51,560 nucleotides of DNA from Acidobacteriota bacterium (GTDB lineage: Bacteria > Acidobacteriota > Holophagae > Holophagales > Holophagaceae). Positions within the stretch are counted from its first letter, which is position 1; each line of letters begins with the position of its first letter. This document shows positions 1 through 51,560 of the stretch, piece after piece. The stretch is taken from assembly GCA_021802985.1 (NCBI GenBank), contig JAJZQW010000010.1:1-51560 (forward strand), in the 5' to 3' direction. A program made the translations under genes and the position numbers. The notes below the pieces were generated by a model. The model was given only the letters and a program-made list of their open reading frames with translations. It did not search any database and had not been told where the DNA came from.

Positions 1-209
1 TCAAGGGAAGCCCCGCAGGCACTGTGGGGGCCTTCATGAAGGGTGAGGAACCCGTCACGCTGGTACTGGGGTCCACCCTGGGGGATCACTGGAAGCTCGC
101 CACCGTGCTCGACACCCGGGCCGAATTCCAGAACACCAAATACCCGGACCTGCGGATGGTGCTCGAGGCGCGCGAGGCCTCCGGCGGCCCCGTCACCAAC
201 CAATTCTGA
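1..209 (+). CDS. C-terminal end of an unidentified protein upstream of the secretin
   Basis: A frame open from the left edge (first full codon at base 3) ends with TGA at 207-209, giving about 68 residues of C-terminus. The stop lies 18 bases before the secretin start, so the two are probably co-transcribed. The sequence (VTLVLGSTLGDHWKLATVLD) has no motif I recognise. Its position suggests an accessory protein of the same secretion or pilus system, such as a PilP- or GspC-like protein, but that rests on context only. The start lies outside the window. Confidence 0.6.
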   Translation, partial: KGSPAGTVGAFMKGEEPVTLVLGSTLGDHWKLATVLDTRAEFQNTKYPDLRMVLEAREASGGPVTNQF

Positions 210-227
210 CCCGAAGGACGATCCCCG

Positions 228-2558
228 ATGCCGACTCCCTCCTTCGCTCCCACACACCGCCGCATGATCGTGGCCGCCCTGCTGGCCGTCAGCATGGGCT
301 GCACCCTCCACAAGGCCAATCAGGCCTACGATGAGGGCCGCTACGACGATGCCGTGATCGCCTACCGGCACGTCCTCCAGTCCGACCCCGCCAACGTCAA
401 GGCGCGCATCGGCATCCGCAGGTCCTCCCAGCAGGCCGCGGAAGGCCATCTGGCCCTGGCCCGCGAGGCCGAGCACCGCGGCATGGACGCCAACGTGGAG
501 TCGGAAGTTCGCAAGGCCCTGGTGCTGGATCCGGATAACCAGATCGCCCAGGACTGGCTCATCCGGATCCGCGAGAAGGCTGCCCGGGAGCGGGCCGCAG
601 CGGACGCGGCCGACAGCATCGAGGCCATGAAGGCGAAGGCGGACGCTGAGAACCCACTCCAGTTGAATCCGCGGTCCATGGATGGCATCGACCTCAACTT
701 CAGCCGCAAGACCAGCCTGCGCGAAATCTTCGCCACCCTGAGCCGGGCCACGGGGGTGAACATCATCCTCCACAGCTCCTTCCAGGACTCGAGCGTCTCC
801 ATCGACCTGCGGGGCCTGCCCTTCCAGAAGGTGCTCGACACCCTGATGCTGCAGAACGACCTGTTCTACAAGGTGATCGACAAGAACACCATCATGGTCT
901 TCAAGGCCACACCCCAGAACCGCGAGTTGTACGAGAACCAGATCCTCAAGACCTACTACCTGTCCAATGCCGAACCGGATCCGATCCGCTCCATCCTGAC
1001 CACCATCAACCCCCAGCTCCGCGTGTTCACGGACAAGCGCATCAACGCCATCATCGTGAAGGCCAAGCCCGTGGAGCTGGCCATCGTCGATCACGTGATC
1101 CAGAGCCTGGACAAGCCCAAGGCCGAGGTCATGGTCTACCTCGAGCTCATGGAGGTCACCGAAAACAGCCTCGAGCAGGTGGGCCTGCTGCCGGTCATCA
1201 ACGCCACCGACACCCAGGGCGTCTACCGCATCGGTGCCACCACCGTGAACAACACCACGGGCATGAACACCAACTCAGGGCTCACCAACATCAAGCGGGC
1301 CGACATCCGCGTCCTGTTCCCCAACCTGGCCCTGGACGCCCTGAAGAGCAGCGGGGACGCGCGCCTGGTGGCGAGCCCCAACATCCGGGTGCTCTCCGGG
1401 GAGACCGGCGAGATCAACATCGGCGAGAAGATCTCCACCACGCAAAGCCAACTCTCACTGCCCACCACTGGGGCCGCCGGCGCCGCGGCCAGTTCCGCCT
1501 CCTCCCTCCTCGGGGGCGTGGGCCAGACCTCGTTCTCATACGAGGATGTGGGCGTGAAGATCAAGGTGGAACCCCGCGTCAATAATGATGGTGACATCAC
1601 GCTGAAGATCGACTCCAAGGTCACCACCCTGAAGTCCGGCTCTACCCCGGGCCGCCCCGACCTGGGCAGCCGCGAGATCAAGACCTCCGCCCGCCTGCGG
1701 GATGGCGAGACCGCCATCTTCGGCGGCCTGCTGAAGGACGAGGAGCAGAAGAGCCTGCAGGGGCTCTGGGGGCTGTCTGACATTCCGCTCATTGGCCGCC
1801 TCCTGGGCAACACGCGGACGAACAAGGCCAAGACGGACGTGATCCTGACCATCCGGACCGTGCTTGTGCGGCGGCCCGTAATGACTGAACGGGACCTGGC
1901 CCCCTTCAATCCCGAGGACGCCACCTCGCGCAGCGGGCCCTTCGCGCCCAAGAAGGTGGTGGACATCACCCCCGAGAAGGACACGACTCCGACCGCCCCC
2001 CCCACCGAGGGAATCGTCGTCAAACCCGCCGAAGGAACGCCCAAAGCCGCGCCTGCGGTCGCCCCGGTCCCGACCATGCCGGCCCCCACACCAACCGCCC
2101 CCCCGAACGTCAGCCAGGATAAGAAAGCTCCCGTCCCCGCCCAGGATCTGCGGCCGCCCACGGCCTCGGACCTGGTGTTCTTCATGTCCCCGGTGGCCGC
2201 GGAGATCCATCCCCGGGAACACGTGCAGCTCTCCCTCACCGTCAGTGGCGGCAAGGGCCTCGCCTCGGGATCCCTGGATCTGCGCATCCCGTCCGGCCTC
2301 CACCTGGTTTCGGTGGCGCCCGGGGACTTCATCACGAACGAAGGCGGCACCTTCGAACAGTACCCAGGCAAGGACGGCACCCTCAAGATCGTGTTCAAGC
2401 GCAACCCGGCGGGCGTGGATAGCGGGCTCTTCGCGACCCTCGATCTGGAGGGTTTGACGGCCGGCAACGCACCCGTACTCATCCAGGGCGGCCAGTTCCT
2501 TGCGGGCACCACGCCCATCACCGGGCGCTGGTCCAATGCGCTCGTGACCGTGCAGTGA
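228..2558 (+). CDS. Secretin (GspD/PilQ type) with N-terminal TPR and C-terminal cohesin-like domain
   Basis: An outer-membrane secretin of 776 residues that would form the ring of a type II secretion or type IV pilus-like machine. It has a basic, hydrophobic N-terminus followed by Cys-25 (AVSMGC), a possible but imperfect lipobox. TPR-like helices (QAYDEGRYDDAVIAYRHVLQ) fill about residues 27-125. A secretin/TonB short N-domain spans about 163-225 and an N1-type domain 235-305. The secretin core runs about 310-545, with VASPNIRVLSGE near 381 and a closing VILTIRTVLVRRP near 537. A Pro/Ala-rich linker (about 588-645) leads to a cohesin-like beta domain (650-776). The upstream gene ends 18 bases before it, and a pseudopilin overlaps its stop codon. 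The secretin call is firm; the exact machine is not determinable here. Confidence 0.9.
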   Translation: MPTPSFAPTHRRMIVAALLAVSMGCTLHKANQAYDEGRYDDAVIAYRHVLQSDPANVKARIGIRRSSQQAAEGHLALAREAEHRGMDANVESEVRKALVLDPDNQIAQDWLIRIREKAARERAAADAADSIEAMKAKADAENPLQLNPRSMDGIDLNFSRKTSLREIFATLSRATGVNIILHSSFQDSSVSIDLRGLPFQKVLDTLMLQNDLFYKVIDKNTIMVFKATPQNRELYENQILKTYYLSNAEPDPIRSILTTINPQLRVFTDKRINAIIVKAKPVELAIVDHVIQSLDKPKAEVMVYLELMEVTENSLEQVGLLPVINATDTQGVYRIGATTVNNTTGMNTNSGLTNIKRADIRVLFPNLALDALKSSGDARLVASPNIRVLSGETGEINIGEKISTTQSQLSLPTTGAAGAAASSASSLLGGVGQTSFSYEDVGVKIKVEPRVNNDGDITLKIDSKVTTLKSGSTPGRPDLGSREIKTSARLRDGETAIFGGLLKDEEQKSLQGLWGLSDIPLIGRLLGNTRTNKAKTDVILTIRTVLVRRPVMTERDLAPFNPEDATSRSGPFAPKKVVDITPEKDTTPTAPPTEGIVVKPAEGTPKAAPAVAPVPTMPAPTPTAPPNVSQDKKAPVPAQDLRPPTASDLVFFMSPVAAEIHPREHVQLSLTVSGGKGLASGSLDLRIPSGLHLVSVAPGDFITNEGGTFEQYPGKDGTLKIVFKRNPAGVDSGLFATLDLEGLTAGNAPVLIQGGQFLAGTTPITGRWSNALVTVQ

Positions 2559-3013
2559 GCCGGAGGAACGGGTTTACCCTGCTGGAACTGGTCGTCACGG
2601 CCACGGTCCTGATGATCCTGGCCTCCGTCACGATCCCCCTGGTCCGCAACGGACTGAAGCGGGAAAAGGAGATCGAACTCCGGCGGGACCTGCGTGAAAT
2701 GCGGCAGGCCATCGACGCCTACAAACTTGCCGCCGAGCAACAGAAGATCAAGGCCCCGGCACCCGAGGCGAATTTCTATCCCGAGAGCCTGGAGATGCTG
2801 GTGGAGGGGGTTCCCGCGGCCGGCACCATCGACCGGAAGGTGCGCTTCCTGCGCCGCATCCCCGTCGATCCCTTCACCGGGAAGGCCGAGTGGGGCCTGC
2901 GGAACTCCAACGACGACGCCAACAGCACCAGTTGGGGCGGCGGCCACGTCTACGATGTCTACAGCCTTGCTCCCGGCACCGGCATGAACGGCATCCCCTA
3001 CCACGAGTGGTGA
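2555..3013 (+). CDS. Type II secretion pseudopilin, GspG-like
   Basis: A 152-residue protein starting with GTG in a GTGA overlap with the secretin stop, so translation is coupled. It begins with a class III signal peptide, SRRNG followed by FTLLELVV, where prepilin peptidase would cut after Gly-6 and methylate Phe-7. Glu-5 of the mature form is present. A hydrophobic helix (VLMILASVTIPLV) and a long amphipathic helix follow. The C-terminal part has proline-rich loops (IPVDPFTGKAEWGL) typical of major pseudopilins of the GspG class. It would build the short periplasmic pseudopilus that works with the secretin. Assignment to GspG rather than another pseudopilin is likely, not proven. Confidence 0.88.
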   Translation: MSRRNGFTLLELVVTATVLMILASVTIPLVRNGLKREKEIELRRDLREMRQAIDAYKLAAEQQKIKAPAPEANFYPESLEMLVEGVPAAGTIDRKVRFLRRIPVDPFTGKAEWGLRNSNDDANSTSWGGGHVYDVYSLAPGTGMNGIPYHEW

Positions 3014-3099
3014 ATTCGCAGATTGCAAGTGCCCCCGAACCACGCTAGGCTTGGGATTCGGCATGTCCGGGACCCGCGGGAACCGGACCGTTCTTTCAA

Positions 3100-3185
3100 G
3101 CGGATATGGCGGAATTGGTAGACGCGCTAGTTTCAGGTACTAGTGTTCACAAGACGTGGGGGTTCGAGTCCCTCTATCCGCACCA
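3100..3185 (+). tRNA. tRNA-Leu(CAG)
   Basis: A complete class II tRNA cloverleaf. The acceptor stem GCGGATA (3100-3106) pairs with TATCCGC (3175-3181), then comes discriminator A and an encoded CCA (3183-3185). The anticodon stem CTAGT/ACTAG encloses loop TTCAGGT, giving anticodon CAG, which reads CUG leucine codons. The extra arm and the T arm (GGTTCGAGTCC) are intact. Confidence 0.96.
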
Positions 3186-3429
3186 CCATTCGACACGCGC
3201 CGAAGGCGACGTGGAGAATAGGGCCGAATGCGACCGAAGGGAGCATTGCGGTCCGCAGGCCGAGCGACAGCGAGGCCAAGGATGGCGGCCAGCGGCCGTC
3301 ACCACGACGAAGCTGGGTCCTCCCCAGCCGTAGGTTGACAAGGGCATCCGGCCCTCTCCGGAATCGACCTCCCAGGCGGCACGGGGCTGCGGGGCAGGTG
3401 ACGGGAGATCCCCCGAAAAGGAGCCGACC
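3186..3429 (+). other. Intergenic region between tRNA-Leu and rpsO
   Basis: These 244 bases hold no convincing gene. The first half is built from near-repeating GC-rich phrases (GCGCCGAAGGCGAC, GCGACCGAAGGGAGC, GAGCGACAGCGAGG). The last part is the rpsO leader, ending in the ribosome site AAAAGGAG at 3418-3425. S15 autoregulates through its leader in many bacteria; I could not identify a specific fold here. Confidence 0.4.
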
Positions 3430-3699
3430 ATGGCCCTCAACGTAGAACAGAAGAAGATCATCATCGACGACTTCAGGCAGCACGAGTCGGATACGGGTTC
3501 GCCCGAGGTCCAGGTGGCGCTGCTCACCAAGCGCATCAACGACCTCACCGAGCATTTCAAGACGCACACCAAGGACTATCACAGCCGCCGCGGTCTCATG
3601 ATCATGGTCAGCCAGCGCCGCCGCCTCCTCGACTACCTGAAGAAGCGGGACAAGGTCCGCTACGGCACCCTGATCGAGCGCCTCGGCCTCCGCCGTTAG
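3430..3699 (+). CDS. rpsO: Ribosomal protein S15
   Basis: An 89-residue small-subunit protein that binds 16S rRNA in the central domain and nucleates platform assembly. The family signature is clear: the [16 protein letters not shown] segment near residues 18-33, then [15 protein letters not shown] and the closing [20 protein letters not shown]. The length matches the usual 88-89 residues. AAAAGGAG lies seven bases before the ATG. It stands alone between tRNA-Leu and a strong terminator; pnp, its usual neighbour, is not in the window. Confidence 0.98.
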
Positions 3700-3713
3700 G
3701 CTCTCCCGCTCCC

Positions 3714-3740
3714 AAAACGCCCGCATTCGCGGGCGTTTTT
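3714..3740 (+). terminator. Rho-independent terminator of rpsO
   Basis: A perfect 8-bp stem (ACGCCCGC at 3717-3724, GCGGGCGT at 3729-3736) closes an ATTC loop and runs straight into a T tract (3736-3740). It lies 15 bases after the rpsO stop. Confidence 0.93.
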
Positions 3741-3755
3741 CGTTATCGTCAAGGG

Positions 3756-4430
3756 ATGGATCTGACGCCCCTGCCCCGCCCGGACCATCCGAATCCCTAC
3801 ACCACCACCGACCGGCGGGCGATCTACGACTCCCCCTGGATCCGCGTGCGGGAGGACCGCTTCCGACATCGTCGCGGTGCGGAAGGACGTTATGCGGTCT
3901 GCGGGTTCCACCGGACGGCCTGCGGCGCACTGGCCCTCGACGAGGAGGACCGGGTGATCCTGGTGGGCCAGTGGCGGTACCCCCTGGAGCTCTATTCCTG
4001 GGAGATCCCCGAAGGCGGCGGCGAACCCTTCGAAAGCCCCTTCGAAGCCGTACGGCGGGAGCTGGCCGAGGAGGCTGGACTCCAGGCCCAGGTCTGGGAG
4101 CCCCTGTGTTTCTTCCACCCCAGCAACTCCTCCACGGAGGAGGAATCCTTCCTGTTCCTGGCCACGGGACTTTCCACCGTCGAAGGCCACCATCCCGAGG
4201 ACGACGAAGAACTGCTTCTCCACCGTGAGCCCTTTGCGCACTGCCTTCAGCGGGTGCTCTCGGGAGAGCTCACCGACAGCCTCACGGCCATGGCCCTCCT
4301 GGCCCTCCAGGGCCGCCGCAGTGGCGTGACCGCGGCCCTGGACCCGGCCCTGGCCGAACGGTTCTTCCAGCGTCCGGACGAGCACCCATCAGCCGGCCGG
4401 GCCCGGTGGCGAGCGCTGGGTGCGTCATGA
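3756..4430 (+). CDS. Nudix hydrolase, ADP-ribose pyrophosphatase-like
   Basis: A 224-residue cytoplasmic phosphohydrolase. The full Nudix box lies at about residues 87-109: three glycines, then EPFESPFEAVRRELAEEAGL, which carries the conserved metal-binding REL-EE-GL glutamates. The upstream VILVGQWRYPLELYSWEIPEG matches the substrate-side strand of the ADP-ribose/nucleoside diphosphate sugar pyrophosphatase group (NudF-like). The start ATG follows the rpsO terminator. The stop overlaps the next gene by ATGA, so the two are coupled. The exact substrate cannot be read from sequence. Confidence 0.9.
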   Translation: MDLTPLPRPDHPNPYTTTDRRAIYDSPWIRVREDRFRHRRGAEGRYAVCGFHRTACGALALDEEDRVILVGQWRYPLELYSWEIPEGGGEPFESPFEAVRRELAEEAGLQAQVWEPLCFFHPSNSSTEEESFLFLATGLSTVEGHHPEDDEELLLHREPFAHCLQRVLSGELTDSLTAMALLALQGRRSGVTAALDPALAERFFQRPDEHPSAGRARWRALGAS

Positions 4431-5029
4431 TCCTCTCCCTGCACCCGGAAACACCCCAGCTGCGCCACCTGGAACGGATCGCCGAGATTCTCCAGAAGGA
4501 CGGCGTCATCGCCTACCCCACCGACACCCTGTTCGGGCTGGGCTGCCTGGCCTCCCGGAAGAAGGCCGTGGACCGCATCCTCCAGATCAAGGGCCGCGAC
4601 CCCAAGAAGCCCATGTCCATCCTCTGTGCCGACATGGAGATGCTCTGCCGCTACACGCGACACCTGGATACGCCCACCTTCCGCCTGCTCAAGCAGATGC
4701 TCCCGGGCCCCTACACCGTCCTGCTGCCCGCCAGCCGCGAGGTCCCACGCTACCTGCAGAACAAGCAGGTGGTGGGACTGCGGATTCCGGATCAACCCTT
4801 CTGCCTCGCCCTCACGAAGCTCCTGGGCGAGTCCATCATCACCACCAGCGCCAACCTCTCCGGCCAGGCCACCCTCAACACCGCCTGGGAACTGGAGGAG
4901 GAACTGGGCCATGCCCTGGATCTGGTGGTGGACTGCGGCCAACCCCTCGGCGTGGGCAGCACCATCGTGGACCTCACGGGCGAGGAACCGGCCTTGGTGC
5001 GCGAGGGGGCCGGCCCCTGGCCCATCTGA
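4427..5029 (+). CDS. YrdC/Sua5/YciO family protein (threonylcarbamoyl-AMP synthase-like)
   Basis: A 200-residue single-domain protein beginning at the ATG in an ATGA overlap with the Nudix gene; an upstream in-frame GTG at 4406 is less likely. Motifs are GVIAYPTDTLFGLGC near residues 25-39, the KxR-type IKGRDPKKPMS, LPGPYT, GLRIPD and TTSANLSG near 141-148. These form the fold that makes threonylcarbamoyl-AMP for tRNA t6A37. The opening LHPETPQ resembles the YciO branch, whose role is less certain than TsaC, so no gene symbol is given. Confidence 0.88.
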   Translation: MILSLHPETPQLRHLERIAEILQKDGVIAYPTDTLFGLGCLASRKKAVDRILQIKGRDPKKPMSILCADMEMLCRYTRHLDTPTFRLLKQMLPGPYTVLLPASREVPRYLQNKQVVGLRIPDQPFCLALTKLLGESIITTSANLSGQATLNTAWELEEELGHALDLVVDCGQPLGVGSTIVDLTGEEPALVREGAGPWPI

Positions 5030-5030
5030 T

Positions 5031-5372
5031 CTACTTCGCCTGCGCCATCTCCTGAGCCTTGGTCCGAAGGGCCTGGAACCCCTCCTCCGTGAGCACTCCG
5101 TCGCGCCGCAGGCCCGTCTGCGCCTGATCCGCGAAGGCCCGATCCTTCCCGTCGCGGACCCGGCCCAGCCAGACCGCCGGTTCCCAAGCCTGGATCCGGA
5201 GCGTCCGCCCCTGGAACGAGAGCCCCGGCTTCACCCACTCGAAGCCCTGGTGGGGCACGCCCCGGAACTGGGCGGCTGGACCGAACCAGTTCGGAACGAG
5301 CAGGCCCCCGTCCAAGGTCTGGGCCACCAGCAGGGCGGGGACAAAACACAGAAGGGTGGCAGCGGTTCGCAT
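5031..5372 (-). CDS. Small exported protein of unknown function
   Basis: A 113-residue protein with a clear signal peptide (MRTAATLLCFVPALLVAQ, likely cut near residue 18). The mature part is about 95 residues, rich in aromatic residues and arginine, with no motif I recognise. It converges with the YrdC gene (one base between stops). It lies 36 bases downstream of the nadB stop on the same strand and may be the last gene of that operon. Confidence 0.65.
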   Translation of the reverse strand: MRTAATLLCFVPALLVAQTLDGGLLVPNWFGPAAQFRGVPHQGFEWVKPGLSFQGRTLRIQAWEPAVWLGRVRDGKDRAFADQAQTGLRRDGVLTEEGFQALRTKAQEMAQAK

Positions 5373-5408
5373 CAGCCCTCCGGCAGGTTGTTTGAATGCA
5401 CCTTCGCC

Positions 5409-6983
5409 TCAATCCACCCGGTAGTGGCAGCCCCGACTCTCGGGATTCTGCAGGGCGGCGTTGAGAATGAGGCGGGCACAGATGATGCCGCTGCGGAGTT
5501 CCAGCAGTTCCCGGCTCAGGCTGGCCTCATGGTAGAAGCGCTCGAGGCGGTGGTTTAGGTAGTGCAGGTCGGCGCGGGCCCGCTGGAGCCGGGCCCCGCT
5601 CCGAACGATGCCGGCATAGTTCCACAGCGTGCTGCGGATGAGGCCCCAATCCTGATCGATGAGGAGGGGATCCGTCTCCTCGGGATCCTCCGGCATCCGC
5701 CAGGGCGCCAGATCCGCCGCGTCCGGCGCGGAGGCGGCCGCCAGTTCGCCCACGGCGGCCTCGGCACCCCGGAAGCCCCAGACGAGGCCCTCCAGCAGGC
5801 TGGTGGAGGCCAGCCGATTGGCGCCGTGGAGGCCCGTGCAGGCCACCTCGCCCGCGGCGAAGAGGCCCGGCAGGCTGGTGCGACCGTCCAGGTCCACCAG
5901 GACGCCGCCGCAGAAGTAGTGGGCGGCGGGCACCACGGGGATGGGCTGCTTGTGGGGATCGATGTCCTCCGCCCGGCAGGCGGCCATCACGGTGGGGAAG
6001 TGGGCATCCAGATCGAGCTTCGCCGCCACGGGGGCCAGATCGAGGAACACGCAGGGCTCCCCGCTGGCGGCCATCTCCTGGAAGATGGCGCGGCTCACCA
6101 CGTCGCGGGGCGCCAGCTCCAGCTGCTCCGGCGCGTATTTCGTCATGAAGCGCTCGCCCTTGCGGTTCACGAGGCGGGCGCCCTCGCCCCGGAGGGCCTC
6201 CGTGAGCAGCGTCCTCGGCTTGCCGGGCACGTACAGGGTCGTCGGGTGGAACTGCAGGTACTCGCAGTTCACGACCCGGGCGCTGGCCCGGTAGGCGGCG
6301 GCCAGGCCGTCCCCCGTGGCACTGGGCGGGTTGGTGGTGTGCAGGTAGAGGTAGCCGAGGCCTCCGGTGGCCAGGAGGGTACGCTTCGCCAGCAGGCCCT
6401 CCACCTGGCCCGTGGCCGGATCGAAGAGGTAGGCACCATGGACCCGGATGGGCTCGTAGACCCGCACGGGGCTCAGGCAATGGTGAGGGCTGGTGATGAG
6501 GTCCACCAGGCAGAGGTCCTCGCGCACCTGGATGCGGGGGTGGGTGCGCACGGCCTCGCTGAGGGCTGTCTGGATGGCCAGGCCGGTGGCGTCCTTGGCG
6601 TGGTAGATCCGCCGGGCGCTGTGGGCGGCCTCCGCCGTGGGATCCGGGGTGCCATCGGTGCCGAGGTCGAAGGACACGCCCAGGCGCTCCCACAAGAAAC
6701 TGCGGGCGAGGCGGGGCCCCTCCTCCGCCAGCAGCCGCACGGCTTCGTGCCGGCACAGGCCCGCGCCCGCGGCTTCGATATCCGCCGCCAGCAGATCCGG
6801 CGAATCGCCTTCCTCCTCCGGGGGCAGGCCGATGATGCCGCCCTGGGCCCAGGCCGTGTTGCTGGCGCCCAGCGCGTCCTTGGCCACCAGCGTCACCGAG
6901 GCGCCGAGGTCGGCCGCCCGCAGGGCCGCCGCGCATCCGGCGATGCCGGCCCCCAGCACCAGAAGGTCGGCCGTTCCGTTCAT
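5409..6983 (-). CDS. nadB: L-aspartate oxidase
   Basis: A 524-residue cytoplasmic FAD enzyme that oxidises L-aspartate to iminoaspartate, the first step of de novo NAD synthesis. The Rossmann FAD motif LVLGAGIAGCAAALRA is at residues 8-23 and ASNTAWAQGGI near 39-49. The Glu/Arg-rich substrate region and the HGANRLASTSLLEGLVWG signature near 380 follow. The C-terminal helical domain holds the family's RRL-type basic residues. The length is normal (about 520-540). The start overlaps the upstream DUF309 gene by ATGA. nadA and nadC are not in the window. Confidence 0.95.
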   Translation of the reverse strand: MNGTADLLVLGAGIAGCAAALRAADLGASVTLVAKDALGASNTAWAQGGIIGLPPEEEGDSPDLLAADIEAAGAGLCRHEAVRLLAEEGPRLARSFLWERLGVSFDLGTDGTPDPTAEAAHSARRIYHAKDATGLAIQTALSEAVRTHPRIQVREDLCLVDLITSPHHCLSPVRVYEPIRVHGAYLFDPATGQVEGLLAKRTLLATGGLGYLYLHTTNPPSATGDGLAAAYRASARVVNCEYLQFHPTTLYVPGKPRTLLTEALRGEGARLVNRKGERFMTKYAPEQLELAPRDVVSRAIFQEMAASGEPCVFLDLAPVAAKLDLDAHFPTVMAACRAEDIDPHKQPIPVVPAAHYFCGGVLVDLDGRTSLPGLFAAGEVACTGLHGANRLASTSLLEGLVWGFRGAEAAVGELAAASAPDAADLAPWRMPEDPEETDPLLIDQDWGLIRSTLWNYAGIVRSGARLQRARADLHYLNHRLERFYHEASLSRELLELRSGIICARLILNAALQNPESRGCHYRVD

Positions 6984-7756
6984 CGCAACTCCCAGGTGGG
7001 ACGATCCAGGGCCCAGAGCTCGGCCAGATCCGCATCCTCGCGAAGCTCCTGTGCACGTCCCAGCCGGCGGGCCGTGAGGGCCAGCGCGGCCTCGGCCCGC
7101 ACCTCGCCCCAGGGGGTGGGCACGTTCCCACCACAGGGTTCGAGCCGCGCCACGGCCTCCGCCCAGACCGACACCAGGCCCCGGAGGTTGTGCAGCTGCA
7201 GGTGGTGATACCCGGCGGCCAGGAGGATCAGACCCTGGAGTCGTTCCTTCAGGTCGCCGGAAGCGTCCATCCAGAGGGGTTCAAGGGCGTCGTGGCACTC
7301 GTGGAAGAGGCCATGGTTGAAGAAAGACACCCCGCAGGCCAGCGGATACCGGTCGTCCAGCGGCAAGGGCGTGAGGGCCGCCAGTTGCCAACCGCAGCGG
7401 AGGCTCACGAGGGGGCCCCAGGCCCCCCAGGCCGCGGAGGGACGCCATCCGTCAGGCCCCGCCTCGGCGGTGTCGGTCCACTGGCGCTGGTGGTCCCGCC
7501 AGGCGGCGGCGGGATCGGGGATCCCCAGGGGCGCCAACAGGCACGCCGCATGGGCCAGCAGTTGATCCTCGGGCAGCCCTCCGGGATGGTCCTGCCTCAG
7601 CTTGGGGGCCCCGAGGATCGTGGGCCAGACGAGGCCCTCCCGGGCCGTGGGATCCGCCAGGGCCGCCTCGGTGCGAGCGCGCAGGACCCGCTGGATCTCC
7701 AAGGGCAGGAGCGGCTGGCGCTGCCAGAAGGGGGTGCGGTTGCAGTCGTCGCTCAC
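6980..7756 (-). CDS. DUF309 domain protein
   Basis: A 258-residue protein whose C-terminal half (about residues 145-210) matches the helical DUF309 family: FFNHGLFHECHDALEPLW, then RLQGLILLAAGYHHLQ. The paired His-x3-Glu/His residues of this family are present. The N-terminal 140 residues have no recognisable domain. It is coupled by four-base overlaps to nadB downstream and to the YaaA-like gene upstream. Function is unknown; the operon position does not prove a link to NAD synthesis. Confidence 0.8.
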   Translation of the reverse strand: MSDDCNRTPFWQRQPLLPLEIQRVLRARTEAALADPTAREGLVWPTILGAPKLRQDHPGGLPEDQLLAHAACLLAPLGIPDPAAAWRDHQRQWTDTAEAGPDGWRPSAAWGAWGPLVSLRCGWQLAALTPLPLDDRYPLACGVSFFNHGLFHECHDALEPLWMDASGDLKERLQGLILLAAGYHHLQLHNLRGLVSVWAEAVARLEPCGGNVPTPWGEVRAEAALALTARRLGRAQELREDADLAELWALDRPTWELR

Positions 7757-8232
7757 GAATCCATCCGCAGGGTGAGGGCGAGGCCGCCCCGGTCATTCTC
7801 CACGGCCCCCTCCCAGGTGCAGTCGGGCAGGCGGCCCTTGAGCACCTGCTTCGGTTCGCCCTCCTGATGCTCCAGGATCCAGCGGGCCACCAGACCCCGG
7901 AGGCCGGAGAGGATGAAGATCTGCTCCCAGCGGTCCCGTGGCAGGCCGAGGGGATCCAGGGCTCGGAAGGCCACCCCGGTGTAGCGCTCCAGTGCAGGAA
8001 GCAGGGGCATCTTGCCCTTCAGGGCCAGGGCCTCGGACCGGGCCCGGTTCAGGGCCAGCTCCTTCACGGCGAAGGCCCGTTTCTGGGCGAGGGGCGTCCC
8101 AGTCCGAACCAGGTCCATCAGGCCCTCCCGCACCCATCGCTGGGCGGCATTCTCTGCCAAACGGGCGAGCAACCCCCCTGGGGCCTTGTCTTCGGAGGGC
8201 GCGAGCAGGATGAGGGGCTTGGCGGCGGGCAT
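7753..8232 (-). CDS. Short YaaA/DUF328-like protein
   Basis: A 159-residue protein matching the N-terminal half of the YaaA (DUF328) peroxide-stress family: ILLAPSEDKAPGG at residues 8-20, then ALALKGKMPLLPALERYTGV and FILSGLRGLV near 107-116. YaaA helps limit free iron and oxidative DNA damage in E. coli. Usual length is about 240-260, so the C-terminal half is missing or replaced by a short unrelated end (GGLALTLRMDS). No frameshift is obvious at the end because the stop overlaps the next gene by ATGA. It may be a genuine short form or a decayed one. Confidence 0.7.
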   Translation of the reverse strand: MPAAKPLILLAPSEDKAPGGLLARLAENAAQRWVREGLMDLVRTGTPLAQKRAFAVKELALNRARSEALALKGKMPLLPALERYTGVAFRALDPLGLPRDRWEQIFILSGLRGLVARWILEHQEGEPKQVLKGRLPDCTWEGAVENDRGGLALTLRMDS

Positions 8233-8276
8233 GGGGCGGAGATCCTCGGTTCCTCAAGGATAGCGGGGCCATGCCC

Positions 8277-8304
8277 TTGAGTCCCGGATCCAGGCTGCCG
8301 ATAC
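8277..8304 (+). promoter_or_regulatory. Possible sigma-28 (FliA) promoter
   Basis: GCCGATAC at 8297-8304 differs in one base from the sigma-28 -10 consensus GCCGATAA. It is preceded, after exactly 15 bases, by TTGAG (8277-8281), a weak match to the TAAA-type -35. It stands 18 bases before a small plus-strand reading frame that resembles a motility-associated family. Candidate only. Confidence 0.4.
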
Positions 8305-8322
8305 CTGTTCAGAGGGGATTTC

Positions 8323-8406
8323 ATGGACGTCTCCAGCATCGGTGCCCTGGCCGCCTTCACCTATCAGAATGCGCTGCACACGGGCACACCAATACCGGGG
8401 TTCTGA
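8323..8406 (+). CDS. 27-residue peptide, YjfB-motility-like N-terminus
   Basis: An ATG frame preceded by AGAGGGGATTTC, a plausible ribosome site. It encodes a 27-residue peptide that opens MDVSSIGALAAFTYQNAL. The MD(I/V)SSIA-type opening is characteristic of the short YjfB putative motility proteins (usually about 60 residues). It is plus-strand, between two minus-strand genes, with a possible sigma-28 promoter upstream. Either a real mini-protein of the flagellar regulon or the 5' stub of a truncated one. Confidence 0.45.
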   Translation: MDVSSIGALAAFTYQNALHTGTPIPGF

Positions 8407-8421
8407 ACCTCCTGGCCTGAC

Positions 8422-9236
8422 TCAGGCGTCCTGGATCCAGGCTTCCAGGCTGATCAGGTGGAACCCTGCCCACAACTCCCGCAGCCGGTCGCCGTGTCCG
8501 CGGAGGCCCGCACAGTGGGCGAACCGATGCCCCAGGCTGGCGCCTGGAAGGGGGGGCTGGCCCTCGTCCAGTTCCCAGGGGTGAAGCACCAGGGGCGTGC
8601 CGGCATCGGCCCTGGCCAGCTCCTCCAAAGCCCGGCGCAGGAGCCCGAAGGGAAGCACCCGCAGGCCCCAGCCCCAGAGGGGGGACCGCACGGGGCCAGA
8701 CCAGAGGACCGGCGGGGGAAGCTCCCACAAACCATCCGGGAGCCGATGGGCCTGGCGGGGCCAATTCGGATCGCCCATCAGGACCAGGGGCACCCTACTG
8801 GAGTCATAGGTAAAGCCGAGCGCTCGCAGATCCTCCCACCAGTCGCGGGCGGCGCCCCGCAGGCTCCACTCCGGGGCCCGGTAGCCCTGTACCGCCTGAC
8901 CGGAAAGATCCTCCAGCAGGGCCTTGCCATCCCGCAGGGCCGCCCGGAATGTTGGCCGGTCCATCTCGAAGGCGCGGCGGTGGGTCAGGCCGTGGAGACC
9001 AATTCGATGCCCCTCCGCGACGATACGGCGCAGCAGCGCCGGATGGCGCCGGGCCTGGTCCCCCAGGCAGAACCAGGTGGCCGTGGCCCCCAGGTCCGCG
9101 CAGAGCCCAAGGGCCCGGTCCGTCGCCAGGGGCAGACGGCAGGCGAAGCGATCCAGAGCCTCAGGCGTGTCATAGGGGGGGCAGCAAAGCTGGAACCAGT
9201 CCTCCCAGTCGAGGGAGAGAGGGAGGCGCGGCCCGT

Positions 9237-9240
<4 letters not shown>
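8422..9240 (-). CDS. Polysaccharide deacetylase (NodB-type), probable CTG start
   Basis: A 272-residue carbohydrate esterase family 4 type protein that would remove N-acetyl or similar groups from a polysaccharide. Motif 1 is SLDWEDWF (residues 8-15), motif 2 is the metal-binding HGLTH near 83-87 and motif 3 is RAPEWS near 121-126. This pattern resembles the DUF3473-type deacetylases. No ATG, GTG or TTG exists between an in-frame stop at 9283-9285 and motif 1. The best start is CTG at 9240, in a CTGA overlap with the tolQ stop, with GAGCGG upstream as a weak ribosome site. The first ATG (8964) would discard motifs 1 and 2. No signal peptide is visible. Confidence 0.82.
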
Positions 9241-9932
<692 letters not shown>

Positions 9933-10006
9933 GCCGCCTCCCTGTAGGGCCATCATAGCAAGCGGCCCGGGTCCGGCTACACTGGCCCTTTGTGTGAGGA
10001 CGCTCC

Positions 10007-11362
10007 ATGCAGGTATTGGTCATCGGTTCGGGATACGTGGGCCTGGTGGCCGCCGCTTGCTTCGCCGAAGCTGGACACCGGGTGCTCGGGGTGGACGTGG
10101 ACGCCGCCAAGGTGGAAGCACTCCGCTGCGGACACTCCCCCATCTACGAACCGGGCCTTGATGAGCTGCTGACCAAGTATCTCGCTTCCGGGAGCCTCCG
10201 CTTCACCACCGACCTGAAGGAGGGTGTGGCGGAGGCCGATGCCGCCTTCATCTGCGTGGGCACGCCGCAGAGCGAGGATGGCAGCGCCGACATGAAATAC
10301 GTGCTGGCGGTGGCTGGCCAGATCGGCGATGCGATGGTCCTGCGCGCCAAGGACGCGAAGCCCCTCGTCGTGGTGGACAAAAGCACGGTGCCCGTGGGCA
10401 CGGCGGCCCGGGTTCACGCGGAGATCCAGGCCCGCACCGATCGTCCCTTCGAGGTGGTGAGCAACCCGGAGTTCCTCCGCGAAGGCTCCGCCATCGACGA
10501 CTTCCTCGAACCCGACCGGGTCGTGGTGGGCTGCCGCACGGACCACGCAGAGCGAGTCATGAAAGGCCTCTACCAGGCCTTCCTCGACCGCAGCGGCGGC
10601 AAGTGGTTCCGCATGGATCCTCCCAGTGCAGAGCTGACCAAGTACGCTGCCAACGCCATGCTGGCCCTGCGCATCAGCTTCATCAACGAGATCGCCAACC
10701 TGGCCGAGGCCGTGGGCGCCGACGTGGATCACGTAAAGACGGCCATCGGCGCGGACCACCGCATCGGTCCCGCCTTCCTGAACCCTGGGCCGGGCTTTGG
10801 CGGTTCCTGCTTCCCCAAGGACCTGCAGGCCCTGCTGAAGGTGGGCCGGGAGCAGGGGATCCCCCTCATGACCCTGGCCACAACGGTGGAAGCCAATCGC
10901 CACCAGAAGCAGGTGCTTCTGCGCAAGGTGAAGGCCGCCTTCGGCGTGACGCCTGGCACCCCCGCCCCCCTGAGGGGCCGTCGCTTTGCCCTCTGGGGCC
11001 TGGCCTTCAAGGCCGAGACCGATGACATCCGGGAGAGCATGGCCCTGGAGCTCATCGACGGCCTGGTGAACCTGGGCGCGGAGGTGGTGGTGCATGACTT
11101 CGCGGCCATGGAGGCCGTGCAGGCGAAGATCGGCGACAAGGTCCGCTACGCCAAGACTCCCGTGGAGGCCTGTGAGGGGGCCGATGCCCTCCTCATTGCC
11201 ACGGAATGGCCCGCCTATCGCGAGACCGACCTGGACGCCGTGGCCAAGGCTCTGAAGGTTCGGCGGATCTTCGATGGTCGCAACCTCTTCCGGCCCGAGG
11301 CCATGGAGGAGAAGGGATGGACCTACCATTCCCTGGGGCGCCGAACCGTGGAGGGGAAATGA
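10007..11362 (+). CDS. ugd: UDP-glucose 6-dehydrogenase
   Basis: A 451-residue cytoplasmic NAD-dependent enzyme that oxidises UDP-glucose to UDP-glucuronate for capsule, LPS or exopolysaccharide. The N-terminal Rossmann motif is [20 protein letters not shown] (residues 5-24). [15 protein letters not shown] near 84 and KSTVPVGTA near 125 follow. [14 protein letters not shown] near 152-165 precedes the catalytic-cysteine motif [11 protein letters not shown] near 264-274. GAGGA precedes the ATG. It is divergent from tolQ with about 74 bases between starts, and its stop overlaps the next gene by ATGA. A nearby deacetylase hints at surface polysaccharide work. Confidence 0.95.
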
Positions 11363-11706
11363 CCAGGATCCGACTCGAGGACATCGCGCACGCCCGCAGC
11401 GGGGACAAGGGCGACGGCTCCAACGTGGGCGTCATCGCCTATACGGAGGCGGGTTACCAGTTTCTGCACGGAGAACTCACCGCCGCACGCGTCAAGACCC
11501 ACTTTTCTAGCATCTGCCTGGGCAGCGTCGAACGCTTCGAGGTGCCCAACCTCAAGGCACTCAACTTCATCCTGCACGACTCCCTGGGAGGCGGTGGGAG
11601 CGAGAGTGTCAAGACAGATGCCCAGGGCAAAACCCATGGCCAAGCCCTGCTTAGAATGGAACTGGACCTGCCGGCCGGCCTGCCGCTGGCCAGCCTGAAG
11701 CCCTGA
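11359..11706 (+). CDS. Stand-alone AtuA C-terminal-like (ferredoxin-fold) protein
   Basis: A 115-residue protein that resembles the C-terminal domain of AtuA/acyclic terpene utilisation proteins. The diagnostic opening is DIAHARSGDKGDGSNVGVIA at residues 8-27, and ALNFILHDSLGGGGSES lies near 69-85. Such domains usually follow a large AtuA N-terminal domain, which is absent here. Translation is coupled to ugd by ATGA. Its role is unknown, and a link to UDP-sugar metabolism is not supported by family knowledge. Confidence 0.75.
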   Translation: MTRIRLEDIAHARSGDKGDGSNVGVIAYTEAGYQFLHGELTAARVKTHFSSICLGSVERFEVPNLKALNFILHDSLGGGGSESVKTDAQGKTHGQALLRMELDLPAGLPLASLKP

Positions 11707-11739
11707 ACCAAACACCCACAATCCCAACGGAGCACAACC

Positions 11740-11937
11740 ATGGGCAATCTCGGACCGATGGAAATCCTGCTGATCGGCGTCGCGCTGCTGCTCTTCTTTG
11801 GCCCCTCCCGCCTGCCCGAACTGGGCAAGAGCCTGGGCAAGGGCATCCAGGAGTTCAAGAAAGCCAGCCGTGAACTGACCGATTCCGTCAAGGAAGACGT
11901 CGCCTCCGACAAGGGCGACGACAAGGACAAGAAGTAG
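11740..11937 (+). CDS. tatA: Twin-arginine translocase subunit TatA/E
   Basis: A 65-residue membrane protein. A short hydrophobic helix (MEILLIGVALLLFF) is followed by the FGPSRLPELGKSLGKGIQEF hinge and amphipathic helix, then a charged Asp/Lys tail. TatA oligomers form the passage for folded proteins in the Tat pathway. The FGPSRLPELG motif is typical of TatA rather than TatB. tatC follows 63 bases downstream; no tatB is seen, so this may be a two-component TatAC system. Confidence 0.93.
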   Translation: MGNLGPMEILLIGVALLLFFGPSRLPELGKSLGKGIQEFKKASRELTDSVKEDVASDKGDDKDKK

Positions 11938-11954
11938 CAGCCTCCTCCGGGTAC

Positions 11955-11986
11955 CGGCCGGCCTCCCTCGGGAGGCCGGCCCCTTT
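11955..11986 (+). terminator. Hairpin between tatA and tatC
   Basis: GCCGGCCTCCC (11957-11967) pairs with GGGAGGCCGGC (11970-11980), followed by CCCTTT. The T run is short, so it may attenuate rather than fully stop transcription, letting tatA be made in excess over tatC. Confidence 0.6.
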
Positions 11987-12000
11987 CTGACGCGGGGACC

Positions 12001-12774
12001 ATGGCGATTCCGGCAACGCCGCCCAACAAGATGAGTTTCTGGGAGCATCTGTCGGAGCTCCGGATCCGGATCTTCCGTTCGCTGCTCATCGTGCTGGCGG
12101 GCTTCGCCGTCACGTACTACTTCCGGTTCAGGATCTGGGACTGGGCGCAGAGACCGTTCCTCGAGGCGATGGCCCGCCAGCTCGGAAAGCCCATCGCGGA
12201 ACTCCAGCCCTGGTCCTTCACGAGCCTCACCGAGCCCTTCTTCTCCCTCATGCGCCTGTCCCTCTGGGCCGCCGCCGTACTCTGTGCACCGTTCCTCTTC
12301 TACCAGCTCTGGGCCTTCATCCGGCCCGGCCTCCTGCCCAAGGAGCGCAAGCTGGTCATCCCCTTCGTCTTCGTCACCTCGGGCTGCTTCCTCCTCGGCG
12401 CGGCCTTCGCCTACTACAGCGCCTTCAAGTTCCTGGGCGACATCCTGTTCCAGGAGGCCAAGAACGCGGGCCTCCGATCCAACCTGAACATCGACACCTA
12501 CCTGGATCTCTTCATCTCCACGGTGCTGATGACGGGCGTGATGTTCGAGTTGCCCGTGCTCTTCTACTTCCTGGCGCGGTTCCGGATGATCACCGCCCGG
12601 TGGATGCTGAAATACTGGCGCCACGCGACCATCATCATCCTCATCTTCAGCGCTTTCTTCACGCCAGGCGATGTGGTGGTGACCACGATCTTCTTCAGCG
12701 TGGTCCTCCTCGGCCTCTACTTTGTCTCGGTCGTCGTGGCCTGGCTGGCCGAGCCCAGAGACCCCAAGGCGTAG
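12001..12774 (+). CDS. tatC: Twin-arginine translocase subunit TatC
   Basis: A 257-residue inner-membrane receptor for twin-arginine signal peptides, with six predicted helices. The conserved N-terminal MSFWEHLSELRIRIFRSLL (residues 11-29) is the signal-binding region. TEPFFSLMRLSLWAAAV and FIRPGLLPKERK near 114-125 follow, then the late FELPVLFYFLARF helix. The length is normal. Its stop abuts the stop of the minus-strand gene downstream. Confidence 0.95.
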   Translation: MAIPATPPNKMSFWEHLSELRIRIFRSLLIVLAGFAVTYYFRFRIWDWAQRPFLEAMARQLGKPIAELQPWSFTSLTEPFFSLMRLSLWAAAVLCAPFLFYQLWAFIRPGLLPKERKLVIPFVFVTSGCFLLGAAFAYYSAFKFLGDILFQEAKNAGLRSNLNIDTYLDLFISTVLMTGVMFELPVLFYFLARFRMITARWMLKYWRHATIIILIFSAFFTPGDVVVTTIFFSVVLLGLYFVSVVVAWLAEPRDPKA

Positions 12775-13527
12775 CTATTCCCTCGCCGCCTCCATGAGAT
12801 CGGTGGCCCACTCGATCCAGTACTCGGCGGCCCGGTTCCGGGCCACGCCCGCCTGGTCCAGGCATTCTGGCGTCGGTTCCGGCAACGAGAGCAGCGGGAT
12901 GCCGTGCATCCCGAAGAGGCAGCCGCTCATCATGAAGGCGGCCGATTCGCCCACGGCAACCACCCTCAGGCGGCCCATGGAACGCCCCATGCACGCCTGG
13001 GTCAGAGTCTGGAGACGATGGACGTTCCATCCCCGCACAGCCAGTTCGAAGTCCACCGCCTCGTCCCTGCGCCGGTAGCCCGCATAGGTCATGGCCAATC
13101 CCAGGGTGCGCGGAGGCTCGGCCTCCCAGAAGCCGCCCTGCCCCACCGCCAGATCCCGATCCTTCCGGTGCACGAATCCCGAACGCTGAAGCGCCTGCCA
13201 AAGGAGCGCCCCCCCGCGATGGTCGTCGTTCCAGAAGGGGGTGCGGCGATCCAGGGCGCCATCATCTGCAAATCCCGCCACCACCAGGAGGAGGATGGGC
13301 CCCTCCTCTGGAAACAGGGTGGGGATTTCCTGCGGCGAAAGACGCCCGCGCCCCGGTTCGGGCAGCACGGAATTGGCGACTTCCAGGCGGGACGCCTCCC
13401 CCGACATCCGAACATGCAGCCGTCCCTGTTCCAGCCGGTCTCGGATTTCCTCGAGACTGAACTCGGCCGTATCCAGAGGTGAAGGCTCACCCCCCATGCC
13501 GCGGCGATCCGGGCCCGGATCCGACAT
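12775..13527 (-). CDS. Unknown protein, possibly uracil-DNA glycosylase-like fold
   Basis: A 250-residue soluble protein that I do not firmly recognise. The central part (ILLLVVAGFADDGALDRR then GGALLWQALQRSGFV) and the later RLRVVAVGESAAFMM followed by IPLLSLPEPTPECL are spaced like the motifs of uracil-DNA glycosylase superfamily proteins: substrate loop, helix, then a strand and His/Pro loop. The catalytic residues of that family are not clearly present. It converges with tatC and lies about 50 bases downstream of murG on the same strand. Confidence 0.6.
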   Translation of the reverse strand: MSDPGPDRRGMGGEPSPLDTAEFSLEEIRDRLEQGRLHVRMSGEASRLEVANSVLPEPGRGRLSPQEIPTLFPEEGPILLLVVAGFADDGALDRRTPFWNDDHRGGALLWQALQRSGFVHRKDRDLAVGQGGFWEAEPPRTLGLAMTYAGYRRRDEAVDFELAVRGWNVHRLQTLTQACMGRSMGRLRVVAVGESAAFMMSGCLFGMHGIPLLSLPEPTPECLDQAGVARNRAAEYWIEWATDLMEAARE

Positions 13528-13578
13528 CGACTCAGCCTCCCCCTGGAACGTGGGGACAGTGTAGCCGGTCAGAATCCT

Positions 13579-14658
13579 TCACAGGAGCCGTGCGAGATCC
13601 GCCAGACAGGCCTCGATGGCCCGGTTGGGCTCAGGGATCCCCCCGAGGCGGTTCCGGGCCTCCCGATCCGACAGGAGGTCCCTGCACTGGGTCTCCAGTC
13701 GGTCCGCGAGGTCGGCCCCCTGGGGCAGCAGCAGGGCGCGACCCGCTTCCACCAAGGCCTGGGCGTTCAACCGCTGATGGTCGTTCGAGCTGGTTGGCAG
13801 GGGAACGAGGATGGCGCCCCGTCCGGCCGCGAGCAGTTCCGCGCAGGTGCTGGCGCCGGCTCGGCTCACCAGCAGGCTGGCGGATTCCATGGCCTCGTCC
13901 ACGCGCTCGAGGAAGGGCACCAGGGCATGTCGCGGATGGTGCGCCCGCCCTTGGAGCCGCTCGAACTCCGCGCCGCCTGTCTGGTGGAGAATCTCCCAGT
14001 CGGGGAAGGTCTCCAGCAGCGGCCCGGCCACTTTCAGCATGGCCTCATTGATCGCCCGGGCCCCGCCGCTCCCCCCCAGCACCAGCAGGCGGAAGGGAGC
14101 CTGGTTCTCCGCCACGGGCCGGAAGTCGCGGAGGAAGGCCTCGCGCACGGGCGTCCCCACCGTAAGGCAATTCGCACCGGGCAGTCGCCTCCGGACCGCC
14201 GCCATGCCGCACCAGATCCGCCTCGCCTTGGGGGCCACCAGCCGCACCAGCGCGCCAGGCGCGGCGTTGCTCTCATGGAGGAAATAGGGAATGCCCATGC
14301 TCCGTGCCGCCAGCAGGGCCGGAGCGGCCCCGTAGCCCCCGGTTCCGATCACCGCCCAGGGCCGCTGCTTGCGCCACCGGACCTTCAGGGCGGACACCAC
14401 GCGCCAGAGCTTCCAGGCGGACCGGGTGGCCCGAAGGGGCGAGCGGCCGAGGAACCCCTCCACATCCAACAGCAGATGGGGCCACAGGCCCCCAGGGAGA
14501 TGCCGGGCCTCGATGCCCCGCTGGGCACCCACGAAGATCACCTTCCGCTCCGGCCAGCGCGCCCTCACGCCCTCGGCCAGGGCCACCGCCGGGAAGAAGT
14601 GCCCCCCGGTGCCTCCGCCGGTCAGGACCAGGGCGTTCGTAAAATCAGGGTTCGACAT
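13579..14658 (-). CDS. murG: UDP-GlcNAc:undecaprenyl-PP-MurNAc-pentapeptide transferase
   Basis: A 359-residue peripheral inner-membrane GT28 glycosyltransferase that makes lipid II from lipid I. The glycine-rich LTGGGTGGHFFPAVALAE lies at residues 12-29. GTGGYGAAPAL near 106-116 and FLHESNAAPG near 126-135 follow. The second glycine-rich loop is LVLGGSGGARAIN near 190, and the UDP-binding SRAGASTCAELLAAGRG lies near 264-280. The length is usual. No other division/cell-wall cluster gene adjoins it; it is divergent from etfB. Confidence 0.95.
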   Translation of the reverse strand: MSNPDFTNALVLTGGGTGGHFFPAVALAEGVRARWPERKVIFVGAQRGIEARHLPGGLWPHLLLDVEGFLGRSPLRATRSAWKLWRVVSALKVRWRKQRPWAVIGTGGYGAAPALLAARSMGIPYFLHESNAAPGALVRLVAPKARRIWCGMAAVRRRLPGANCLTVGTPVREAFLRDFRPVAENQAPFRLLVLGGSGGARAINEAMLKVAGPLLETFPDWEILHQTGGAEFERLQGRAHHPRHALVPFLERVDEAMESASLLVSRAGASTCAELLAAGRGAILVPLPTSSNDHQRLNAQALVEAGRALLLPQGADLADRLETQCRDLLSDREARNRLGGIPEPNRAIEACLADLARLL

Positions 14659-14745
14659 GGATCCAGCCTACCCTGGGTCGGGAAACGCAGGAATGACGCC
14701 GGTGGGCATAATGACGGTGATGGTCGTCAGACCACCGCCCCGCTA

Positions 14746-14762
14746 GACTGAATGGTTCAGTC
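14746..14762. promoter_or_regulatory. Inverted repeat upstream of etfB, possible operator
   Basis: GACTGAA (14746-14752), spacer TGG, TTCAGTC (14756-14762) is a perfect 7-bp palindrome, 38 bases before the etfB start in the murG-etfB divergent gap. Size and shape fit a dimeric repressor operator of TetR/FadR type. The regulator is not in the window. Confidence 0.4.
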
Positions 14763-14799
14763 AGAGCCCCCAGCAGGGGTCATGTCCTAGGGAGCATCC

Positions 14800-15549
14800 A
14801 TGAAGATCCTCGTCGCCCTCAAACAGGTCCCCGACACAGAGACCAAGATCAAAGTGGCCGCCGATGGCCGGTCCCTGGATCCCGCGGATGTCAAGTGGAT
14901 CACCGGCCCGTACGACGAGTATGCGCTCGAGGAGGCCCTGCGCCTCAAGGAAGGCAAGGGCGCCGAGGTGGTGGCCCTCTCGGTCGGCGGCGACAGCGCC
15001 AAGGAAGTCCTGCGGAATGCCCTGGCCCTCGGCGCCGACAGCGCCGTGCTGCTGAAGGGCGACGGGCAGGGCGATGCCCTCGCCGTGGCCCATATGGTTG
15101 CCGGCTGGGCCAAGGACAAGGGCTTCGACCTGATCCTCTGCGGCAACAAAGGCATCGGGGGCGACAACGCCGCCATGGGCCCCATGCTGGCTGAGCTGCT
15201 GGGCGTAGCCCAGGCCAATGTCATCGTGAAACTGGAAGTGGGTGACGGCACCTTCCGCGCCGAGCGCGAGATAGAAGGCGGATCGGAGATCGTCGAAGGC
15301 GCGCTGCCCGCCGTCATTACCGCCCAGAAGGGCCTCAACGAACCCCGTTACGCCAGCCTCAAGGGCATCATGGCCGCCAAGAAGAAGACCATCGAGGAGC
15401 TGGATGCGGTGGCCGCGCCGGCCGTGGCCGTGGTGAGCGCCCTCGCCCTGCCCCCCGAGCGTCCCGCCGGCCGCCGCCTGGAGGGCGAACCCGCCGCCCA
15501 GGCCCAGGCCCTGCTCCAGGCCCTCAAGGACGAAGCCAAGGTCTTCTAG
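14800..15549 (+). CDS. etfB: Electron transfer flavoprotein beta subunit
   Basis: A 249-residue subunit of the soluble ETF that carries electrons from acyl-CoA and related dehydrogenases. It opens MKILVALKQVPDTETKI, then has the family signature spaced through DEYALEEALRLKEG (residues 46-59) and VVALSVGG. The AMP/FAD-facing segment is DLILCGNKGIGGDNA near 109-123. A C-terminal recognition-loop region containing KKKTIEELD and a tail that wraps the alpha subunit are present. AGGGAG precedes the ATG. etfA follows 41 bases downstream. Confidence 0.95.
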   Translation: MKILVALKQVPDTETKIKVAADGRSLDPADVKWITGPYDEYALEEALRLKEGKGAEVVALSVGGDSAKEVLRNALALGADSAVLLKGDGQGDALAVAHMVAGWAKDKGFDLILCGNKGIGGDNAAMGPMLAELLGVAQANVIVKLEVGDGTFRAEREIEGGSEIVEGALPAVITAQKGLNEPRYASLKGIMAAKKKTIEELDAVAAPAVAVVSALALPPERPAGRRLEGEPAAQAQALLQALKDEAKVF

Positions 15550-15590
15550 CCGCCCCTTCCCGAGACTGCTCCGAATTGAAAGGACCACCC

Positions 15591-16562
15591 ATGATTCTCG
15601 TGTTCTGTGAACTGAAGGACGGCCAGATCCGCAAGCCCAGCGCCGAGGCCCTCAGCGAGGGCCGCCGCCTGGCCGATGCCTCGGGCAAGAAGCTCGGCGC
15701 CCTCTTCGCCGGCGCCTCCTGCGCGGGTTCCGCCGAGGCCGCCAAGTATGGCGCCGACGTGATCCTCACCGCCGAGGCCCCCACCCTTGCCTTCTACTCC
15801 AGCGACGCCTTCGCCCAGCTGGTGGCCGATGCCGTGAAGGCCAAGGGCGCCACCGTGCTGCTGGCCGCCGCCACCGCCATGGGCAAGGACGTGACGCCCC
15901 GCGCGGCCGCCCGCCTGGGCGCAGGCTACGCCTCCGACGTCACCGCCCTGTCCATGGTCGACGGCAAGCTCCAGGCCGTGCGCCCCGTCTACGCCGGCAA
16001 GGCCTTCGCCACCACCACCTTCACCAGCGCCGTCCAAGTCGCCACCACCCGTCCCAACGTCTTCCCCGCCGCCGAGAAGGCCGGTGCCGGCGCGGCCGAG
16101 TCCCTGCCCGCCCCCACCGGGGACTTCAAGTCCGTGGTGAAGGAAATTCTCGCCAAGGCCACCGGCAAGGTGGACCTCACCGAGGCCAACGTCATCGTCT
16201 CCGGCGGCCGTGGCATGAAGAACGGCGACAACTTCAAGATCCTGGAAGACCTGGCGGACGCCCTCGGTGGCGTCGTGGGTGCCTCCCGTGCCGCCGTGGA
16301 TGCGGAGTGGGGCCTGCCCCACAGCATGCAGGTCGGCCAGACGGGCAAGGTGGTGAGCCCCACCCTCTACATCGCCTGCGGCATCAGCGGTGCCATCCAG
16401 CACATCGCCGGCATGAGCGGATCGAAGTTCATCGTCGCCATCAACAAGGATCCCGAGGCCCCCATCTTCAAGCTGGCAAGCTACGGGATCGTCGGCGACC
16501 TCTTCGAGGTGGTTCCCGAACTCACCAAGGCCGCCAAGGCCATGGGCATCGGCAAAGGGTGA
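15591..16562 (+). CDS. etfA: Electron transfer flavoprotein alpha subunit
   Basis: A 323-residue partner of EtfB. The N-terminal domain opens [17 protein letters not shown]. The C-terminal FAD domain has [15 protein letters not shown] near residues 201-215, the [13 protein letters not shown] segment near 229, and [20 protein letters not shown], then [10 protein letters not shown] near 285. The ATG is preceded by AAAGGA; an in-frame TTG at 15576 is ignored. It forms an operon with etfB and ends at a strong terminator. Confidence 0.95.
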
Positions 16563-16581
16563 TGCGCTGATCCCTTGCTCT

Positions 16582-16611
16582 GAAAGCGCCCGGCGAAAGC
16601 CGGGCGCTTTC
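16582..16611 (+). terminator. Bidirectional terminator after etfA
   Basis: A perfect 13-bp stem (GAAAGCGCCCGGC, 16582-16594, and its complement at 16599-16611) closes a GAAA tetraloop. The stem ends in CTTTC on either strand, so it can serve etfA and the converging small gene. Confidence 0.85.
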
Positions 16612-16624
16612 GTTCTGGCGAACC

Positions 16625-16852
16625 TCAGACGGGATCGAACCCCTCGTCCCGCAGGAAGTCGCGGGCATCCTCGGGATCGCCGAAACGGGCCACGACCGTA
16701 TCGCCTTCCTCCGCATCCCCGTCGAGGCTATCCAGGTTGTTGTATTCACGGATGATGCAGGCACCGCCGATTTCATCCAGCCCGAACTGCACCAGCTCCC
16801 GGATGCCGCCATGCTCATCCCGCCACAACTCCACGTGCAGGTCCGTGCCCAT
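16625..16852 (-). CDS. Small acidic protein of unknown function
   Basis: A 75-residue protein rich in Asp and Glu, beginning MGTDLHVELWRDEHGG. The chosen ATG has GGGGGAGG just upstream; a TTG 15 bases earlier is less likely. No family is recognised. The end (ARFGDPEDARDFLRDEGF) suggests a compact alpha/beta fold. It lies 36 bases after the cNMP/FHA gene on the same strand and may share its transcript. Confidence 0.65.
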   Translation of the reverse strand: MGTDLHVELWRDEHGGIRELVQFGLDEIGGACIIREYNNLDSLDGDAEEGDTVVARFGDPEDARDFLRDEGFDPV

Positions 16853-16888
16853 CGTTGCCTCCCCCAACTTTTCCGTGCCGGGGAGAAG

Positions 16889-17611
16889 TTACGTCTTTTC
16901 GAAGAACAGCACCACCATGCCGAAGCCCACCCGATCCCCATGCTTCAACTCCCGGGGTTCGCTGGGCTGGATGCGCTCGCCGCGGATGAAGGTGCCGTTG
17001 GCCACGCCGGGCTCCTCCAACAGGAAGTAGCGGCCATGCTCGCACAGGATGCGGCCATGACGGCGCGACACGCTGAGGTTGTGGTCCTCCTCCGTCAGGT
17101 CGATGTCGGGGTGGACACCCGTGTTGGGGTCGAAGCGGCCGATGAGCGATCCGTGGGCCAGGATGGGATAGGGCTTGCCGCTCAGCACGGAGACCAGGTT
17201 CGCCACCGGCCCCGTGGCGGGCTTGGCGGCCCGGTTCGCGTCGAGGGTCTCCACCCGCTCACCCAACTCCCGATGCCGCTGGGCGAGGCGCTGCATCATC
17301 TTCACGGACACTTCCGGGTTCTGCCGGATCATGCGCATGAAGGTGCCCCGATTGATGGCGATGAGGTCCGAGTCCTCCAGCGCCAGGGCCGTGTGCTGGC
17401 GCGGAAGGGCCTCCAGCAGACTGCCTTCCCCGAAGAAATCACCCTTGCCCAGTTCCTCCACCCAATCGCCCTTGGGCTCCTCTGAGACATACAACCTCAC
17501 CTTCCCGGCGAGGATGATGTACATCTGCTGGGCCATCTCGCCCTTCCGGAAGATGACCTCCCCCTCGCGGAAGCGCAGCTTGCTCTGATCGATGAAGCTT
17601 GGCTCGGCCAT
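16889..17611 (-). CDS. Cyclic-nucleotide-binding plus FHA domain protein
   Basis: A 240-residue cytoplasmic signalling protein. A Crp-like cNMP-binding beta-roll covers about residues 14-120 (GEVIFRKGEMAQQMYIILAG, GDFFGEGSLLEALPRQHTAL). An FHA domain covers about 150-235, with its phosphothreonine-binding residues LIGRFD, SVSRRHGRI and VANGTFI. There is no DNA-binding helix-turn-helix, so it is probably an adaptor that links a nucleotide or ligand signal to a Ser/Thr-phosphorylated partner. No kinase is in the window. Confidence 0.88.
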   Translation of the reverse strand: MAEPSFIDQSKLRFREGEVIFRKGEMAQQMYIILAGKVRLYVSEEPKGDWVEELGKGDFFGEGSLLEALPRQHTALALEDSDLIAINRGTFMRMIRQNPEVSVKMMQRLAQRHRELGERVETLDANRAAKPATGPVANLVSVLSGKPYPILAHGSLIGRFDPNTGVHPDIDLTEEDHNLSVSRRHGRILCEHGRYFLLEEPGVANGTFIRGERIQPSEPRELKHGDRVGFGMVVLFFEKT

Positions 17612-17664
17612 GGGCGTCCCAGGGTTTGCCTAACTCTACCCCACCCCGTGCCGGAGATGGAACC

Positions 17665-18186
17665 TCACCAGTCCAGGGCCCTTCCGAACACCCGATCCAC
17701 CAGCCCCTCCAGCAGCCGGGCCTCGCCGGCCGAGAACCCGCCGGTGAGCGGCGAATCCAGGTCCAGCACCGCCCGCAGCCGCCCCCCCGCCCGAACCGGG
17801 ATCACAAGTTCACTGCGGGTGGCATCATCGCAGGCGATGTGGCCGGGAAAGGTCTGGACATCCGGCACCAGCTGGGTCTCCCCGGTGCGGGCGCAGGCAC
17901 CGCATACGCCCCGCGAGAATGCGATTCGCAGGCAGCCCATCCCCCCCTGGTAGGGGCCCACGGCGAGCATCTCGTCGTCGATCCTGCGGTAGAAACCGCA
18001 CCAGTTCGCCTGGACGAGGGTCTCCCACAACAGGCAGGCGAGGGTGGCCTGCAGGGCCACGGGGTCCGTCTCGCCTGCCAGGGCCGCCTCGATCTGGGGC
18101 AGGGCCGATCTCAAGCGGTCCAGCCGGTCCCGTTCGGGAAGGAGCGTGCCCCGCGCCACCTTCGCCAGCAGAATGCCCTCGCTCAC
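17665..18186 (-). CDS. msrC: Free methionine-(R)-sulfoxide reductase (GAF domain)
   Basis: A 173-residue GAF-fold enzyme that reduces free methionine-R-sulfoxide. The defining NWCGFYR, AVGPYQGGMGCLRI, GVCGACA and FPGHIACD motifs are present, carrying the three cysteines used in catalysis and disulfide exchange. The GTG start is preceded by GGAGGGG. It is divergent from lpxK with only 23 bases between starts. The length (about 165-180) matches the family. Confidence 0.9.
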   Translation of the reverse strand: MSEGILLAKVARGTLLPERDRLDRLRSALPQIEAALAGETDPVALQATLACLLWETLVQANWCGFYRRIDDEMLAVGPYQGGMGCLRIAFSRGVCGACARTGETQLVPDVQTFPGHIACDDATRSELVIPVRAGGRLRAVLDLDSPLTGGFSAGEARLLEGLVDRVFGRALDW

Positions 18187-18209
18187 GACCCCTCCGTTAT
18201 GCTGATGCC

Positions 18210-19259
18210 ATGTCCATTCTGCGCTACCTCGCGGCCCCGCTGGCCCCGTTCTACGGCCTGGCGGTCCGAGCCCGCAACCGGGCCTTTGACGCCGATCCGG
18301 ACCGGGCGGCGCGGGTGGCGGTACCGGTGGTGTCCGTGGGGAACCTCAGCACCGGGGGGACCGGCAAGACCCCCCTCACCCTCTTCCTGGCGGAGGGGCT
18401 GGAGGCCGCGGGCTGGACCAGCGCCGTGGTGTCGCGCGGATATGGGGGACGCCGCGACGTTGATCCCATGAGCGTAGAGGCCGATTCGGATCCACGGCAG
18501 ACCGGCGACGAGCCCCTGCTCATGGCCCGGCGCCTGGGACCGGGACGCGTGGTCGTGGGCCGTCGTCGCGAGTCGGCCGCCCTCCGGGCCCTCGCCCAGC
18601 GGCCCGGCCTGCGCTGCCTCCTGCTGGACGACGGCTTCCAGCACCGCGCCCTGCATCGGGACCTGGATCTGCTGGTCCTGGACGGGGTCCGGCGCTGGGG
18701 GGATGGGCGCTTGCTGCCCCTGGGCGATCTCCGCGAACCCATGGCGAGCGCCCATCGGGCCCACGCGCTGATCGTGACCCGCGCCACCCGGGTGCAGGAC
18801 CGCGGGGAGATCGAGGCGTGGTGGGCCCGCCACGGTTCCGGTGGCCCCGTGTTCTGGACGGATTTCGTCCTCAAGGCCCTCCGGCGCTGGGACACGGGCG
18901 AGCGCCTGCCCATTCCCTGGCCGGGCCAGGGTCCCGCCTTCGCCTGGTGCGGCCTGGGCCACCCCGAGGCCTTCTACGCAGACCTGCTGGTGGCCCGCCA
19001 GCCCTGGACCGGCACCCAGACCTTCCCCGATCATGGTGGGCCCGCGCCGGCGGACCTGCGCCAGATGCAGGACCGGGCTCGAGCCGAAGGCGCGGCGTGG
19101 CTCGTCTGCACCGAGAAGGACGCCGTGAAATTCGGACCTGCCCATGCGGAGGTGCTGGACGTGCCCCTCCTGGTGGCCGAGCAGGGCATCACCGGCGGGG
19201 AGGACCTGCTCCACTGGGTCCTCTCGCGTCTGGAGGCGGCAGGTTCCGCCCAGTCCTGA
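18210..19259 (+). CDS. lpxK: Tetraacyldisaccharide 4'-kinase
   Basis: A 349-residue membrane-associated P-loop kinase that phosphorylates the lipid A disaccharide at 4'. The amphipathic N-terminus (LRYLAAPLAPFYGLAV) is followed by the modified Walker A VSVGNLSTGGTGKTPLT (residues 45-61). SRGYGG near 76-81 and the LLLDDGFQHRALHRDLD signature near 139-155 follow. The late CTEKDAVKF motif is near 301. ATG is the first sound start after the divergent msrC start; no strong ribosome site is visible. It indicates an LPS-bearing outer membrane. Confidence 0.93.
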   Translation: MSILRYLAAPLAPFYGLAVRARNRAFDADPDRAARVAVPVVSVGNLSTGGTGKTPLTLFLAEGLEAAGWTSAVVSRGYGGRRDVDPMSVEADSDPRQTGDEPLLMARRLGPGRVVVGRRRESAALRALAQRPGLRCLLLDDGFQHRALHRDLDLLVLDGVRRWGDGRLLPLGDLREPMASAHRAHALIVTRATRVQDRGEIEAWWARHGSGGPVFWTDFVLKALRRWDTGERLPIPWPGQGPAFAWCGLGHPEAFYADLLVARQPWTGTQTFPDHGGPAPADLRQMQDRARAEGAAWLVCTEKDAVKFGPAHAEVLDVPLLVAEQGITGGEDLLHWVLSRLEAAGSAQS

Positions 19260-19379
19260 GGACCCGGTCGATCCGCAGTCCCCTGGAAGGAATCCGCAAC
19301 CCTTCCCCACCGGGGACGGGGGGGCTATGCTAGCGGCCACTCATCCACCCAACTGGTTCCATTTTTCTCGGAGGATCCG

Positions 19380-20609
19380 ATGAAGCATCACGTCGTTCTC
19401 GGAACGCTGCTCATGGCGGCCCTGGGCATCCAGGCTCAGGGCACCGTCAAGATCGCCATCACGGGCCCCTTCACGGGTGGCTCCGCGCCCATGGGCGCCT
19501 CCATGCGGGACGGCGCGAAGCTCGCCATCGCCGAGATCAACGCCGCAGGCGGGATCCAGGTGGGCGGGAAGAAGATGAAGATCGTGGCCATCGAACGGGA
19601 TGACGAGGCCAAGAACGAGCGTGGCGCCCTCATCGCCCAGGAACTGGCCGCCATGGGCGATCTCTCCGGCGTCATCGGCACGGTGAACACCGGCGTCTGC
19701 ATGGCCGGCGACCGCCATTTGCAGGAGAAGGGCATCACCAAGATCATCACGCCCGCTGCCGGATCCGCCTCGATGACCCAGTGGAGCAAGGCTGGCGTGA
19801 AGGATCTCTCGATCTTCCGCTTCGCCGCCGACGACGGCATTCAGACGGCCATGGTGGTCGAGGAGGCCATCAACCGGAAGTTCACCAAGGTGGCCATCAT
19901 CTACGATTCCACCAACTACGGCGTCTCCGGGCGGGACGACCTGCTGGACCAGATCCGGAAGCAGGGCAACCGCCTGCAGGTGGTGGCCCAGGAAAAGTTC
20001 AACATCGGCGACAAGGACATGACCGCCCAGTTGCTGCGGGCCAAGGCCGGCGGCGCCCAGGCCCTCCTCATCTGGGGCATCGGGCCCGAGCTGGCGGCCG
20101 TCTCCAATGGCGAGGCCAAGATCGGCATGAAGGCGCCCCTCATCGGCGGCTGGACCCTGTCCATGTCCAACTTCATCGACAATGCCGGCAAGAACGGCAA
20201 CGGCACCCTGATGCCCGAAACCTTCATCGAGGATCCCATCACCCCCAAGGCCAAGGCCTTCATCGAGGGCTACCACCGGACCTTCAACGTGGGCCGGATC
20301 CCTTCGCCCGTTTCCGCCGCCCAGGGCTACGACGCCGTCTACCTCTTCGCCGCCGCAGTGAAGCAGGCCCAGAGCACCGACACCCACCGGATCAAGGGCG
20401 CGCTCGAGAACCTGAAGGAGCCCGTGCATGGCGTCATCGCCACCTGGAACCACCCCTTCAGCAAGTGGAATCCGGCCAACGAGCAGACCCACGAGGCCTT
20501 CCGGCGGGATCAGGTCGTGATGGGCATGGTGATGGATGGCCGCGTGGTGTTCGCCAACGCCGCCGACAAGGCGCGCCTCATCAAAGCCGCCTCCGGCAAG
20601 GGCAAGTAG
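19380..20609 (+). CDS. livK: Branched-chain amino acid ABC transporter substrate-binding protein
   Basis: A 409-residue exported type I periplasmic binding protein. A signal peptide (MKHHVVLGTLLMAALGIQAQ) leads to VKIAITGPFTGGSAPMG and GAKLAIAEINAAGGI, the usual Leu/Ile/Val-family opening. VIGTVNTGVCMAG marks the ligand hinge, and GYDAVYLFAAAVKQA lies near 316. It has no lipobox Cys, so it is probably soluble in the periplasm. TCGGAGG precedes the ATG. It is the first gene of the liv operon. Confidence 0.93.
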   Translation: MKHHVVLGTLLMAALGIQAQGTVKIAITGPFTGGSAPMGASMRDGAKLAIAEINAAGGIQVGGKKMKIVAIERDDEAKNERGALIAQELAAMGDLSGVIGTVNTGVCMAGDRHLQEKGITKIITPAAGSASMTQWSKAGVKDLSIFRFAADDGIQTAMVVEEAINRKFTKVAIIYDSTNYGVSGRDDLLDQIRKQGNRLQVVAQEKFNIGDKDMTAQLLRAKAGGAQALLIWGIGPELAAVSNGEAKIGMKAPLIGGWTLSMSNFIDNAGKNGNGTLMPETFIEDPITPKAKAFIEGYHRTFNVGRIPSPVSAAQGYDAVYLFAAAVKQAQSTDTHRIKGALENLKEPVHGVIATWNHPFSKWNPANEQTHEAFRRDQVVMGMVMDGRVVFANAADKARLIKAASGKGK

Positions 20610-20619
20610 GCACCTCCCC

Positions 20620-20645
20620 GGGGAGGGGGCCGGTCCCCCCTCCCC
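20620..20645 (+). promoter_or_regulatory. Stem-loop between livK and livH
   Basis: GGGGAGGGGG (20620-20629) pairs with CCCCCTCCCC (20636-20645) around a 6-base loop, with no clear T run afterwards. Such structures after binding-protein genes often stabilise the upstream message so that the binding protein exceeds the permease. Confidence 0.5.
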
Positions 20646-20674
20646 CTTCCCTTCCAACGGAATCCGGATCCCGC

Positions 20675-21553
20675 ATGAACCTCCAGATCATCGGGCAGAT
20701 GGCTGTCAGCGGCGCCTTGATGGGCATGGTCTATGCCCTCATCGCCTACGGCTTCCAGCTCACCTACGCCACGAGCAAGAGCATCAATTTCGGCCAGGGC
20801 GAACTGGTGATGGTGTCGGCCTTCTTCAGCCTCACCCTCCTCGATCTGGGCGTCCCCTTCTGGCTGATGGTGCCCGGCGGGCTGGTCTTCGGCGCGCTGC
20901 TGGGCCTGCTGGTCGAGCGCGCCGGGGTCCGGCTGGCCCTGGAGGAGAAGAGCGAGGGCTGGGTCCTCCTCACGATCATCATCGGCCTCTTCTTCTTCTC
21001 GGCCGCAGAGAACATCTGGGGCCGGGATGACCGTCCCTTCCCCTCGCCCTTCTCCCCCGATTCCGTGCAGGTGTTCGGCGTGGACATCACCCGGCAGGAG
21101 ATCGCGGTGGCCGTGGGTGTCCTGGCCATCATGGGACTGATCGAGATCTTCAAGCGCCGTACGCTCCTCGGCAAGGCCTTCGAGGCCGTCTCCGCCGACC
21201 GGGATGCGGCGGAACTGATGGGCATCTCCGCGACCCGCACCGTCATGCTCTCCTACGCGCTCTCCGGCGGCGTCGCCGCCGTGGCGGGCATCCTGGTCTC
21301 GCCCATCACGACCGTGGGCCCCACCATGGCCTCCGCACTCATCCTGAAGGCCTTCTCCGTGGCCGTGGTGGCCGGCCTGGATTCGGGCTTCGGCGTGGTG
21401 CTGATCGGCATGGCCCTCGGGGCCCTGGAGAGCCTGGCCAGTTTCTACATCGGCAGCGGCTGGCGCGAGGCGCCCGGGCTCATGCTCCTGATTCTCGCCC
21501 TCGCCGTGCGCCCCACCGGGGTGTTCGGCAAGGCCGGCATCCGGAAGGTGTGA
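20675..21553 (+). CDS. livH: Branched-chain amino acid ABC transporter permease LivH
   Basis: A 292-residue inner-membrane permease with about eight helices, starting MNLQIIGQMAVSGALMGMVYA. Diagnostic segments are INFGQGELVMVSAFF near residues 36-50, FEAVSADRDAAELMGI (the coupling loop that docks on the ATPases) near 169-184, and FGVVLIGMALGALESLAS near 240. The stop lies one base before livM-livG. It should pair with the LivM half of the next protein. Confidence 0.93.
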   Translation: MNLQIIGQMAVSGALMGMVYALIAYGFQLTYATSKSINFGQGELVMVSAFFSLTLLDLGVPFWLMVPGGLVFGALLGLLVERAGVRLALEEKSEGWVLLTIIIGLFFFSAAENIWGRDDRPFPSPFSPDSVQVFGVDITRQEIAVAVGVLAIMGLIEIFKRRTLLGKAFEAVSADRDAAELMGISATRTVMLSYALSGGVAAVAGILVSPITTVGPTMASALILKAFSVAVVAGLDSGFGVVLIGMALGALESLASFYIGSGWREAPGLMLLILALAVRPTGVFGKAGIRKV

Positions 21554-21554
21554 C

Positions 21555-23516
21555 ATGAAGCGCCTGCTGCTCATCCGGGGTGCCGAGCTCGCGCTTTTCG
21601 CGCTGCTCGCCACCGTGCCCCTCCTGGTCGCGAATGCCTATGCCCTCGCCCTGCTCACCCTGCTGGCCATCTACGGCATCCTCCTCATCGGCCTCGACGT
21701 GACGGTGGGCTACCTGGGCCAGATCAACCTCGGACATGTGGCGTTCCTGGGACTGGGCGCCTACGCCGCCGGCATTGGGGTCACCCGCTTCGGCCTGGGC
21801 ATGCCCAGCGCCCTGGCGGCGGCCACGGCCGTGGGTCTGGTGCTGGGCAGCCTGCTGGCCCTGCCCGCCCTGCGCCTGGAAGGGCCTCAGTTCGCCCTGG
21901 CCACCCTCAGCTTCACCGCCCTCAGTTTCACCTTCCTCAACGAGATGGAGGGCCTCACCGGGGGCGCCCAGGGCCTGAGCCTTACCCGTCCACCCCTGTT
22001 CGGCCACGATCTCTCGCCCCAAGGGTTCTATTGGCTCTGCACGGTGCTGCTGGCCTGCGTGTGGATGATCATGCGCAACCTGCTTTCCTCGCAATGGGGA
22101 CGGGCCATCGAGGCCCTGCGGGACAGTCCCATTGCCACCGACGCCATGGGCGTGGGCGTCTACCGGCACAAGGTCGCGGCCTTCGCCCTGGGCTCGGCGC
22201 TCGGCGGCCTGGCGGGCGGCCTCTATGCCTTCAACTTCCAGTACCTCCAGCCCCAGAGCTTCGTCTACGACCTGATGGTCATTCTGCTGATGGGCGTGGT
22301 ACTGGGCGGGCGCAAGAGCCTCTGGGGTGCCTTCGTCGGCGCCTCCATCGTGGTTCTGCTGCCCAACCTGCTCTCCAACCGGCTGATCTTCCAGGCGGTC
22401 TCCGGCCTCGGACTTTTGATGGCGCTGGTGTCCGGCATCCGGGGCCTGCTGCGGAAGACCACCCGGCCCTTCCAGGCCCTCGCACCCATCGTCTCTATGG
22501 GCCTGCTGGTGGGGGGCGGGCTGCTGGTGGCGAATACCGAGGACTGGCGGAAGGGCATCTTCGCCCTGATGCTCTTCTCCGTGGTGGTGGGCCTTCCCGA
22601 AGGCCTGATGGGCTTTGCAGCCCGGTTCCTCGTCCGCCTCTTCCGGGTAGCGCCCGCCCCCCTGCCCGCGCCATCGTCCTTGGATGAAGTCCTGCCGTCC
22701 CGCCCCGCAGACGGATCAACGCTCCTGGAACTCATCGATCTGAAACGCCATTTTGGCGGTGTGAAGGCCGTGGACGGGCTGTCCATGACCGTCCGTTCGG
22801 GCCAGATCCACGGCCTCATCGGTCCGAATGGTTCCGGCAAGAGCACGGTGGTGAACGTGATCTCGGGCCTCTATCCGCCTTCCTCGGGCCGAATGCTGCT
22901 ACGAGGCAAGCCCCTGCCCCTGGGCAGCCTGTACCGGGCCGCCCGGTCGGGGGTCGCCCGCACCTTCCAGAACCTGCAGCTCTTCAGCGAACTCACGGCC
23001 ATCGAGAACGTCCTGGTGGCCCTCAACGGCGTGTACCGAAGCCCGCTGCCCCTCGTGCTCCTGGGCATGGCCCGGGCAGAAGAACGCCACGCGCGGGCGG
23101 ACGCCTTGGCCCTGCTCGAGCTCATGGGCCTGAAGGACCAGGCCCGGACCAAGGCCAAGGACCTTACTTACGGGGCACAGCGGTTCCTGGAGATCGCCCG
23201 GGCCCTGGCCCGGAGGCCGGACCTCCTGATCCTGGATGAACCCGCGGCGGGCCTGGCCCATCCGGACGTCCTGCAACTCATCGAGACCATCCGGCGCGTC
23301 CATCAGCGGGGCATCAGCATCATCCTCATCGAGCACCACATGGATGTGGTGAGCGAGCTGTGCACGGTCGTCACCGTGCTCGATGGCGGGCGCGTCATCG
23401 CCGAAGGCTCGCCGGAGGACGTGAAGCGCCATCCCAAGGTCGTGGAGGCCTATCTGGGGCAGACCGACCGTGACCGTGAGGCGGCGGCTCCCGACGCCCC
23501 GCCCCTGCCCGCGTGA
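21555..23516 (+). CDS. LivM permease fused to LivG ATPase
   Basis: A 653-residue fusion. The N-terminal LivM part (about residues 1-345) has multiple helices, GYLGQINLGHVAFLGLGAYA near 54-73 and the coupling loop ALRDSPIATDAMGV. The C-terminal ATPase starts near 388: Walker A GPNGSGKST near 423-431, Q-loop FQNLQLF near 472, the ABC signature as LTYGAQR near 537 in place of LSYG, Walker B LLILDEPAAG near 557 and switch His in LIEHHMD near 592. It drives uptake with LivH and LivF. No stop or frameshift separates the halves, so the fusion looks genuine. Confidence 0.92.
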   Translation: MKRLLLIRGAELALFALLATVPLLVANAYALALLTLLAIYGILLIGLDVTVGYLGQINLGHVAFLGLGAYAAGIGVTRFGLGMPSALAAATAVGLVLGSLLALPALRLEGPQFALATLSFTALSFTFLNEMEGLTGGAQGLSLTRPPLFGHDLSPQGFYWLCTVLLACVWMIMRNLLSSQWGRAIEALRDSPIATDAMGVGVYRHKVAAFALGSALGGLAGGLYAFNFQYLQPQSFVYDLMVILLMGVVLGGRKSLWGAFVGASIVVLLPNLLSNRLIFQAVSGLGLLMALVSGIRGLLRKTTRPFQALAPIVSMGLLVGGGLLVANTEDWRKGIFALMLFSVVVGLPEGLMGFAARFLVRLFRVAPAPLPAPSSLDEVLPSRPADGSTLLELIDLKRHFGGVKAVDGLSMTVRSGQIHGLIGPNGSGKSTVVNVISGLYPPSSGRMLLRGKPLPLGSLYRAARSGVARTFQNLQLFSELTAIENVLVALNGVYRSPLPLVLLGMARAEERHARADALALLELMGLKDQARTKAKDLTYGAQRFLEIARALARRPDLLILDEPAAGLAHPDVLQLIETIRRVHQRGISIILIEHHMDVVSELCTVVTVLDGGRVIAEGSPEDVKRHPKVVEAYLGQTDRDREAAAPDAPPLPA

Positions 23517-23527
23517 AGGAGGACCGG

Positions 23528-24244
23528 ATGCTGTGGGTGGAAGACCTTCATGCGGGCTATGGCACGAGCGAGGTGCTGACCGGCCTGTCGATCGAGGTGA
23601 AGGCGGGGAGCGTCGTCGCCCTCATCGGTGCCAATGGCGCAGGAAAGACCACCACCATGCGGGCCATTTCCGGAGTCCTACGGCCCACCCGGGGCCGCGT
23701 CCGGCTCGACGGCCGGGAAGTCCAGGGGATGGATGCCTCGCGCATCGCGCGGCTGGGCCTGGCTCACGCGCCGGAAGGGCGGAAGGTTTTCGGCCCCCTC
23801 TCCGTGGAGGACAACCTGCTCCTGGGGGCGTACACCCGGCTGCCCCGCTTTTTCGGGTTCCGGCGCCGGGCCAAGGATGATCTGGCCCGCGTCTACGACC
23901 TGTTTCCGCGCCTGCAGGACCGGTCCCGGCAGGCCGCCGGCACCCTTTCGGGCGGAGAGCAGCAGATGCTCGCCATTGGCCGCGCCCTCATGGCCCGCCC
24001 GAAGATCATGCTGCTGGACGAACCCTCCATGGGCCTCGCCCCCGTCATCGTTCAGGAAGTGTTCCGGACCATCCGGCGGCTCAAGGAATCCGGCATCACC
24101 CTGCTGCTGGTCGAGCAGTTCGCCCGCAGCGCACTGGAAGTCGCCGACTACGCCTACGTCATGGAACGGGGCCACATTGCCGTCGAAGGCACCCCCACCG
24201 ACCTGCACCGCGACGAGCGCGTCCTGGCGGCCTACCTGGGCTGA
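23528..24244 (+). CDS. livF: Branched-chain amino acid ABC transporter ATPase LivF
   Basis: A 238-residue ATPase. Walker A is GANGAGKTT (near residue 38), the signature LSGGEQQMLAIGRAL is near 142, Walker B MLLDEPSMGLAP is near 165 and the switch region LLVEQFA is near 197. The ATG at 23528 is chosen because AAGGAGG lies five bases upstream. The GTG at 23513, which overlaps the previous stop, would place that ribosome site inside the gene. It is the last gene of the liv operon, followed by a strong terminator. Confidence 0.93.
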   Translation: MLWVEDLHAGYGTSEVLTGLSIEVKAGSVVALIGANGAGKTTTMRAISGVLRPTRGRVRLDGREVQGMDASRIARLGLAHAPEGRKVFGPLSVEDNLLLGAYTRLPRFFGFRRRAKDDLARVYDLFPRLQDRSRQAAGTLSGGEQQMLAIGRALMARPKIMLLDEPSMGLAPVIVQEVFRTIRRLKESGITLLLVEQFARSALEVADYAYVMERGHIAVEGTPTDLHRDERVLAAYLG

Positions 24245-24265
24245 AGGGCCCGGGCGACCATCAGA

Positions 24266-24300
24266 AAGCAGAAGGCCCGCTGATGGCGGGCCTTCTGCTT
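24266..24300. terminator. Bidirectional terminator of livF and, originally, tRNA-Gly
   Basis: A perfect 15-bp stem (AAGCAGAAGGCCCGC at 24266-24280 with its complement at 24286-24300) has a 5-base loop. It follows livF on the plus strand. On the minus strand it directly follows the displaced tRNA-Gly 3' end, so before integration of the element it was probably also the tRNA terminator. Confidence 0.88.
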
Positions 24301-24346
24301 TGGAGCGGGCGACCAGGATTGAACTGGCGACATTCAGCTTGGGAAG
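24300..24346. repeat. Left attachment site (displaced tRNA-Gly 3' end)
   Basis: A 47-bp exact copy of 35290-35336. On the minus strand it reads from the anticodon loop of tRNA-Gly to the CCA end. It is the host's original tRNA 3' end, cut off from its 5' half by the insertion. Confidence 0.93.
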
Positions 24347-24501
24347 TTTATCGCCTAATATTAAAACTAGAGTTTCTTGATGCTTAAATGCCCTATTTTC
24401 AACACCACAAACGAAAAATAAGGCTAGATCATCGTTTATATCTGGCGCAATCTACCGCATGGAGGTAGATTTACGGTATAGCGAGCCCTGGGGAGGGTGG
24501 C
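24347..24501. other. AT-rich leader of the integrase gene
   Basis: 155 bases, clearly richer in A+T than the flanks, without a gene. ATCTACC (24450-24456) and GGTAGAT (24464-24470) form a 7-bp inverted repeat 32 bases before the integrase ATG, a possible operator. A ribosome site GGGAGGG (24491-24497) precedes the start. Confidence 0.5.
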
Positions 24502-25887
24502 ATGGGGAAGAACACAAAACCGGGAAAGGATGGAATGCAATCGTCCGAACCGTCCGAACGTCCGAGATCCGCGTCAATGCTGGATTCTGTCTTGGACGGT
24601 CCCAAACGCAACCGTCCGGGCAACCGTCCGAAGCCTCCGATCTTCGAGATAGACCCCTTCGATGACGCCATTCCGGAACCCCTCGCGGAACGCCCCGCAG
24701 ATCGGGCCAAGCCCCGCCCCGCCCGCCGGGCCAGGCTCACGGATGAATTGATCGCCAGCCTAGAGCCCGGCCTCGTCCAGTTCTACGTGTGGGACACGAA
24801 AGACACAGGCCTGGGGGTGCGGATCGGCGCAACCGGGACCGTGGCCTTTGTGCTCAAGCTGCGCTTGCCCGGTGGCCGTTCAAAGTGGCTCACCCTGGAG
24901 GCGGAAAAGCTTGAGGATGCCCGGCTCGAGTACCTAGAGCGCCGGCTGGACTTCGGGAAAGGGAAGCCCCTCGCCAAGCGCCTGCAAGACGTGCTCTGGC
25001 AAGATGTGGTGAACCGCTGGGAGACGGAAACACTCAAGACCATTCGGCCCTCCAGTGCCGCAACCTACCGCGGAGCACTCAAGCACGTCCGGGAAGCCTT
25101 CCGGGACCGGCCCTTGCGAACCCTGAAATATGGGGACCTGTGGGCCTTTCATGAGTCGATGAGCGACACGCCACGCCAGGCGAACGTCTGCATTCGGTTG
25201 ATGGGCGCCATCTTCGAGTCATCCATATTTTGGGGGCATTGGGATCCTACAAAGGATGGCCTTACACCTCACCAGGCGCTGCGGTTGAGCCGGAGCCGGT
25301 GGAAGCCGTATCCAGAGGCCAAGCGCAACCGGCCCTTTTCTGACGATGAGCTGGGGAGGCTGGGCGCCGCCCTGGCGGCGATGGAACCAAAAGCGAGGAT
25401 TCAGGTGGCCGCGGTTCGCCTGCTCCTACTCACGGGGAAGCGGCTTCGAGAGATTCTTGATTTGGAATGGGACCAGATAGATCTTCCGTCCAGGACGATT
25501 CGATGGGAGCACACCAAGACGGGCGCCATGAGCGCACCCCTGAATGATGCCGCCCTCAAGGTTTTGCAAGGCCTCCCACGAATGGAGGGCTGCCCCTACG
25601 TGCTGCCCATGACGTCGGGGAAGCCCATTCGGGACCTCTCGAAGTTCTGGCGGATCCTGATGAGCAAGGCAGAGATAACAGACGCACACCGGCACGACCT
25701 CAGACATGCCCATGGAAACGAGGCCGCGGGGCTGAATCTAAACCTTCAGATCACCGCAGCCCTATTAGGCCATGCGGACGCCCATACCTCTGAGCGCTAC
25801 TCGAAGGTTCAAGCATCGGCCCATCCCGCCATGGAAGCCTCGCAGGCCGTATCTTCCAGCCTGTCTCGCAAGATGGGGGGGGAGTGA
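24502..25887 (+). CDS. Tyrosine recombinase (P4-type integrase)
   Basis: A 461-residue site-specific recombinase. The DUF4102-type arm-binding domain starts near residue 79 (LTDELIASLEPGL, then GLGVRIGATGTVAFVLK), followed by a core-binding domain (about 165-270). The catalytic domain has all active residues: R314 (LLLTGKRLREIL), H398 and R401 (HRHDLRH), H424 (LLGHADAHT) and nucleophile Y433 (SERYSK). A 75-residue Pro/Arg/Ser-rich extension precedes the arm domain. It is encoded over a cluster of CGTCCGAA repeats, so the real start could lie further in, for example ATG 24577. It would integrate and excise the element at tRNA-Gly. Confidence 0.93.
   Translation: MGKNTKPGKDGMQSSEPSERPRSASMLDSVLDGPKRNRPGNRPKPPIFEIDPFDDAIPEPLAERPADRAKPRPARRARLTDELIASLEPGLVQFYVWDTKDTGLGVRIGATGTVAFVLKLRLPGGRSKWLTLEAEKLEDARLEYLERRLDFGKGKPLAKRLQDVLWQDVVNRWETETLKTIRPSSAATYRGALKHVREAFRDRPLRTLKYGDLWAFHESMSDTPRQANVCIRLMGAIFESSIFWGHWDPTKDGLTPHQALRLSRSRWKPYPEAKRNRPFSDDELGRLGAALAAMEPKARIQVAAVRLLLLTGKRLREILDLEWDQIDLPSRTIRWEHTKTGAMSAPLNDAALKVLQGLPRMEGCPYVLPMTSGKPIRDLSKFWRILMSKAEITDAHRHDLRHAHGNEAAGLNLNLQITAALLGHADAHTSERYSKVQASAHPAMEASQAVSSSLSRKMGGE
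24542..24632. repeat. Left cluster of CCGTCCGAA-type repeats
   Basis: Six copies of, or close matches to, AACCGTCCGAA lie at 24542-24549, 24548-24558, 24559-24566, 24594-24600 (inverted GGACGGT), 24610-24619 and 24622-24632. The first three are head-to-tail at 8-9-base spacing. The same motif, mostly in opposite orientation, forms the right cluster. They lie inside the 5' part of the integrase gene. Confidence 0.85.
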
Positions 25888-26432
25888 TGAGCACCTCACC
25901 CGAATGGTTTAAGTGGATCAAGCCAGCGCCTCAAGATGAGGAGGAGCGAAGAGCGATCCTGGATGTATTTGGGCGGATTGTGGAGGCCGCCAAGCACGAT
26001 TCTGGCGCGATCGATCTAGTTGTCTTCGCGAGGGAGCAGAAGAACCGAGCGCGGCAGTTTCGCAACGCAGCAAAGGCTCTCGCCGACCTTCCAGCGGTTT
26101 ACCGAGACAGCGATTTGTTCCGTGGTATGCGGGATGACTTTTCAACCCAGGCCGCGGAAGCTGATGCTCTCGCAAAAAGGTGGGGCAGGTCGAAGAAGGG
26201 ACGCCCCCAGGATTGGGCAAAGGCATCTTGTTGGCTGGCCTGCTTTCAGCTTCTTTCTGACTTCGACAGGGATGTGACCCCAGCTCGAGGAGGGACCATA
26301 CCGGGCCTTGCTCAAGCGGCCTGGTTCCTTGCAACGGGGGAGAGCTACTCCCTCGATGCCTGGGCCGAGACGGGGAAGCGTTCCCTTCCGAAGCTCTTCG
26401 AGGCATACCAACGAAAAAGAAAACCCGGTTGA
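25887..26432 (+). CDS. Unknown element protein next to integrase
   Basis: A 181-residue, mostly helical, charged protein (MSTSPEWFKWIKPAPQDEEE). The ATG shares its A with the integrase stop and is preceded by a G-rich ribosome site. No family is recognised. It contains a basic centre (AKRWGRSKKGRPQDWAKA) and a basic C-terminus (QRKRKPG) that could contact nucleic acid. Coupling to the integrase suggests a role with recombination or control, which is inference only. Confidence 0.65.
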   Translation: MSTSPEWFKWIKPAPQDEEERRAILDVFGRIVEAAKHDSGAIDLVVFAREQKNRARQFRNAAKALADLPAVYRDSDLFRGMRDDFSTQAAEADALAKRWGRSKKGRPQDWAKASCWLACFQLLSDFDRDVTPARGGTIPGLAQAAWFLATGESYSLDAWAETGKRSLPKLFEAYQRKRKPG

Positions 26433-26483
26433 TTTTCCTTCCCTAGATCGGGTGTCCATCAAGAGTTAGTTTTTTCTCGAAAG

Positions 26484-26530
26484 GAAAACAAAAGCACCGA
26501 TCCCAAAGCCCTGAGAAGCCGGATCGGTGC
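26484..26530 (-). terminator. Minus-strand terminator-like hairpin inside the element
   Basis: GCACCGATCC (26494-26503) and GGATCGGTGC (26521-26530) form a perfect 10-bp stem with a 17-base loop. Only on the minus strand does a T-rich tract follow (TTTTGTTTTCC), so it should stop leftward transcripts. No minus-strand gene is recognised to its right. On the plus strand it could still act as a leader hairpin before the AlpA-like gene. Confidence 0.6.
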
Positions 26531-26599
26531 CCATTCACCCCCAAACCAGGAGGCATCCCATTATCGGGCCCTGCCTCCCCCACCACAAGGAGGCCCACC

Positions 26600-26830
26600 G
26601 TGGCCGAACTTACCACCACCACCCCCGCGCCGGAGCTGCCCCGCCCCCGCCGGTTCCTGAACCCTGACGAGGCCGTGTCGTTCCTGGGCCTTCGCTCGCG
26701 TGCCGCCCTGTCCTACCTGCTTCGCGGGGAAGATCCTCCCCCCTGCGTCCAGCTCAGCGCCCGGAATCGCGTCTTCGACCTCGAAGACCTCCGAACCTGG
26801 GCCGATGGTCGCAAGACGGTCAGGAAGTAG
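26600..26830 (+). CDS. AlpA/excisionase-like DNA-binding protein
   Basis: A 76-residue protein with a GTG start, clearly set by AAGGAGG at 26587-26593. The NPDEAVSFLGLRSRAALSYL segment (residues 21-40) and RNRVFDLEDLRTWADGRK look like the winged-helix excisionase/AlpA fold: helix-turn-helix, then a wing, then the L-x-x-W motif. AlpA-like proteins activate integrase or direct excision in P4-like elements. It heads a tightly packed rightward operon. Confidence 0.75.
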   Translation: MAELTTTTPAPELPRPRRFLNPDEAVSFLGLRSRAALSYLLRGEDPPPCVQLSARNRVFDLEDLRTWADGRKTVRK

Positions 26831-26839
26831 GGGGACGCC

Positions 26840-27169
26840 ATGGGAAACCGAACCACCACCACGCCGAAGCCCTGCCCGCCCATCATTCCGGAAGAAATCA
26901 CCCATGAAATGGATGGGTTCCGGGAATACCTCAAGGCTAAAGACCATGACCAGATGCTCGCGGATATGCGGGCCTGGGCTGATCGTTTCTGGGATCCCAT
27001 CTTCACAGGGCGGGGCATCGTTCCGGATGAATCCGACCGCGAGGCCTCCCGGCGGCTCACCTTCGAGGCCCTGCTTCTACTCAGCACAGAGGGCGCAACC
27101 GAAGTCACAGGCCACACCTTGGCCCAGGCGATCCATCGGGTGAGCCAGCCGCCGCGGGGTGAGGCATGA
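26840..27169 (+). CDS. Unknown element protein
   Basis: A 109-residue protein of predicted helical make-up (PEEITHEMDGFREYLKAKDH). It starts nine bases after the AlpA-like gene and overlaps the next small gene by ATGA. No family is recognised. Position between the regulator and the primase suggests a regulatory or replication-accessory role, unproven. Confidence 0.65.
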   Translation: MGNRTTTTPKPCPPIIPEEITHEMDGFREYLKAKDHDQMLADMRAWADRFWDPIFTGRGIVPDESDREASRRLTFEALLLLSTEGATEVTGHTLAQAIHRVSQPPRGEA

Positions 27170-27318
27170 CCCCCAGCGCCATCCCCATCTTGCTTTCCCT
27201 TCCAGGCGGTATCGCCGTGGCCCAGGGCCGCCGGTCCTTGGGCCAATTCACAGAGCCCGGCCCTGATCCTGAAGGCGCAGCCAGGTATCTCCAAGGGTTG
27301 CTCGAAGAGGTGGAATGA
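27166..27318 (+). CDS. 50-residue element protein
   Basis: A small frame coupled on both sides by ATGA overlaps (27166-27169 and 27315-27318). It opens MTPSAIPILLSLPGGIAVAQ and ends in an acidic helix (YLQGLLEEVE). The precise coupling to both neighbours supports real translation. Function is unknown. Confidence 0.6.
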   Translation: MTPSAIPILLSLPGGIAVAQGRRSLGQFTEPGPDPEGAARYLQGLLEEVE

Positions 27319-28466
27319 TGGGCGATCTACTGGCTCAGCTTACCGCCTCAAGTGCAAACGGGCCCGCAGACCCGCGCCAGTGCTCACCCTCGCAAACGGG
27401 AGAGGATGAGATTGGCGCCTGCTATCCTACCGCTCTACTTCGTGTCTCATTTTTCGCCCATGCGCGAGACCCCCGCGGGCGAGCCTGGGAGGGTTCCTGG
27501 GACTCGCTCAAGCGGGGCCTGGCCCGGACGTTCCAGCCCGCCGCGGGGAACCCTGGAGGCGATCCCAAGCGATCCATGCCCGCGATCTGCGGGGCCTTCT
27601 TCCCACCGGGAGTGAACCGGGGCAGAGACACAGCCCTTGGGGTGTCCATCTTGCTCCTCGACTTCGACAACGAACGCCCAGAGCCGATCCCCGGTGAGTT
27701 CTACCCTGACCCTCGCACCGGGGAGCCATCCAGCCGCCCGAAGACGCGCAAGGTTCGCATTGACGCGCCCGTGTCGCCGGGAGAAGTCCAGGCCGCCCTC
27801 CAAACCGCCGGGGTGGCCTCCTATGGCTGGACGACCTGGAGCGCCAGGCCTGACCACGTAAAGCACCGCTGGGTCACCCCGCTTAGTGGGCCCGTTCCGG
27901 TGGACCTCTGGGAGCGATTCACAGAGGCCGCCCTGGAGCGCCTGGGCCTCGCAGGATGCCGCCGCGGCCTTGACCTGGGGGTGATCCACAATCCCGTCGC
28001 CCTGGCCTTCCTGACCGGAAGCCCAACGCCTGAGACGATCCTCAGATTCGGGACCGATGGCCGCGCCCTGACCATTGACCTCCGGGCACTTCCGCCCATG
28101 CCGGCGCCAGACCTGGAGCCGTGGCAGGCCGCCACGCTGGCAGAGCGGAAAGCCGCCCGCACCGCAGGGGAACGCTGGTTCCAGCCCTACCGTGTGGGAG
28201 GGCGCCCGGTGGACTTCCAGAGCCTCGATCTGGCCTCAATCCTGGAGGCTCGCGGGGTGAAGGTGGGTGCACCGCGGGCCTTCAAGGATGGAACCAAGCG
28301 CCGGGCCCATTGCCCATGGGCTGGCGAGCACAGCCGCGGGGTGGACGATGACTCCGTGGTGCTGATTCAGACGCCGGGGAGCTGGCCTTCGTTCAAGTGC
28401 TCGCACTCTGGGCACATCCATCTTGGCCTCCAGGATTTGATCGAGTGGGCATGGGGGCGCCCGTGA
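27315..28466 (+). CDS. Primase/primase-polymerase-like replication protein
   Basis: A 383-residue protein. The core resembles archaeo-eukaryotic-type primases of plasmids and phages: ILLLDFDNE with acidic metal ligands near residues 112-120, then YGWTTWSARPDHVKHRWVTP near 168-187 and LSGPVP. A C-terminal putative zinc-binding region has HCPWAGEH near 330-337 and FKCSHSGHIH near 360-369. It would make primers for element replication together with the downstream ATPase, the same pairing that P4 alpha protein carries in one chain. Coupled to its neighbours by ATGA and GTGA overlaps. Confidence 0.75.
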   Translation: MMGDLLAQLTASSANGPADPRQCSPSQTGEDEIGACYPTALLRVSFFAHARDPRGRAWEGSWDSLKRGLARTFQPAAGNPGGDPKRSMPAICGAFFPPGVNRGRDTALGVSILLLDFDNERPEPIPGEFYPDPRTGEPSSRPKTRKVRIDAPVSPGEVQAALQTAGVASYGWTTWSARPDHVKHRWVTPLSGPVPVDLWERFTEAALERLGLAGCRRGLDLGVIHNPVALAFLTGSPTPETILRFGTDGRALTIDLRALPPMPAPDLEPWQAATLAERKAARTAGERWFQPYRVGGRPVDFQSLDLASILEARGVKVGAPRAFKDGTKRRAHCPWAGEHSRGVDDDSVVLIQTPGSWPSFKCSHSGHIHLGLQDLIEWAWGRP

Positions 28467-30052
28467 CGAAAAAGACGGTGGAAGTCCCATCCGGTGAGGC
28501 CAAGGCCCGCAAAGCTGCCCGCCAGCGGGCCGTGGAGCTGGCTCTGGAGTCCTGCCAGCTCTGGCACGGGCGGGAAGATGGGCCCCCTCAGGCCTTCGCC
28601 AGCTTCGAGCGAGACGGACACACAGAGCACGTCGCCCTGCGGAGCCCCGCGGGCCGTCTCTGGCTCCAAGGCCTTATCTGGCATAGCACCGGGGAGGCGC
28701 TGAGCCGCCAAGACACAGACGGGGCCATGGACTCCCTGGAGGCCGCCGCGGTCCATGATGGGCCCCGCTACCCCGTCCGGGTGAGGGTGGCAGACCTAGG
28801 GGATCGAATCTTCCTGGACCTCGCAGACGACGCCTGGAAGGTGGCCGAAGTGACCGCCGAAGGTTGGCGGGTGATCCCGCAGAGCGAGGCCCCGGTACGG
28901 TTCCGCAGGCCGGACGCAACGGAAGCCCTGCCCGTGCCCGTTGCGGGTGGGAACCTCGCAGAGCTGGGCCGTTTCATCCATGCGGGGCCCGATGCTCTGA
29001 GCCTCGCCTCAGCCTGGACCATTGCCGCCCTCACAGACCGCGGGCCTCAAGCCATCTTGAGCCTCCAGGGCCCGCAGGGATCGAGTAAGAGCACTACGGG
29101 CCGAATCCTCCAGGCCCTTGTGGATCCGCGCCGCGCTGTGAACCGCGGGCGCCCGAAGGATGACCGCGCCCTCGGCTCCGCTGCCCGGAACGCATGGTGC
29201 CTGTCCTTCGATAATTTGAGCGGTCTGAGCCCGGAACTGGCGGATTCGCTGTGCCGCATCGCAACCGGCGGGGCCATCACAGCCGGGAAGCTCTACACAG
29301 ATTCGGACGAATCGGTGATCGAGGCCCGCCGGCCCGTGATCCTGTCCAGCATCACGGATCTAACGGGCCGCCCTGACCTGCGGGACCGTTCGGTATTCGT
29401 GACCCTGGACCCCATAGGGGAAGATGAGCGGTTGTCTGAGCAAGCCTTTTGGAAACGATTTGAAGAGGCCCGCCCGCGTCTGCTGGGAGCCCTGCTGGAC
29501 GCCCTGAGCCTCGCCCTTTGTCGGCTGCCTGCCATCTTGGAGGCTGGGGGCTTGGATCGCATGGCAGACGCCCATGCGGTCATGCTCGCAGCGTCCCCGG
29601 CCCTGCCCGGCGGGGAAGAGACGTTCCGCCGCGACTGGGCCCGGATGCGAGAAGGCGCCGTGGATGGGGCCCTTGAGGCTTCACCCCTGGCTCAAGCCCT
29701 CTTGCCGCTCCTGGAGGCCCGCAAGGGGTGGAGGGCTCCGGCGGGGGATCTATTGCGGGAGTTGAACGGATCCCGCGCTGTGGGCATCCGGGAGCCTTCT
29801 ACGTGGCCCCAGAGCCCCCGCGGCCTGGTGTCTGCGGTCCAGCGCCTCCAGCCCGCACTCCGGGAACGCGGATGGATCGTCCAGACCGGCATCCGGAACG
29901 AGTCCACCGCGGGGCATGAGCGCTTGGTGCTGATCGCCCCCGCTGAGGGCATCGCGGAACGGGCCGGCATCCTTGAGCATGACGCCGGTATGACCCGCGC
30001 CGAATCCGAGCGCCGTGCCGCCCTGGAGTTGATGCTGGGGGCCGCGTCATGA
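28451..30052 (+). CDS. P-loop ATPase, putative replicative helicase
   Basis: A 533-residue protein. Walker A is GPQGSSKSTT near residues 206-215, with a Walker-B-like CLSFDNL near 250. A sensor-like PVILSSITDL lies near 297, followed by the arginine-rich RPDLRDRSVFVTLDP near 310, an arrangement seen in phage and plasmid helicases of the superfamily 3/D5 kind. The N-terminal third is unrelated to known domains. ATG 28451 is used; GTG 28463, in a GTGA overlap with the primase stop and with a GGGGG ribosome site, is an equally good start. Its stop overlaps the next gene by ATGA. Confidence 0.78.
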   Translation: MGAPVTKKTVEVPSGEAKARKAARQRAVELALESCQLWHGREDGPPQAFASFERDGHTEHVALRSPAGRLWLQGLIWHSTGEALSRQDTDGAMDSLEAAAVHDGPRYPVRVRVADLGDRIFLDLADDAWKVAEVTAEGWRVIPQSEAPVRFRRPDATEALPVPVAGGNLAELGRFIHAGPDALSLASAWTIAALTDRGPQAILSLQGPQGSSKSTTGRILQALVDPRRAVNRGRPKDDRALGSAARNAWCLSFDNLSGLSPELADSLCRIATGGAITAGKLYTDSDESVIEARRPVILSSITDLTGRPDLRDRSVFVTLDPIGEDERLSEQAFWKRFEEARPRLLGALLDALSLALCRLPAILEAGGLDRMADAHAVMLAASPALPGGEETFRRDWARMREGAVDGALEASPLAQALLPLLEARKGWRAPAGDLLRELNGSRAVGIREPSTWPQSPRGLVSAVQRLQPALRERGWIVQTGIRNESTAGHERLVLIAPAEGIAERAGILEHDAGMTRAESERRAALELMLGAAS

Positions 30053-30273
30053 GCCGGATTTTTGGACGATCTACCTCCAAAGCTTACCGTCCAGCATCGA
30101 AACAGACGCCGGAGCCCGCGCAAACGCTATGCGATCCCATCACGGGACGCGGGATTGTGGCCCTGAATCTACCTGGAAGCGACTTCCGAGCCCCAAAAAC
30201 CCGTCCCGGCGTGATGCCCGGACACCAGCCGCGGCCCGTGAGGGGACCGAGAAAGCTGACCTTGCGACCGTGA
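30049..30273 (+). CDS. Small basic element protein
   Basis: A 74-residue, strongly basic, Pro/Arg-rich protein (opening MSRIFGRSTSKAYRPASKQ) whose ATG overlaps the helicase stop and whose TGA overlaps the next GTG. No fold or family is recognised. It could be unstructured and nucleic-acid-binding. The paired four-base overlaps support it being a gene. Confidence 0.55.
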   Translation: MSRIFGRSTSKAYRPASKQTPEPAQTLCDPITGRGIVALNLPGSDFRAPKTRPGVMPGHQPRPVRGPRKLTLRP

Positions 30274-30728
30274 CTCCCGAAGACGCGATCCGCAAGTTTG
30301 AGCTGTTCCGCGATGGGACGACCATCTTCACCGCGCGGGAAAGGCCCTTGTCCGAGCACGAAAAGGCTGCGATTCGTCCAATCTGGACGGCCATCCTGAA
30401 CACACTGTCACCGGCGCCGATCACCTTGGTCCCGTGCGACCCTGACCCGCTGGTACGCCACCTGGCGCCCGCCCTGGCTCGGATGCAAGAGGCGCGGGAC
30501 TTGGTTGAGACGTGGCGGGCCTCTGGCGCCCGTATCGCATTCCACCTTGGCCCTGCCCGCGTGGTGGACCTGTACGAGGCCGAGACGCTGCCCTGCCCGT
30601 CCTACCTGGTGCCAGAGATGGCCTATCTCATGTGGGCCGATGAACGCCGGGCCATGGTCCCCGATCCAGTGACCACCAAGCGTCCCACTGGCCTTCCTGT
30701 GGGCACACAGGCGCGGGGTGCGGCATGA
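30270..30728 (+). CDS. Unknown element protein
   Basis: A 152-residue protein from a GTG in a GTGA overlap; in-frame sequence further upstream is arginine-rich shadow of the previous gene. It opens with TPEDAIRKFELFRDGTTIF and contains a helix of acidic and basic residues and the strand-like RIAFHLGPARVVDLYEAE. No family is recognised. It overlaps the next gene by ATGA. Confidence 0.65.
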   Translation: MTPEDAIRKFELFRDGTTIFTARERPLSEHEKAAIRPIWTAILNTLSPAPITLVPCDPDPLVRHLAPALARMQEARDLVETWRASGARIAFHLGPARVVDLYEAETLPCPSYLVPEMAYLMWADERRAMVPDPVTTKRPTGLPVGTQARGAA

Positions 30729-31018
30729 AGGCCGACCTCGAAGCCTTCCGGGTGGCTCTGGAGGAAACCCTGCATCAGTCCCTGCGGGATCCGCGGGACG
30801 TGCGTTGGCTGCTGGACCTGTTCATGGACGTTCTGGAGCGGGAACTCGCAGGCCAGACGCTCCCCACTCTTCGGGAACTGCGGATGGCCGAGGCGGAGCG
30901 AGTCGCCAAAGCCCTTTTGCAGAGGGAAGGTGCTGCCATCGCCGCGGCCCGGCAGGGGGTCCACCGATCCACAATCTATCGCCGTTCGAAACGCGCCCTG
31001 GCTCGAAAAGCTGCGTAG
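30725..31018 (+). CDS. Helix-turn-helix protein
   Basis: A 97-residue helical protein. The last 30 residues form a Fis-like helix-turn-helix (AAARQGVHRSTIYRRSKRAL) with a basic recognition helix. The first 65 residues look like a helical dimerisation part (WLLDLFMDVLERELAG). It is the last gene of the first coupled run and may control the element's second transcription unit, which starts 70 bases downstream. Confidence 0.7.
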   Translation: MKADLEAFRVALEETLHQSLRDPRDVRWLLDLFMDVLERELAGQTLPTLRELRMAEAERVAKALLQREGAAIAAARQGVHRSTIYRRSKRALARKAA

Positions 31019-31087
31019 AAAGTCGCATCACCTGCCCACACGTGCGACACGCAATGCCGATGCTGGACAGAGAAAAGGAGGTTCCCC

Positions 31088-31960
31088 GTGCGAACCGCTG
31101 GACAGATCGCGGACCTTTCCGCTCAACTCGTCGCCACTTCAAACAAGCTGAAAACCGCGTCCTACCTGCGTGTGCAGAAGATCGCCGCCATCAAGGCCAG
31201 CGAAGGCCGGACCATGGATTGGATCCAGCTCGAACTCACCAAGATCGGTGGGATCGAGGTGGAACGGGCGCTGTATGAACAGGCCCGCATCCTGAACACC
31301 GATCTGGACGGAGAGCGGGCCGCCTGGGGGAACCTGGGCATGGTGCTGCGTCTCGCTGCGATGCCCAACGGGACCACGCCTGCGGCTGCGACCGTCCTGG
31401 GAGCTCTTCGGGAGGAAGCCGAGGCCCTGGAAGGCGATCCTGCCACTCTCCAGAGCCAGACCATGGACGCTGCCACGGGCCAGGACTGGGTCAGGCTCTA
31501 TGCCTTGACCCTGGGCCGCCTGGACGCCGATGGGACGCCGTTGGGCCGCTGGAAGGGGGTGCTTCGCGGGGTTCCGTTTGCGGCACTCGATCTGCCGGGA
31601 CAGGAGGCCGTCATGGAGGCGTTCTACCGCGCCCGCGTGGCCTGGCTGGAAGCTGAACTGGCCTTTTCCGATGCCAAGGGAGAGGCCCGGAACTACACCA
31701 CCGCAATGCTCCTGACCCGCGCCCCTGGCGACTATCAGGAGGCCCTTGCCGCCCGCCGTGCCGCGCTGCTGGTGACTCCCTCTGAAGCCCTCAAGCGGGC
31801 CGAACTGGAGCGAACGAACCCCGGCGATCGGTTCGTCAAGATCGAGGCCCAGCCTGGGGTTTTTGCGATTTTCGACAACCTAATCGGCGCGATTCGCTAC
31901 ATTGGCGAGGCCGAAGGGCCGGACTACTTGTTCCGCCTGAATCACCCAGCGGGGGCCTGA
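31088..31960 (+). CDS. Unknown element protein, 290 residues
   Basis: A largely helical protein with a GTG start fixed by AAAGGAGG six bases upstream. The N-terminal half (SAQLVATSNKLKTASYLRVQ) looks coiled-coil-like; the C-terminus has the strand-rich RFVKIEAQPGVFAIFDN. No family is recognised. It is the first gene after a short non-coding gap (31019-31087), so it may begin a second operon with the small genes and the tail assembly protein. Confidence 0.65.
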   Translation: MRTAGQIADLSAQLVATSNKLKTASYLRVQKIAAIKASEGRTMDWIQLELTKIGGIEVERALYEQARILNTDLDGERAAWGNLGMVLRLAAMPNGTTPAAATVLGALREEAEALEGDPATLQSQTMDAATGQDWVRLYALTLGRLDADGTPLGRWKGVLRGVPFAALDLPGQEAVMEAFYRARVAWLEAELAFSDAKGEARNYTTAMLLTRAPGDYQEALAARRAALLVTPSEALKRAELERTNPGDRFVKIEAQPGVFAIFDNLIGAIRYIGEAEGPDYLFRLNHPAGA

Positions 31961-31961
31961 C

Positions 31962-32105
31962 ATGCCGACGATTTGGAGCAAGCAAACCGGCCTGCCCCAT
32001 GAGGTGAGCCAGGAAGTCCTGGACTCCCTGCTGACCTCCGAATGGGAGCGCGGATTGGAGATGTATGCCACCGATGCGCCTCCCACCATGGGGGCCAAGC
32101 CGTGA
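31962..32105 (+). CDS. 47-residue element protein
   Basis: A small frame starting one base after the previous stop (opening MPTIWSKQTGLPHEVSQEVL). Its TGA overlaps the next GTG. It is acidic and helical. No family is recognised. Support comes from coupling on both sides. Confidence 0.55.
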   Translation: MPTIWSKQTGLPHEVSQEVLDSLLTSEWERGLEMYATDAPPTMGAKP

Positions 32106-32188
32106 CCGCCCGTCGCCTCCACCTCACCGACCTGGTGATCCTGGCCCTCGGCTGGCTGGCGATCCTCGTCATTTGCTGGCGGGGATGA
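32102..32188 (+). CDS. 28-residue single-span membrane peptide
   Basis: A GTG frame, GTGA-coupled to the gene before and overlapping the one after. After a basic start (MTARRLHLTD) it has one hydrophobic helix (LVILALGWLAILVICW) and ends RG. It could be a small membrane effector, such as a holin-like or regulatory peptide. Function is inference only. Confidence 0.5.
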   Translation: MTARRLHLTDLVILALGWLAILVICWRG

Positions 32189-32289
32189 TGCCCTCAAACC
32201 CCACCCATGCCCCTGCCTTCATGCCCTCCACACGGGGGGCAAAGGCGCGTCAGCACGGGGCCTGCATCGTGGGGGGTGGGTATGCCTAG
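32185..32289 (+). CDS. 34-residue element peptide
   Basis: An ATGA-coupled frame (opening MMPSNPTHAPAFMPS) ending TAG, which overlaps the start of the next gene by eight bases. No recognisable feature. Weakly supported; it may only couple translation. Confidence 0.35.
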   Translation: MMPSNPTHAPAFMPSTRGAKARQHGACIVGGGYA

Positions 32290-32485
32290 CGTCCGCCGCC
32301 TCAAGACAGCAGAGGACGTGCGCGTGGCCCTGGCGAAGCTCTACCGGGATCTGGAATCCGATGCCGTGGACCCGAAGAAGGGCCGGGCGCTTGTCTACGT
32401 GCTGGCCACGCTGTCCAACGTGATCCGGGATTCGGACATCGAGCGCCGCCTGGAGGCACTGGAAGCCGCAAAGGAGGCCGAATGA
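32282..32485 (+). CDS. 67-residue helical protein
   Basis: Begins MPSVRRLKTAEDVRVALAKL, followed by YRDLESDAVDPKKG and an acidic C-terminal helix (RRLEALEAAKEAE). Small proteins of this shape are common near packaging genes of phages, but I cannot name the family. A G-rich ribosome site (GGGGGGTGGG) precedes the ATG. It overlaps the next gene by ATGA. Confidence 0.6.
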   Translation: MPSVRRLKTAEDVRVALAKLYRDLESDAVDPKKGRALVYVLATLSNVIRDSDIERRLEALEAAKEAE

Positions 32486-32676
32486 GCCGCGCCCTTTCAC
32501 ATCGCCTGAACCGTCTGGAGGCTCACAGGCCCGGCGGGTTCGTCTGCTTCGTCCAGGCCGCGGGAGAAACCCGCGAGGCACTGGACGCCCGTGTGGAAGC
32601 GTGGCGGGGCACTCCAGGCCCGAAGCCGCGGTCCCTGGTGGTCTACGTCAAATTCGGCCGATGGGAGGGAGCATGA
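32482..32676 (+). CDS. Small tandem paralogue 1 (MSRxLxxRLxxLE family)
   Basis: A 64-residue protein opening MSRALSHRLNRLEA. The same opening recurs in the next two genes, making a tandem family within this operon. After the shared N-terminal helix the sequences differ; here it ends with a strand-like SLVVYVKFGRWEGA. Coupled by ATGA to both neighbours. Function unknown. Confidence 0.6.
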   Translation: MSRALSHRLNRLEAHRPGGFVCFVQAAGETREALDARVEAWRGTPGPKPRSLVVYVKFGRWEGA

Positions 32677-32879
32677 GCCGAGCCATGGAAACCCGCCTAG
32701 CCAAACTGGAAGGCCGTCGCCCCCAGGTGGAAGGCCTGGTGATGGTCCCCCTGTCGGACTGGCCCGCAGAAGGTGACGAGGCCGCCTGGGATCGCCTCCA
32801 AGCCGCGCATCCCGGCGCTGATCTATTCCTGCCCGAGAGACAGTCAGTCGAAGAGTGGGAGTTCGCTGGCTATGAGTAG
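32673..32879 (+). CDS. Small tandem paralogue 2 (MSRxLxxRLxxLE family)
   Basis: A 68-residue protein opening MSRAMETRLAKLEG, paralogous at the N-terminus to the genes either side. The rest is acidic (PLSDWPAEGDEAAWDRLQAA). Its ATG overlaps the stop of paralogue 1, and its TAG overlaps the start of paralogue 3. Function unknown. Confidence 0.6.
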   Translation: MSRAMETRLAKLEGRRPQVEGLVMVPLSDWPAEGDEAAWDRLQAAHPGADLFLPERQSVEEWEFAGYE

Positions 32880-33048
32880 AACCCTATCCCACCGCATCCA
32901 GCGTCTCGAGAGTGCCGCCCTCAGCTCTCGCGTCCCCCAGGCCGTGCCGGTGTTCTTCGCCTGGCCCGGTCAACCCGCGCCCATGATCCCTGCCGGCCGG
33001 ATGGCCGTGGTGGTCCGGGTGGTGGACTCGAGCAAATCCAAACCCTGA
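32872..33048 (+). CDS. Small tandem paralogue 3 (MSRxLxxRLxxLE family)
   Basis: A 58-residue protein opening MSRTLSHRIQRLES, closest to paralogue 1 in its first 14 residues. The remainder is hydrophobic and proline-rich (AVPVFFAWPGQPAPMIP). It starts inside the end of paralogue 2 by an eight-base overlap. Function unknown. Confidence 0.58.
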   Translation: MSRTLSHRIQRLESAALSSRVPQAVPVFFAWPGQPAPMIPAGRMAVVVRVVDSSKSKP

Positions 33049-33058
33049 AAGGAGCCCC

Positions 33059-33364
33059 ATGAAATTCCCTTTCCAGATCCACACCAAGAAGAAGCCCAAC
33101 GCGATTCGGGATCTTCGGGACTATCTCAAGTCCCTTCCTCCAGGCGGCCGCATCTTCTACCTCTGCGAGGGTGAGCGAGTGTCGCCCTCCTATGTGAACC
33201 ATCCCGGGGATGTGGTGGTTGAGAACGTCCGGTTGTGGCGCCCTGAGGGTGAAGCCATCCCTGAGCCGCTGGAGGCCATCCCGGGGTATCAGCGCCCCGT
33301 GAATTGGCGGGAGCTTCAAGAGGCGGAAGACAAGATGCCTGAACGATTCGAGGTGGGGCGATGA
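33059..33364 (+). CDS. Unknown element protein upstream of the gpI-like gene
   Basis: A 101-residue protein (MKFPFQIHTKKKPNAIRDLR) with AAAGGAG upstream of its ATG, 10 bases after paralogue 3. The middle is strand-rich (GRIFYLCEGERVSPSYV). No family is recognised. Its stop overlaps the gpI-like gene by ATGA, so it may work with it. In lambda the gene before I is K, an NlpC/JAB protein; this protein lacks those motifs. Confidence 0.62.
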   Translation: MKFPFQIHTKKKPNAIRDLRDYLKSLPPGGRIFYLCEGERVSPSYVNHPGDVVVENVRLWRPEGEAIPEPLEAIPGYQRPVNWRELQEAEDKMPERFEVGR

Positions 33365-34080
33365 GCGGAGAGAAGAAGATCCCTGTCCATCTCTACGGGC
33401 ACCTGCGAAAGAAGTTCGGGATAAAGGTCATCGAATTGGCCGTGAAGAGTCCCAGTGAGGCCATCCGCGCCCTCGACTCCCAGCTCCCGGGCTTCTCTGC
33501 CTGGGTGAGCTCCCATGGCTCCTACAAGGTGCTGGTGGGCAAGGAAGCACAGACGCTGGACACCCTGGGGAACCCCATCGGCGGCGGCGAGTGCATCAAG
33601 ATTGTCCCTGTTGTGGCGGGGGCGAGTGACTGGGAGCAGGCATTGGTTGGCGTGGCCATCATCGCCATGTCTGGCGGGTTTGGTGCGGCACTGATGATTG
33701 GTGGTGGCGGTTGGCTGGCGACTGTCGGAATGAATATCGGCGTCGCCATGGTGCTTGGCGGCGTGGCCCAAATGCTTTCCACCGCCCCAAAAATTGGCAC
33801 CAACGGCGGGGCCGCAGACACGCCCACCTACAGCTTCGGCTCCCCAACCGTGACCGTTGGCCAAGGCAGGCCCGTGCCGCTCTTCTACGGTGGCCCGCTG
33901 GAGGTTGGCGGGGCCATCGTGAGCGCGGGCATCGTCAGCGAGGGATACCAGAGCGGGGGCTTCGGTGGCATCGCAGAGAAGACCCTCGATCCCGCCGATG
34001 GCAAGATGCATGACGCCGGCGCCTGGTCCGGGAATGGTGACTCGATCCCTTGGACGGCTGCTATCGAACCGGCTATGTGA
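33361..34080 (+). CDS. Lambda gpI-like phage tail assembly protein
   Basis: A 239-residue protein. The N-terminal 80 residues form the ubiquitin-like domain of gpI/TAPI proteins (VHLYGHLRKKFGIKVIELAV, then GGECIKIVPVVAGA). A Gly/Ala-rich hydrophobic middle follows (ALVGVAIIAMSGGFGAALMI, VAMVLGGVAQML). The family end motif SFGSPTVTVGQGRPVPLFYG and GAIVSAGI lie near 159-190. In lambdoid phages gpI helps assemble the J tail tip. Here no other tail gene is present. It is full length and in frame, so it appears maintained. Confidence 0.85.
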   Translation: MSGEKKIPVHLYGHLRKKFGIKVIELAVKSPSEAIRALDSQLPGFSAWVSSHGSYKVLVGKEAQTLDTLGNPIGGGECIKIVPVVAGASDWEQALVGVAIIAMSGGFGAALMIGGGGWLATVGMNIGVAMVLGGVAQMLSTAPKIGTNGGAADTPTYSFGSPTVTVGQGRPVPLFYGGPLEVGGAIVSAGIVSEGYQSGGFGGIAEKTLDPADGKMHDAGAWSGNGDSIPWTAAIEPAM

Positions 34081-34088
34081 GGAGTAAC

Positions 34089-34121
34089 ATGTCAGTAAAC
34101 ACCATCACCCTACGCCCCTAA
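34089..34121 (+). CDS. 10-residue leader-like frame after gpI
   Basis: ATG with GAGGAG upstream opens a 10-codon frame (MSVNTITLRP) ending TAA. It sits where a tail-tip gene (lambda J) would follow I. It could be the stub of a deleted gene or a leader that couples to the lipoprotein gene. Weakly supported. Confidence 0.3.
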   Translation: MSVNTITLRP

Positions 34122-34140
34122 AGGCGGCTAAGGAGACAAC

Positions 34141-34695
34141 GTGAGAGTTCTTCCCGTTCTAGCCCTTGTGGCCCTTCAGACCGCTTGCGCGGTCAACCTC
34201 CCTTTCCAAAATCGCGTCTCATATGATCTGGTCACTCAAGCCAGAGGTGCGAAGAAGGAGGGGAATGGACTCGAGGTGAAGTGGCTGCCCACAGACTTCA
34301 AGAACCGTATAGACGTCCAGGGGGCTTCCGGGTTCGTTGGTGGTGGGTCCAGGACCAGGATCCCAACGGGGCCGGCCATCACCCAGAGAGTGGATGAACT
34401 TTTAGACGCAGCTTTTGGGCTCAAAACAGGGGGGACGCCCCTCACGATCGAAGTCGTGAAGGCTGAGAGCACCTTCGAATATTCCGCAGGTATCTTCAAC
34501 ATCTCGCCAGCCATCGACAGCGCGGGTTGCACGTTCGAAGCAAAGTTCACGCTCGGATCGAAGACCTGGACCAACACGTTCAAAGCCGAGAAGAAGGACC
34601 CCAAGGTGGGCGGGTCATCACAGACCGGGCTCCTGGAACAGGTATGGGATGACGTAGCCGTGCAGGTCTATCGGGACGTGTTGGCTCACGCGTAG
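34141..34695 (+). CDS. Element-encoded lipoprotein or exported protein
   Basis: A 184-residue protein with a GTG start and AAGGAG at 34129-34134. The N-terminus is a signal sequence (MRVLPVLALVALQTAC) with Cys-16, a possible lipidation site, although its lipobox is not ideal. The mature part is strand-rich (LTIEVVKAESTFEYSAGIFN, then GCTFEAKFTLGSKTWTNTF), reminiscent of YajG/PqiC-type lipoproteins. No firm family. A surface or periplasmic role such as phage exclusion would fit its place at the end of an integrated element, but this is inference. A terminator follows. Confidence 0.7.
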   Translation: MRVLPVLALVALQTACAVNLPFQNRVSYDLVTQARGAKKEGNGLEVKWLPTDFKNRIDVQGASGFVGGGSRTRIPTGPAITQRVDELLDAAFGLKTGGTPLTIEVVKAESTFEYSAGIFNISPAIDSAGCTFEAKFTLGSKTWTNTFKAEKKDPKVGGSSQTGLLEQVWDDVAVQVYRDVLAHA

Positions 34696-34727
34696 CCCCG
34701 CCGCGTCTCGGAAGGCCGCGGCAGGCT

Positions 34728-34749
34728 GGGGCCCCCTCGGGGGCCCTTT
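34728..34749 (+). terminator. Terminator after the lipoprotein gene
   Basis: GGGCCCC (34729-34735) and GGGGCCC (34740-34746) form a stem around CTCG, followed by TTT. It is 33 bases past the stop and closes the rightward operon of the element. Confidence 0.7.
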
Positions 34750-35024
34750 CCGTGTCTGGATGCTGAAAAATGCTGAGGTTTGGCGAGGCTGTCCACGTTG
34801 GTATCCGCGTCCCATTTGGGACACCACCAGATTGTTCAGAAATGTTCAGGTTCGGGCGGGTGGATCGGTGCCCAACGAAAAGCCCCGCGCCTGGGGAAGC
34901 GACGGGGCTGGGGATTGTTCGGCATGGGATACCGGAACGCCTCCAGTGTAAGGCCTGGAGCGGGTTTGCGCTAGATCATCACGCCGGGGACGCCTGCCAT
35001 CTAAGAGCAAGCGCCTGCCTGTCA

Positions 35025-35127
35025 TTCGGACGGTTCAAGAGTGTTTCGGACGGTCCAAAAAACAACCGTCCGAATGGAAACCCGCGCCAGTGCTGCTATT
35101 CGGACGGTTCGGACGGTTCGGACGGTT
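35025..35127. repeat. Right cluster of TTCGGACGGTT repeats
   Basis: Six copies: 35025-35035, 35045-35055 (last base differs), 35064-35074 (inverted, AACCGTCCGAA) and a head-to-tail triple with 9-bp period at 35099-35109, 35108-35118 and 35117-35127. The motif matches the left cluster near the other end and is mainly in the opposite orientation. An AT-rich inverted repeat follows immediately. Confidence 0.92.
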
Positions 35128-35247
35128 GCCCTTCTCTTTCTTTTTTTAAAGGAAAAGAGAAGAGGGGAGAGACGCCCGACCGTCACACCCCCCGGGGGCG
35201 AAAAAGGGAGGTGCTGGTAGCTTCCCGGTAGATTCGCACCAAACGAA

Positions 35248-35272
35248 AGGCCCCGAAGATGATTCGGGGCCT
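35248..35272 (-). terminator. Terminator of tRNA-Gly supplied by the element
   Basis: AGGCCCCGAA (35248-35257) and TTCGGGGCCT (35263-35272) form a perfect 10-bp stem with loop GATGA. On the minus strand TTTCGTTTGG follows. It lies 18 bases past the tRNA-Gly CCA end, within element DNA, and would replace the host terminator left at 24266-24300. Confidence 0.82.
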
Positions 35273-35289
35273 CGTAAGTATTGGAATGA

Positions 35290-35336
35290 TTGGAGCGGGC
35301 GACCAGGATTGAACTGGCGACATTCAGCTTGGGAAG
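35290..35336. repeat. Right attachment site
   Basis: The second copy of the 47-bp direct repeat, here forming the 3' part of the intact tRNA-Gly. The identity ends in the anticodon region (next base C at 35337 versus T at 24347). Confidence 0.93.
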
Positions 35337-35365
35337 CTGACGTTCTACCACTGAACTACGCCCGC
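35291..35365 (-). tRNA. tRNA-Gly(CCC)
   Basis: A 75-base minus-strand tRNA. Acceptor GCGGGCG (35365-35359) pairs with CGCCCGC (35301-35295), then T and an encoded CCA (35293-35291). Anticodon stem TCAGC/GCTGA with loop TTCCCAA gives anticodon CCC, reading GGG. The T arm is GCCAGTTCAATCCTGGT. Its 3' half is supplied by the integrated element, which restores a functional gene. Confidence 0.95.
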
Positions 35366-35401
35366 GCGGAGGGAAGTCTACCGCAGGGGATGGCCCGCCG
35401 G

Positions 35402-36511
35402 CTAGCCCTTCCCCTGGGCCTTCGCCTCGGTCAGGCGCTTGGCTTCGCGGCGCAGCAGCTCGGGCACGTTCCGATCCTTGATGAGCAGTTTCATGTCCGA
35501 CTCGAGAAGCCGCTTGAAGTGGGTCATGGCGATGGGGAGGGGCGTCCGCGGGTTCAGGACCAGGTTCTTGGTGATGGTGTATTTCTTCATCCATTCGCGG
35601 GTGTTGGAGATGATGCGGAGCACCTCCTCGTTCACCGTGCGCATCTGGGCGATGTAGGCGATCTCGCCCTCGGTGATGCGGCCGTTGCGGATGACATTCA
35701 CCTGGATGAGTCGGTTGGCCTCGCGGATGAGGATGGTGCGTTCCTCCTTCCCGCCCTTGATGGCCAGCATGATCTTCTGGTTGGTGCGAAGACGGGCGAT
35801 GCGCTGGGTGAGGGTGAGGTTGATCTCGTTTCCCTCGTCATCCAGCAGCGGTTTCTGGGCCAGCAGGCGCCGCTCGGCGGCCAACTCCTCGGGCTCGGCT
35901 TCCGCTTCCTCCTCCTCCCGGCTCTTCTCCTTCGGCAGCGGCAGCTCGGACCAGGCCCGATCCAGGCGGCCCGCCTCGACTTCGTCGATGATCTCGAGGC
36001 GTTCCTTCTTCACTTCCTCCGGGATGAGCCGCAGCACCTCGAAGCGGTACTCGTTCACCCGCCGCTTGATGACGTACTCGCCTTCCGGATGCTCCTCAAG
36101 GAGGTCCAGGATCCGAGGCCGCTGGATCCACAGCACCTGGTTGTTCAGCACGATCTCCAACGCGCTGCCGGGCAGGAAGGGAACTGAGGCCTCGACGATC
36201 TCCGCCGTCAGGGCGGCATTGAGGAGGGCGGACTCCAGCAGGGCCGATTCCTTCCGGTGACACAGGATGAGCTGCAGCCCATCCGGGGGCTCCAGCGGCG
36301 CCAGCAGGAGGCCGTTCAGCACCGATTCGGGCAGCGCCGCCAAGGCCCCCAGCGCGCGATCGGCGTAGGGCGTCTCCCGCAGGACCGCGTGGGTGAGGGC
36401 CCTCAGCAGATCCGGGGCCGGAACCGGCAGGCTCCCCCCCACCAGGGCCTGGGCCATGGGTTCGGGCAGCTGTCCCTGGATGAATCGTTCAACGATTGGA
36501 TGCATGGTCAC
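35402..36511 (-). CDS. Unknown conserved-looking protein downstream of RodZ-like gene
   Basis: A 369-residue soluble protein (GTG at 36511 in a GTGA overlap; ATG 36505 is an alternative). The N-terminal half is helical and repeat-like (LGALAALPESVLNGLLLAPL, LESALLNAALTAEIVEA). It is followed by a Glu-rich stretch (EKSREEEEAEAEPEELAAER) and a basic helical C-terminus (IAMTHFKRLLESDMKLLIKD). I recognise no catalytic motif. It is the last gene of a minus-strand operon with RodZ-like, MoxR and response-regulator-like genes. Confidence 0.75.
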   Translation of the reverse strand: MTMHPIVERFIQGQLPEPMAQALVGGSLPVPAPDLLRALTHAVLRETPYADRALGALAALPESVLNGLLLAPLEPPDGLQLILCHRKESALLESALLNAALTAEIVEASVPFLPGSALEIVLNNQVLWIQRPRILDLLEEHPEGEYVIKRRVNEYRFEVLRLIPEEVKKERLEIIDEVEAGRLDRAWSELPLPKEKSREEEEAEAEPEELAAERRLLAQKPLLDDEGNEINLTLTQRIARLRTNQKIMLAIKGGKEERTILIREANRLIQVNVIRNGRITEGEIAYIAQMRTVNEEVLRIISNTREWMKKYTITKNLVLNPRTPLPIAMTHFKRLLESDMKLLIKDRNVPELLRREAKRLTEAKAQGKG

Positions 36512-37308
36512 TCGGGCTCGGATTCCGCTCCGGATGGAGGGATGGGGGCATTCGGAAGGGACGCCGGCGCCGGTTTCAGCCAGTGGCCCTCCGCGTCGAA
36601 ATGCCCGGTCCAGGCGGCACCTACGCTTTGTCCATGCTGGATGCGGATCCCGGCCACTTCGACCCCGACAACCCCCGCGTTGTCCAGCATGAGCAGGAAG
36701 GGGCCCTTCACGCGGAGGCGCCAGGGCTCAGAGACGCGGAGGGTATGCAGGAGCACGGTCCCGTCCTCCCCCTGGATGCGCGCTTCGCAGGTATCCATGG
36801 CCCGGAGGCTAACCAGGATGCCATGTTCGTCGATGGGCGCCTCCGGCAGCAGCTCTCCCAGGACCGGGTATGGACCGGGTGCAGGCGGCGGCGGCGGCGG
36901 AAGGGGCGCTCGGCTGAATCCGGTGAGGTAGGCGGGTGCGGGCTTCCGGCCGAGGCTCGGACCCGGCACCACCAGCCACGCCAGGATCGCCAGGGAGGCC
37001 AGGGTCAACCCCGCCATCACGATCCGCTCCAGACGCTCCTGCCGCGGGTCCGGCGGACTTAGCTCGATGGAACCTGGCACCACCTGGAAGGCGCCCGTGT
37101 GCAGGTCAAGGTCCACCTGCAGGCGATCCGCGATCTGGCGGGCCAGGGGACGCGCCCGCCCCGGGGGGAGACTCTCCCAGTCATCGGTTTCGATGGCCTC
37201 GATGCAGCGCATGGGCAACTTCAGCTCGTGGGCCAAGCCCTCACGGGAAAGCCCGCTGGCCACCCGCGCCTCCCGAAGGAGCTGGCCCACGGTCTCGTCG
37301 TCTCTCAT
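36508..37308 (-). CDS. RodZ-like helix-turn-helix membrane protein
   Basis: A 266-residue protein. A cytoplasmic Xre-type helix-turn-helix covers about residues 5-70 (VGQLLREARVASGLSREGLA, CIEAIETDDWESLP). A single membrane helix lies near 98-116 (AGLTLASLAILAWLVV). A proline-rich stretch and a periplasmic DUF4115-like beta domain (about 160-240) follow. This is the RodZ layout; RodZ links MreB to the cell-wall machinery. mreB is not in the window. It overlaps MoxR upstream by ATGA. Confidence 0.82.
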   Translation of the reverse strand: MRDDETVGQLLREARVASGLSREGLAHELKLPMRCIEAIETDDWESLPPGRARPLARQIADRLQVDLDLHTGAFQVVPGSIELSPPDPRQERLERIVMAGLTLASLAILAWLVVPGPSLGRKPAPAYLTGFSRAPLPPPPPPAPGPYPVLGELLPEAPIDEHGILVSLRAMDTCEARIQGEDGTVLLHTLRVSEPWRLRVKGPFLLMLDNAGVVGVEVAGIRIQHGQSVGAAWTGHFDAEGHWLKPAPASLPNAPIPPSGAESEPE

Positions 37309-38279
37309 CCGGCCCAGCCCACGGGAAGATCCTTCAGCATCCGCGCCAGCTGTTCCCGGCGGTCGCTGCGGCTCAGGCGGCGCTCGTCCAGCTGGCCGCG
37401 ATGGGCCATGGTGTCCGTCAGGCAGGCCTGCAGGTCATCCGGCGTCACGAAATCCCGGTCCGCCAGCCAGGCCTCGGCCTGGGCCAGCCCCAGCCAGTGC
37501 TTGACCGCGCGGGTGGAGCAGAAGCCGCCTTCGGACCGGATGCGCGCCACCACGCGCTCTGCGTAGTCCAGCACGGGATCCGAAAGCCGGACGGATTTCA
37601 CGGCGGCCCGGGCCTGCCGCCAGCCTTCCAGGTCCAGCGCTGGCCTCAGCGAATCCAGGCAGTCCAGCCCCGCCTCGCCCTTCAGGACCCGCCGCTCGGC
37701 CTCGACATCCGGATGGCCCAGATGCAGGGCGCAGGAGAACCGGTCCAGCTGGCTCTCCGGCAGGGGGAAGGTGCCGGCGTGGTCCAGGGGGTTCTGGGTG
37801 GCGATGACGAAGAAGGGATCCGGCAACCGGTGGGTGCTGCGGTCCAGGGTGGCCTGCCCCTCCACCATCACCTCCAGCAGGGCGCTCTGGGTCTTGGGCC
37901 CAATGCGGTTCAGTTCATCCAGCAGCAGCACGTTGCAGAACACGGGCCCAGGCTGGAAGCGGAAGGCCTGTTCCTTGGCATCCCAGAGGTGCATGCCGAG
38001 CAGGTCCGAGGGCAGCAGGTCGTTGGTGCCCTGCACGCGCTGGAAACCGCCGCCGAGAATCCGCGAGAGGCCCTTGGCCAGCGTGGTCTTGCCCACGCCT
38101 GGAAGATCTTCGAGCAGGACATGTCCCCCGGCCAGCAGGGCCGCCAGGCTGCGCCGGACCTGGGGGCCCTTTCCCACCACCACGGCCTCCAGGGCCGTGA
38201 GGCCCGCGCGCACGGCGGGACGGAGGCTCTCCTGCCCGCGCTGGGGAGGAGGAACGAGAATCGGGGGGGCCTGGGTCAT
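37305..38279 (-). CDS. MoxR-family AAA+ ATPase
   Basis: A 324-residue ATPase. Walker A is HVLLEDLPGVGKTTLAKGL near residues 53-71 and NDLLPSDLLGM follows near 85. Walker B is VLLLDELNRIGPKTQSALLE near 116-135, and sensor 1 is FFVIATQNPLDHAGTFPLPE near 155-174. The C-terminal lid domain (VTPDDLQACLTDTMAHR) is complete. MoxR proteins act as chaperones, usually with a von Willebrand (DUF58) partner; none is adjacent here. ATG 38279 overlaps the upstream stop by ATGA. Confidence 0.9.
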   Translation of the reverse strand: MTQAPPILVPPPQRGQESLRPAVRAGLTALEAVVVGKGPQVRRSLAALLAGGHVLLEDLPGVGKTTLAKGLSRILGGGFQRVQGTNDLLPSDLLGMHLWDAKEQAFRFQPGPVFCNVLLLDELNRIGPKTQSALLEVMVEGQATLDRSTHRLPDPFFVIATQNPLDHAGTFPLPESQLDRFSCALHLGHPDVEAERRVLKGEAGLDCLDSLRPALDLEGWRQARAAVKSVRLSDPVLDYAERVVARIRSEGGFCSTRAVKHWLGLAQAEAWLADRDFVTPDDLQACLTDTMAHRGQLDERRLSRSDRREQLARMLKDLPVGWAG

Positions 38280-39532
38280 GGGGCCTTCTTCGGGAGGGGC
38301 CATCCTCCATCTTCCAGAGGGATCCCATGATCCCGCAAGCGCTGGGCCATGACACGGGGGGTGAGACCCAGCCCCTCTGCCGCCAGGAGAAGGTCCCCCT
38401 GGGCCTCGCGCAGGGCCCGGCCCAGGAGTTGGGCCTCGGCTTCCCGGCCGAGGGCCTTCAACATCGCGTCCAGGGATCCCTCCGGCGGCCACGGCAGGCA
38501 CATGGGCACGGCCTCCCCCAGGCGCAGGTCGGGGAAATGCCGGATGGCGTGGCCCTCCGCGAAGAGCAGCGTCCGGCCCGCCAGCACCTCCAGCTCCCGG
38601 ACGTTCCCCGGCCAGCCATGCTCGAAGAGCGCCCGTTCGGCGCCGTGTTCCAGCCAAGGCGTGGGCCGCCCTTCCCTGGCCGCAGCCCATTCGAGGAAGT
38701 GGGTGATGAGGGGGAGCAGGTCCTCGCGACGCTCCCGCAGGGGAGGCACCCGCAGCTCCAGGGTCCCCAGGCGCTGGGCCAGCGCCGCCGGCAAGGGGAT
38801 GCCATCGGGGGCTCCGGCCATCCAGTGCAACCCCTGGCCCAGGGCGCCGTCCATGGCCTGGGCCAGGGGTCGCACGGCCTCTGGCCGCAGATGCTCCAGA
38901 CCCGCGAGGTAAAGACTTCCGCCCTGCAGGAGTTGCAAGGTCGCCGGCTCGGGGCCTTCGGGCCCCAGGGTGGCGGCGGCCAGGGCCAGGTAGGGGGCTG
39001 CGGGATGGCGCAGGAGATGCAGTCGTCGCGCGGCCCGGCCCTTCCCTGCCCCCCGCTCACCGCGGAACAACACGGGCAGCGTCGAGTCCGCGGCTCGGCA
39101 CAGGGCCAGGTCCAGGGCCTGCATGGCAGGGCTGAAGGCGATCCAGGGCTCCGCAGGATTGGGCGGGGGCGCCCCCACCAGGGCCCGGAGGCGATCCAGC
39201 AAAGCCAGAAAGGCATCCAGATCAAAGGGCTTGGGCAGGAAGTCATCCGCCCCCAGCTTCATGGCCTCCACGATGTCCTTCGGTTCCCCGAAGGCTGACA
39301 TCAGAACCACCCGCAGGCCCGGCTGCAGGTGCCGGGCGCGCCGAATGAGCTCAAGCCCGCTCATGCCCGGCAGCCGCAGGTCCGTCACCAGCACCTGAGC
39401 CGGCCGCTCCACCAGCGCCTTCAGTGCCTCCTGGGGATCCGCCACCGCCCGGACGGACCAGACCGAACCTTCCAGGGCCCGCGTCAGCAGGCGGCGGAAG
39501 CTGTCCTTGTCCTCAACCAGCAGGAGGTCCAT
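38276..39532 (-). CDS. Response regulator with degenerate NtrC-like AAA+ domain
   Basis: A 418-residue protein. The receiver domain (1-120) is normal: acidic pocket VEDKD at 6-10, phospho-acceptor aspartate in VLVTDLRLPGMSG near 51 and Lys in FLPKPFD near 103. The AAA+ part has an altered Walker A (FRGERGAGKGRAARRL). It lacks the GAFTGA sigma-54 contact loop and has GGSLYLAGLEHL where Walker B (LFLDE) should be. Later motifs remain (VPPLRERREDLLPLI, HGWPGNVRELEVLA), as does a Fis-like helix-turn-helix (AAEGLGLTPRVMAQRL). It probably binds DNA but cannot work as a normal sigma-54 activator. Confidence 0.85.
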   Translation of the reverse strand: MDLLLVEDKDSFRRLLTRALEGSVWSVRAVADPQEALKALVERPAQVLVTDLRLPGMSGLELIRRARHLQPGLRVVLMSAFGEPKDIVEAMKLGADDFLPKPFDLDAFLALLDRLRALVGAPPPNPAEPWIAFSPAMQALDLALCRAADSTLPVLFRGERGAGKGRAARRLHLLRHPAAPYLALAAATLGPEGPEPATLQLLQGGSLYLAGLEHLRPEAVRPLAQAMDGALGQGLHWMAGAPDGIPLPAALAQRLGTLELRVPPLRERREDLLPLITHFLEWAAAREGRPTPWLEHGAERALFEHGWPGNVRELEVLAGRTLLFAEGHAIRHFPDLRLGEAVPMCLPWPPEGSLDAMLKALGREAEAQLLGRALREAQGDLLLAAEGLGLTPRVMAQRLRDHGIPLEDGGWPLPKKAP

Positions 39533-39750
39533 GCCATGAACGGTAGCAGCGGATCGGGGGAAGCCGTCGGGTCCCAGGATCCCGGGTTGAAACTGATTTG
39601 TCTGGGTTCGTCGATTTTTTAGGGATGCGGGGAAGAAAAGGCGCATACTCAGAACAACCCACCTCTCGTGTGGGCCACCAAAACGCGTTGCTGCCTCGCC
39701 TGGAAGGAACAATGCTTCAGAATCCAGGATCAGGAAAATAGGACACCAAC
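39533..39750 (+). other. Intergenic region and cspA leader
   Basis: 218 bases between divergent starts, with no gene. TTGAAA (39587-39592) is a possible -35 box, but I see no convincing -10 at the right distance. A TTTTTT run lies at 39615-39620. A long 5' leader before a cold-shock gene would fit temperature-dependent folding control, which I cannot show here. A ribosome site before the ATG is not obvious. Confidence 0.4.
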
Positions 39751-39954
39751 ATGGCTCAGGGCACCGTCAAGTGGTTCAACGCCGAAAAGGGTTTCGGATT
39801 CATCACTCCCGATGATGGGGGCGCGGATCTGTTCGTTCATCACTCCGCCATCGAGACCACGGGCTTCCGCACGCTGGACGAAAACCAGCGCGTCAGCTTC
39901 CAGGTCGGCCAGGGCCAGAAGGGCCCCCAGGCGACCAACGTCAACAAGCTGTAG
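39751..39954 (+). CDS. cspA: Cold-shock domain protein
   Basis: A 67-residue single OB-fold RNA/DNA-binding protein. RNP1 is KGFGFIT (residues 14-20) and RNP2 is LFVHHSAI (27-34). The [15 protein letters not shown] opening and [19 protein letters not shown] are classic. It acts as an RNA chaperone. It stands alone with its own terminator; the particular Csp paralogue cannot be told. Confidence 0.94.
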
Positions 39955-39973
39955 AACCTTCCAGCTTACCGAG

Positions 39974-40004
39974 AAGCCGGCCTCCTTCGGGAGGCCGGTT
40001 TTCT
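39974..40004 (+). terminator. Terminator of the cold-shock gene
   Basis: CCGGCCTCC (39977-39985), a TTCG tetraloop and GGAGGCCGG (39990-39998) are followed by TTTTCTT. Strong and correctly placed 19 bases after the stop. Confidence 0.92.
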
Positions 40005-40052
40005 TGTACGACCCAGAGGGCGGTGCCCCCGCCGCCTGCTAGGATCCCCTCC

Positions 40053-40853
40053 ATGATTTCCCGTGGATTCGTGCGGCACTTGGGGATCGGTCCATCCATG
40101 GCGATGGGCCTGCTGGTCCTGGCGGCCTGTGGCCGGGCCCCGCTCCGGGTGCCCGAACAACCTGCCCCCCGGCGAACGGTGGTCCGCCCGCTGCCACGCC
40201 TGGGCTACACGCTGCAGGCGGGGGCCTTCGCCAAAGTAGAAAACGCGGCGCGGTTCTCGGAATCGCTGCAGTCCCATGGACTGGAGGCCACGTACTACGC
40301 CTCCCGGGGCGGGTTGTACCGGGTGCGCTTCGGAGACTTCGCCACCAAGGCCCAGGCCCGGGACCGGGGCAAGGCCCTGAAAGCCGCGGGGATCATCGAA
40401 GGCTTCTGGGTCGTGGCGCCGGAAGAGGGGGCACCCACGGTGACGCCGGGCCCAGTCCGACCCCGCCCCACGGATGAGGGCGGGCTGCGGGCCAGCCTGG
40501 TAGAGACCGCCCGGGGCTACCTCGGCGTGCCCTACCTCTTCGGCGGCACCACGGCGCGGGGCTTCGACTGCAGCGGCCTGACGGGGGCCGTCTACCGGCT
40601 GAATGGGCTTCGGCTGCCGCGCTCCTCCGAGGCCCAGTACGAGGCGGGCAGCCCAGTGGACCTGGACCGGGCCCGGGCCGGAGACCTCCTCTTCTTCGCC
40701 ACGGCCGGGGGGAGGCGGGTCAGCCATGTGGGGATGTATTTGGGCCATGGGACGTTCATCCACGCCCCCAGCGAGGGTCGGACCATCTGCGAGGATCGGC
40801 TGGACGAGCGGTACTACCGGAAGACCTTTGTCGGGGCCCGGACGTACTTCTAA
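40053..40853 (+). CDS. Lipoprotein with SPOR and NlpC/P60 domains
   Basis: A 266-residue envelope protein. The signal peptide ends in lipobox LAAC (Cys-26). An SPOR domain (about residues 48-125: GYTLQAGAFAKVENAARFSE, YRVRFGDFATKAQARDRGK) binds denuded septal peptidoglycan. A NlpC/P60 peptidase (about 145-266) carries catalytic Cys in FDCSGLTGAVY near 175, His in VSHVGMYLG near 227 and a second His in FIHAPS. It would cut murein peptides at division sites. ATG 40053 is chosen so that the signal peptide is complete. Confidence 0.92.
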   Translation: MISRGFVRHLGIGPSMAMGLLVLAACGRAPLRVPEQPAPRRTVVRPLPRLGYTLQAGAFAKVENAARFSESLQSHGLEATYYASRGGLYRVRFGDFATKAQARDRGKALKAAGIIEGFWVVAPEEGAPTVTPGPVRPRPTDEGGLRASLVETARGYLGVPYLFGGTTARGFDCSGLTGAVYRLNGLRLPRSSEAQYEAGSPVDLDRARAGDLLFFATAGGRRVSHVGMYLGHGTFIHAPSEGRTICEDRLDERYYRKTFVGARTYF

Positions 40854-40868
40854 GGGGCCCTTCCAGAC

Positions 40869-40885
40869 TTGGCATCCCTTTGGCG
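40869..40885 (+). promoter_or_regulatory. Possible sigma-54 promoter of flgFGA
   Basis: TTGGCA (40869-40874) and GGC (40882-40884) place GG and GC exactly 10 bases apart (40871-40872 and 40883-40884), as sigma-54 -24/-12 elements require. The -12 half (TTTGGCG) is one base from usual. It lies 44 bases before flgF. Sigma-54 control of rod genes is known in several flagellated groups. Confidence 0.45.
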
Positions 40886-40928
40886 CTAGCCCCTCTGTCC
40901 CCAGCACGCGCTGGGCGAGAGGTGCCCA

Positions 40929-41672
40929 ATGGACCCTGGATACTATGTCGCCGCAGGCAGCCTGAAGGCACGGTCCTTCCAGCTGGATGTGGTCTCGAAC
41001 AACCTGGCCAATGCCTCGACGGTGGGCTACAAGGCCGACCAGCCCTTCTTCGCCATCTTCAATAAGGCCGGCGCCAGCGGCCGGGGCCTGCCGCTCACGC
41101 CCTATGTGAACGACGGCGTGGTCTTCGGCGAGACCGGCGTCGTGTTCGAGCAGGGTTCGCTCCGGGCCACGGGCCGCCCCTTGGACCTGGCCATCGAGGG
41201 CAACGCCTTCTTCACCGTCCGCACGGCCCAGGGGGACCAGGTCACCCGGGACGGGCGCTTCCAGATGGGCGCCGATGGGCAGATCCAGGCCATGGATGGG
41301 TCTCCCATCCTGGGCAAAAATGGCCAACCGATTATGGTCGATCCCAAGAAGGGCGACCTCACCATTGCCGCCGATGGCACCGTCCAGCAGGGCAACCAGG
41401 CCCTGGGGCAGTTGGCCCTGACAGCTTATGAGAAACCCGGATCCCTGAAGCGGACCGGCGCCCTGCGCTTCGATCCCACCGGGCAGGCCTCGGCCCCCGT
41501 GAAGGCCACCGTGACCCAGGGCCATGTGGAGGCCAGCACCGTGGACACGGGCTCGGCCATGGTCGAGATGATCCGTCTGAACCGGCTCTTCGAAATGAGC
41601 CAGAAGGTGGCCTCCACCATCAGCTACGACCTGGATTCCCGCTCCATCAACGACGTCGCCATCAGCAAGTGA
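40929..41672 (+). CDS. flgF: Flagellar proximal rod protein FlgF
   Basis: A 247-residue rod protein exported by the flagellar type III system. The conserved rod N-terminus is AAGSLKARSFQLDVVSNNLA then TVGYKAD (near residues 31-37). The central domain contains LDLAIEGNAFFTVRT near 88. The C-terminal helix is VDTGSAMVEMIRLNRLFEMS. It precedes flgG by 37 bases, the standard order. Confidence 0.92.
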   Translation: MDPGYYVAAGSLKARSFQLDVVSNNLANASTVGYKADQPFFAIFNKAGASGRGLPLTPYVNDGVVFGETGVVFEQGSLRATGRPLDLAIEGNAFFTVRTAQGDQVTRDGRFQMGADGQIQAMDGSPILGKNGQPIMVDPKKGDLTIAADGTVQQGNQALGQLALTAYEKPGSLKRTGALRFDPTGQASAPVKATVTQGHVEASTVDTGSAMVEMIRLNRLFEMSQKVASTISYDLDSRSINDVAISK

Positions 41673-41709
41673 TCGACCCTCCCGCCCCTGTCCACCCAAG
41701 GAGTTCCCC

Positions 41710-42498
41710 ATGATGCGTGCGCTCTGGTCGGCCGCAGCCGGCATGGCGGTCCAGCAGTTCAACATGGACGCCATCTCCAACAACCTCGCCAACGTGAACA
41801 CCACCGGCTACAAGAAGGGCCGGGCGGAGTTCCAGGATCTTCTCTACCAGACGGTCAATCTGGCCGGCACGAGCTCCAGCACAAGCACCACCATCCCCGC
41901 CGGCATCCAGCTCGGCCATGGCGCCAAGCTGCAGAGCGTGGTCCACGACTACAGCACGGGCAGCCTGAAGCAGACGGGCAACCGCTTCGATCTGGCCATT
42001 GAGGGAGATGGCTTCTTCCGGGTGACCCAGCCCGATGGGACGCTGGCCTACACCCGGGATGGCAGCTTTTCCACAGATCAGAACGGCTCCCTGGTGAACG
42101 CCGCGGGCAACACGCTGGATCCCCAGATCACCATCCCCCAGGACGCCCTGAGCGTCACCATCGCGGCGGATGGCACCGTGACCGTGACCCAGCCCGGCCA
42201 GACCCAGCCTCAGCAGGTGGGTCAGATCACCCTGTCGCATTTCGTGAACCCCTCGGGCCTGAATCAGCTGGGCCGCAACCTCGTGCAGCCCACCCTGGCC
42301 AGCGGCGATGCCATCGATGGCACCCCGGGCACGGATGGCATGGGCACCATCAACCAGGGTTTCCTGGAGGTCTCCAACGTGGATGTGGCCGAGGAGATGG
42401 TGAACATGATCATCGGCCAGCGGGCCTATGAGGCGAACTCCAAGACCATCCAGACCGTGGACAACATGCTGAGCCTGCTGAACCAGCTGAAGCGGTGA
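41710..42498 (+). CDS. flgG: Flagellar distal rod protein FlgG
   Basis: A 262-residue protein, the length expected of FlgG. It has MMRALWSAAAGM, then ISNNLANVNTTGYKKGRAEF near residues 21-40, the central RFDLAIEGDGFFRVT near 93, and the C-terminal FLEVSNVDVAEEMVNMIIGQ and AYEANSKTIQTVDNML. AAGGAG lies five bases before the ATG. It builds the driveshaft between the proximal rod and the hook. flgA follows four bases after its stop. Confidence 0.95.
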   Translation: MMRALWSAAAGMAVQQFNMDAISNNLANVNTTGYKKGRAEFQDLLYQTVNLAGTSSSTSTTIPAGIQLGHGAKLQSVVHDYSTGSLKQTGNRFDLAIEGDGFFRVTQPDGTLAYTRDGSFSTDQNGSLVNAAGNTLDPQITIPQDALSVTIAADGTVTVTQPGQTQPQQVGQITLSHFVNPSGLNQLGRNLVQPTLASGDAIDGTPGTDGMGTINQGFLEVSNVDVAEEMVNMIIGQRAYEANSKTIQTVDNMLSLLNQLKR

Positions 42499-42502
42499 TC
42501 CC

Positions 42503-43237
42503 ATGCGAATCCTGCCCCTCCTCCTGACGGCGGCCCTGGCCTGGGGCCAGACACCGGTCCCGACCAAACCGCAGGGATCGGCCAAACCGAAGGTCCAGGC
42601 GGCCTCCCCCGAAACCCCTGCGGAGCGGCTGATGGACACGGCCCTGGCCTTCGCCCAGAAAGAGGCCGAGATCACCGGCGGCACCCATCGCTTCAAGGTG
42701 GCCCAGCCCCCCCAACTGCCCCTGCTGCCGCCCGGCCACCTGACCTTCGAGGCCTCCCACTTGAGCAAGCGCGATCCGGTGGGGCGCTTTTTCGTGGTGG
42801 TGGCTGCGAAGGTGAACGACCAGCGGGTCGCCATGATCCGGGTGGACCTGGATGGGACCTGGGTGGGCCAGGTGCTCCGTGCCCGCCAGGACCTGGCCCG
42901 GAAGACCGAGCTGACCATGAACCAATTGGAATCCAGCCCCTTCGAGGGCGTGCCCCCGGAGGGCGCCCTGACGGAGCTCCCCCCAGGCCAGCGCCTGCGC
43001 GGTCCCCTATCCGAGGGAAGGATCCTCACCCGCAGCGACCTCGAACCCATCCCGCTGGTGCAGTCCGGGGACCGGGTGCGCCTCTCCTCCACCGACGATG
43101 CCCTGAGCATCTCGGTGGACACGGTGGCCCGGAGCCGGGGGGGCCTGGGCGACCATGTGCGGCTGGAGGCCCCGGGGTCGCGCCGGACCGTGATGGCCGT
43201 GGTGACGGGGCCCGGGGAGGCGCGCCTGGAGAATTAA
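42503..43237 (+). CDS. flgA: Flagellar P-ring assembly chaperone FlgA
   Basis: A 244-residue periplasmic protein with a signal peptide (MRILPLLLTAALAWGQ). The SAF-type C-terminal domain is seen in LPPGQRLRGPLSEGRILTRS (residues 160-179 approx.), LVQSGDRVRLSS and DHVRLEAPGSRRTVMAVVTG. FlgA escorts FlgI during P-ring building. flgH and flgI would usually follow but are not here. Confidence 0.87.
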   Translation: MRILPLLLTAALAWGQTPVPTKPQGSAKPKVQAASPETPAERLMDTALAFAQKEAEITGGTHRFKVAQPPQLPLLPPGHLTFEASHLSKRDPVGRFFVVVAAKVNDQRVAMIRVDLDGTWVGQVLRARQDLARKTELTMNQLESSPFEGVPPEGALTELPPGQRLRGPLSEGRILTRSDLEPIPLVQSGDRVRLSSTDDALSISVDTVARSRGGLGDHVRLEAPGSRRTVMAVVTGPGEARLEN

Positions 43238-43294
43238 GTCCTGGCTGCCTCCGCGGTTCGATCGTACCCTGGACCCTTGCGCGAGGAGGAGCCC

Positions 43295-43648
43295 ATGGCT
43301 CACGAAGGCCACGAACACGGACCGGACTGCAACCACGACCACGACCATGACGACTCCTTCGAGATCGAAGTCGTAGAGCTGGAAGACGAGAACGGCGAAA
43401 AGGAAGAGTTCGCCATCCTCGAGGAGCTGGACTTCGAGGACCGCCGCTTTGCGATCCTCGCGCCCCTGGCCGAGCTGCAGGCCCAGGAGGAGGGCACCGC
43501 CGATCCCGAGGCCGGCCTCTCCCTGGAGATCTTCGAAGTGAAGGACGACATGTTCACCCCGCTCGAGGACGAGGCCGTGGCCGAGCGCCTGATGGCCCAC
43601 CTGGACGCCCAGGAAGCCAAGCTCAAGGCCGAGGAAGAGAAGGACTGA
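43295..43648 (+). CDS. DUF1292-like acidic protein with His-rich N-terminus
   Basis: A 117-residue protein. Residues 3-20 are a histidine cluster (HEGHEHGPDCNHDHDHDD) with one cysteine, likely to bind metal. The rest matches DUF1292: FEIEVVELEDENGEKEEFAI, RRFAILAPLAELQAQEEG, then FEVKDDMFTPLEDEAVAERL. The ATG has GAGGAGGAG upstream; an in-frame TTG 18 bases earlier is ignored. Function of the family is unknown. It ends seven bases before aspA. Confidence 0.82.
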   Translation: MAHEGHEHGPDCNHDHDHDDSFEIEVVELEDENGEKEEFAILEELDFEDRRFAILAPLAELQAQEEGTADPEAGLSLEIFEVKDDMFTPLEDEAVAERLMAHLDAQEAKLKAEEEKD

Positions 43649-43655
43649 ACCCGGC

Positions 43656-45080
43656 ATGAGCAAGAACGCCACCCAGAACTCAGACGTCCGCATCGAGCAG
43701 GATCTGCTCGGCGAGCGGGCCGTTCCGACCGAGGCCTACTACGGCGTGCAGACTGCGCGGGCCATCGACAACTTCCACATCTCCGGCGTGCCCCTCTACC
43801 ATTACCCCGAACTCATCAAGGCCAACGCCATGGTGAAGCTTGCCGCGGCCCGTGCGAACCGTGATTGCGGCCTGCTGACGGACGAGATCCTGAGGGGCAT
43901 CACCGGGGCCTGCGAGGAGCTCATCGCCGGCCAGCTGCACGAACAGTTCCCCCTGGACGTGTTCCAGGGCGGGGCCGGGACCTCCACCAACATGAATGCC
44001 AACGAGGTGATCGCCAACCGCGGTCTGGAGATCCTGGGCCACCGCAGGGGCGAGTACGAGTTCTGCGATCCCCATAACCACGTCAACTGCAGCCAGAGCA
44101 CCAACGACGCCTACCCCTCCGCCCTGAAGCTGGCCATGGCCCTGGCCAACCGCGAGCTGGTGGCTGAAATGGCCGGCTTGGTGGCGGATCTGCGGGCCAA
44201 GGGCGCCGAATTCCGACACATTGTCAAGATGGGGCGCACTCAGTTGCAGGACGCCGTTCCCATGACCCTGGGCCAGGAATTCGATGCCTGGGCCGCCAGC
44301 CTGCACAACGAGATGGAAGCCCTCAGCCAGATGAGCACCCTGCTGCTCACGGTGAACATGGGCGGCACCGCCATCGGGACCGGCCTGAACGCCCCCGAAG
44401 GCTATCCCCAGCGCTGCGTGGTCCACATGGTCCAGATCACGGGCATGCCCATCCGCCTGGCCACCAACCTCATCGAGGCCACCCAGGACACCCAGCCCTT
44501 CGTGATCTACAGCGCCGGCATGAAGAGCCTGGCCATCAAGCTGAGCAAGATCTGCAACGACCTCCGCCTGCTCAGCAGCGGCCCCCGCTGCGGCCTCCAC
44601 GAGATCAACCTGCCCCCCATGCAGCCCGGCAGCAGCATCATGCCCGGCAAGGTGAACCCGGTGATTCCCGAGGTGGTGAACCAGGTCTGCTTCCGCGTCA
44701 TCGGCAATGATCTCACCGTGACCATGGCCGCCGAGGCTGGCCAGCTCCAGCTCAACGTGATGGAACCCGTCATCGGCCTGGCCATCCTGGAAAGCATCAA
44801 GCTCTTCCGGAATGCCGCCCGGACCCTTCGCCAGAACTGCATCCAGGGCATCACCGCCAACGAGGAACGCTGCCGCCTGGGCGTGGAGCACAGCATCGGT
44901 GTGGTGACGGCCCTCAACCCCTACCTGGGCTACGACATCTGCACGGACCTGGCGACCGAGGCCCTGCGCAGCAACCGGGGCATCGTGGAGCTGGTGCGGG
45001 AGCGCAAGCTGCTCACCGAGGACCAGATCCGCGACATCCTCAATCCCGAGCGGATGCTGGGGCCCATGCGGCGGATCTGA
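43656..45080 (+). CDS. aspA: Aspartate ammonia-lyase
   Basis: A 474-residue cytoplasmic tetrameric lyase that turns L-aspartate into fumarate and ammonia. Sequence is of the aspartase/fumarase family: GGAGTSTNMNANEV near residues 109-122, HVNCSQSTNDAYPSA near 142, RTQLQDAVPMTLGQEF near 193-208 and the signature loop GSSIMPGKVNPVIPEV near 326-341. The QLQDAVP and QLQLNVMEPVI features favour aspartase over fumarase C. Along with nadB it draws on aspartate. The aconitase-like gene follows after 17 bases. Confidence 0.92.
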   Translation: MSKNATQNSDVRIEQDLLGERAVPTEAYYGVQTARAIDNFHISGVPLYHYPELIKANAMVKLAAARANRDCGLLTDEILRGITGACEELIAGQLHEQFPLDVFQGGAGTSTNMNANEVIANRGLEILGHRRGEYEFCDPHNHVNCSQSTNDAYPSALKLAMALANRELVAEMAGLVADLRAKGAEFRHIVKMGRTQLQDAVPMTLGQEFDAWAASLHNEMEALSQMSTLLLTVNMGGTAIGTGLNAPEGYPQRCVVHMVQITGMPIRLATNLIEATQDTQPFVIYSAGMKSLAIKLSKICNDLRLLSSGPRCGLHEINLPPMQPGSSIMPGKVNPVIPEVVNQVCFRVIGNDLTVTMAAEAGQLQLNVMEPVIGLAILESIKLFRNAARTLRQNCIQGITANEERCRLGVEHSIGVVTALNPYLGYDICTDLATEALRSNRGIVELVRERKLLTEDQIRDILNPERMLGPMRRI

Positions 45081-45097
45081 CCTCGTATCCTGGAAGG

Positions 45098-47044
45098 ATG
45101 CTGCCAGACCGGATCCACTTCGAGGGACGCGTGCTCTTCCTGTCGGAGGACGCGGAGAAGGTCCGCCGGCAACTGGCGGGTGAAGACCTTGAGCCCGGCG
45201 AGGCCCTGCCGCTGCGGGACCAGATCAGCACCGACGAGATCACACCGGCCTGGATCTGCTACCACTACGACGAGAAGCTGGGCGAGTTCCCCTACCTGGG
45301 CCTGAAGTGCGGCGAGGCGTTCCCGGTGAAGGCCGGCGCCGTGCGGGCGGGAAGCTTCGCCGTGAGCGTGGCGGGGAAGCGGCGGGGCAAGGGCAGCAGC
45401 CGCGAGGCCAGCCCCTACGCCGAGTGGTGCGCGGGCCTCCGGCTGGTGATCGCCGAGAGCTTCGAGCGCATCTACCGCCAGAACTGCCAGAACCTGGGCC
45501 TGCTCACCAGCACCGACCTGGGCCTGGTGGCCCGTATCCGGGGCGGCGAGGCCATTCCGCTCGCCGAATTCACCGAGGGCCTGGATCCCATTACCGCGGG
45601 CCTGGTGCGCCAGGGAGGGCTCTTCGCCTACAACGCCGCCCGACTGCGCGGCGAAGAAACGCCCCCACCGCCCGGGTCGGGACTCCAACCCATGACCTAC
45701 GCCGAGAAGATCCTGGCCCGGCACGCCGTGGTGGACGCCGCCGCGGGGCACCTCGGCCTGCCGTCGGTCCGGCCCGGGGATGGGCTTTTCGTGAAGGCGG
45801 ACTGGCGCTTCTCCCACGACTACGTGACGCCCATGGCAGCCAGCTTCCTGGAGAAGGCCCTGGGCCCGGACGTGGTTCTGCGGGATCCCGCCACCATCCT
45901 GGCTTTCCGCGACCACCTCACCTTCCTGCACCACAGCATGCGCGCTGAGCACCGGGCCCAGGGCCTGCTGGAGGTGGCCCAGCGCCTGAAGCCGGCCCAG
46001 GAGGCCTTCTGCGAACGCCACGGCATCCGCCTCCACGGCGAGCTTCCCGATGGCAACGGCAGCGAGGGCATCTGCCACGCGATCATGACCGAACGCTACG
46101 TTCTGCCGGGCCAGGTGGTGGTGGGCACGGATTCCCACACGCCCCACGCGGGGGCCCTGGGCTGCCTCGCGTTCGGGGTGGGCACCACGGACATCGCCGC
46201 CGCCTGGGTCACGGGTGATGTACGCGCGACCGTTCCGCCCACGATTCGCGTGCTCCTTTCGGGCCGCCTCCGCCCCGGCCTCTCCGCCAAGGATCTGGTG
46301 CTGCACCTGCTGGCGCAGCCCTTCATCCGGGAGGGCGGTGCGCTGGGTCATGTGGTGGAATACCAGGGTGAGGCGCTGACGGATCTCGATACCGATGAGC
46401 GGGCCACGCTCACGAACATGGCAGCGGAGATCGGTGGCTTCACGGGACTCATCGCACCGGATGCGGAGACCGTCCGCTTCGTGAAGGATCGGCGGGGTGT
46501 GGAGCTCCTGCTGGAGGACTGGATGCACGGTGATGCGGGGGCCAACTACGCCCACACCGTCGAGGTGGACTGTTCGGCCCTGGCCCCCATGCTGGCCCGG
46601 CCGGGAGACCCGGGGAATGGCCTCGCGCTGGCTGATCTCAAGGAGGAGGTCCCCATCCACATCGCCTACCTGGGCAGCTGCACGGGCGGCAAGCGCGAGG
46701 ATCTCCGCCGGGCCTACGAGGTGGTCAAGGAGGCTGCGGCGGCGGGTCGGCGCATTCCGAAGGACGTACAATTCTTCGTGCAGTGCGGCAGCGAGGAGGT
46801 GCGCCGCCACGCCGCAGAGCAGGGCTGGCTCGCGGCCTTCGAGGCCGTGGGGGCCGTGGTGCTGGGCAGTTCCTGTGGGGCCTGCATCAACGCGGGCCCG
46901 GGTGTTTCCACTCGGGCCGACCAGGTGACCATCAGCGCCATCAATCGCAACTTCCCGGGCCGCAGCGGTCCCGGCCAGATGTGGCTGGCCAGTCCCGCCA
47001 CCGTGGCCGCCAGCGCCCTCGCCGGACGCATCGTGGGCGCCTGA
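45098..47044 (+). CDS. Aconitase/isopropylmalate-dehydratase-family enzyme, swivel domain first
   Basis: A 648-residue iron-sulfur hydro-lyase in permuted order. The swivel (LeuD-like) domain is first, about residues 30-185: QISTDEITPAW, then RRGKGSSREASPYAEW near 90-105 and LVIAESFERIYRQNCQNLGL. The cluster-bearing LeuC-like domain follows (about 205-648), with VVGTDSHTPHAGALGCLAFG near 343-362 and the three cluster cysteines in YLGSCTGGK near 527 and SSCGACINAG near 590. Usual aconitases end with the swivel. Substrate is unknown: aconitate, isopropylmalate, homocitrate or methylcitrate are all possible. Its stop overlaps the next gene by one base. Confidence 0.87.
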   Translation: MLPDRIHFEGRVLFLSEDAEKVRRQLAGEDLEPGEALPLRDQISTDEITPAWICYHYDEKLGEFPYLGLKCGEAFPVKAGAVRAGSFAVSVAGKRRGKGSSREASPYAEWCAGLRLVIAESFERIYRQNCQNLGLLTSTDLGLVARIRGGEAIPLAEFTEGLDPITAGLVRQGGLFAYNAARLRGEETPPPPGSGLQPMTYAEKILARHAVVDAAAGHLGLPSVRPGDGLFVKADWRFSHDYVTPMAASFLEKALGPDVVLRDPATILAFRDHLTFLHHSMRAEHRAQGLLEVAQRLKPAQEAFCERHGIRLHGELPDGNGSEGICHAIMTERYVLPGQVVVGTDSHTPHAGALGCLAFGVGTTDIAAAWVTGDVRATVPPTIRVLLSGRLRPGLSAKDLVLHLLAQPFIREGGALGHVVEYQGEALTDLDTDERATLTNMAAEIGGFTGLIAPDAETVRFVKDRRGVELLLEDWMHGDAGANYAHTVEVDCSALAPMLARPGDPGNGLALADLKEEVPIHIAYLGSCTGGKREDLRRAYEVVKEAAAAGRRIPKDVQFFVQCGSEEVRRHAAEQGWLAAFEAVGAVVLGSSCGACINAGPGVSTRADQVTISAINRNFPGRSGPGQMWLASPATVAASALAGRIVGA

Positions 47045-48981
47045 TGGTGGACCCCGTCCTCGCCGCCCGCTACCGCGCCCTGCTGCTGGCGGGGCTCGAA
47101 CACCGGGGCGCGCCGGCACTGGATGCAAGGGGGCGCGTTCTCGTGGTGGATCCGGCGCGCCAGCGGCTGGGCCTGCTGGAGGACGGCCTCCTGGCCTTTG
47201 AAGCAGTCGTGTCCACGGCCCTGAACGGCCTGGGCTGCGAGGAGAACTCCTACCGCACGCCCACGGGCTGGCACCGCATCCATGCGCGCATCGGCGCCGA
47301 CGCGGAACCCGGCGCCGTCTTCCGCAACCGCACGGCCACGGGTGAGGTCTGGCGGGGCGAGGACCGGGAGGACGATCTCATCCTCACCCGCGTGCTCACG
47401 CTGGACGGCCTTGAAGTGGGCTGGAACCGCGGGCCCGGGCTGGATTCCCTGGCGCGGTATATCTACCTGCACGGCACCAACCGGGAGCAGGACCTGGGTC
47501 GACCGCTCTCCCATGGCTGTGTGCGGCTCTCCAACGCCGATGTGGCAGATCTCTTTGACCGCGTGACCGAAGGCGATCCCATGTTCATCGCGTCCGAGCC
47601 GCTGGAAGCGGGGTTGGGCCTCGGACGTCTCCACTTCGCGGGTGTCGCGGGCAGTGGCATGAGCGCCCTGGCGCAGTTCGTGGCCATGAAGGGTGGGCGG
47701 GCCAGCGGCAGCGATCGCAGTTTCGACCGGGGCCAGCGCCCCGGGGATCGCGCCAGGCTGGAGGGCCTGGGCATCGTCATCGCGCCCCAGGACGGCTCGG
47801 GCCTTCAGGGCGACTGCGCGGGGCTGGTGGTGTCCACGGCGGTGGAGGAGGAGGTTCCGGACGTGGCCGAGGCGCGGCGTCTGGGCGTACCCGTGCTGCA
47901 CCGCTCGGAGCTGCTGGCGCACCTGGTGGCGCGGTACCGCACCGTGGCCATCACCGGCACCAGCGGCAAGTCCAGCACCGTGGCCATGACCTTCGAGATC
48001 CTTCGAGACGCCGGGCGGGATCCCTCCGTCATCACGGGCGGTGAATTGGTGGCCCTGCAACGGGAGGGGCTCTGGGGCAACGCCTGGGCCGGGTCCTCGG
48101 ACCTGCTGGTCATCGAGGCCGACGAAAGCGACGGCTCCGTGGTGCGCTACCACCCGGCCGTGGGCGTCCTCCTCAACCTGCAGAAGGACCACAAGGACGT
48201 AGCCACGGTGGCGGCGCTGTTCCGCGCCTTCCGCGCCCAGATCCGCGAGACCTGCGTGGTGGGAGAGGCGGAGAACCTGCGGGAATTCGCTGAGGGTTCC
48301 CCGGTCTTCGGGTTCGGCCCGGGCGCGACCGTGCGCGCCGCAGACCTGGTCCTGGCTCCGAAGGGCACCTCCTTCAGCGTGGAGGGCGTGGCCTTCCACC
48401 TGCCGGTACCGGGCCGCCACAACGTGGAGAACGCACTGGCGGCCATCGCCGCCTGTCGGGCCCTGGACGTGCCGCTGGCGGCCATGGCGGCCCCCCTGGC
48501 CCGCTTCCAGGGGGTGGCGCGGCGCTTCCAGTCGCTGGGCACGCGGGGCGACATCACGGTGGTGGACGACTTCGGCCACAACCCGGCCAAGGTGGCGGCT
48601 TCCATCCGGGCGGCCCACCTGGGGACGGAGGCGACCGGTGGGCGCGTGCTGGCGGTCTTTCAGCCGCACGGCTTCGGACCGCTGAAGTTCCTCCGCGCGG
48701 ACTTCGTGGCGGCCTTCACGGCCGAACTTGCGCCACAGGACCACCTCTGGTTCCTGGAGGTGTTCTACGCGGGCGGCACGGCGACCCGGGACATCACCAG
48801 TGAGGACGTGGTGGCCGACCTCGTGGCGCAGGGTGTCGCCGCCGAATTCGCACCATCCCGGGAGTGGCTGGCGGCGCGGCTGGCCGCTGAAGCGAAGGCG
48901 GGCGACCTGATCCTCGTCATGGGGGCTCGGGATCCCTCTCTGACAGATCTGGCAAAGGCGCTCCTGGAGAGATTCGGATGA
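47044..48981 (+). CDS. YkuD (L,D-transpeptidase-fold) fused to Mpl/MurC-like Mur ligase
   Basis: A 645-residue fusion with no signal peptide, hence cytoplasmic. The YkuD domain (about residues 30-185) has YIYLHGTNREQDLGRPLSHG near 138-157 and catalytic Cys in HGCVRLSN near 159. The Mur ligase (about 195-645) has HFAGVAGSGMSALAQF near 198, ATP loop GTSGKSST near 306, VIEADESDGS near 357, GRHNVENALAAIAAC near 457 and VDDFGHNPAKV near 507. Mpl ligates recycled tripeptide to UDP-MurNAc. A cytoplasmic YkuD domain would fit an L,D-carboxypeptidase making that tripeptide. The start ATG is set by the overlap with the previous stop. Confidence 0.9.
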   Translation: MVDPVLAARYRALLLAGLEHRGAPALDARGRVLVVDPARQRLGLLEDGLLAFEAVVSTALNGLGCEENSYRTPTGWHRIHARIGADAEPGAVFRNRTATGEVWRGEDREDDLILTRVLTLDGLEVGWNRGPGLDSLARYIYLHGTNREQDLGRPLSHGCVRLSNADVADLFDRVTEGDPMFIASEPLEAGLGLGRLHFAGVAGSGMSALAQFVAMKGGRASGSDRSFDRGQRPGDRARLEGLGIVIAPQDGSGLQGDCAGLVVSTAVEEEVPDVAEARRLGVPVLHRSELLAHLVARYRTVAITGTSGKSSTVAMTFEILRDAGRDPSVITGGELVALQREGLWGNAWAGSSDLLVIEADESDGSVVRYHPAVGVLLNLQKDHKDVATVAALFRAFRAQIRETCVVGEAENLREFAEGSPVFGFGPGATVRAADLVLAPKGTSFSVEGVAFHLPVPGRHNVENALAAIAACRALDVPLAAMAAPLARFQGVARRFQSLGTRGDITVVDDFGHNPAKVAASIRAAHLGTEATGGRVLAVFQPHGFGPLKFLRADFVAAFTAELAPQDHLWFLEVFYAGGTATRDITSEDVVADLVAQGVAAEFAPSREWLAARLAAEAKAGDLILVMGARDPSLTDLAKALLERFG

Positions 48982-49089
48982 CAGGACGGACAGAACCCCG
49001 ATTTCCCGGGAATCCGTGGTCCTGATCTGCATTCATCGGCATTCATCTGGGGTTGATCTTTTCTTCATCTCTCCCGCTAATCTCAGGGC

Positions 49090-49875
49090 ATGAAGCCGAC
49101 CACCCTCCGCGCTGTCATGGCCGCGCTCCGCAAGCCGGAGACGGGCTGCCCCTGGGATCTGAAGCAGGACCACCAGAGCCTGGCCCGCTACCTGCGCGAG
49201 GAGGCGGCGGAGGTGCTGGACGCGCTGGCGGCCCACGTTCCCGGGGATGCGGCCCGGGAGGCCCACCTCTGCGAGGAGCTGGGCGACCTCTGGCTGCAGA
49301 TCGCCTTCCACGCCCAGCTGGCGGCGGACCGGGGCGCCTGGGACCTGCACGATGTGGAGGCCGCCATCGTGGAAAAGCTGGTGCGGCGCCATCCCCATGT
49401 CTTCGCGGAGGTGGCCGTGGCGAACGCGGAAGAGGTGCTCACGAACTGGGCCGCCATCAAGCGCGAGGAGAAAGGTCTGCATGAGGAGGAACCGCGGCTG
49501 CTGGAGGGCATTCCCGCCTCGCTCTCGCCCCTGGAGGAGGCCCTGGAGATCGGCCGCCGCTGCGCCAAGGTGGGCTTCGAGTGGCCAGATCTGGAAGGCG
49601 TGCTGGACAAGGTGAAGGAGGAGATCGCCGAGCTGCAGGCGGAGAGCGAACCCGCACGGGTGGAAGCGGAGTTCGGCGACGTGCTCTTCAGCCTCATGCA
49701 GTGGGCCCGCAAGAAGGGTGTGGATCCCGACACGGCGCTGCGCCGGCAGATGGTCCGCTTCCGGGGGCGCTTCAATTACGTGGAGGACGATGCCCGAGCC
49801 GCCGGCGGTTGGGAGCGGCGTGACCTGGATCAAATGGAAGCCGCCTGGCAGGCGGCGAAGAAGGTGGCGCCATGA
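49090..49875 (+). CDS. mazG: Nucleoside triphosphate pyrophosphohydrolase MazG
   Basis: A 261-residue all-alpha NTP pyrophosphatase with two MazG domains. The first has CPWDLKQDHQSLARYLREEA near residues 19-38 and the metal-binding EELGDLWLQIAFHAQL near 63-78. The second, C-terminal, has KEEIAELQAE and EFGDVLFSLMQWARK near 196-210. It removes unusual nucleotides and dampens stress signals in E. coli. The stop overlaps a short downstream frame by ATGA. Confidence 0.93.
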   Translation: MKPTTLRAVMAALRKPETGCPWDLKQDHQSLARYLREEAAEVLDALAAHVPGDAAREAHLCEELGDLWLQIAFHAQLAADRGAWDLHDVEAAIVEKLVRRHPHVFAEVAVANAEEVLTNWAAIKREEKGLHEEEPRLLEGIPASLSPLEEALEIGRRCAKVGFEWPDLEGVLDKVKEEIAELQAESEPARVEAEFGDVLFSLMQWARKKGVDPDTALRRQMVRFRGRFNYVEDDARAAGGWERRDLDQMEAAWQAAKKVAP

Positions 49876-49979
49876 CCCTCCCGCTCCTGCTGGCTACTCG
49901 GTCAACTGGGAATCCGCCCCCCCCGGGCGTCCTGGTCTTCACGGCGGATCCCATGGCAACGGCCATCCGACCGCGCTGA
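49872..49979 (+). CDS. 35-residue frame after mazG, possibly an RdgB-like stub
   Basis: An ATGA-coupled frame opening MTLPLLLATRSTGNPPPPG. The LLLATRSTGN start resembles the LATRNxGK opening of RdgB/HAM1 ITP/XTP pyrophosphatases, which often neighbour mazG functionally, but the rest does not. It may be a remnant or a leader for aroDE, which starts 14 bases later. Weak. Confidence 0.3.
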   Translation: MTLPLLLATRSTGNPPPPGVLVFTADPMATAIRPR

Positions 49980-49993
49980 ACCCGGACCCCGCC

Positions 49994-51355
49994 GTGAATC
50001 CCATTCCCTTCCATATCGTCACCCTCACCCACGCCTCCTGGGAGGAGGCCCTGGCCTGCGCCCGGCGCCTGCCGGGGGACGCCTTGCCCGAACTCCGACT
50101 GGACCTGTTCCCGGAGCTGGATCCCGAGGTGCTGGTGGATGCCCTGAAGCGACGCTGCCTCGTGACCTGCCGCCGAGTTTCCGAAGGCGGCCGCTGGCCC
50201 GACGGGGACGAGGCGGGACGGCTGGCCCACCTGCTGAGGGCCCTCCCGGGGCGGCCCCAATGGGTGGATCTGGAATGGGACCTTCCCGTGCCCGCGGAGG
50301 TGCAGGCGGTCCGCACCCACGTCCGTCTCCTGCGCTCCATCCACGTGGGCGAAGGTGTCTTCGACCTGGAGGACCGGCTCCGCGCCTTGCCGGAGGGGGA
50401 TGCCTGGAAATGGGTGGGGGTGGCCTCCCGGCTGGGGGACAACGGGCGTCTGCGAGGGCCGCTGGCCTGGGCCCGGGATCGCGGCCTCCCGCTCTCCGCC
50501 TTCCTCATGGGACCGAAGGGCATCCCCAGCCGTGCTCTGCAGGCCGCCTGGGGTGGGGCCTTCACCTACGCGGCACCTGACGATGGCCCGCCCGCCGCGC
50601 CAGGGCAACTCCCCCTGGCCACCCTGAAGGCCTGGCGCTGCGCCCGGCTCCACAAGGGATATGGGCTCTGTGGTGTGATCGGACAGCCGGTCCTGCATTC
50701 CCGCGGACCGGCCTTCCACCATCTTCGGTTCCAGCGGGCCTTCAAGGACCTGGTCTACCTCCCGCTGGAATGCGGGGATGCCGCTGAGGCGGTGGAGGCG
50801 CTGAATAGCCTCGACATCCTGGGCCTGAGCATCACGGCTCCGTTGAAGCATGCGTTGCCGGAGGCGCTCGGTTTACAGGGGCCCTTGAATACCCTCTGGC
50901 GACGGCGAGCGGGCGACCCCTGGCAGGGGGCCAACACGGACGCGGAGGCCTTCAGGCAGTTCCTCTCGACGCTTTCCCCCGGTCCAGTGCTGGTGCTGGG
51001 GGAGGGTGGAGTGGCAAGCGCCAGCCTCACGGTGCTGAAGGCTGATGGACGGGAAGTCCTCCAGACGGGTCGCCGGTTGCCGGTTCCCGCCGGAGACGTG
51101 GCGGCCTTCGCCCCGGTGGGGATCATCCAGGCCACGAGCCTGGGCATGGCGGCGGACGATCCCGTTCCGTTCCCGCAGCTGCTAGCGGCGGCCCAACCCA
51201 GCCTCCACTGGGCGGTGGAGTGGATCTACAAGGAGGAGACCGCCTTTGCCGCCTGGGCCCAGGCGGCGGGCCTGACCCTGGTGGGGGGCCCCGCCCTTTT
51301 CGAGGCCCAGGCCGAGGCCCAGAGCCGGCGCTTCGTCGAAGGGTGCGGTGGATAG
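49994..51355 (+). CDS. Fused 3-dehydroquinate dehydratase (type I)/shikimate dehydrogenase
   Basis: A 453-residue bifunctional shikimate-pathway enzyme, GTG start. The N-terminal AroD part (1-215) has ELRLDLFPE near residues 30-38, LLRSIHVGEGVFDLEDRL and SAFLMGPKGIPSRAL near 167-181. The AroE part (about 220-453) begins GYGLCGVIGQPVLHSRGPAF near 222, has the catalytic Lys in LSITAPLKHALPE near 283, GANTDAEAF near 314 and an NADP-fold VLVLGEGGVASASL near 333. It would turn dehydroquinate to shikimate, as AroDE does in plants and some bacteria. The GTG is chosen because no ATG lies nearer the conserved start. Confidence 0.87.
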   Translation: MNPIPFHIVTLTHASWEEALACARRLPGDALPELRLDLFPELDPEVLVDALKRRCLVTCRRVSEGGRWPDGDEAGRLAHLLRALPGRPQWVDLEWDLPVPAEVQAVRTHVRLLRSIHVGEGVFDLEDRLRALPEGDAWKWVGVASRLGDNGRLRGPLAWARDRGLPLSAFLMGPKGIPSRALQAAWGGAFTYAAPDDGPPAAPGQLPLATLKAWRCARLHKGYGLCGVIGQPVLHSRGPAFHHLRFQRAFKDLVYLPLECGDAAEAVEALNSLDILGLSITAPLKHALPEALGLQGPLNTLWRRRAGDPWQGANTDAEAFRQFLSTLSPGPVLVLGEGGVASASLTVLKADGREVLQTGRRLPVPAGDVAAFAPVGIIQATSLGMAADDPVPFPQLLAAAQPSLHWAVEWIYKEETAFAAWAQAAGLTLVGGPALFEAQAEAQSRRFVEGCGG

Positions 51356-51560
51356 GGCGTCGACGAAATTCCTAAACCCGCGCCCCGTCCAGCCTCAGAC
51401 CAGACCGCCGTCAATGATAGAGATCCACCACTGATACTAAGTTGCGTTCAATGAAATAGAAGTGATCCAACTGAACCCGGCAAACGACTGGGTTCGTGCA
51501 TGGTCGGCCTCCAGGCCTCGCAGTCCCTGGCAGAGGGTGCGCTCGACCGCCCTCATGTCC
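51356..51560. other. Right-edge region, partial minus-strand frames
   Basis: 205 bases, less GC-rich in the middle (51400-51480). Two minus-strand frames run in from the right edge: one ends at 51437 (SFAGFSWITSISLNAT), one at 51411 (DHFYFIERNLVSVVDLYH). The second looks more protein-like, but neither can be identified. One is probably the 3' end of a gene outside the window. Confidence 0.3.

What the first reader, a model, noticed from the sequence alone, without database searches (positions are those of the whole stretch)
47044..48981. Cytoplasmic YkuD domain fused to an Mpl/MurC-like ligase
The fusion joins a YkuD catalytic domain (His and Cys motifs intact) to a Mur ligase and has no export signal. 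YkuD enzymes are usually periplasmic transpeptidases, but cytoplasmic L,D-carboxypeptidases of this fold are known in murein recycling. Mpl uses the tripeptide such an enzyme would produce. The fusion therefore looks like a one-chain recycling enzyme that trims tetrapeptide to tripeptide and ligates it to UDP-MurNAc.
Basis: partly seen in the sequence, partly recalled or inferred. Interest (0 to 1): 0.72.

Follow-up and report, generated by a model that had tools for sequence, protein, structure and literature searches.

The report
Fused murein trim-and-religate recycling enzyme
Geothrix and its relatives join in one cytoplasmic protein a domain that should trim used cell-wall peptides and one that should glue the trimmed peptide back onto a cell-wall precursor; the gluing half belongs to a family not described in the papers we could search, which other bacteria keep beside or fused to an unrelated trimming enzyme.

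Summary
The fusion is real: one 645-residue ORF at 47044-48981, with YkuD (31-182) then a complete Mur ligase (196-629). YkuD His143 and Cys159 are invariant in 25 relatives, and no export signal was seen. The YkuD half is closest to ElsL, the cytoplasmic L,D-carboxypeptidase (LDC) of Acinetobacter. Among 247 Acidobacteriota genomes, this ligase occurs only in Holophagaceae (21 of 22).

The ligase is neither the genome's MurC (a separate gene clears the MurC cut-off) nor canonical Mpl. It falls in a third MurC/Mpl-like clade, also present in Alphaproteobacteria and two delta-type genomes. All 52 members compared lack both arginines that MurC uses to bind L-Ala but keep the ATP site.

The clade travels with an LDC. 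Of 42 members without YkuD, 30 have a serine-type S66 LDC within 200 bp (one fused to it), and two more lie farther off. One Holophagaceae genome carries ligase plus S66 instead of the YkuD fusion. Canonical Mpl was not found in genomes holding the new ligase.

Activities are inferred; the source of free peptide in Geothrix is unclear. New variant of a known kind.

The parts
47044..48981 (+). YkuD-Mur ligase fusion gene, 645 aa
   Evidence: Open frame; four Pfam domains; conserved in Holophagaceae; AlphaFold2 model mean pLDDT 88, pTM 0.88.
47134..47589 (+). YkuD domain, residues 31-182, predicted cytoplasmic L,D-carboxypeptidase of ElsL type
   Evidence: PF03734 E 4.8e-20; best NCBIfam match ElsL NF040925, 131 bits against 27 or less for L,D-transpeptidase models; predicted fold matches B. 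subtilis YkuD, Z 15.1.
47470..47472 (+). catalytic His143 codon (HGT motif)
   Evidence: Read from sequence; invariant in 25 fusions.
47518..47520 (+). catalytic Cys159 codon (SHGCVR motif)
   Evidence: Read from sequence; invariant in 25 fusions.
47629..48930 (+). Mur ligase, residues 196-629: N-terminal UDP-MurNAc domain, ATP domain, C-terminal acceptor domain
   Evidence: PF01225, PF08245, PF02875; predicted fold matches MurC (1p31 Z 37.6, rmsd 2.4 over 438) and Mpl (3hn7 Z 30.8).
47956..47973 (+). ATP P-loop GTSGKS (residues 305-310)
   Evidence: P-loop Gly and Lys conserved in 52/52 clade members, 25/25 MurC and 5/5 Mpl.
48574..48591 (+). clade motif GHNPAK (511-516); MurC has GHHPTE
   Evidence: N513 and K516 in 52/52 clade members and in 0/25 MurC and 0/5 Mpl.
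48658..48681 (+). clade motif FQPHGFGP (539-546), replacing MurC FQPHRYTR
   Evidence: The columns of H. influenzae MurC R377 and R380, which bind L-Ala (PMC3060825), hold no Arg in any of 52 members and Arg in 25/25 MurC.
48922..48933 (+). clade motif GARD (627-630), replacing MurC GAG(N/S/D)
   Evidence: R629 in 50/52 clade members and in 0/25 MurC.

Best explanation
A bifunctional cytoplasmic murein-recycling enzyme. The N-terminal ElsL-like YkuD domain uses Cys159 and His143 to remove the terminal D-Ala from murein tetrapeptide (L-Ala-D-Glu-mDap-D-Ala, free or muropeptide-bound). The C-terminal domain is a third-clade UDP-MurNAc:peptide ligase: it phosphorylates the lactyl carboxylate of UDP-MurNAc with ATP and joins it to the amino group of the tripeptide, giving UDP-MurNAc-tripeptide, which re-enters synthesis at MurF. 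Having both activities on one chain would limit tetrapeptide entering lipid II. Shown here: the two-domain gene, its conservation, intact catalytic and ATP-site residues, loss of the MurC L-Ala residues, a separate MurC, mutual absence of canonical Mpl, and recurrent linkage of this ligase clade to an LDC. Inferred: the substrates, the order of reactions, and any benefit of fusion. No channelling was shown.
For: (1) YkuD half: best NCBIfam match is ElsL, 131 bits against 27 for L,D-transpeptidases; the fusion is the only detected YkuD protein in 16 of the 24 genus genomes that have one. (2) The ligase is not MurC: separate MurC at 553 bits; third clade in the tree, with MurC 99/91, Mpl 100/100, fusion 100/100 and MurC+Mpl against the rest 92/97; R377 and R380 columns hold Arg in 0/52 against 25/25 in MurC. 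(3) Coupling to LDCs: S66 within 200 bp in 30 of 42 YkuD-less members, two more at 691 and 1388 bp, and no S66 hit in loci fetched for unrelated reasons; ligase-S66 fusion in L060 with both S66 domains; ligase plus S66 instead of YkuD in Holophagaceae UBA1801, S66 E 1.5e-39. (4) Mpl complementarity: no Mpl beyond MurC level in 42 genomes with the clade or in the 25 genus genomes; most sister-family f2 genomes have Mpl-like hits of 221-341 bits, several with a stand-alone ElsL-like YkuD. (5) The AmpG permease clears its cut-off in 22 of 25 genus genomes.
Against: No activity was measured. The ligase scores nearer MurC (295 bits) than Mpl (102) and lacks Mpl signature motifs, so tripeptide specificity is inferred. 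ElsL and LdcA matches are below those models' curated cut-offs. AmpD-type amidase PF01510 was not found in 19 of 25 genus genomes, so how free peptide arises is unexplained. Ten of 42 YkuD-less members, including both delta-type ones, have no S66 nearby. The S66 family also contains enzymes that are not LDCs (established knowledge).
Confidence: 0.75

Rival explanations
1. The ligase half is a second MurC that adds L-Ala to UDP-MurNAc, and the fusion to YkuD has no functional meaning.
For: Its best curated match is MurC (295 bits); one clade member (L052) even clears the MurC cut-off (348 against 335); the predicted fold matches MurC best.
Against: Arg is absent from both L-Ala-binding columns in 52/52 members; a separate MurC is present in most genomes examined; the tree puts it outside MurC; repeated linkage to LDCs would be unexplained.
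Confidence: 0.08
2. The protein acts on other peptides: the ligase attaches a dipeptide, tetrapeptide or amidated stem, or the YkuD domain swaps the terminal D-Ala for another D-amino acid, so it edits precursors rather than recycling tripeptide.
For: YkuD enzymes are mostly transpeptidases (established knowledge); Mpl also accepts tetra- and pentapeptides (PMC3060825); the acceptor motifs GHNPxK, PHG and GARD match neither MurC nor Mpl.
Against: The YkuD half resembles ElsL, shown to be a carboxypeptidase (PMC8649774), and in other lineages the partner is S66, a hydrolase family.
Confidence: 0.13
3. The protein senses or regulates: one or both domains bind muropeptides without catalysis.
For: No biochemical data exist.
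Against: Catalytic His and Cys are invariant in 25 fusions and the P-loop Lys in 52 ligases.
Confidence: 0.04

Closest known systems
ElsL, cytoplasmic YkuD L,D-carboxypeptidase of Acinetobacter baumannii (PMC8649774)
   Same: Leaderless YkuD domain with His and Cys intact; best NCBIfam match of the YkuD half.
   Different: ElsL stands alone and works with a separate Mpl; here the domain is fused to a ligase, and its score (131 bits) is below the ElsL model cut-off of 270.
Mpl, murein peptide ligase (TIGR01081; PDB 3hn7)
   Same: Predicted reaction, tripeptide plus UDP-MurNAc; MurC-type fold.
   Different: 102 bits against a cut-off of 389; separate clade; lacks the AFFDKRSK and EPRSNT motifs.
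MurC, UDP-MurNAc:L-Ala ligase (TIGR01082)
   Same: Closest family by score and fold; ATP-site residues conserved.
   Different: Below the cut-off; both L-Ala-binding arginines replaced; a separate MurC exists in the genome.
MurC-Ddl and MurB-MurC fusions (NF011171; PMC4803751)
   Same: Natural fusions that include a MurC-type ligase.
   Different: They join steps of new synthesis; this one joins what look like two steps of recycling.
LdcA, S66 L,D-carboxypeptidase
   Same: Would do the same trimming; S66 proteins stand beside or fused to the same ligase clade elsewhere.
   Different: Unrelated serine-type fold; not the domain present here.

Membership tests
ElsL-type L,D-carboxypeptidase | YkuD domain with catalytic His and Cys motifs | tested here: met
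   PF03734 E 4.8e-20; H143 and C159 invariant.
ElsL-type L,D-carboxypeptidase | no export signal (cytoplasmic) | tested here: met
   Hydropathy of the first 50 residues only; no signal-peptide predictor or localisation experiment.
ElsL-type L,D-carboxypeptidase | score above the curated ElsL cut-off | tested here: not met
   131 bits against 270, though by far the best match.
ElsL-type L,D-carboxypeptidase | removes D-Ala from murein tetrapeptide | not testable with these tools
   Needs an enzyme assay.
Canonical Mpl | score above the TIGR01081 cut-off | tested here: not met
   102 bits against 388.7.
Canonical Mpl | Mpl-specific motifs AFFDKRSK and EPRSNT | tested here: not met
   Insert absent; FQPHGFGP in place of the EPRSNT region.
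Canonical Mpl | groups with Mpl in the tree | tested here: not met
   Mpl clade 100/100 excludes it.
Canonical Mpl | ligates murein tripeptide to UDP-MurNAc | not testable with these tools
   Needs an enzyme assay.
MurC | score above the TIGR01082 cut-off | tested here: not met
   295 bits against 335.1; own MurC 553.
MurC | L-Ala-binding Arg377 and Arg380 (H. influenzae numbering) | tested here: not met
   0 of 52 clade members, 25 of 25 MurC (residues from PMC3060825).
MurC | falls inside the MurC clade | tested here: not met
   MurC clade 99/91 excludes it.
Exported L,D-transpeptidase | signal peptide or membrane anchor | tested here: not met
   None seen by hydropathy; fused to an ATP-dependent cytoplasmic ligase.

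The most novel reading that the evidence does not exclude
The ligase half founds a third family of UDP-MurNAc:peptide ligases, distinct from MurC and Mpl, that is tied to an L,D-carboxypeptidase; the partner has been replaced across lineages (S66 in divergent or tandem genes, S66 fused behind it, YkuD fused in front), giving a trim-and-religate module in Alphaproteobacteria and Holophagaceae that a search for LdcA plus Mpl would miss.
Probability: 0.6. Interest if true: 0.72.

Novelty: new variant of a known kind. Interest (0 to 1): 0.62.

Why it matters
Peptide recycling by an LDC plus Mpl is known mainly from gammaproteobacteria, and bacteria without recognisable Mpl are thought to break the peptide down to amino acids (PMC13046382, for Caulobacter and others). 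A second ligase family, annotated as MurC-like, would mean such genomes need a second look. The fusion also suggests a testable answer to how cells keep tetrapeptide out of lipid II, whose build-up is toxic in LDC mutants (PMC8649774), and gene fusion plus partner replacement is unusually direct genomic evidence for coupling of the two steps.

Tried and rejected
Ligase as the genome's only MurC: rejected, separate MurC at 553 bits. Canonical Mpl: rejected by score, motifs and tree. Chance fusion or assembly artefact: rejected by conservation in many genomes and in different gene contexts. A dcw-cluster setting for the genome's own MurC: not seen in L005, so its MurC identity rests on score and residues. 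AmpD-type amidase as the peptide source: not found in 19 of 25 genus genomes; the neighbourhood of AmpG gave no clue. No paper describing a YkuD or LDC fusion to a Mur ligase was found in the searches made; only open-licence PMC papers are held. Metagenome contigs were not searched.
Full report
WHAT IS THERE. The frame 47044-48981 (+) encodes 645 residues, starting one base inside the stop codon of an aconitase-family gene. Pfam finds YkuD at 31-182 and a complete three-domain Mur ligase at 196-629, all above curated cut-offs. The YkuD motifs H143-G-T and S156-H-G-C159-V-R are intact, and both catalytic residues are invariant in 25 aligned fusions. The N-terminus shows no export signal by hydropathy. 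An AlphaFold2 model from 29 sequences has mean pLDDT 88 and pTM 0.88, with weak loops at 62-69 and 95-110 in the YkuD half.

DISTRIBUTION. The window lies in a 72% complete Geothrix-like genome (taxonomic placement from the closest named loci). The fusion was found in some 46 Holophagaceae-type loci of genome contigs, mostly 63-85% identical, and in 24 of 25 searched genomes of the genus. In a few of these the frame is broken or has an internal gap (G010, G011), and G005 ends with its contig. In 247 Acidobacteriota genomes, ligase profile A1 scores above 600 bits only in family f1 (21 of 22 genomes); all others stay at 354 bits or less, the level of MurC. The flanking genes change while the fusion stays: the aconitase and MazG neighbours are missing in several loci.

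THE YKUD HALF. Its best NCBIfam match is ElsL at 131 bits, against 27 or less for L,D-transpeptidase models, but the ElsL cut-off of 270 is not reached. ElsL is a leaderless cytoplasmic YkuD enzyme that removes D-Ala from disaccharide tetrapeptide (PMC8649774). Folded alone (pLDDT 83), the domain matches B. subtilis YkuD best (Z 15.1, rmsd 2.3 over 115 residues). The fold cannot separate carboxypeptidase from transpeptidase. In 16 of the 24 genus genomes that have a YkuD match, there is only one match, in the fusion.

THE LIGASE HALF. It scores 295 bits on MurC (cut-off 335) and 102 on Mpl (cut-off 389). The same genome has another ligase, C40:7581-8891, at 553 bits on MurC. In a maximum-likelihood tree of 84 ligases, MurC (99/91), Mpl (100/100) and the fusion clade (100/100) are separate. 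The fusion groups with stand-alone ligases of Alphaproteobacteria and two delta-type genomes, apart from MurC plus Mpl (92/97), with long branches as a caution. H. influenzae MurC is thought to bind L-Ala through Y346, H348, H376, R377 and R380 (PMC3060825). Mapped through E. coli MurC, the R377 and R380 columns hold no Arg in 52 clade members and Arg in 25 of 25 MurC. Positions N513, K516 and R629 are clade marks, and the P-loop Lys is kept in all. So the donor and ATP side looks like MurC while the acceptor side differs from both MurC and Mpl. That R629 or K516 binds the peptide is a guess from position.

LINKAGE TO L,D-CARBOXYPEPTIDASES. This evidence weighs most. In a sample of 289 alphaproteobacterial genomes, 33 carry the ligase. 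Among 42 YkuD-less clade loci, 32 also hold an S66 carboxypeptidase: 30 within 200 bp, two at 691 and 1388 bp (the last across runs of N). The arrangement is divergent in one group and tandem in another. The loci fetched for unrelated reasons gave no S66 hit; the control list also contains repeat fetches of the same places and loci fetched because they hold S66, which do not count. In L060 ligase and S66 form one 767-residue frame. In Holophagaceae UBA1801 (L054) the ligase has no YkuD part and is followed by an S66 gene (E 1.5e-39); that ligase is interrupted by runs of N in the assembly. Thus one ligase clade is paired with two unrelated carboxypeptidase classes. The tandem S66 partners resemble LdcA (181-200 bits); the divergent ones less so (about 60 bits), and all are below the LdcA cut-off of 378.

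COMPLEMENTARITY WITH MPL. No genome among 42 with the clade has a match to the canonical Mpl model beyond what its MurC or the clade ligase gives (211 bits at most); the same holds in the 25 genus genomes. In the sister family f2, most genomes have Mpl-like hits of 221-341 bits (still below the cut-off), and several have a stand-alone ElsL-like YkuD. The same two activities thus seem to be filled by different genes in related families.

PATHWAY CONTEXT. AmpG clears its cut-off in 22 of 25 genus genomes, but was not found in the incomplete window genome. S66 was not found in most genus genomes, the window genome among them. AmpD-type amidase was not found in 19 of 25, so the step that frees the peptide from the sugar is unknown; another amidase or import of free peptide would be needed. 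This is the main gap in the model.

MECHANISM AND CONFIDENCE. The best-supported account is trimming of tetrapeptide to tripeptide by the YkuD domain and ligation of the tripeptide to UDP-MurNAc by the ligase, so that the product re-enters at MurF (confidence 0.75). Shown: the gene, its conservation, the residue patterns, the phylogeny and the linkage. Inferred: both substrates, the order, and the benefit of fusion. Rivals: a second MurC (0.08), editing with other peptides or D-amino acids (0.13), a non-catalytic role (0.04).

NOVELTY. The activities are known as separate enzymes, ElsL or LdcA plus Mpl. Fusions of Mur ligases are known for new synthesis (MurC-Ddl, an NCBIfam model; MurB-MurC, PMC4803751). 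No description of a carboxypeptidase-ligase fusion or of this ligase clade was found in the open-licence papers searched, which is not proof of absence. Work on Caulobacter reports neither LdcA nor Mpl there (PMC13046382); whether Caulobacter has this clade was not tested. Rated as a new variant of a known kind.

Noticed in passing
window 45098-47044 (+): Aconitase-family protein of 648 aa with the Aconitase_C (swivel) match at 90-137, before the catalytic domain at 228-643, the reverse of the usual order; no curated NCBIfam cut-off among the aconitase and isopropylmalate dehydratase models shown is reached. It overlaps the fusion gene by one base.
   Followed up: partly
L233 (G007:C1:920000-939000) and similar places in G003, G004, G009, G021, G022: A subset of Geothrix genomes carries S66, AmpD-type amidases and a second AmpG-like permease; where read (L233), frames resembling D-Ala-D-Ala dipeptidase and glutamate racemase lie nearby. 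It looks like an extra cell-wall peptide uptake or use cluster.
   Followed up: partly
L060:3452-5752 (+): Rumen alphaproteobacterium with the same ligase clade fused to an S66 carboxypeptidase at its C-terminus, 767 aa.
   Followed up: yes
L005:7536-8942 (+): The genome's own MurC does not sit in an evident division and cell-wall gene cluster, while two other Mur ligases (one MurD-like) lie together on contig C76.
   Followed up: partly
window 40023-40853 (+): Frame reads like a SPOR-type repeat plus NlpC/P60 cell-wall hydrolase with a lipoprotein-like N-terminus, just before two flagellar rod/hook-like genes; read by eye only.
   Followed up: no
G211: A 1.2 Mb genome of the same family, rated 96% complete, keeps MurC but shows no fusion ligase, which would fit loss of recycling in a reduced genome.
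   Followed up: no
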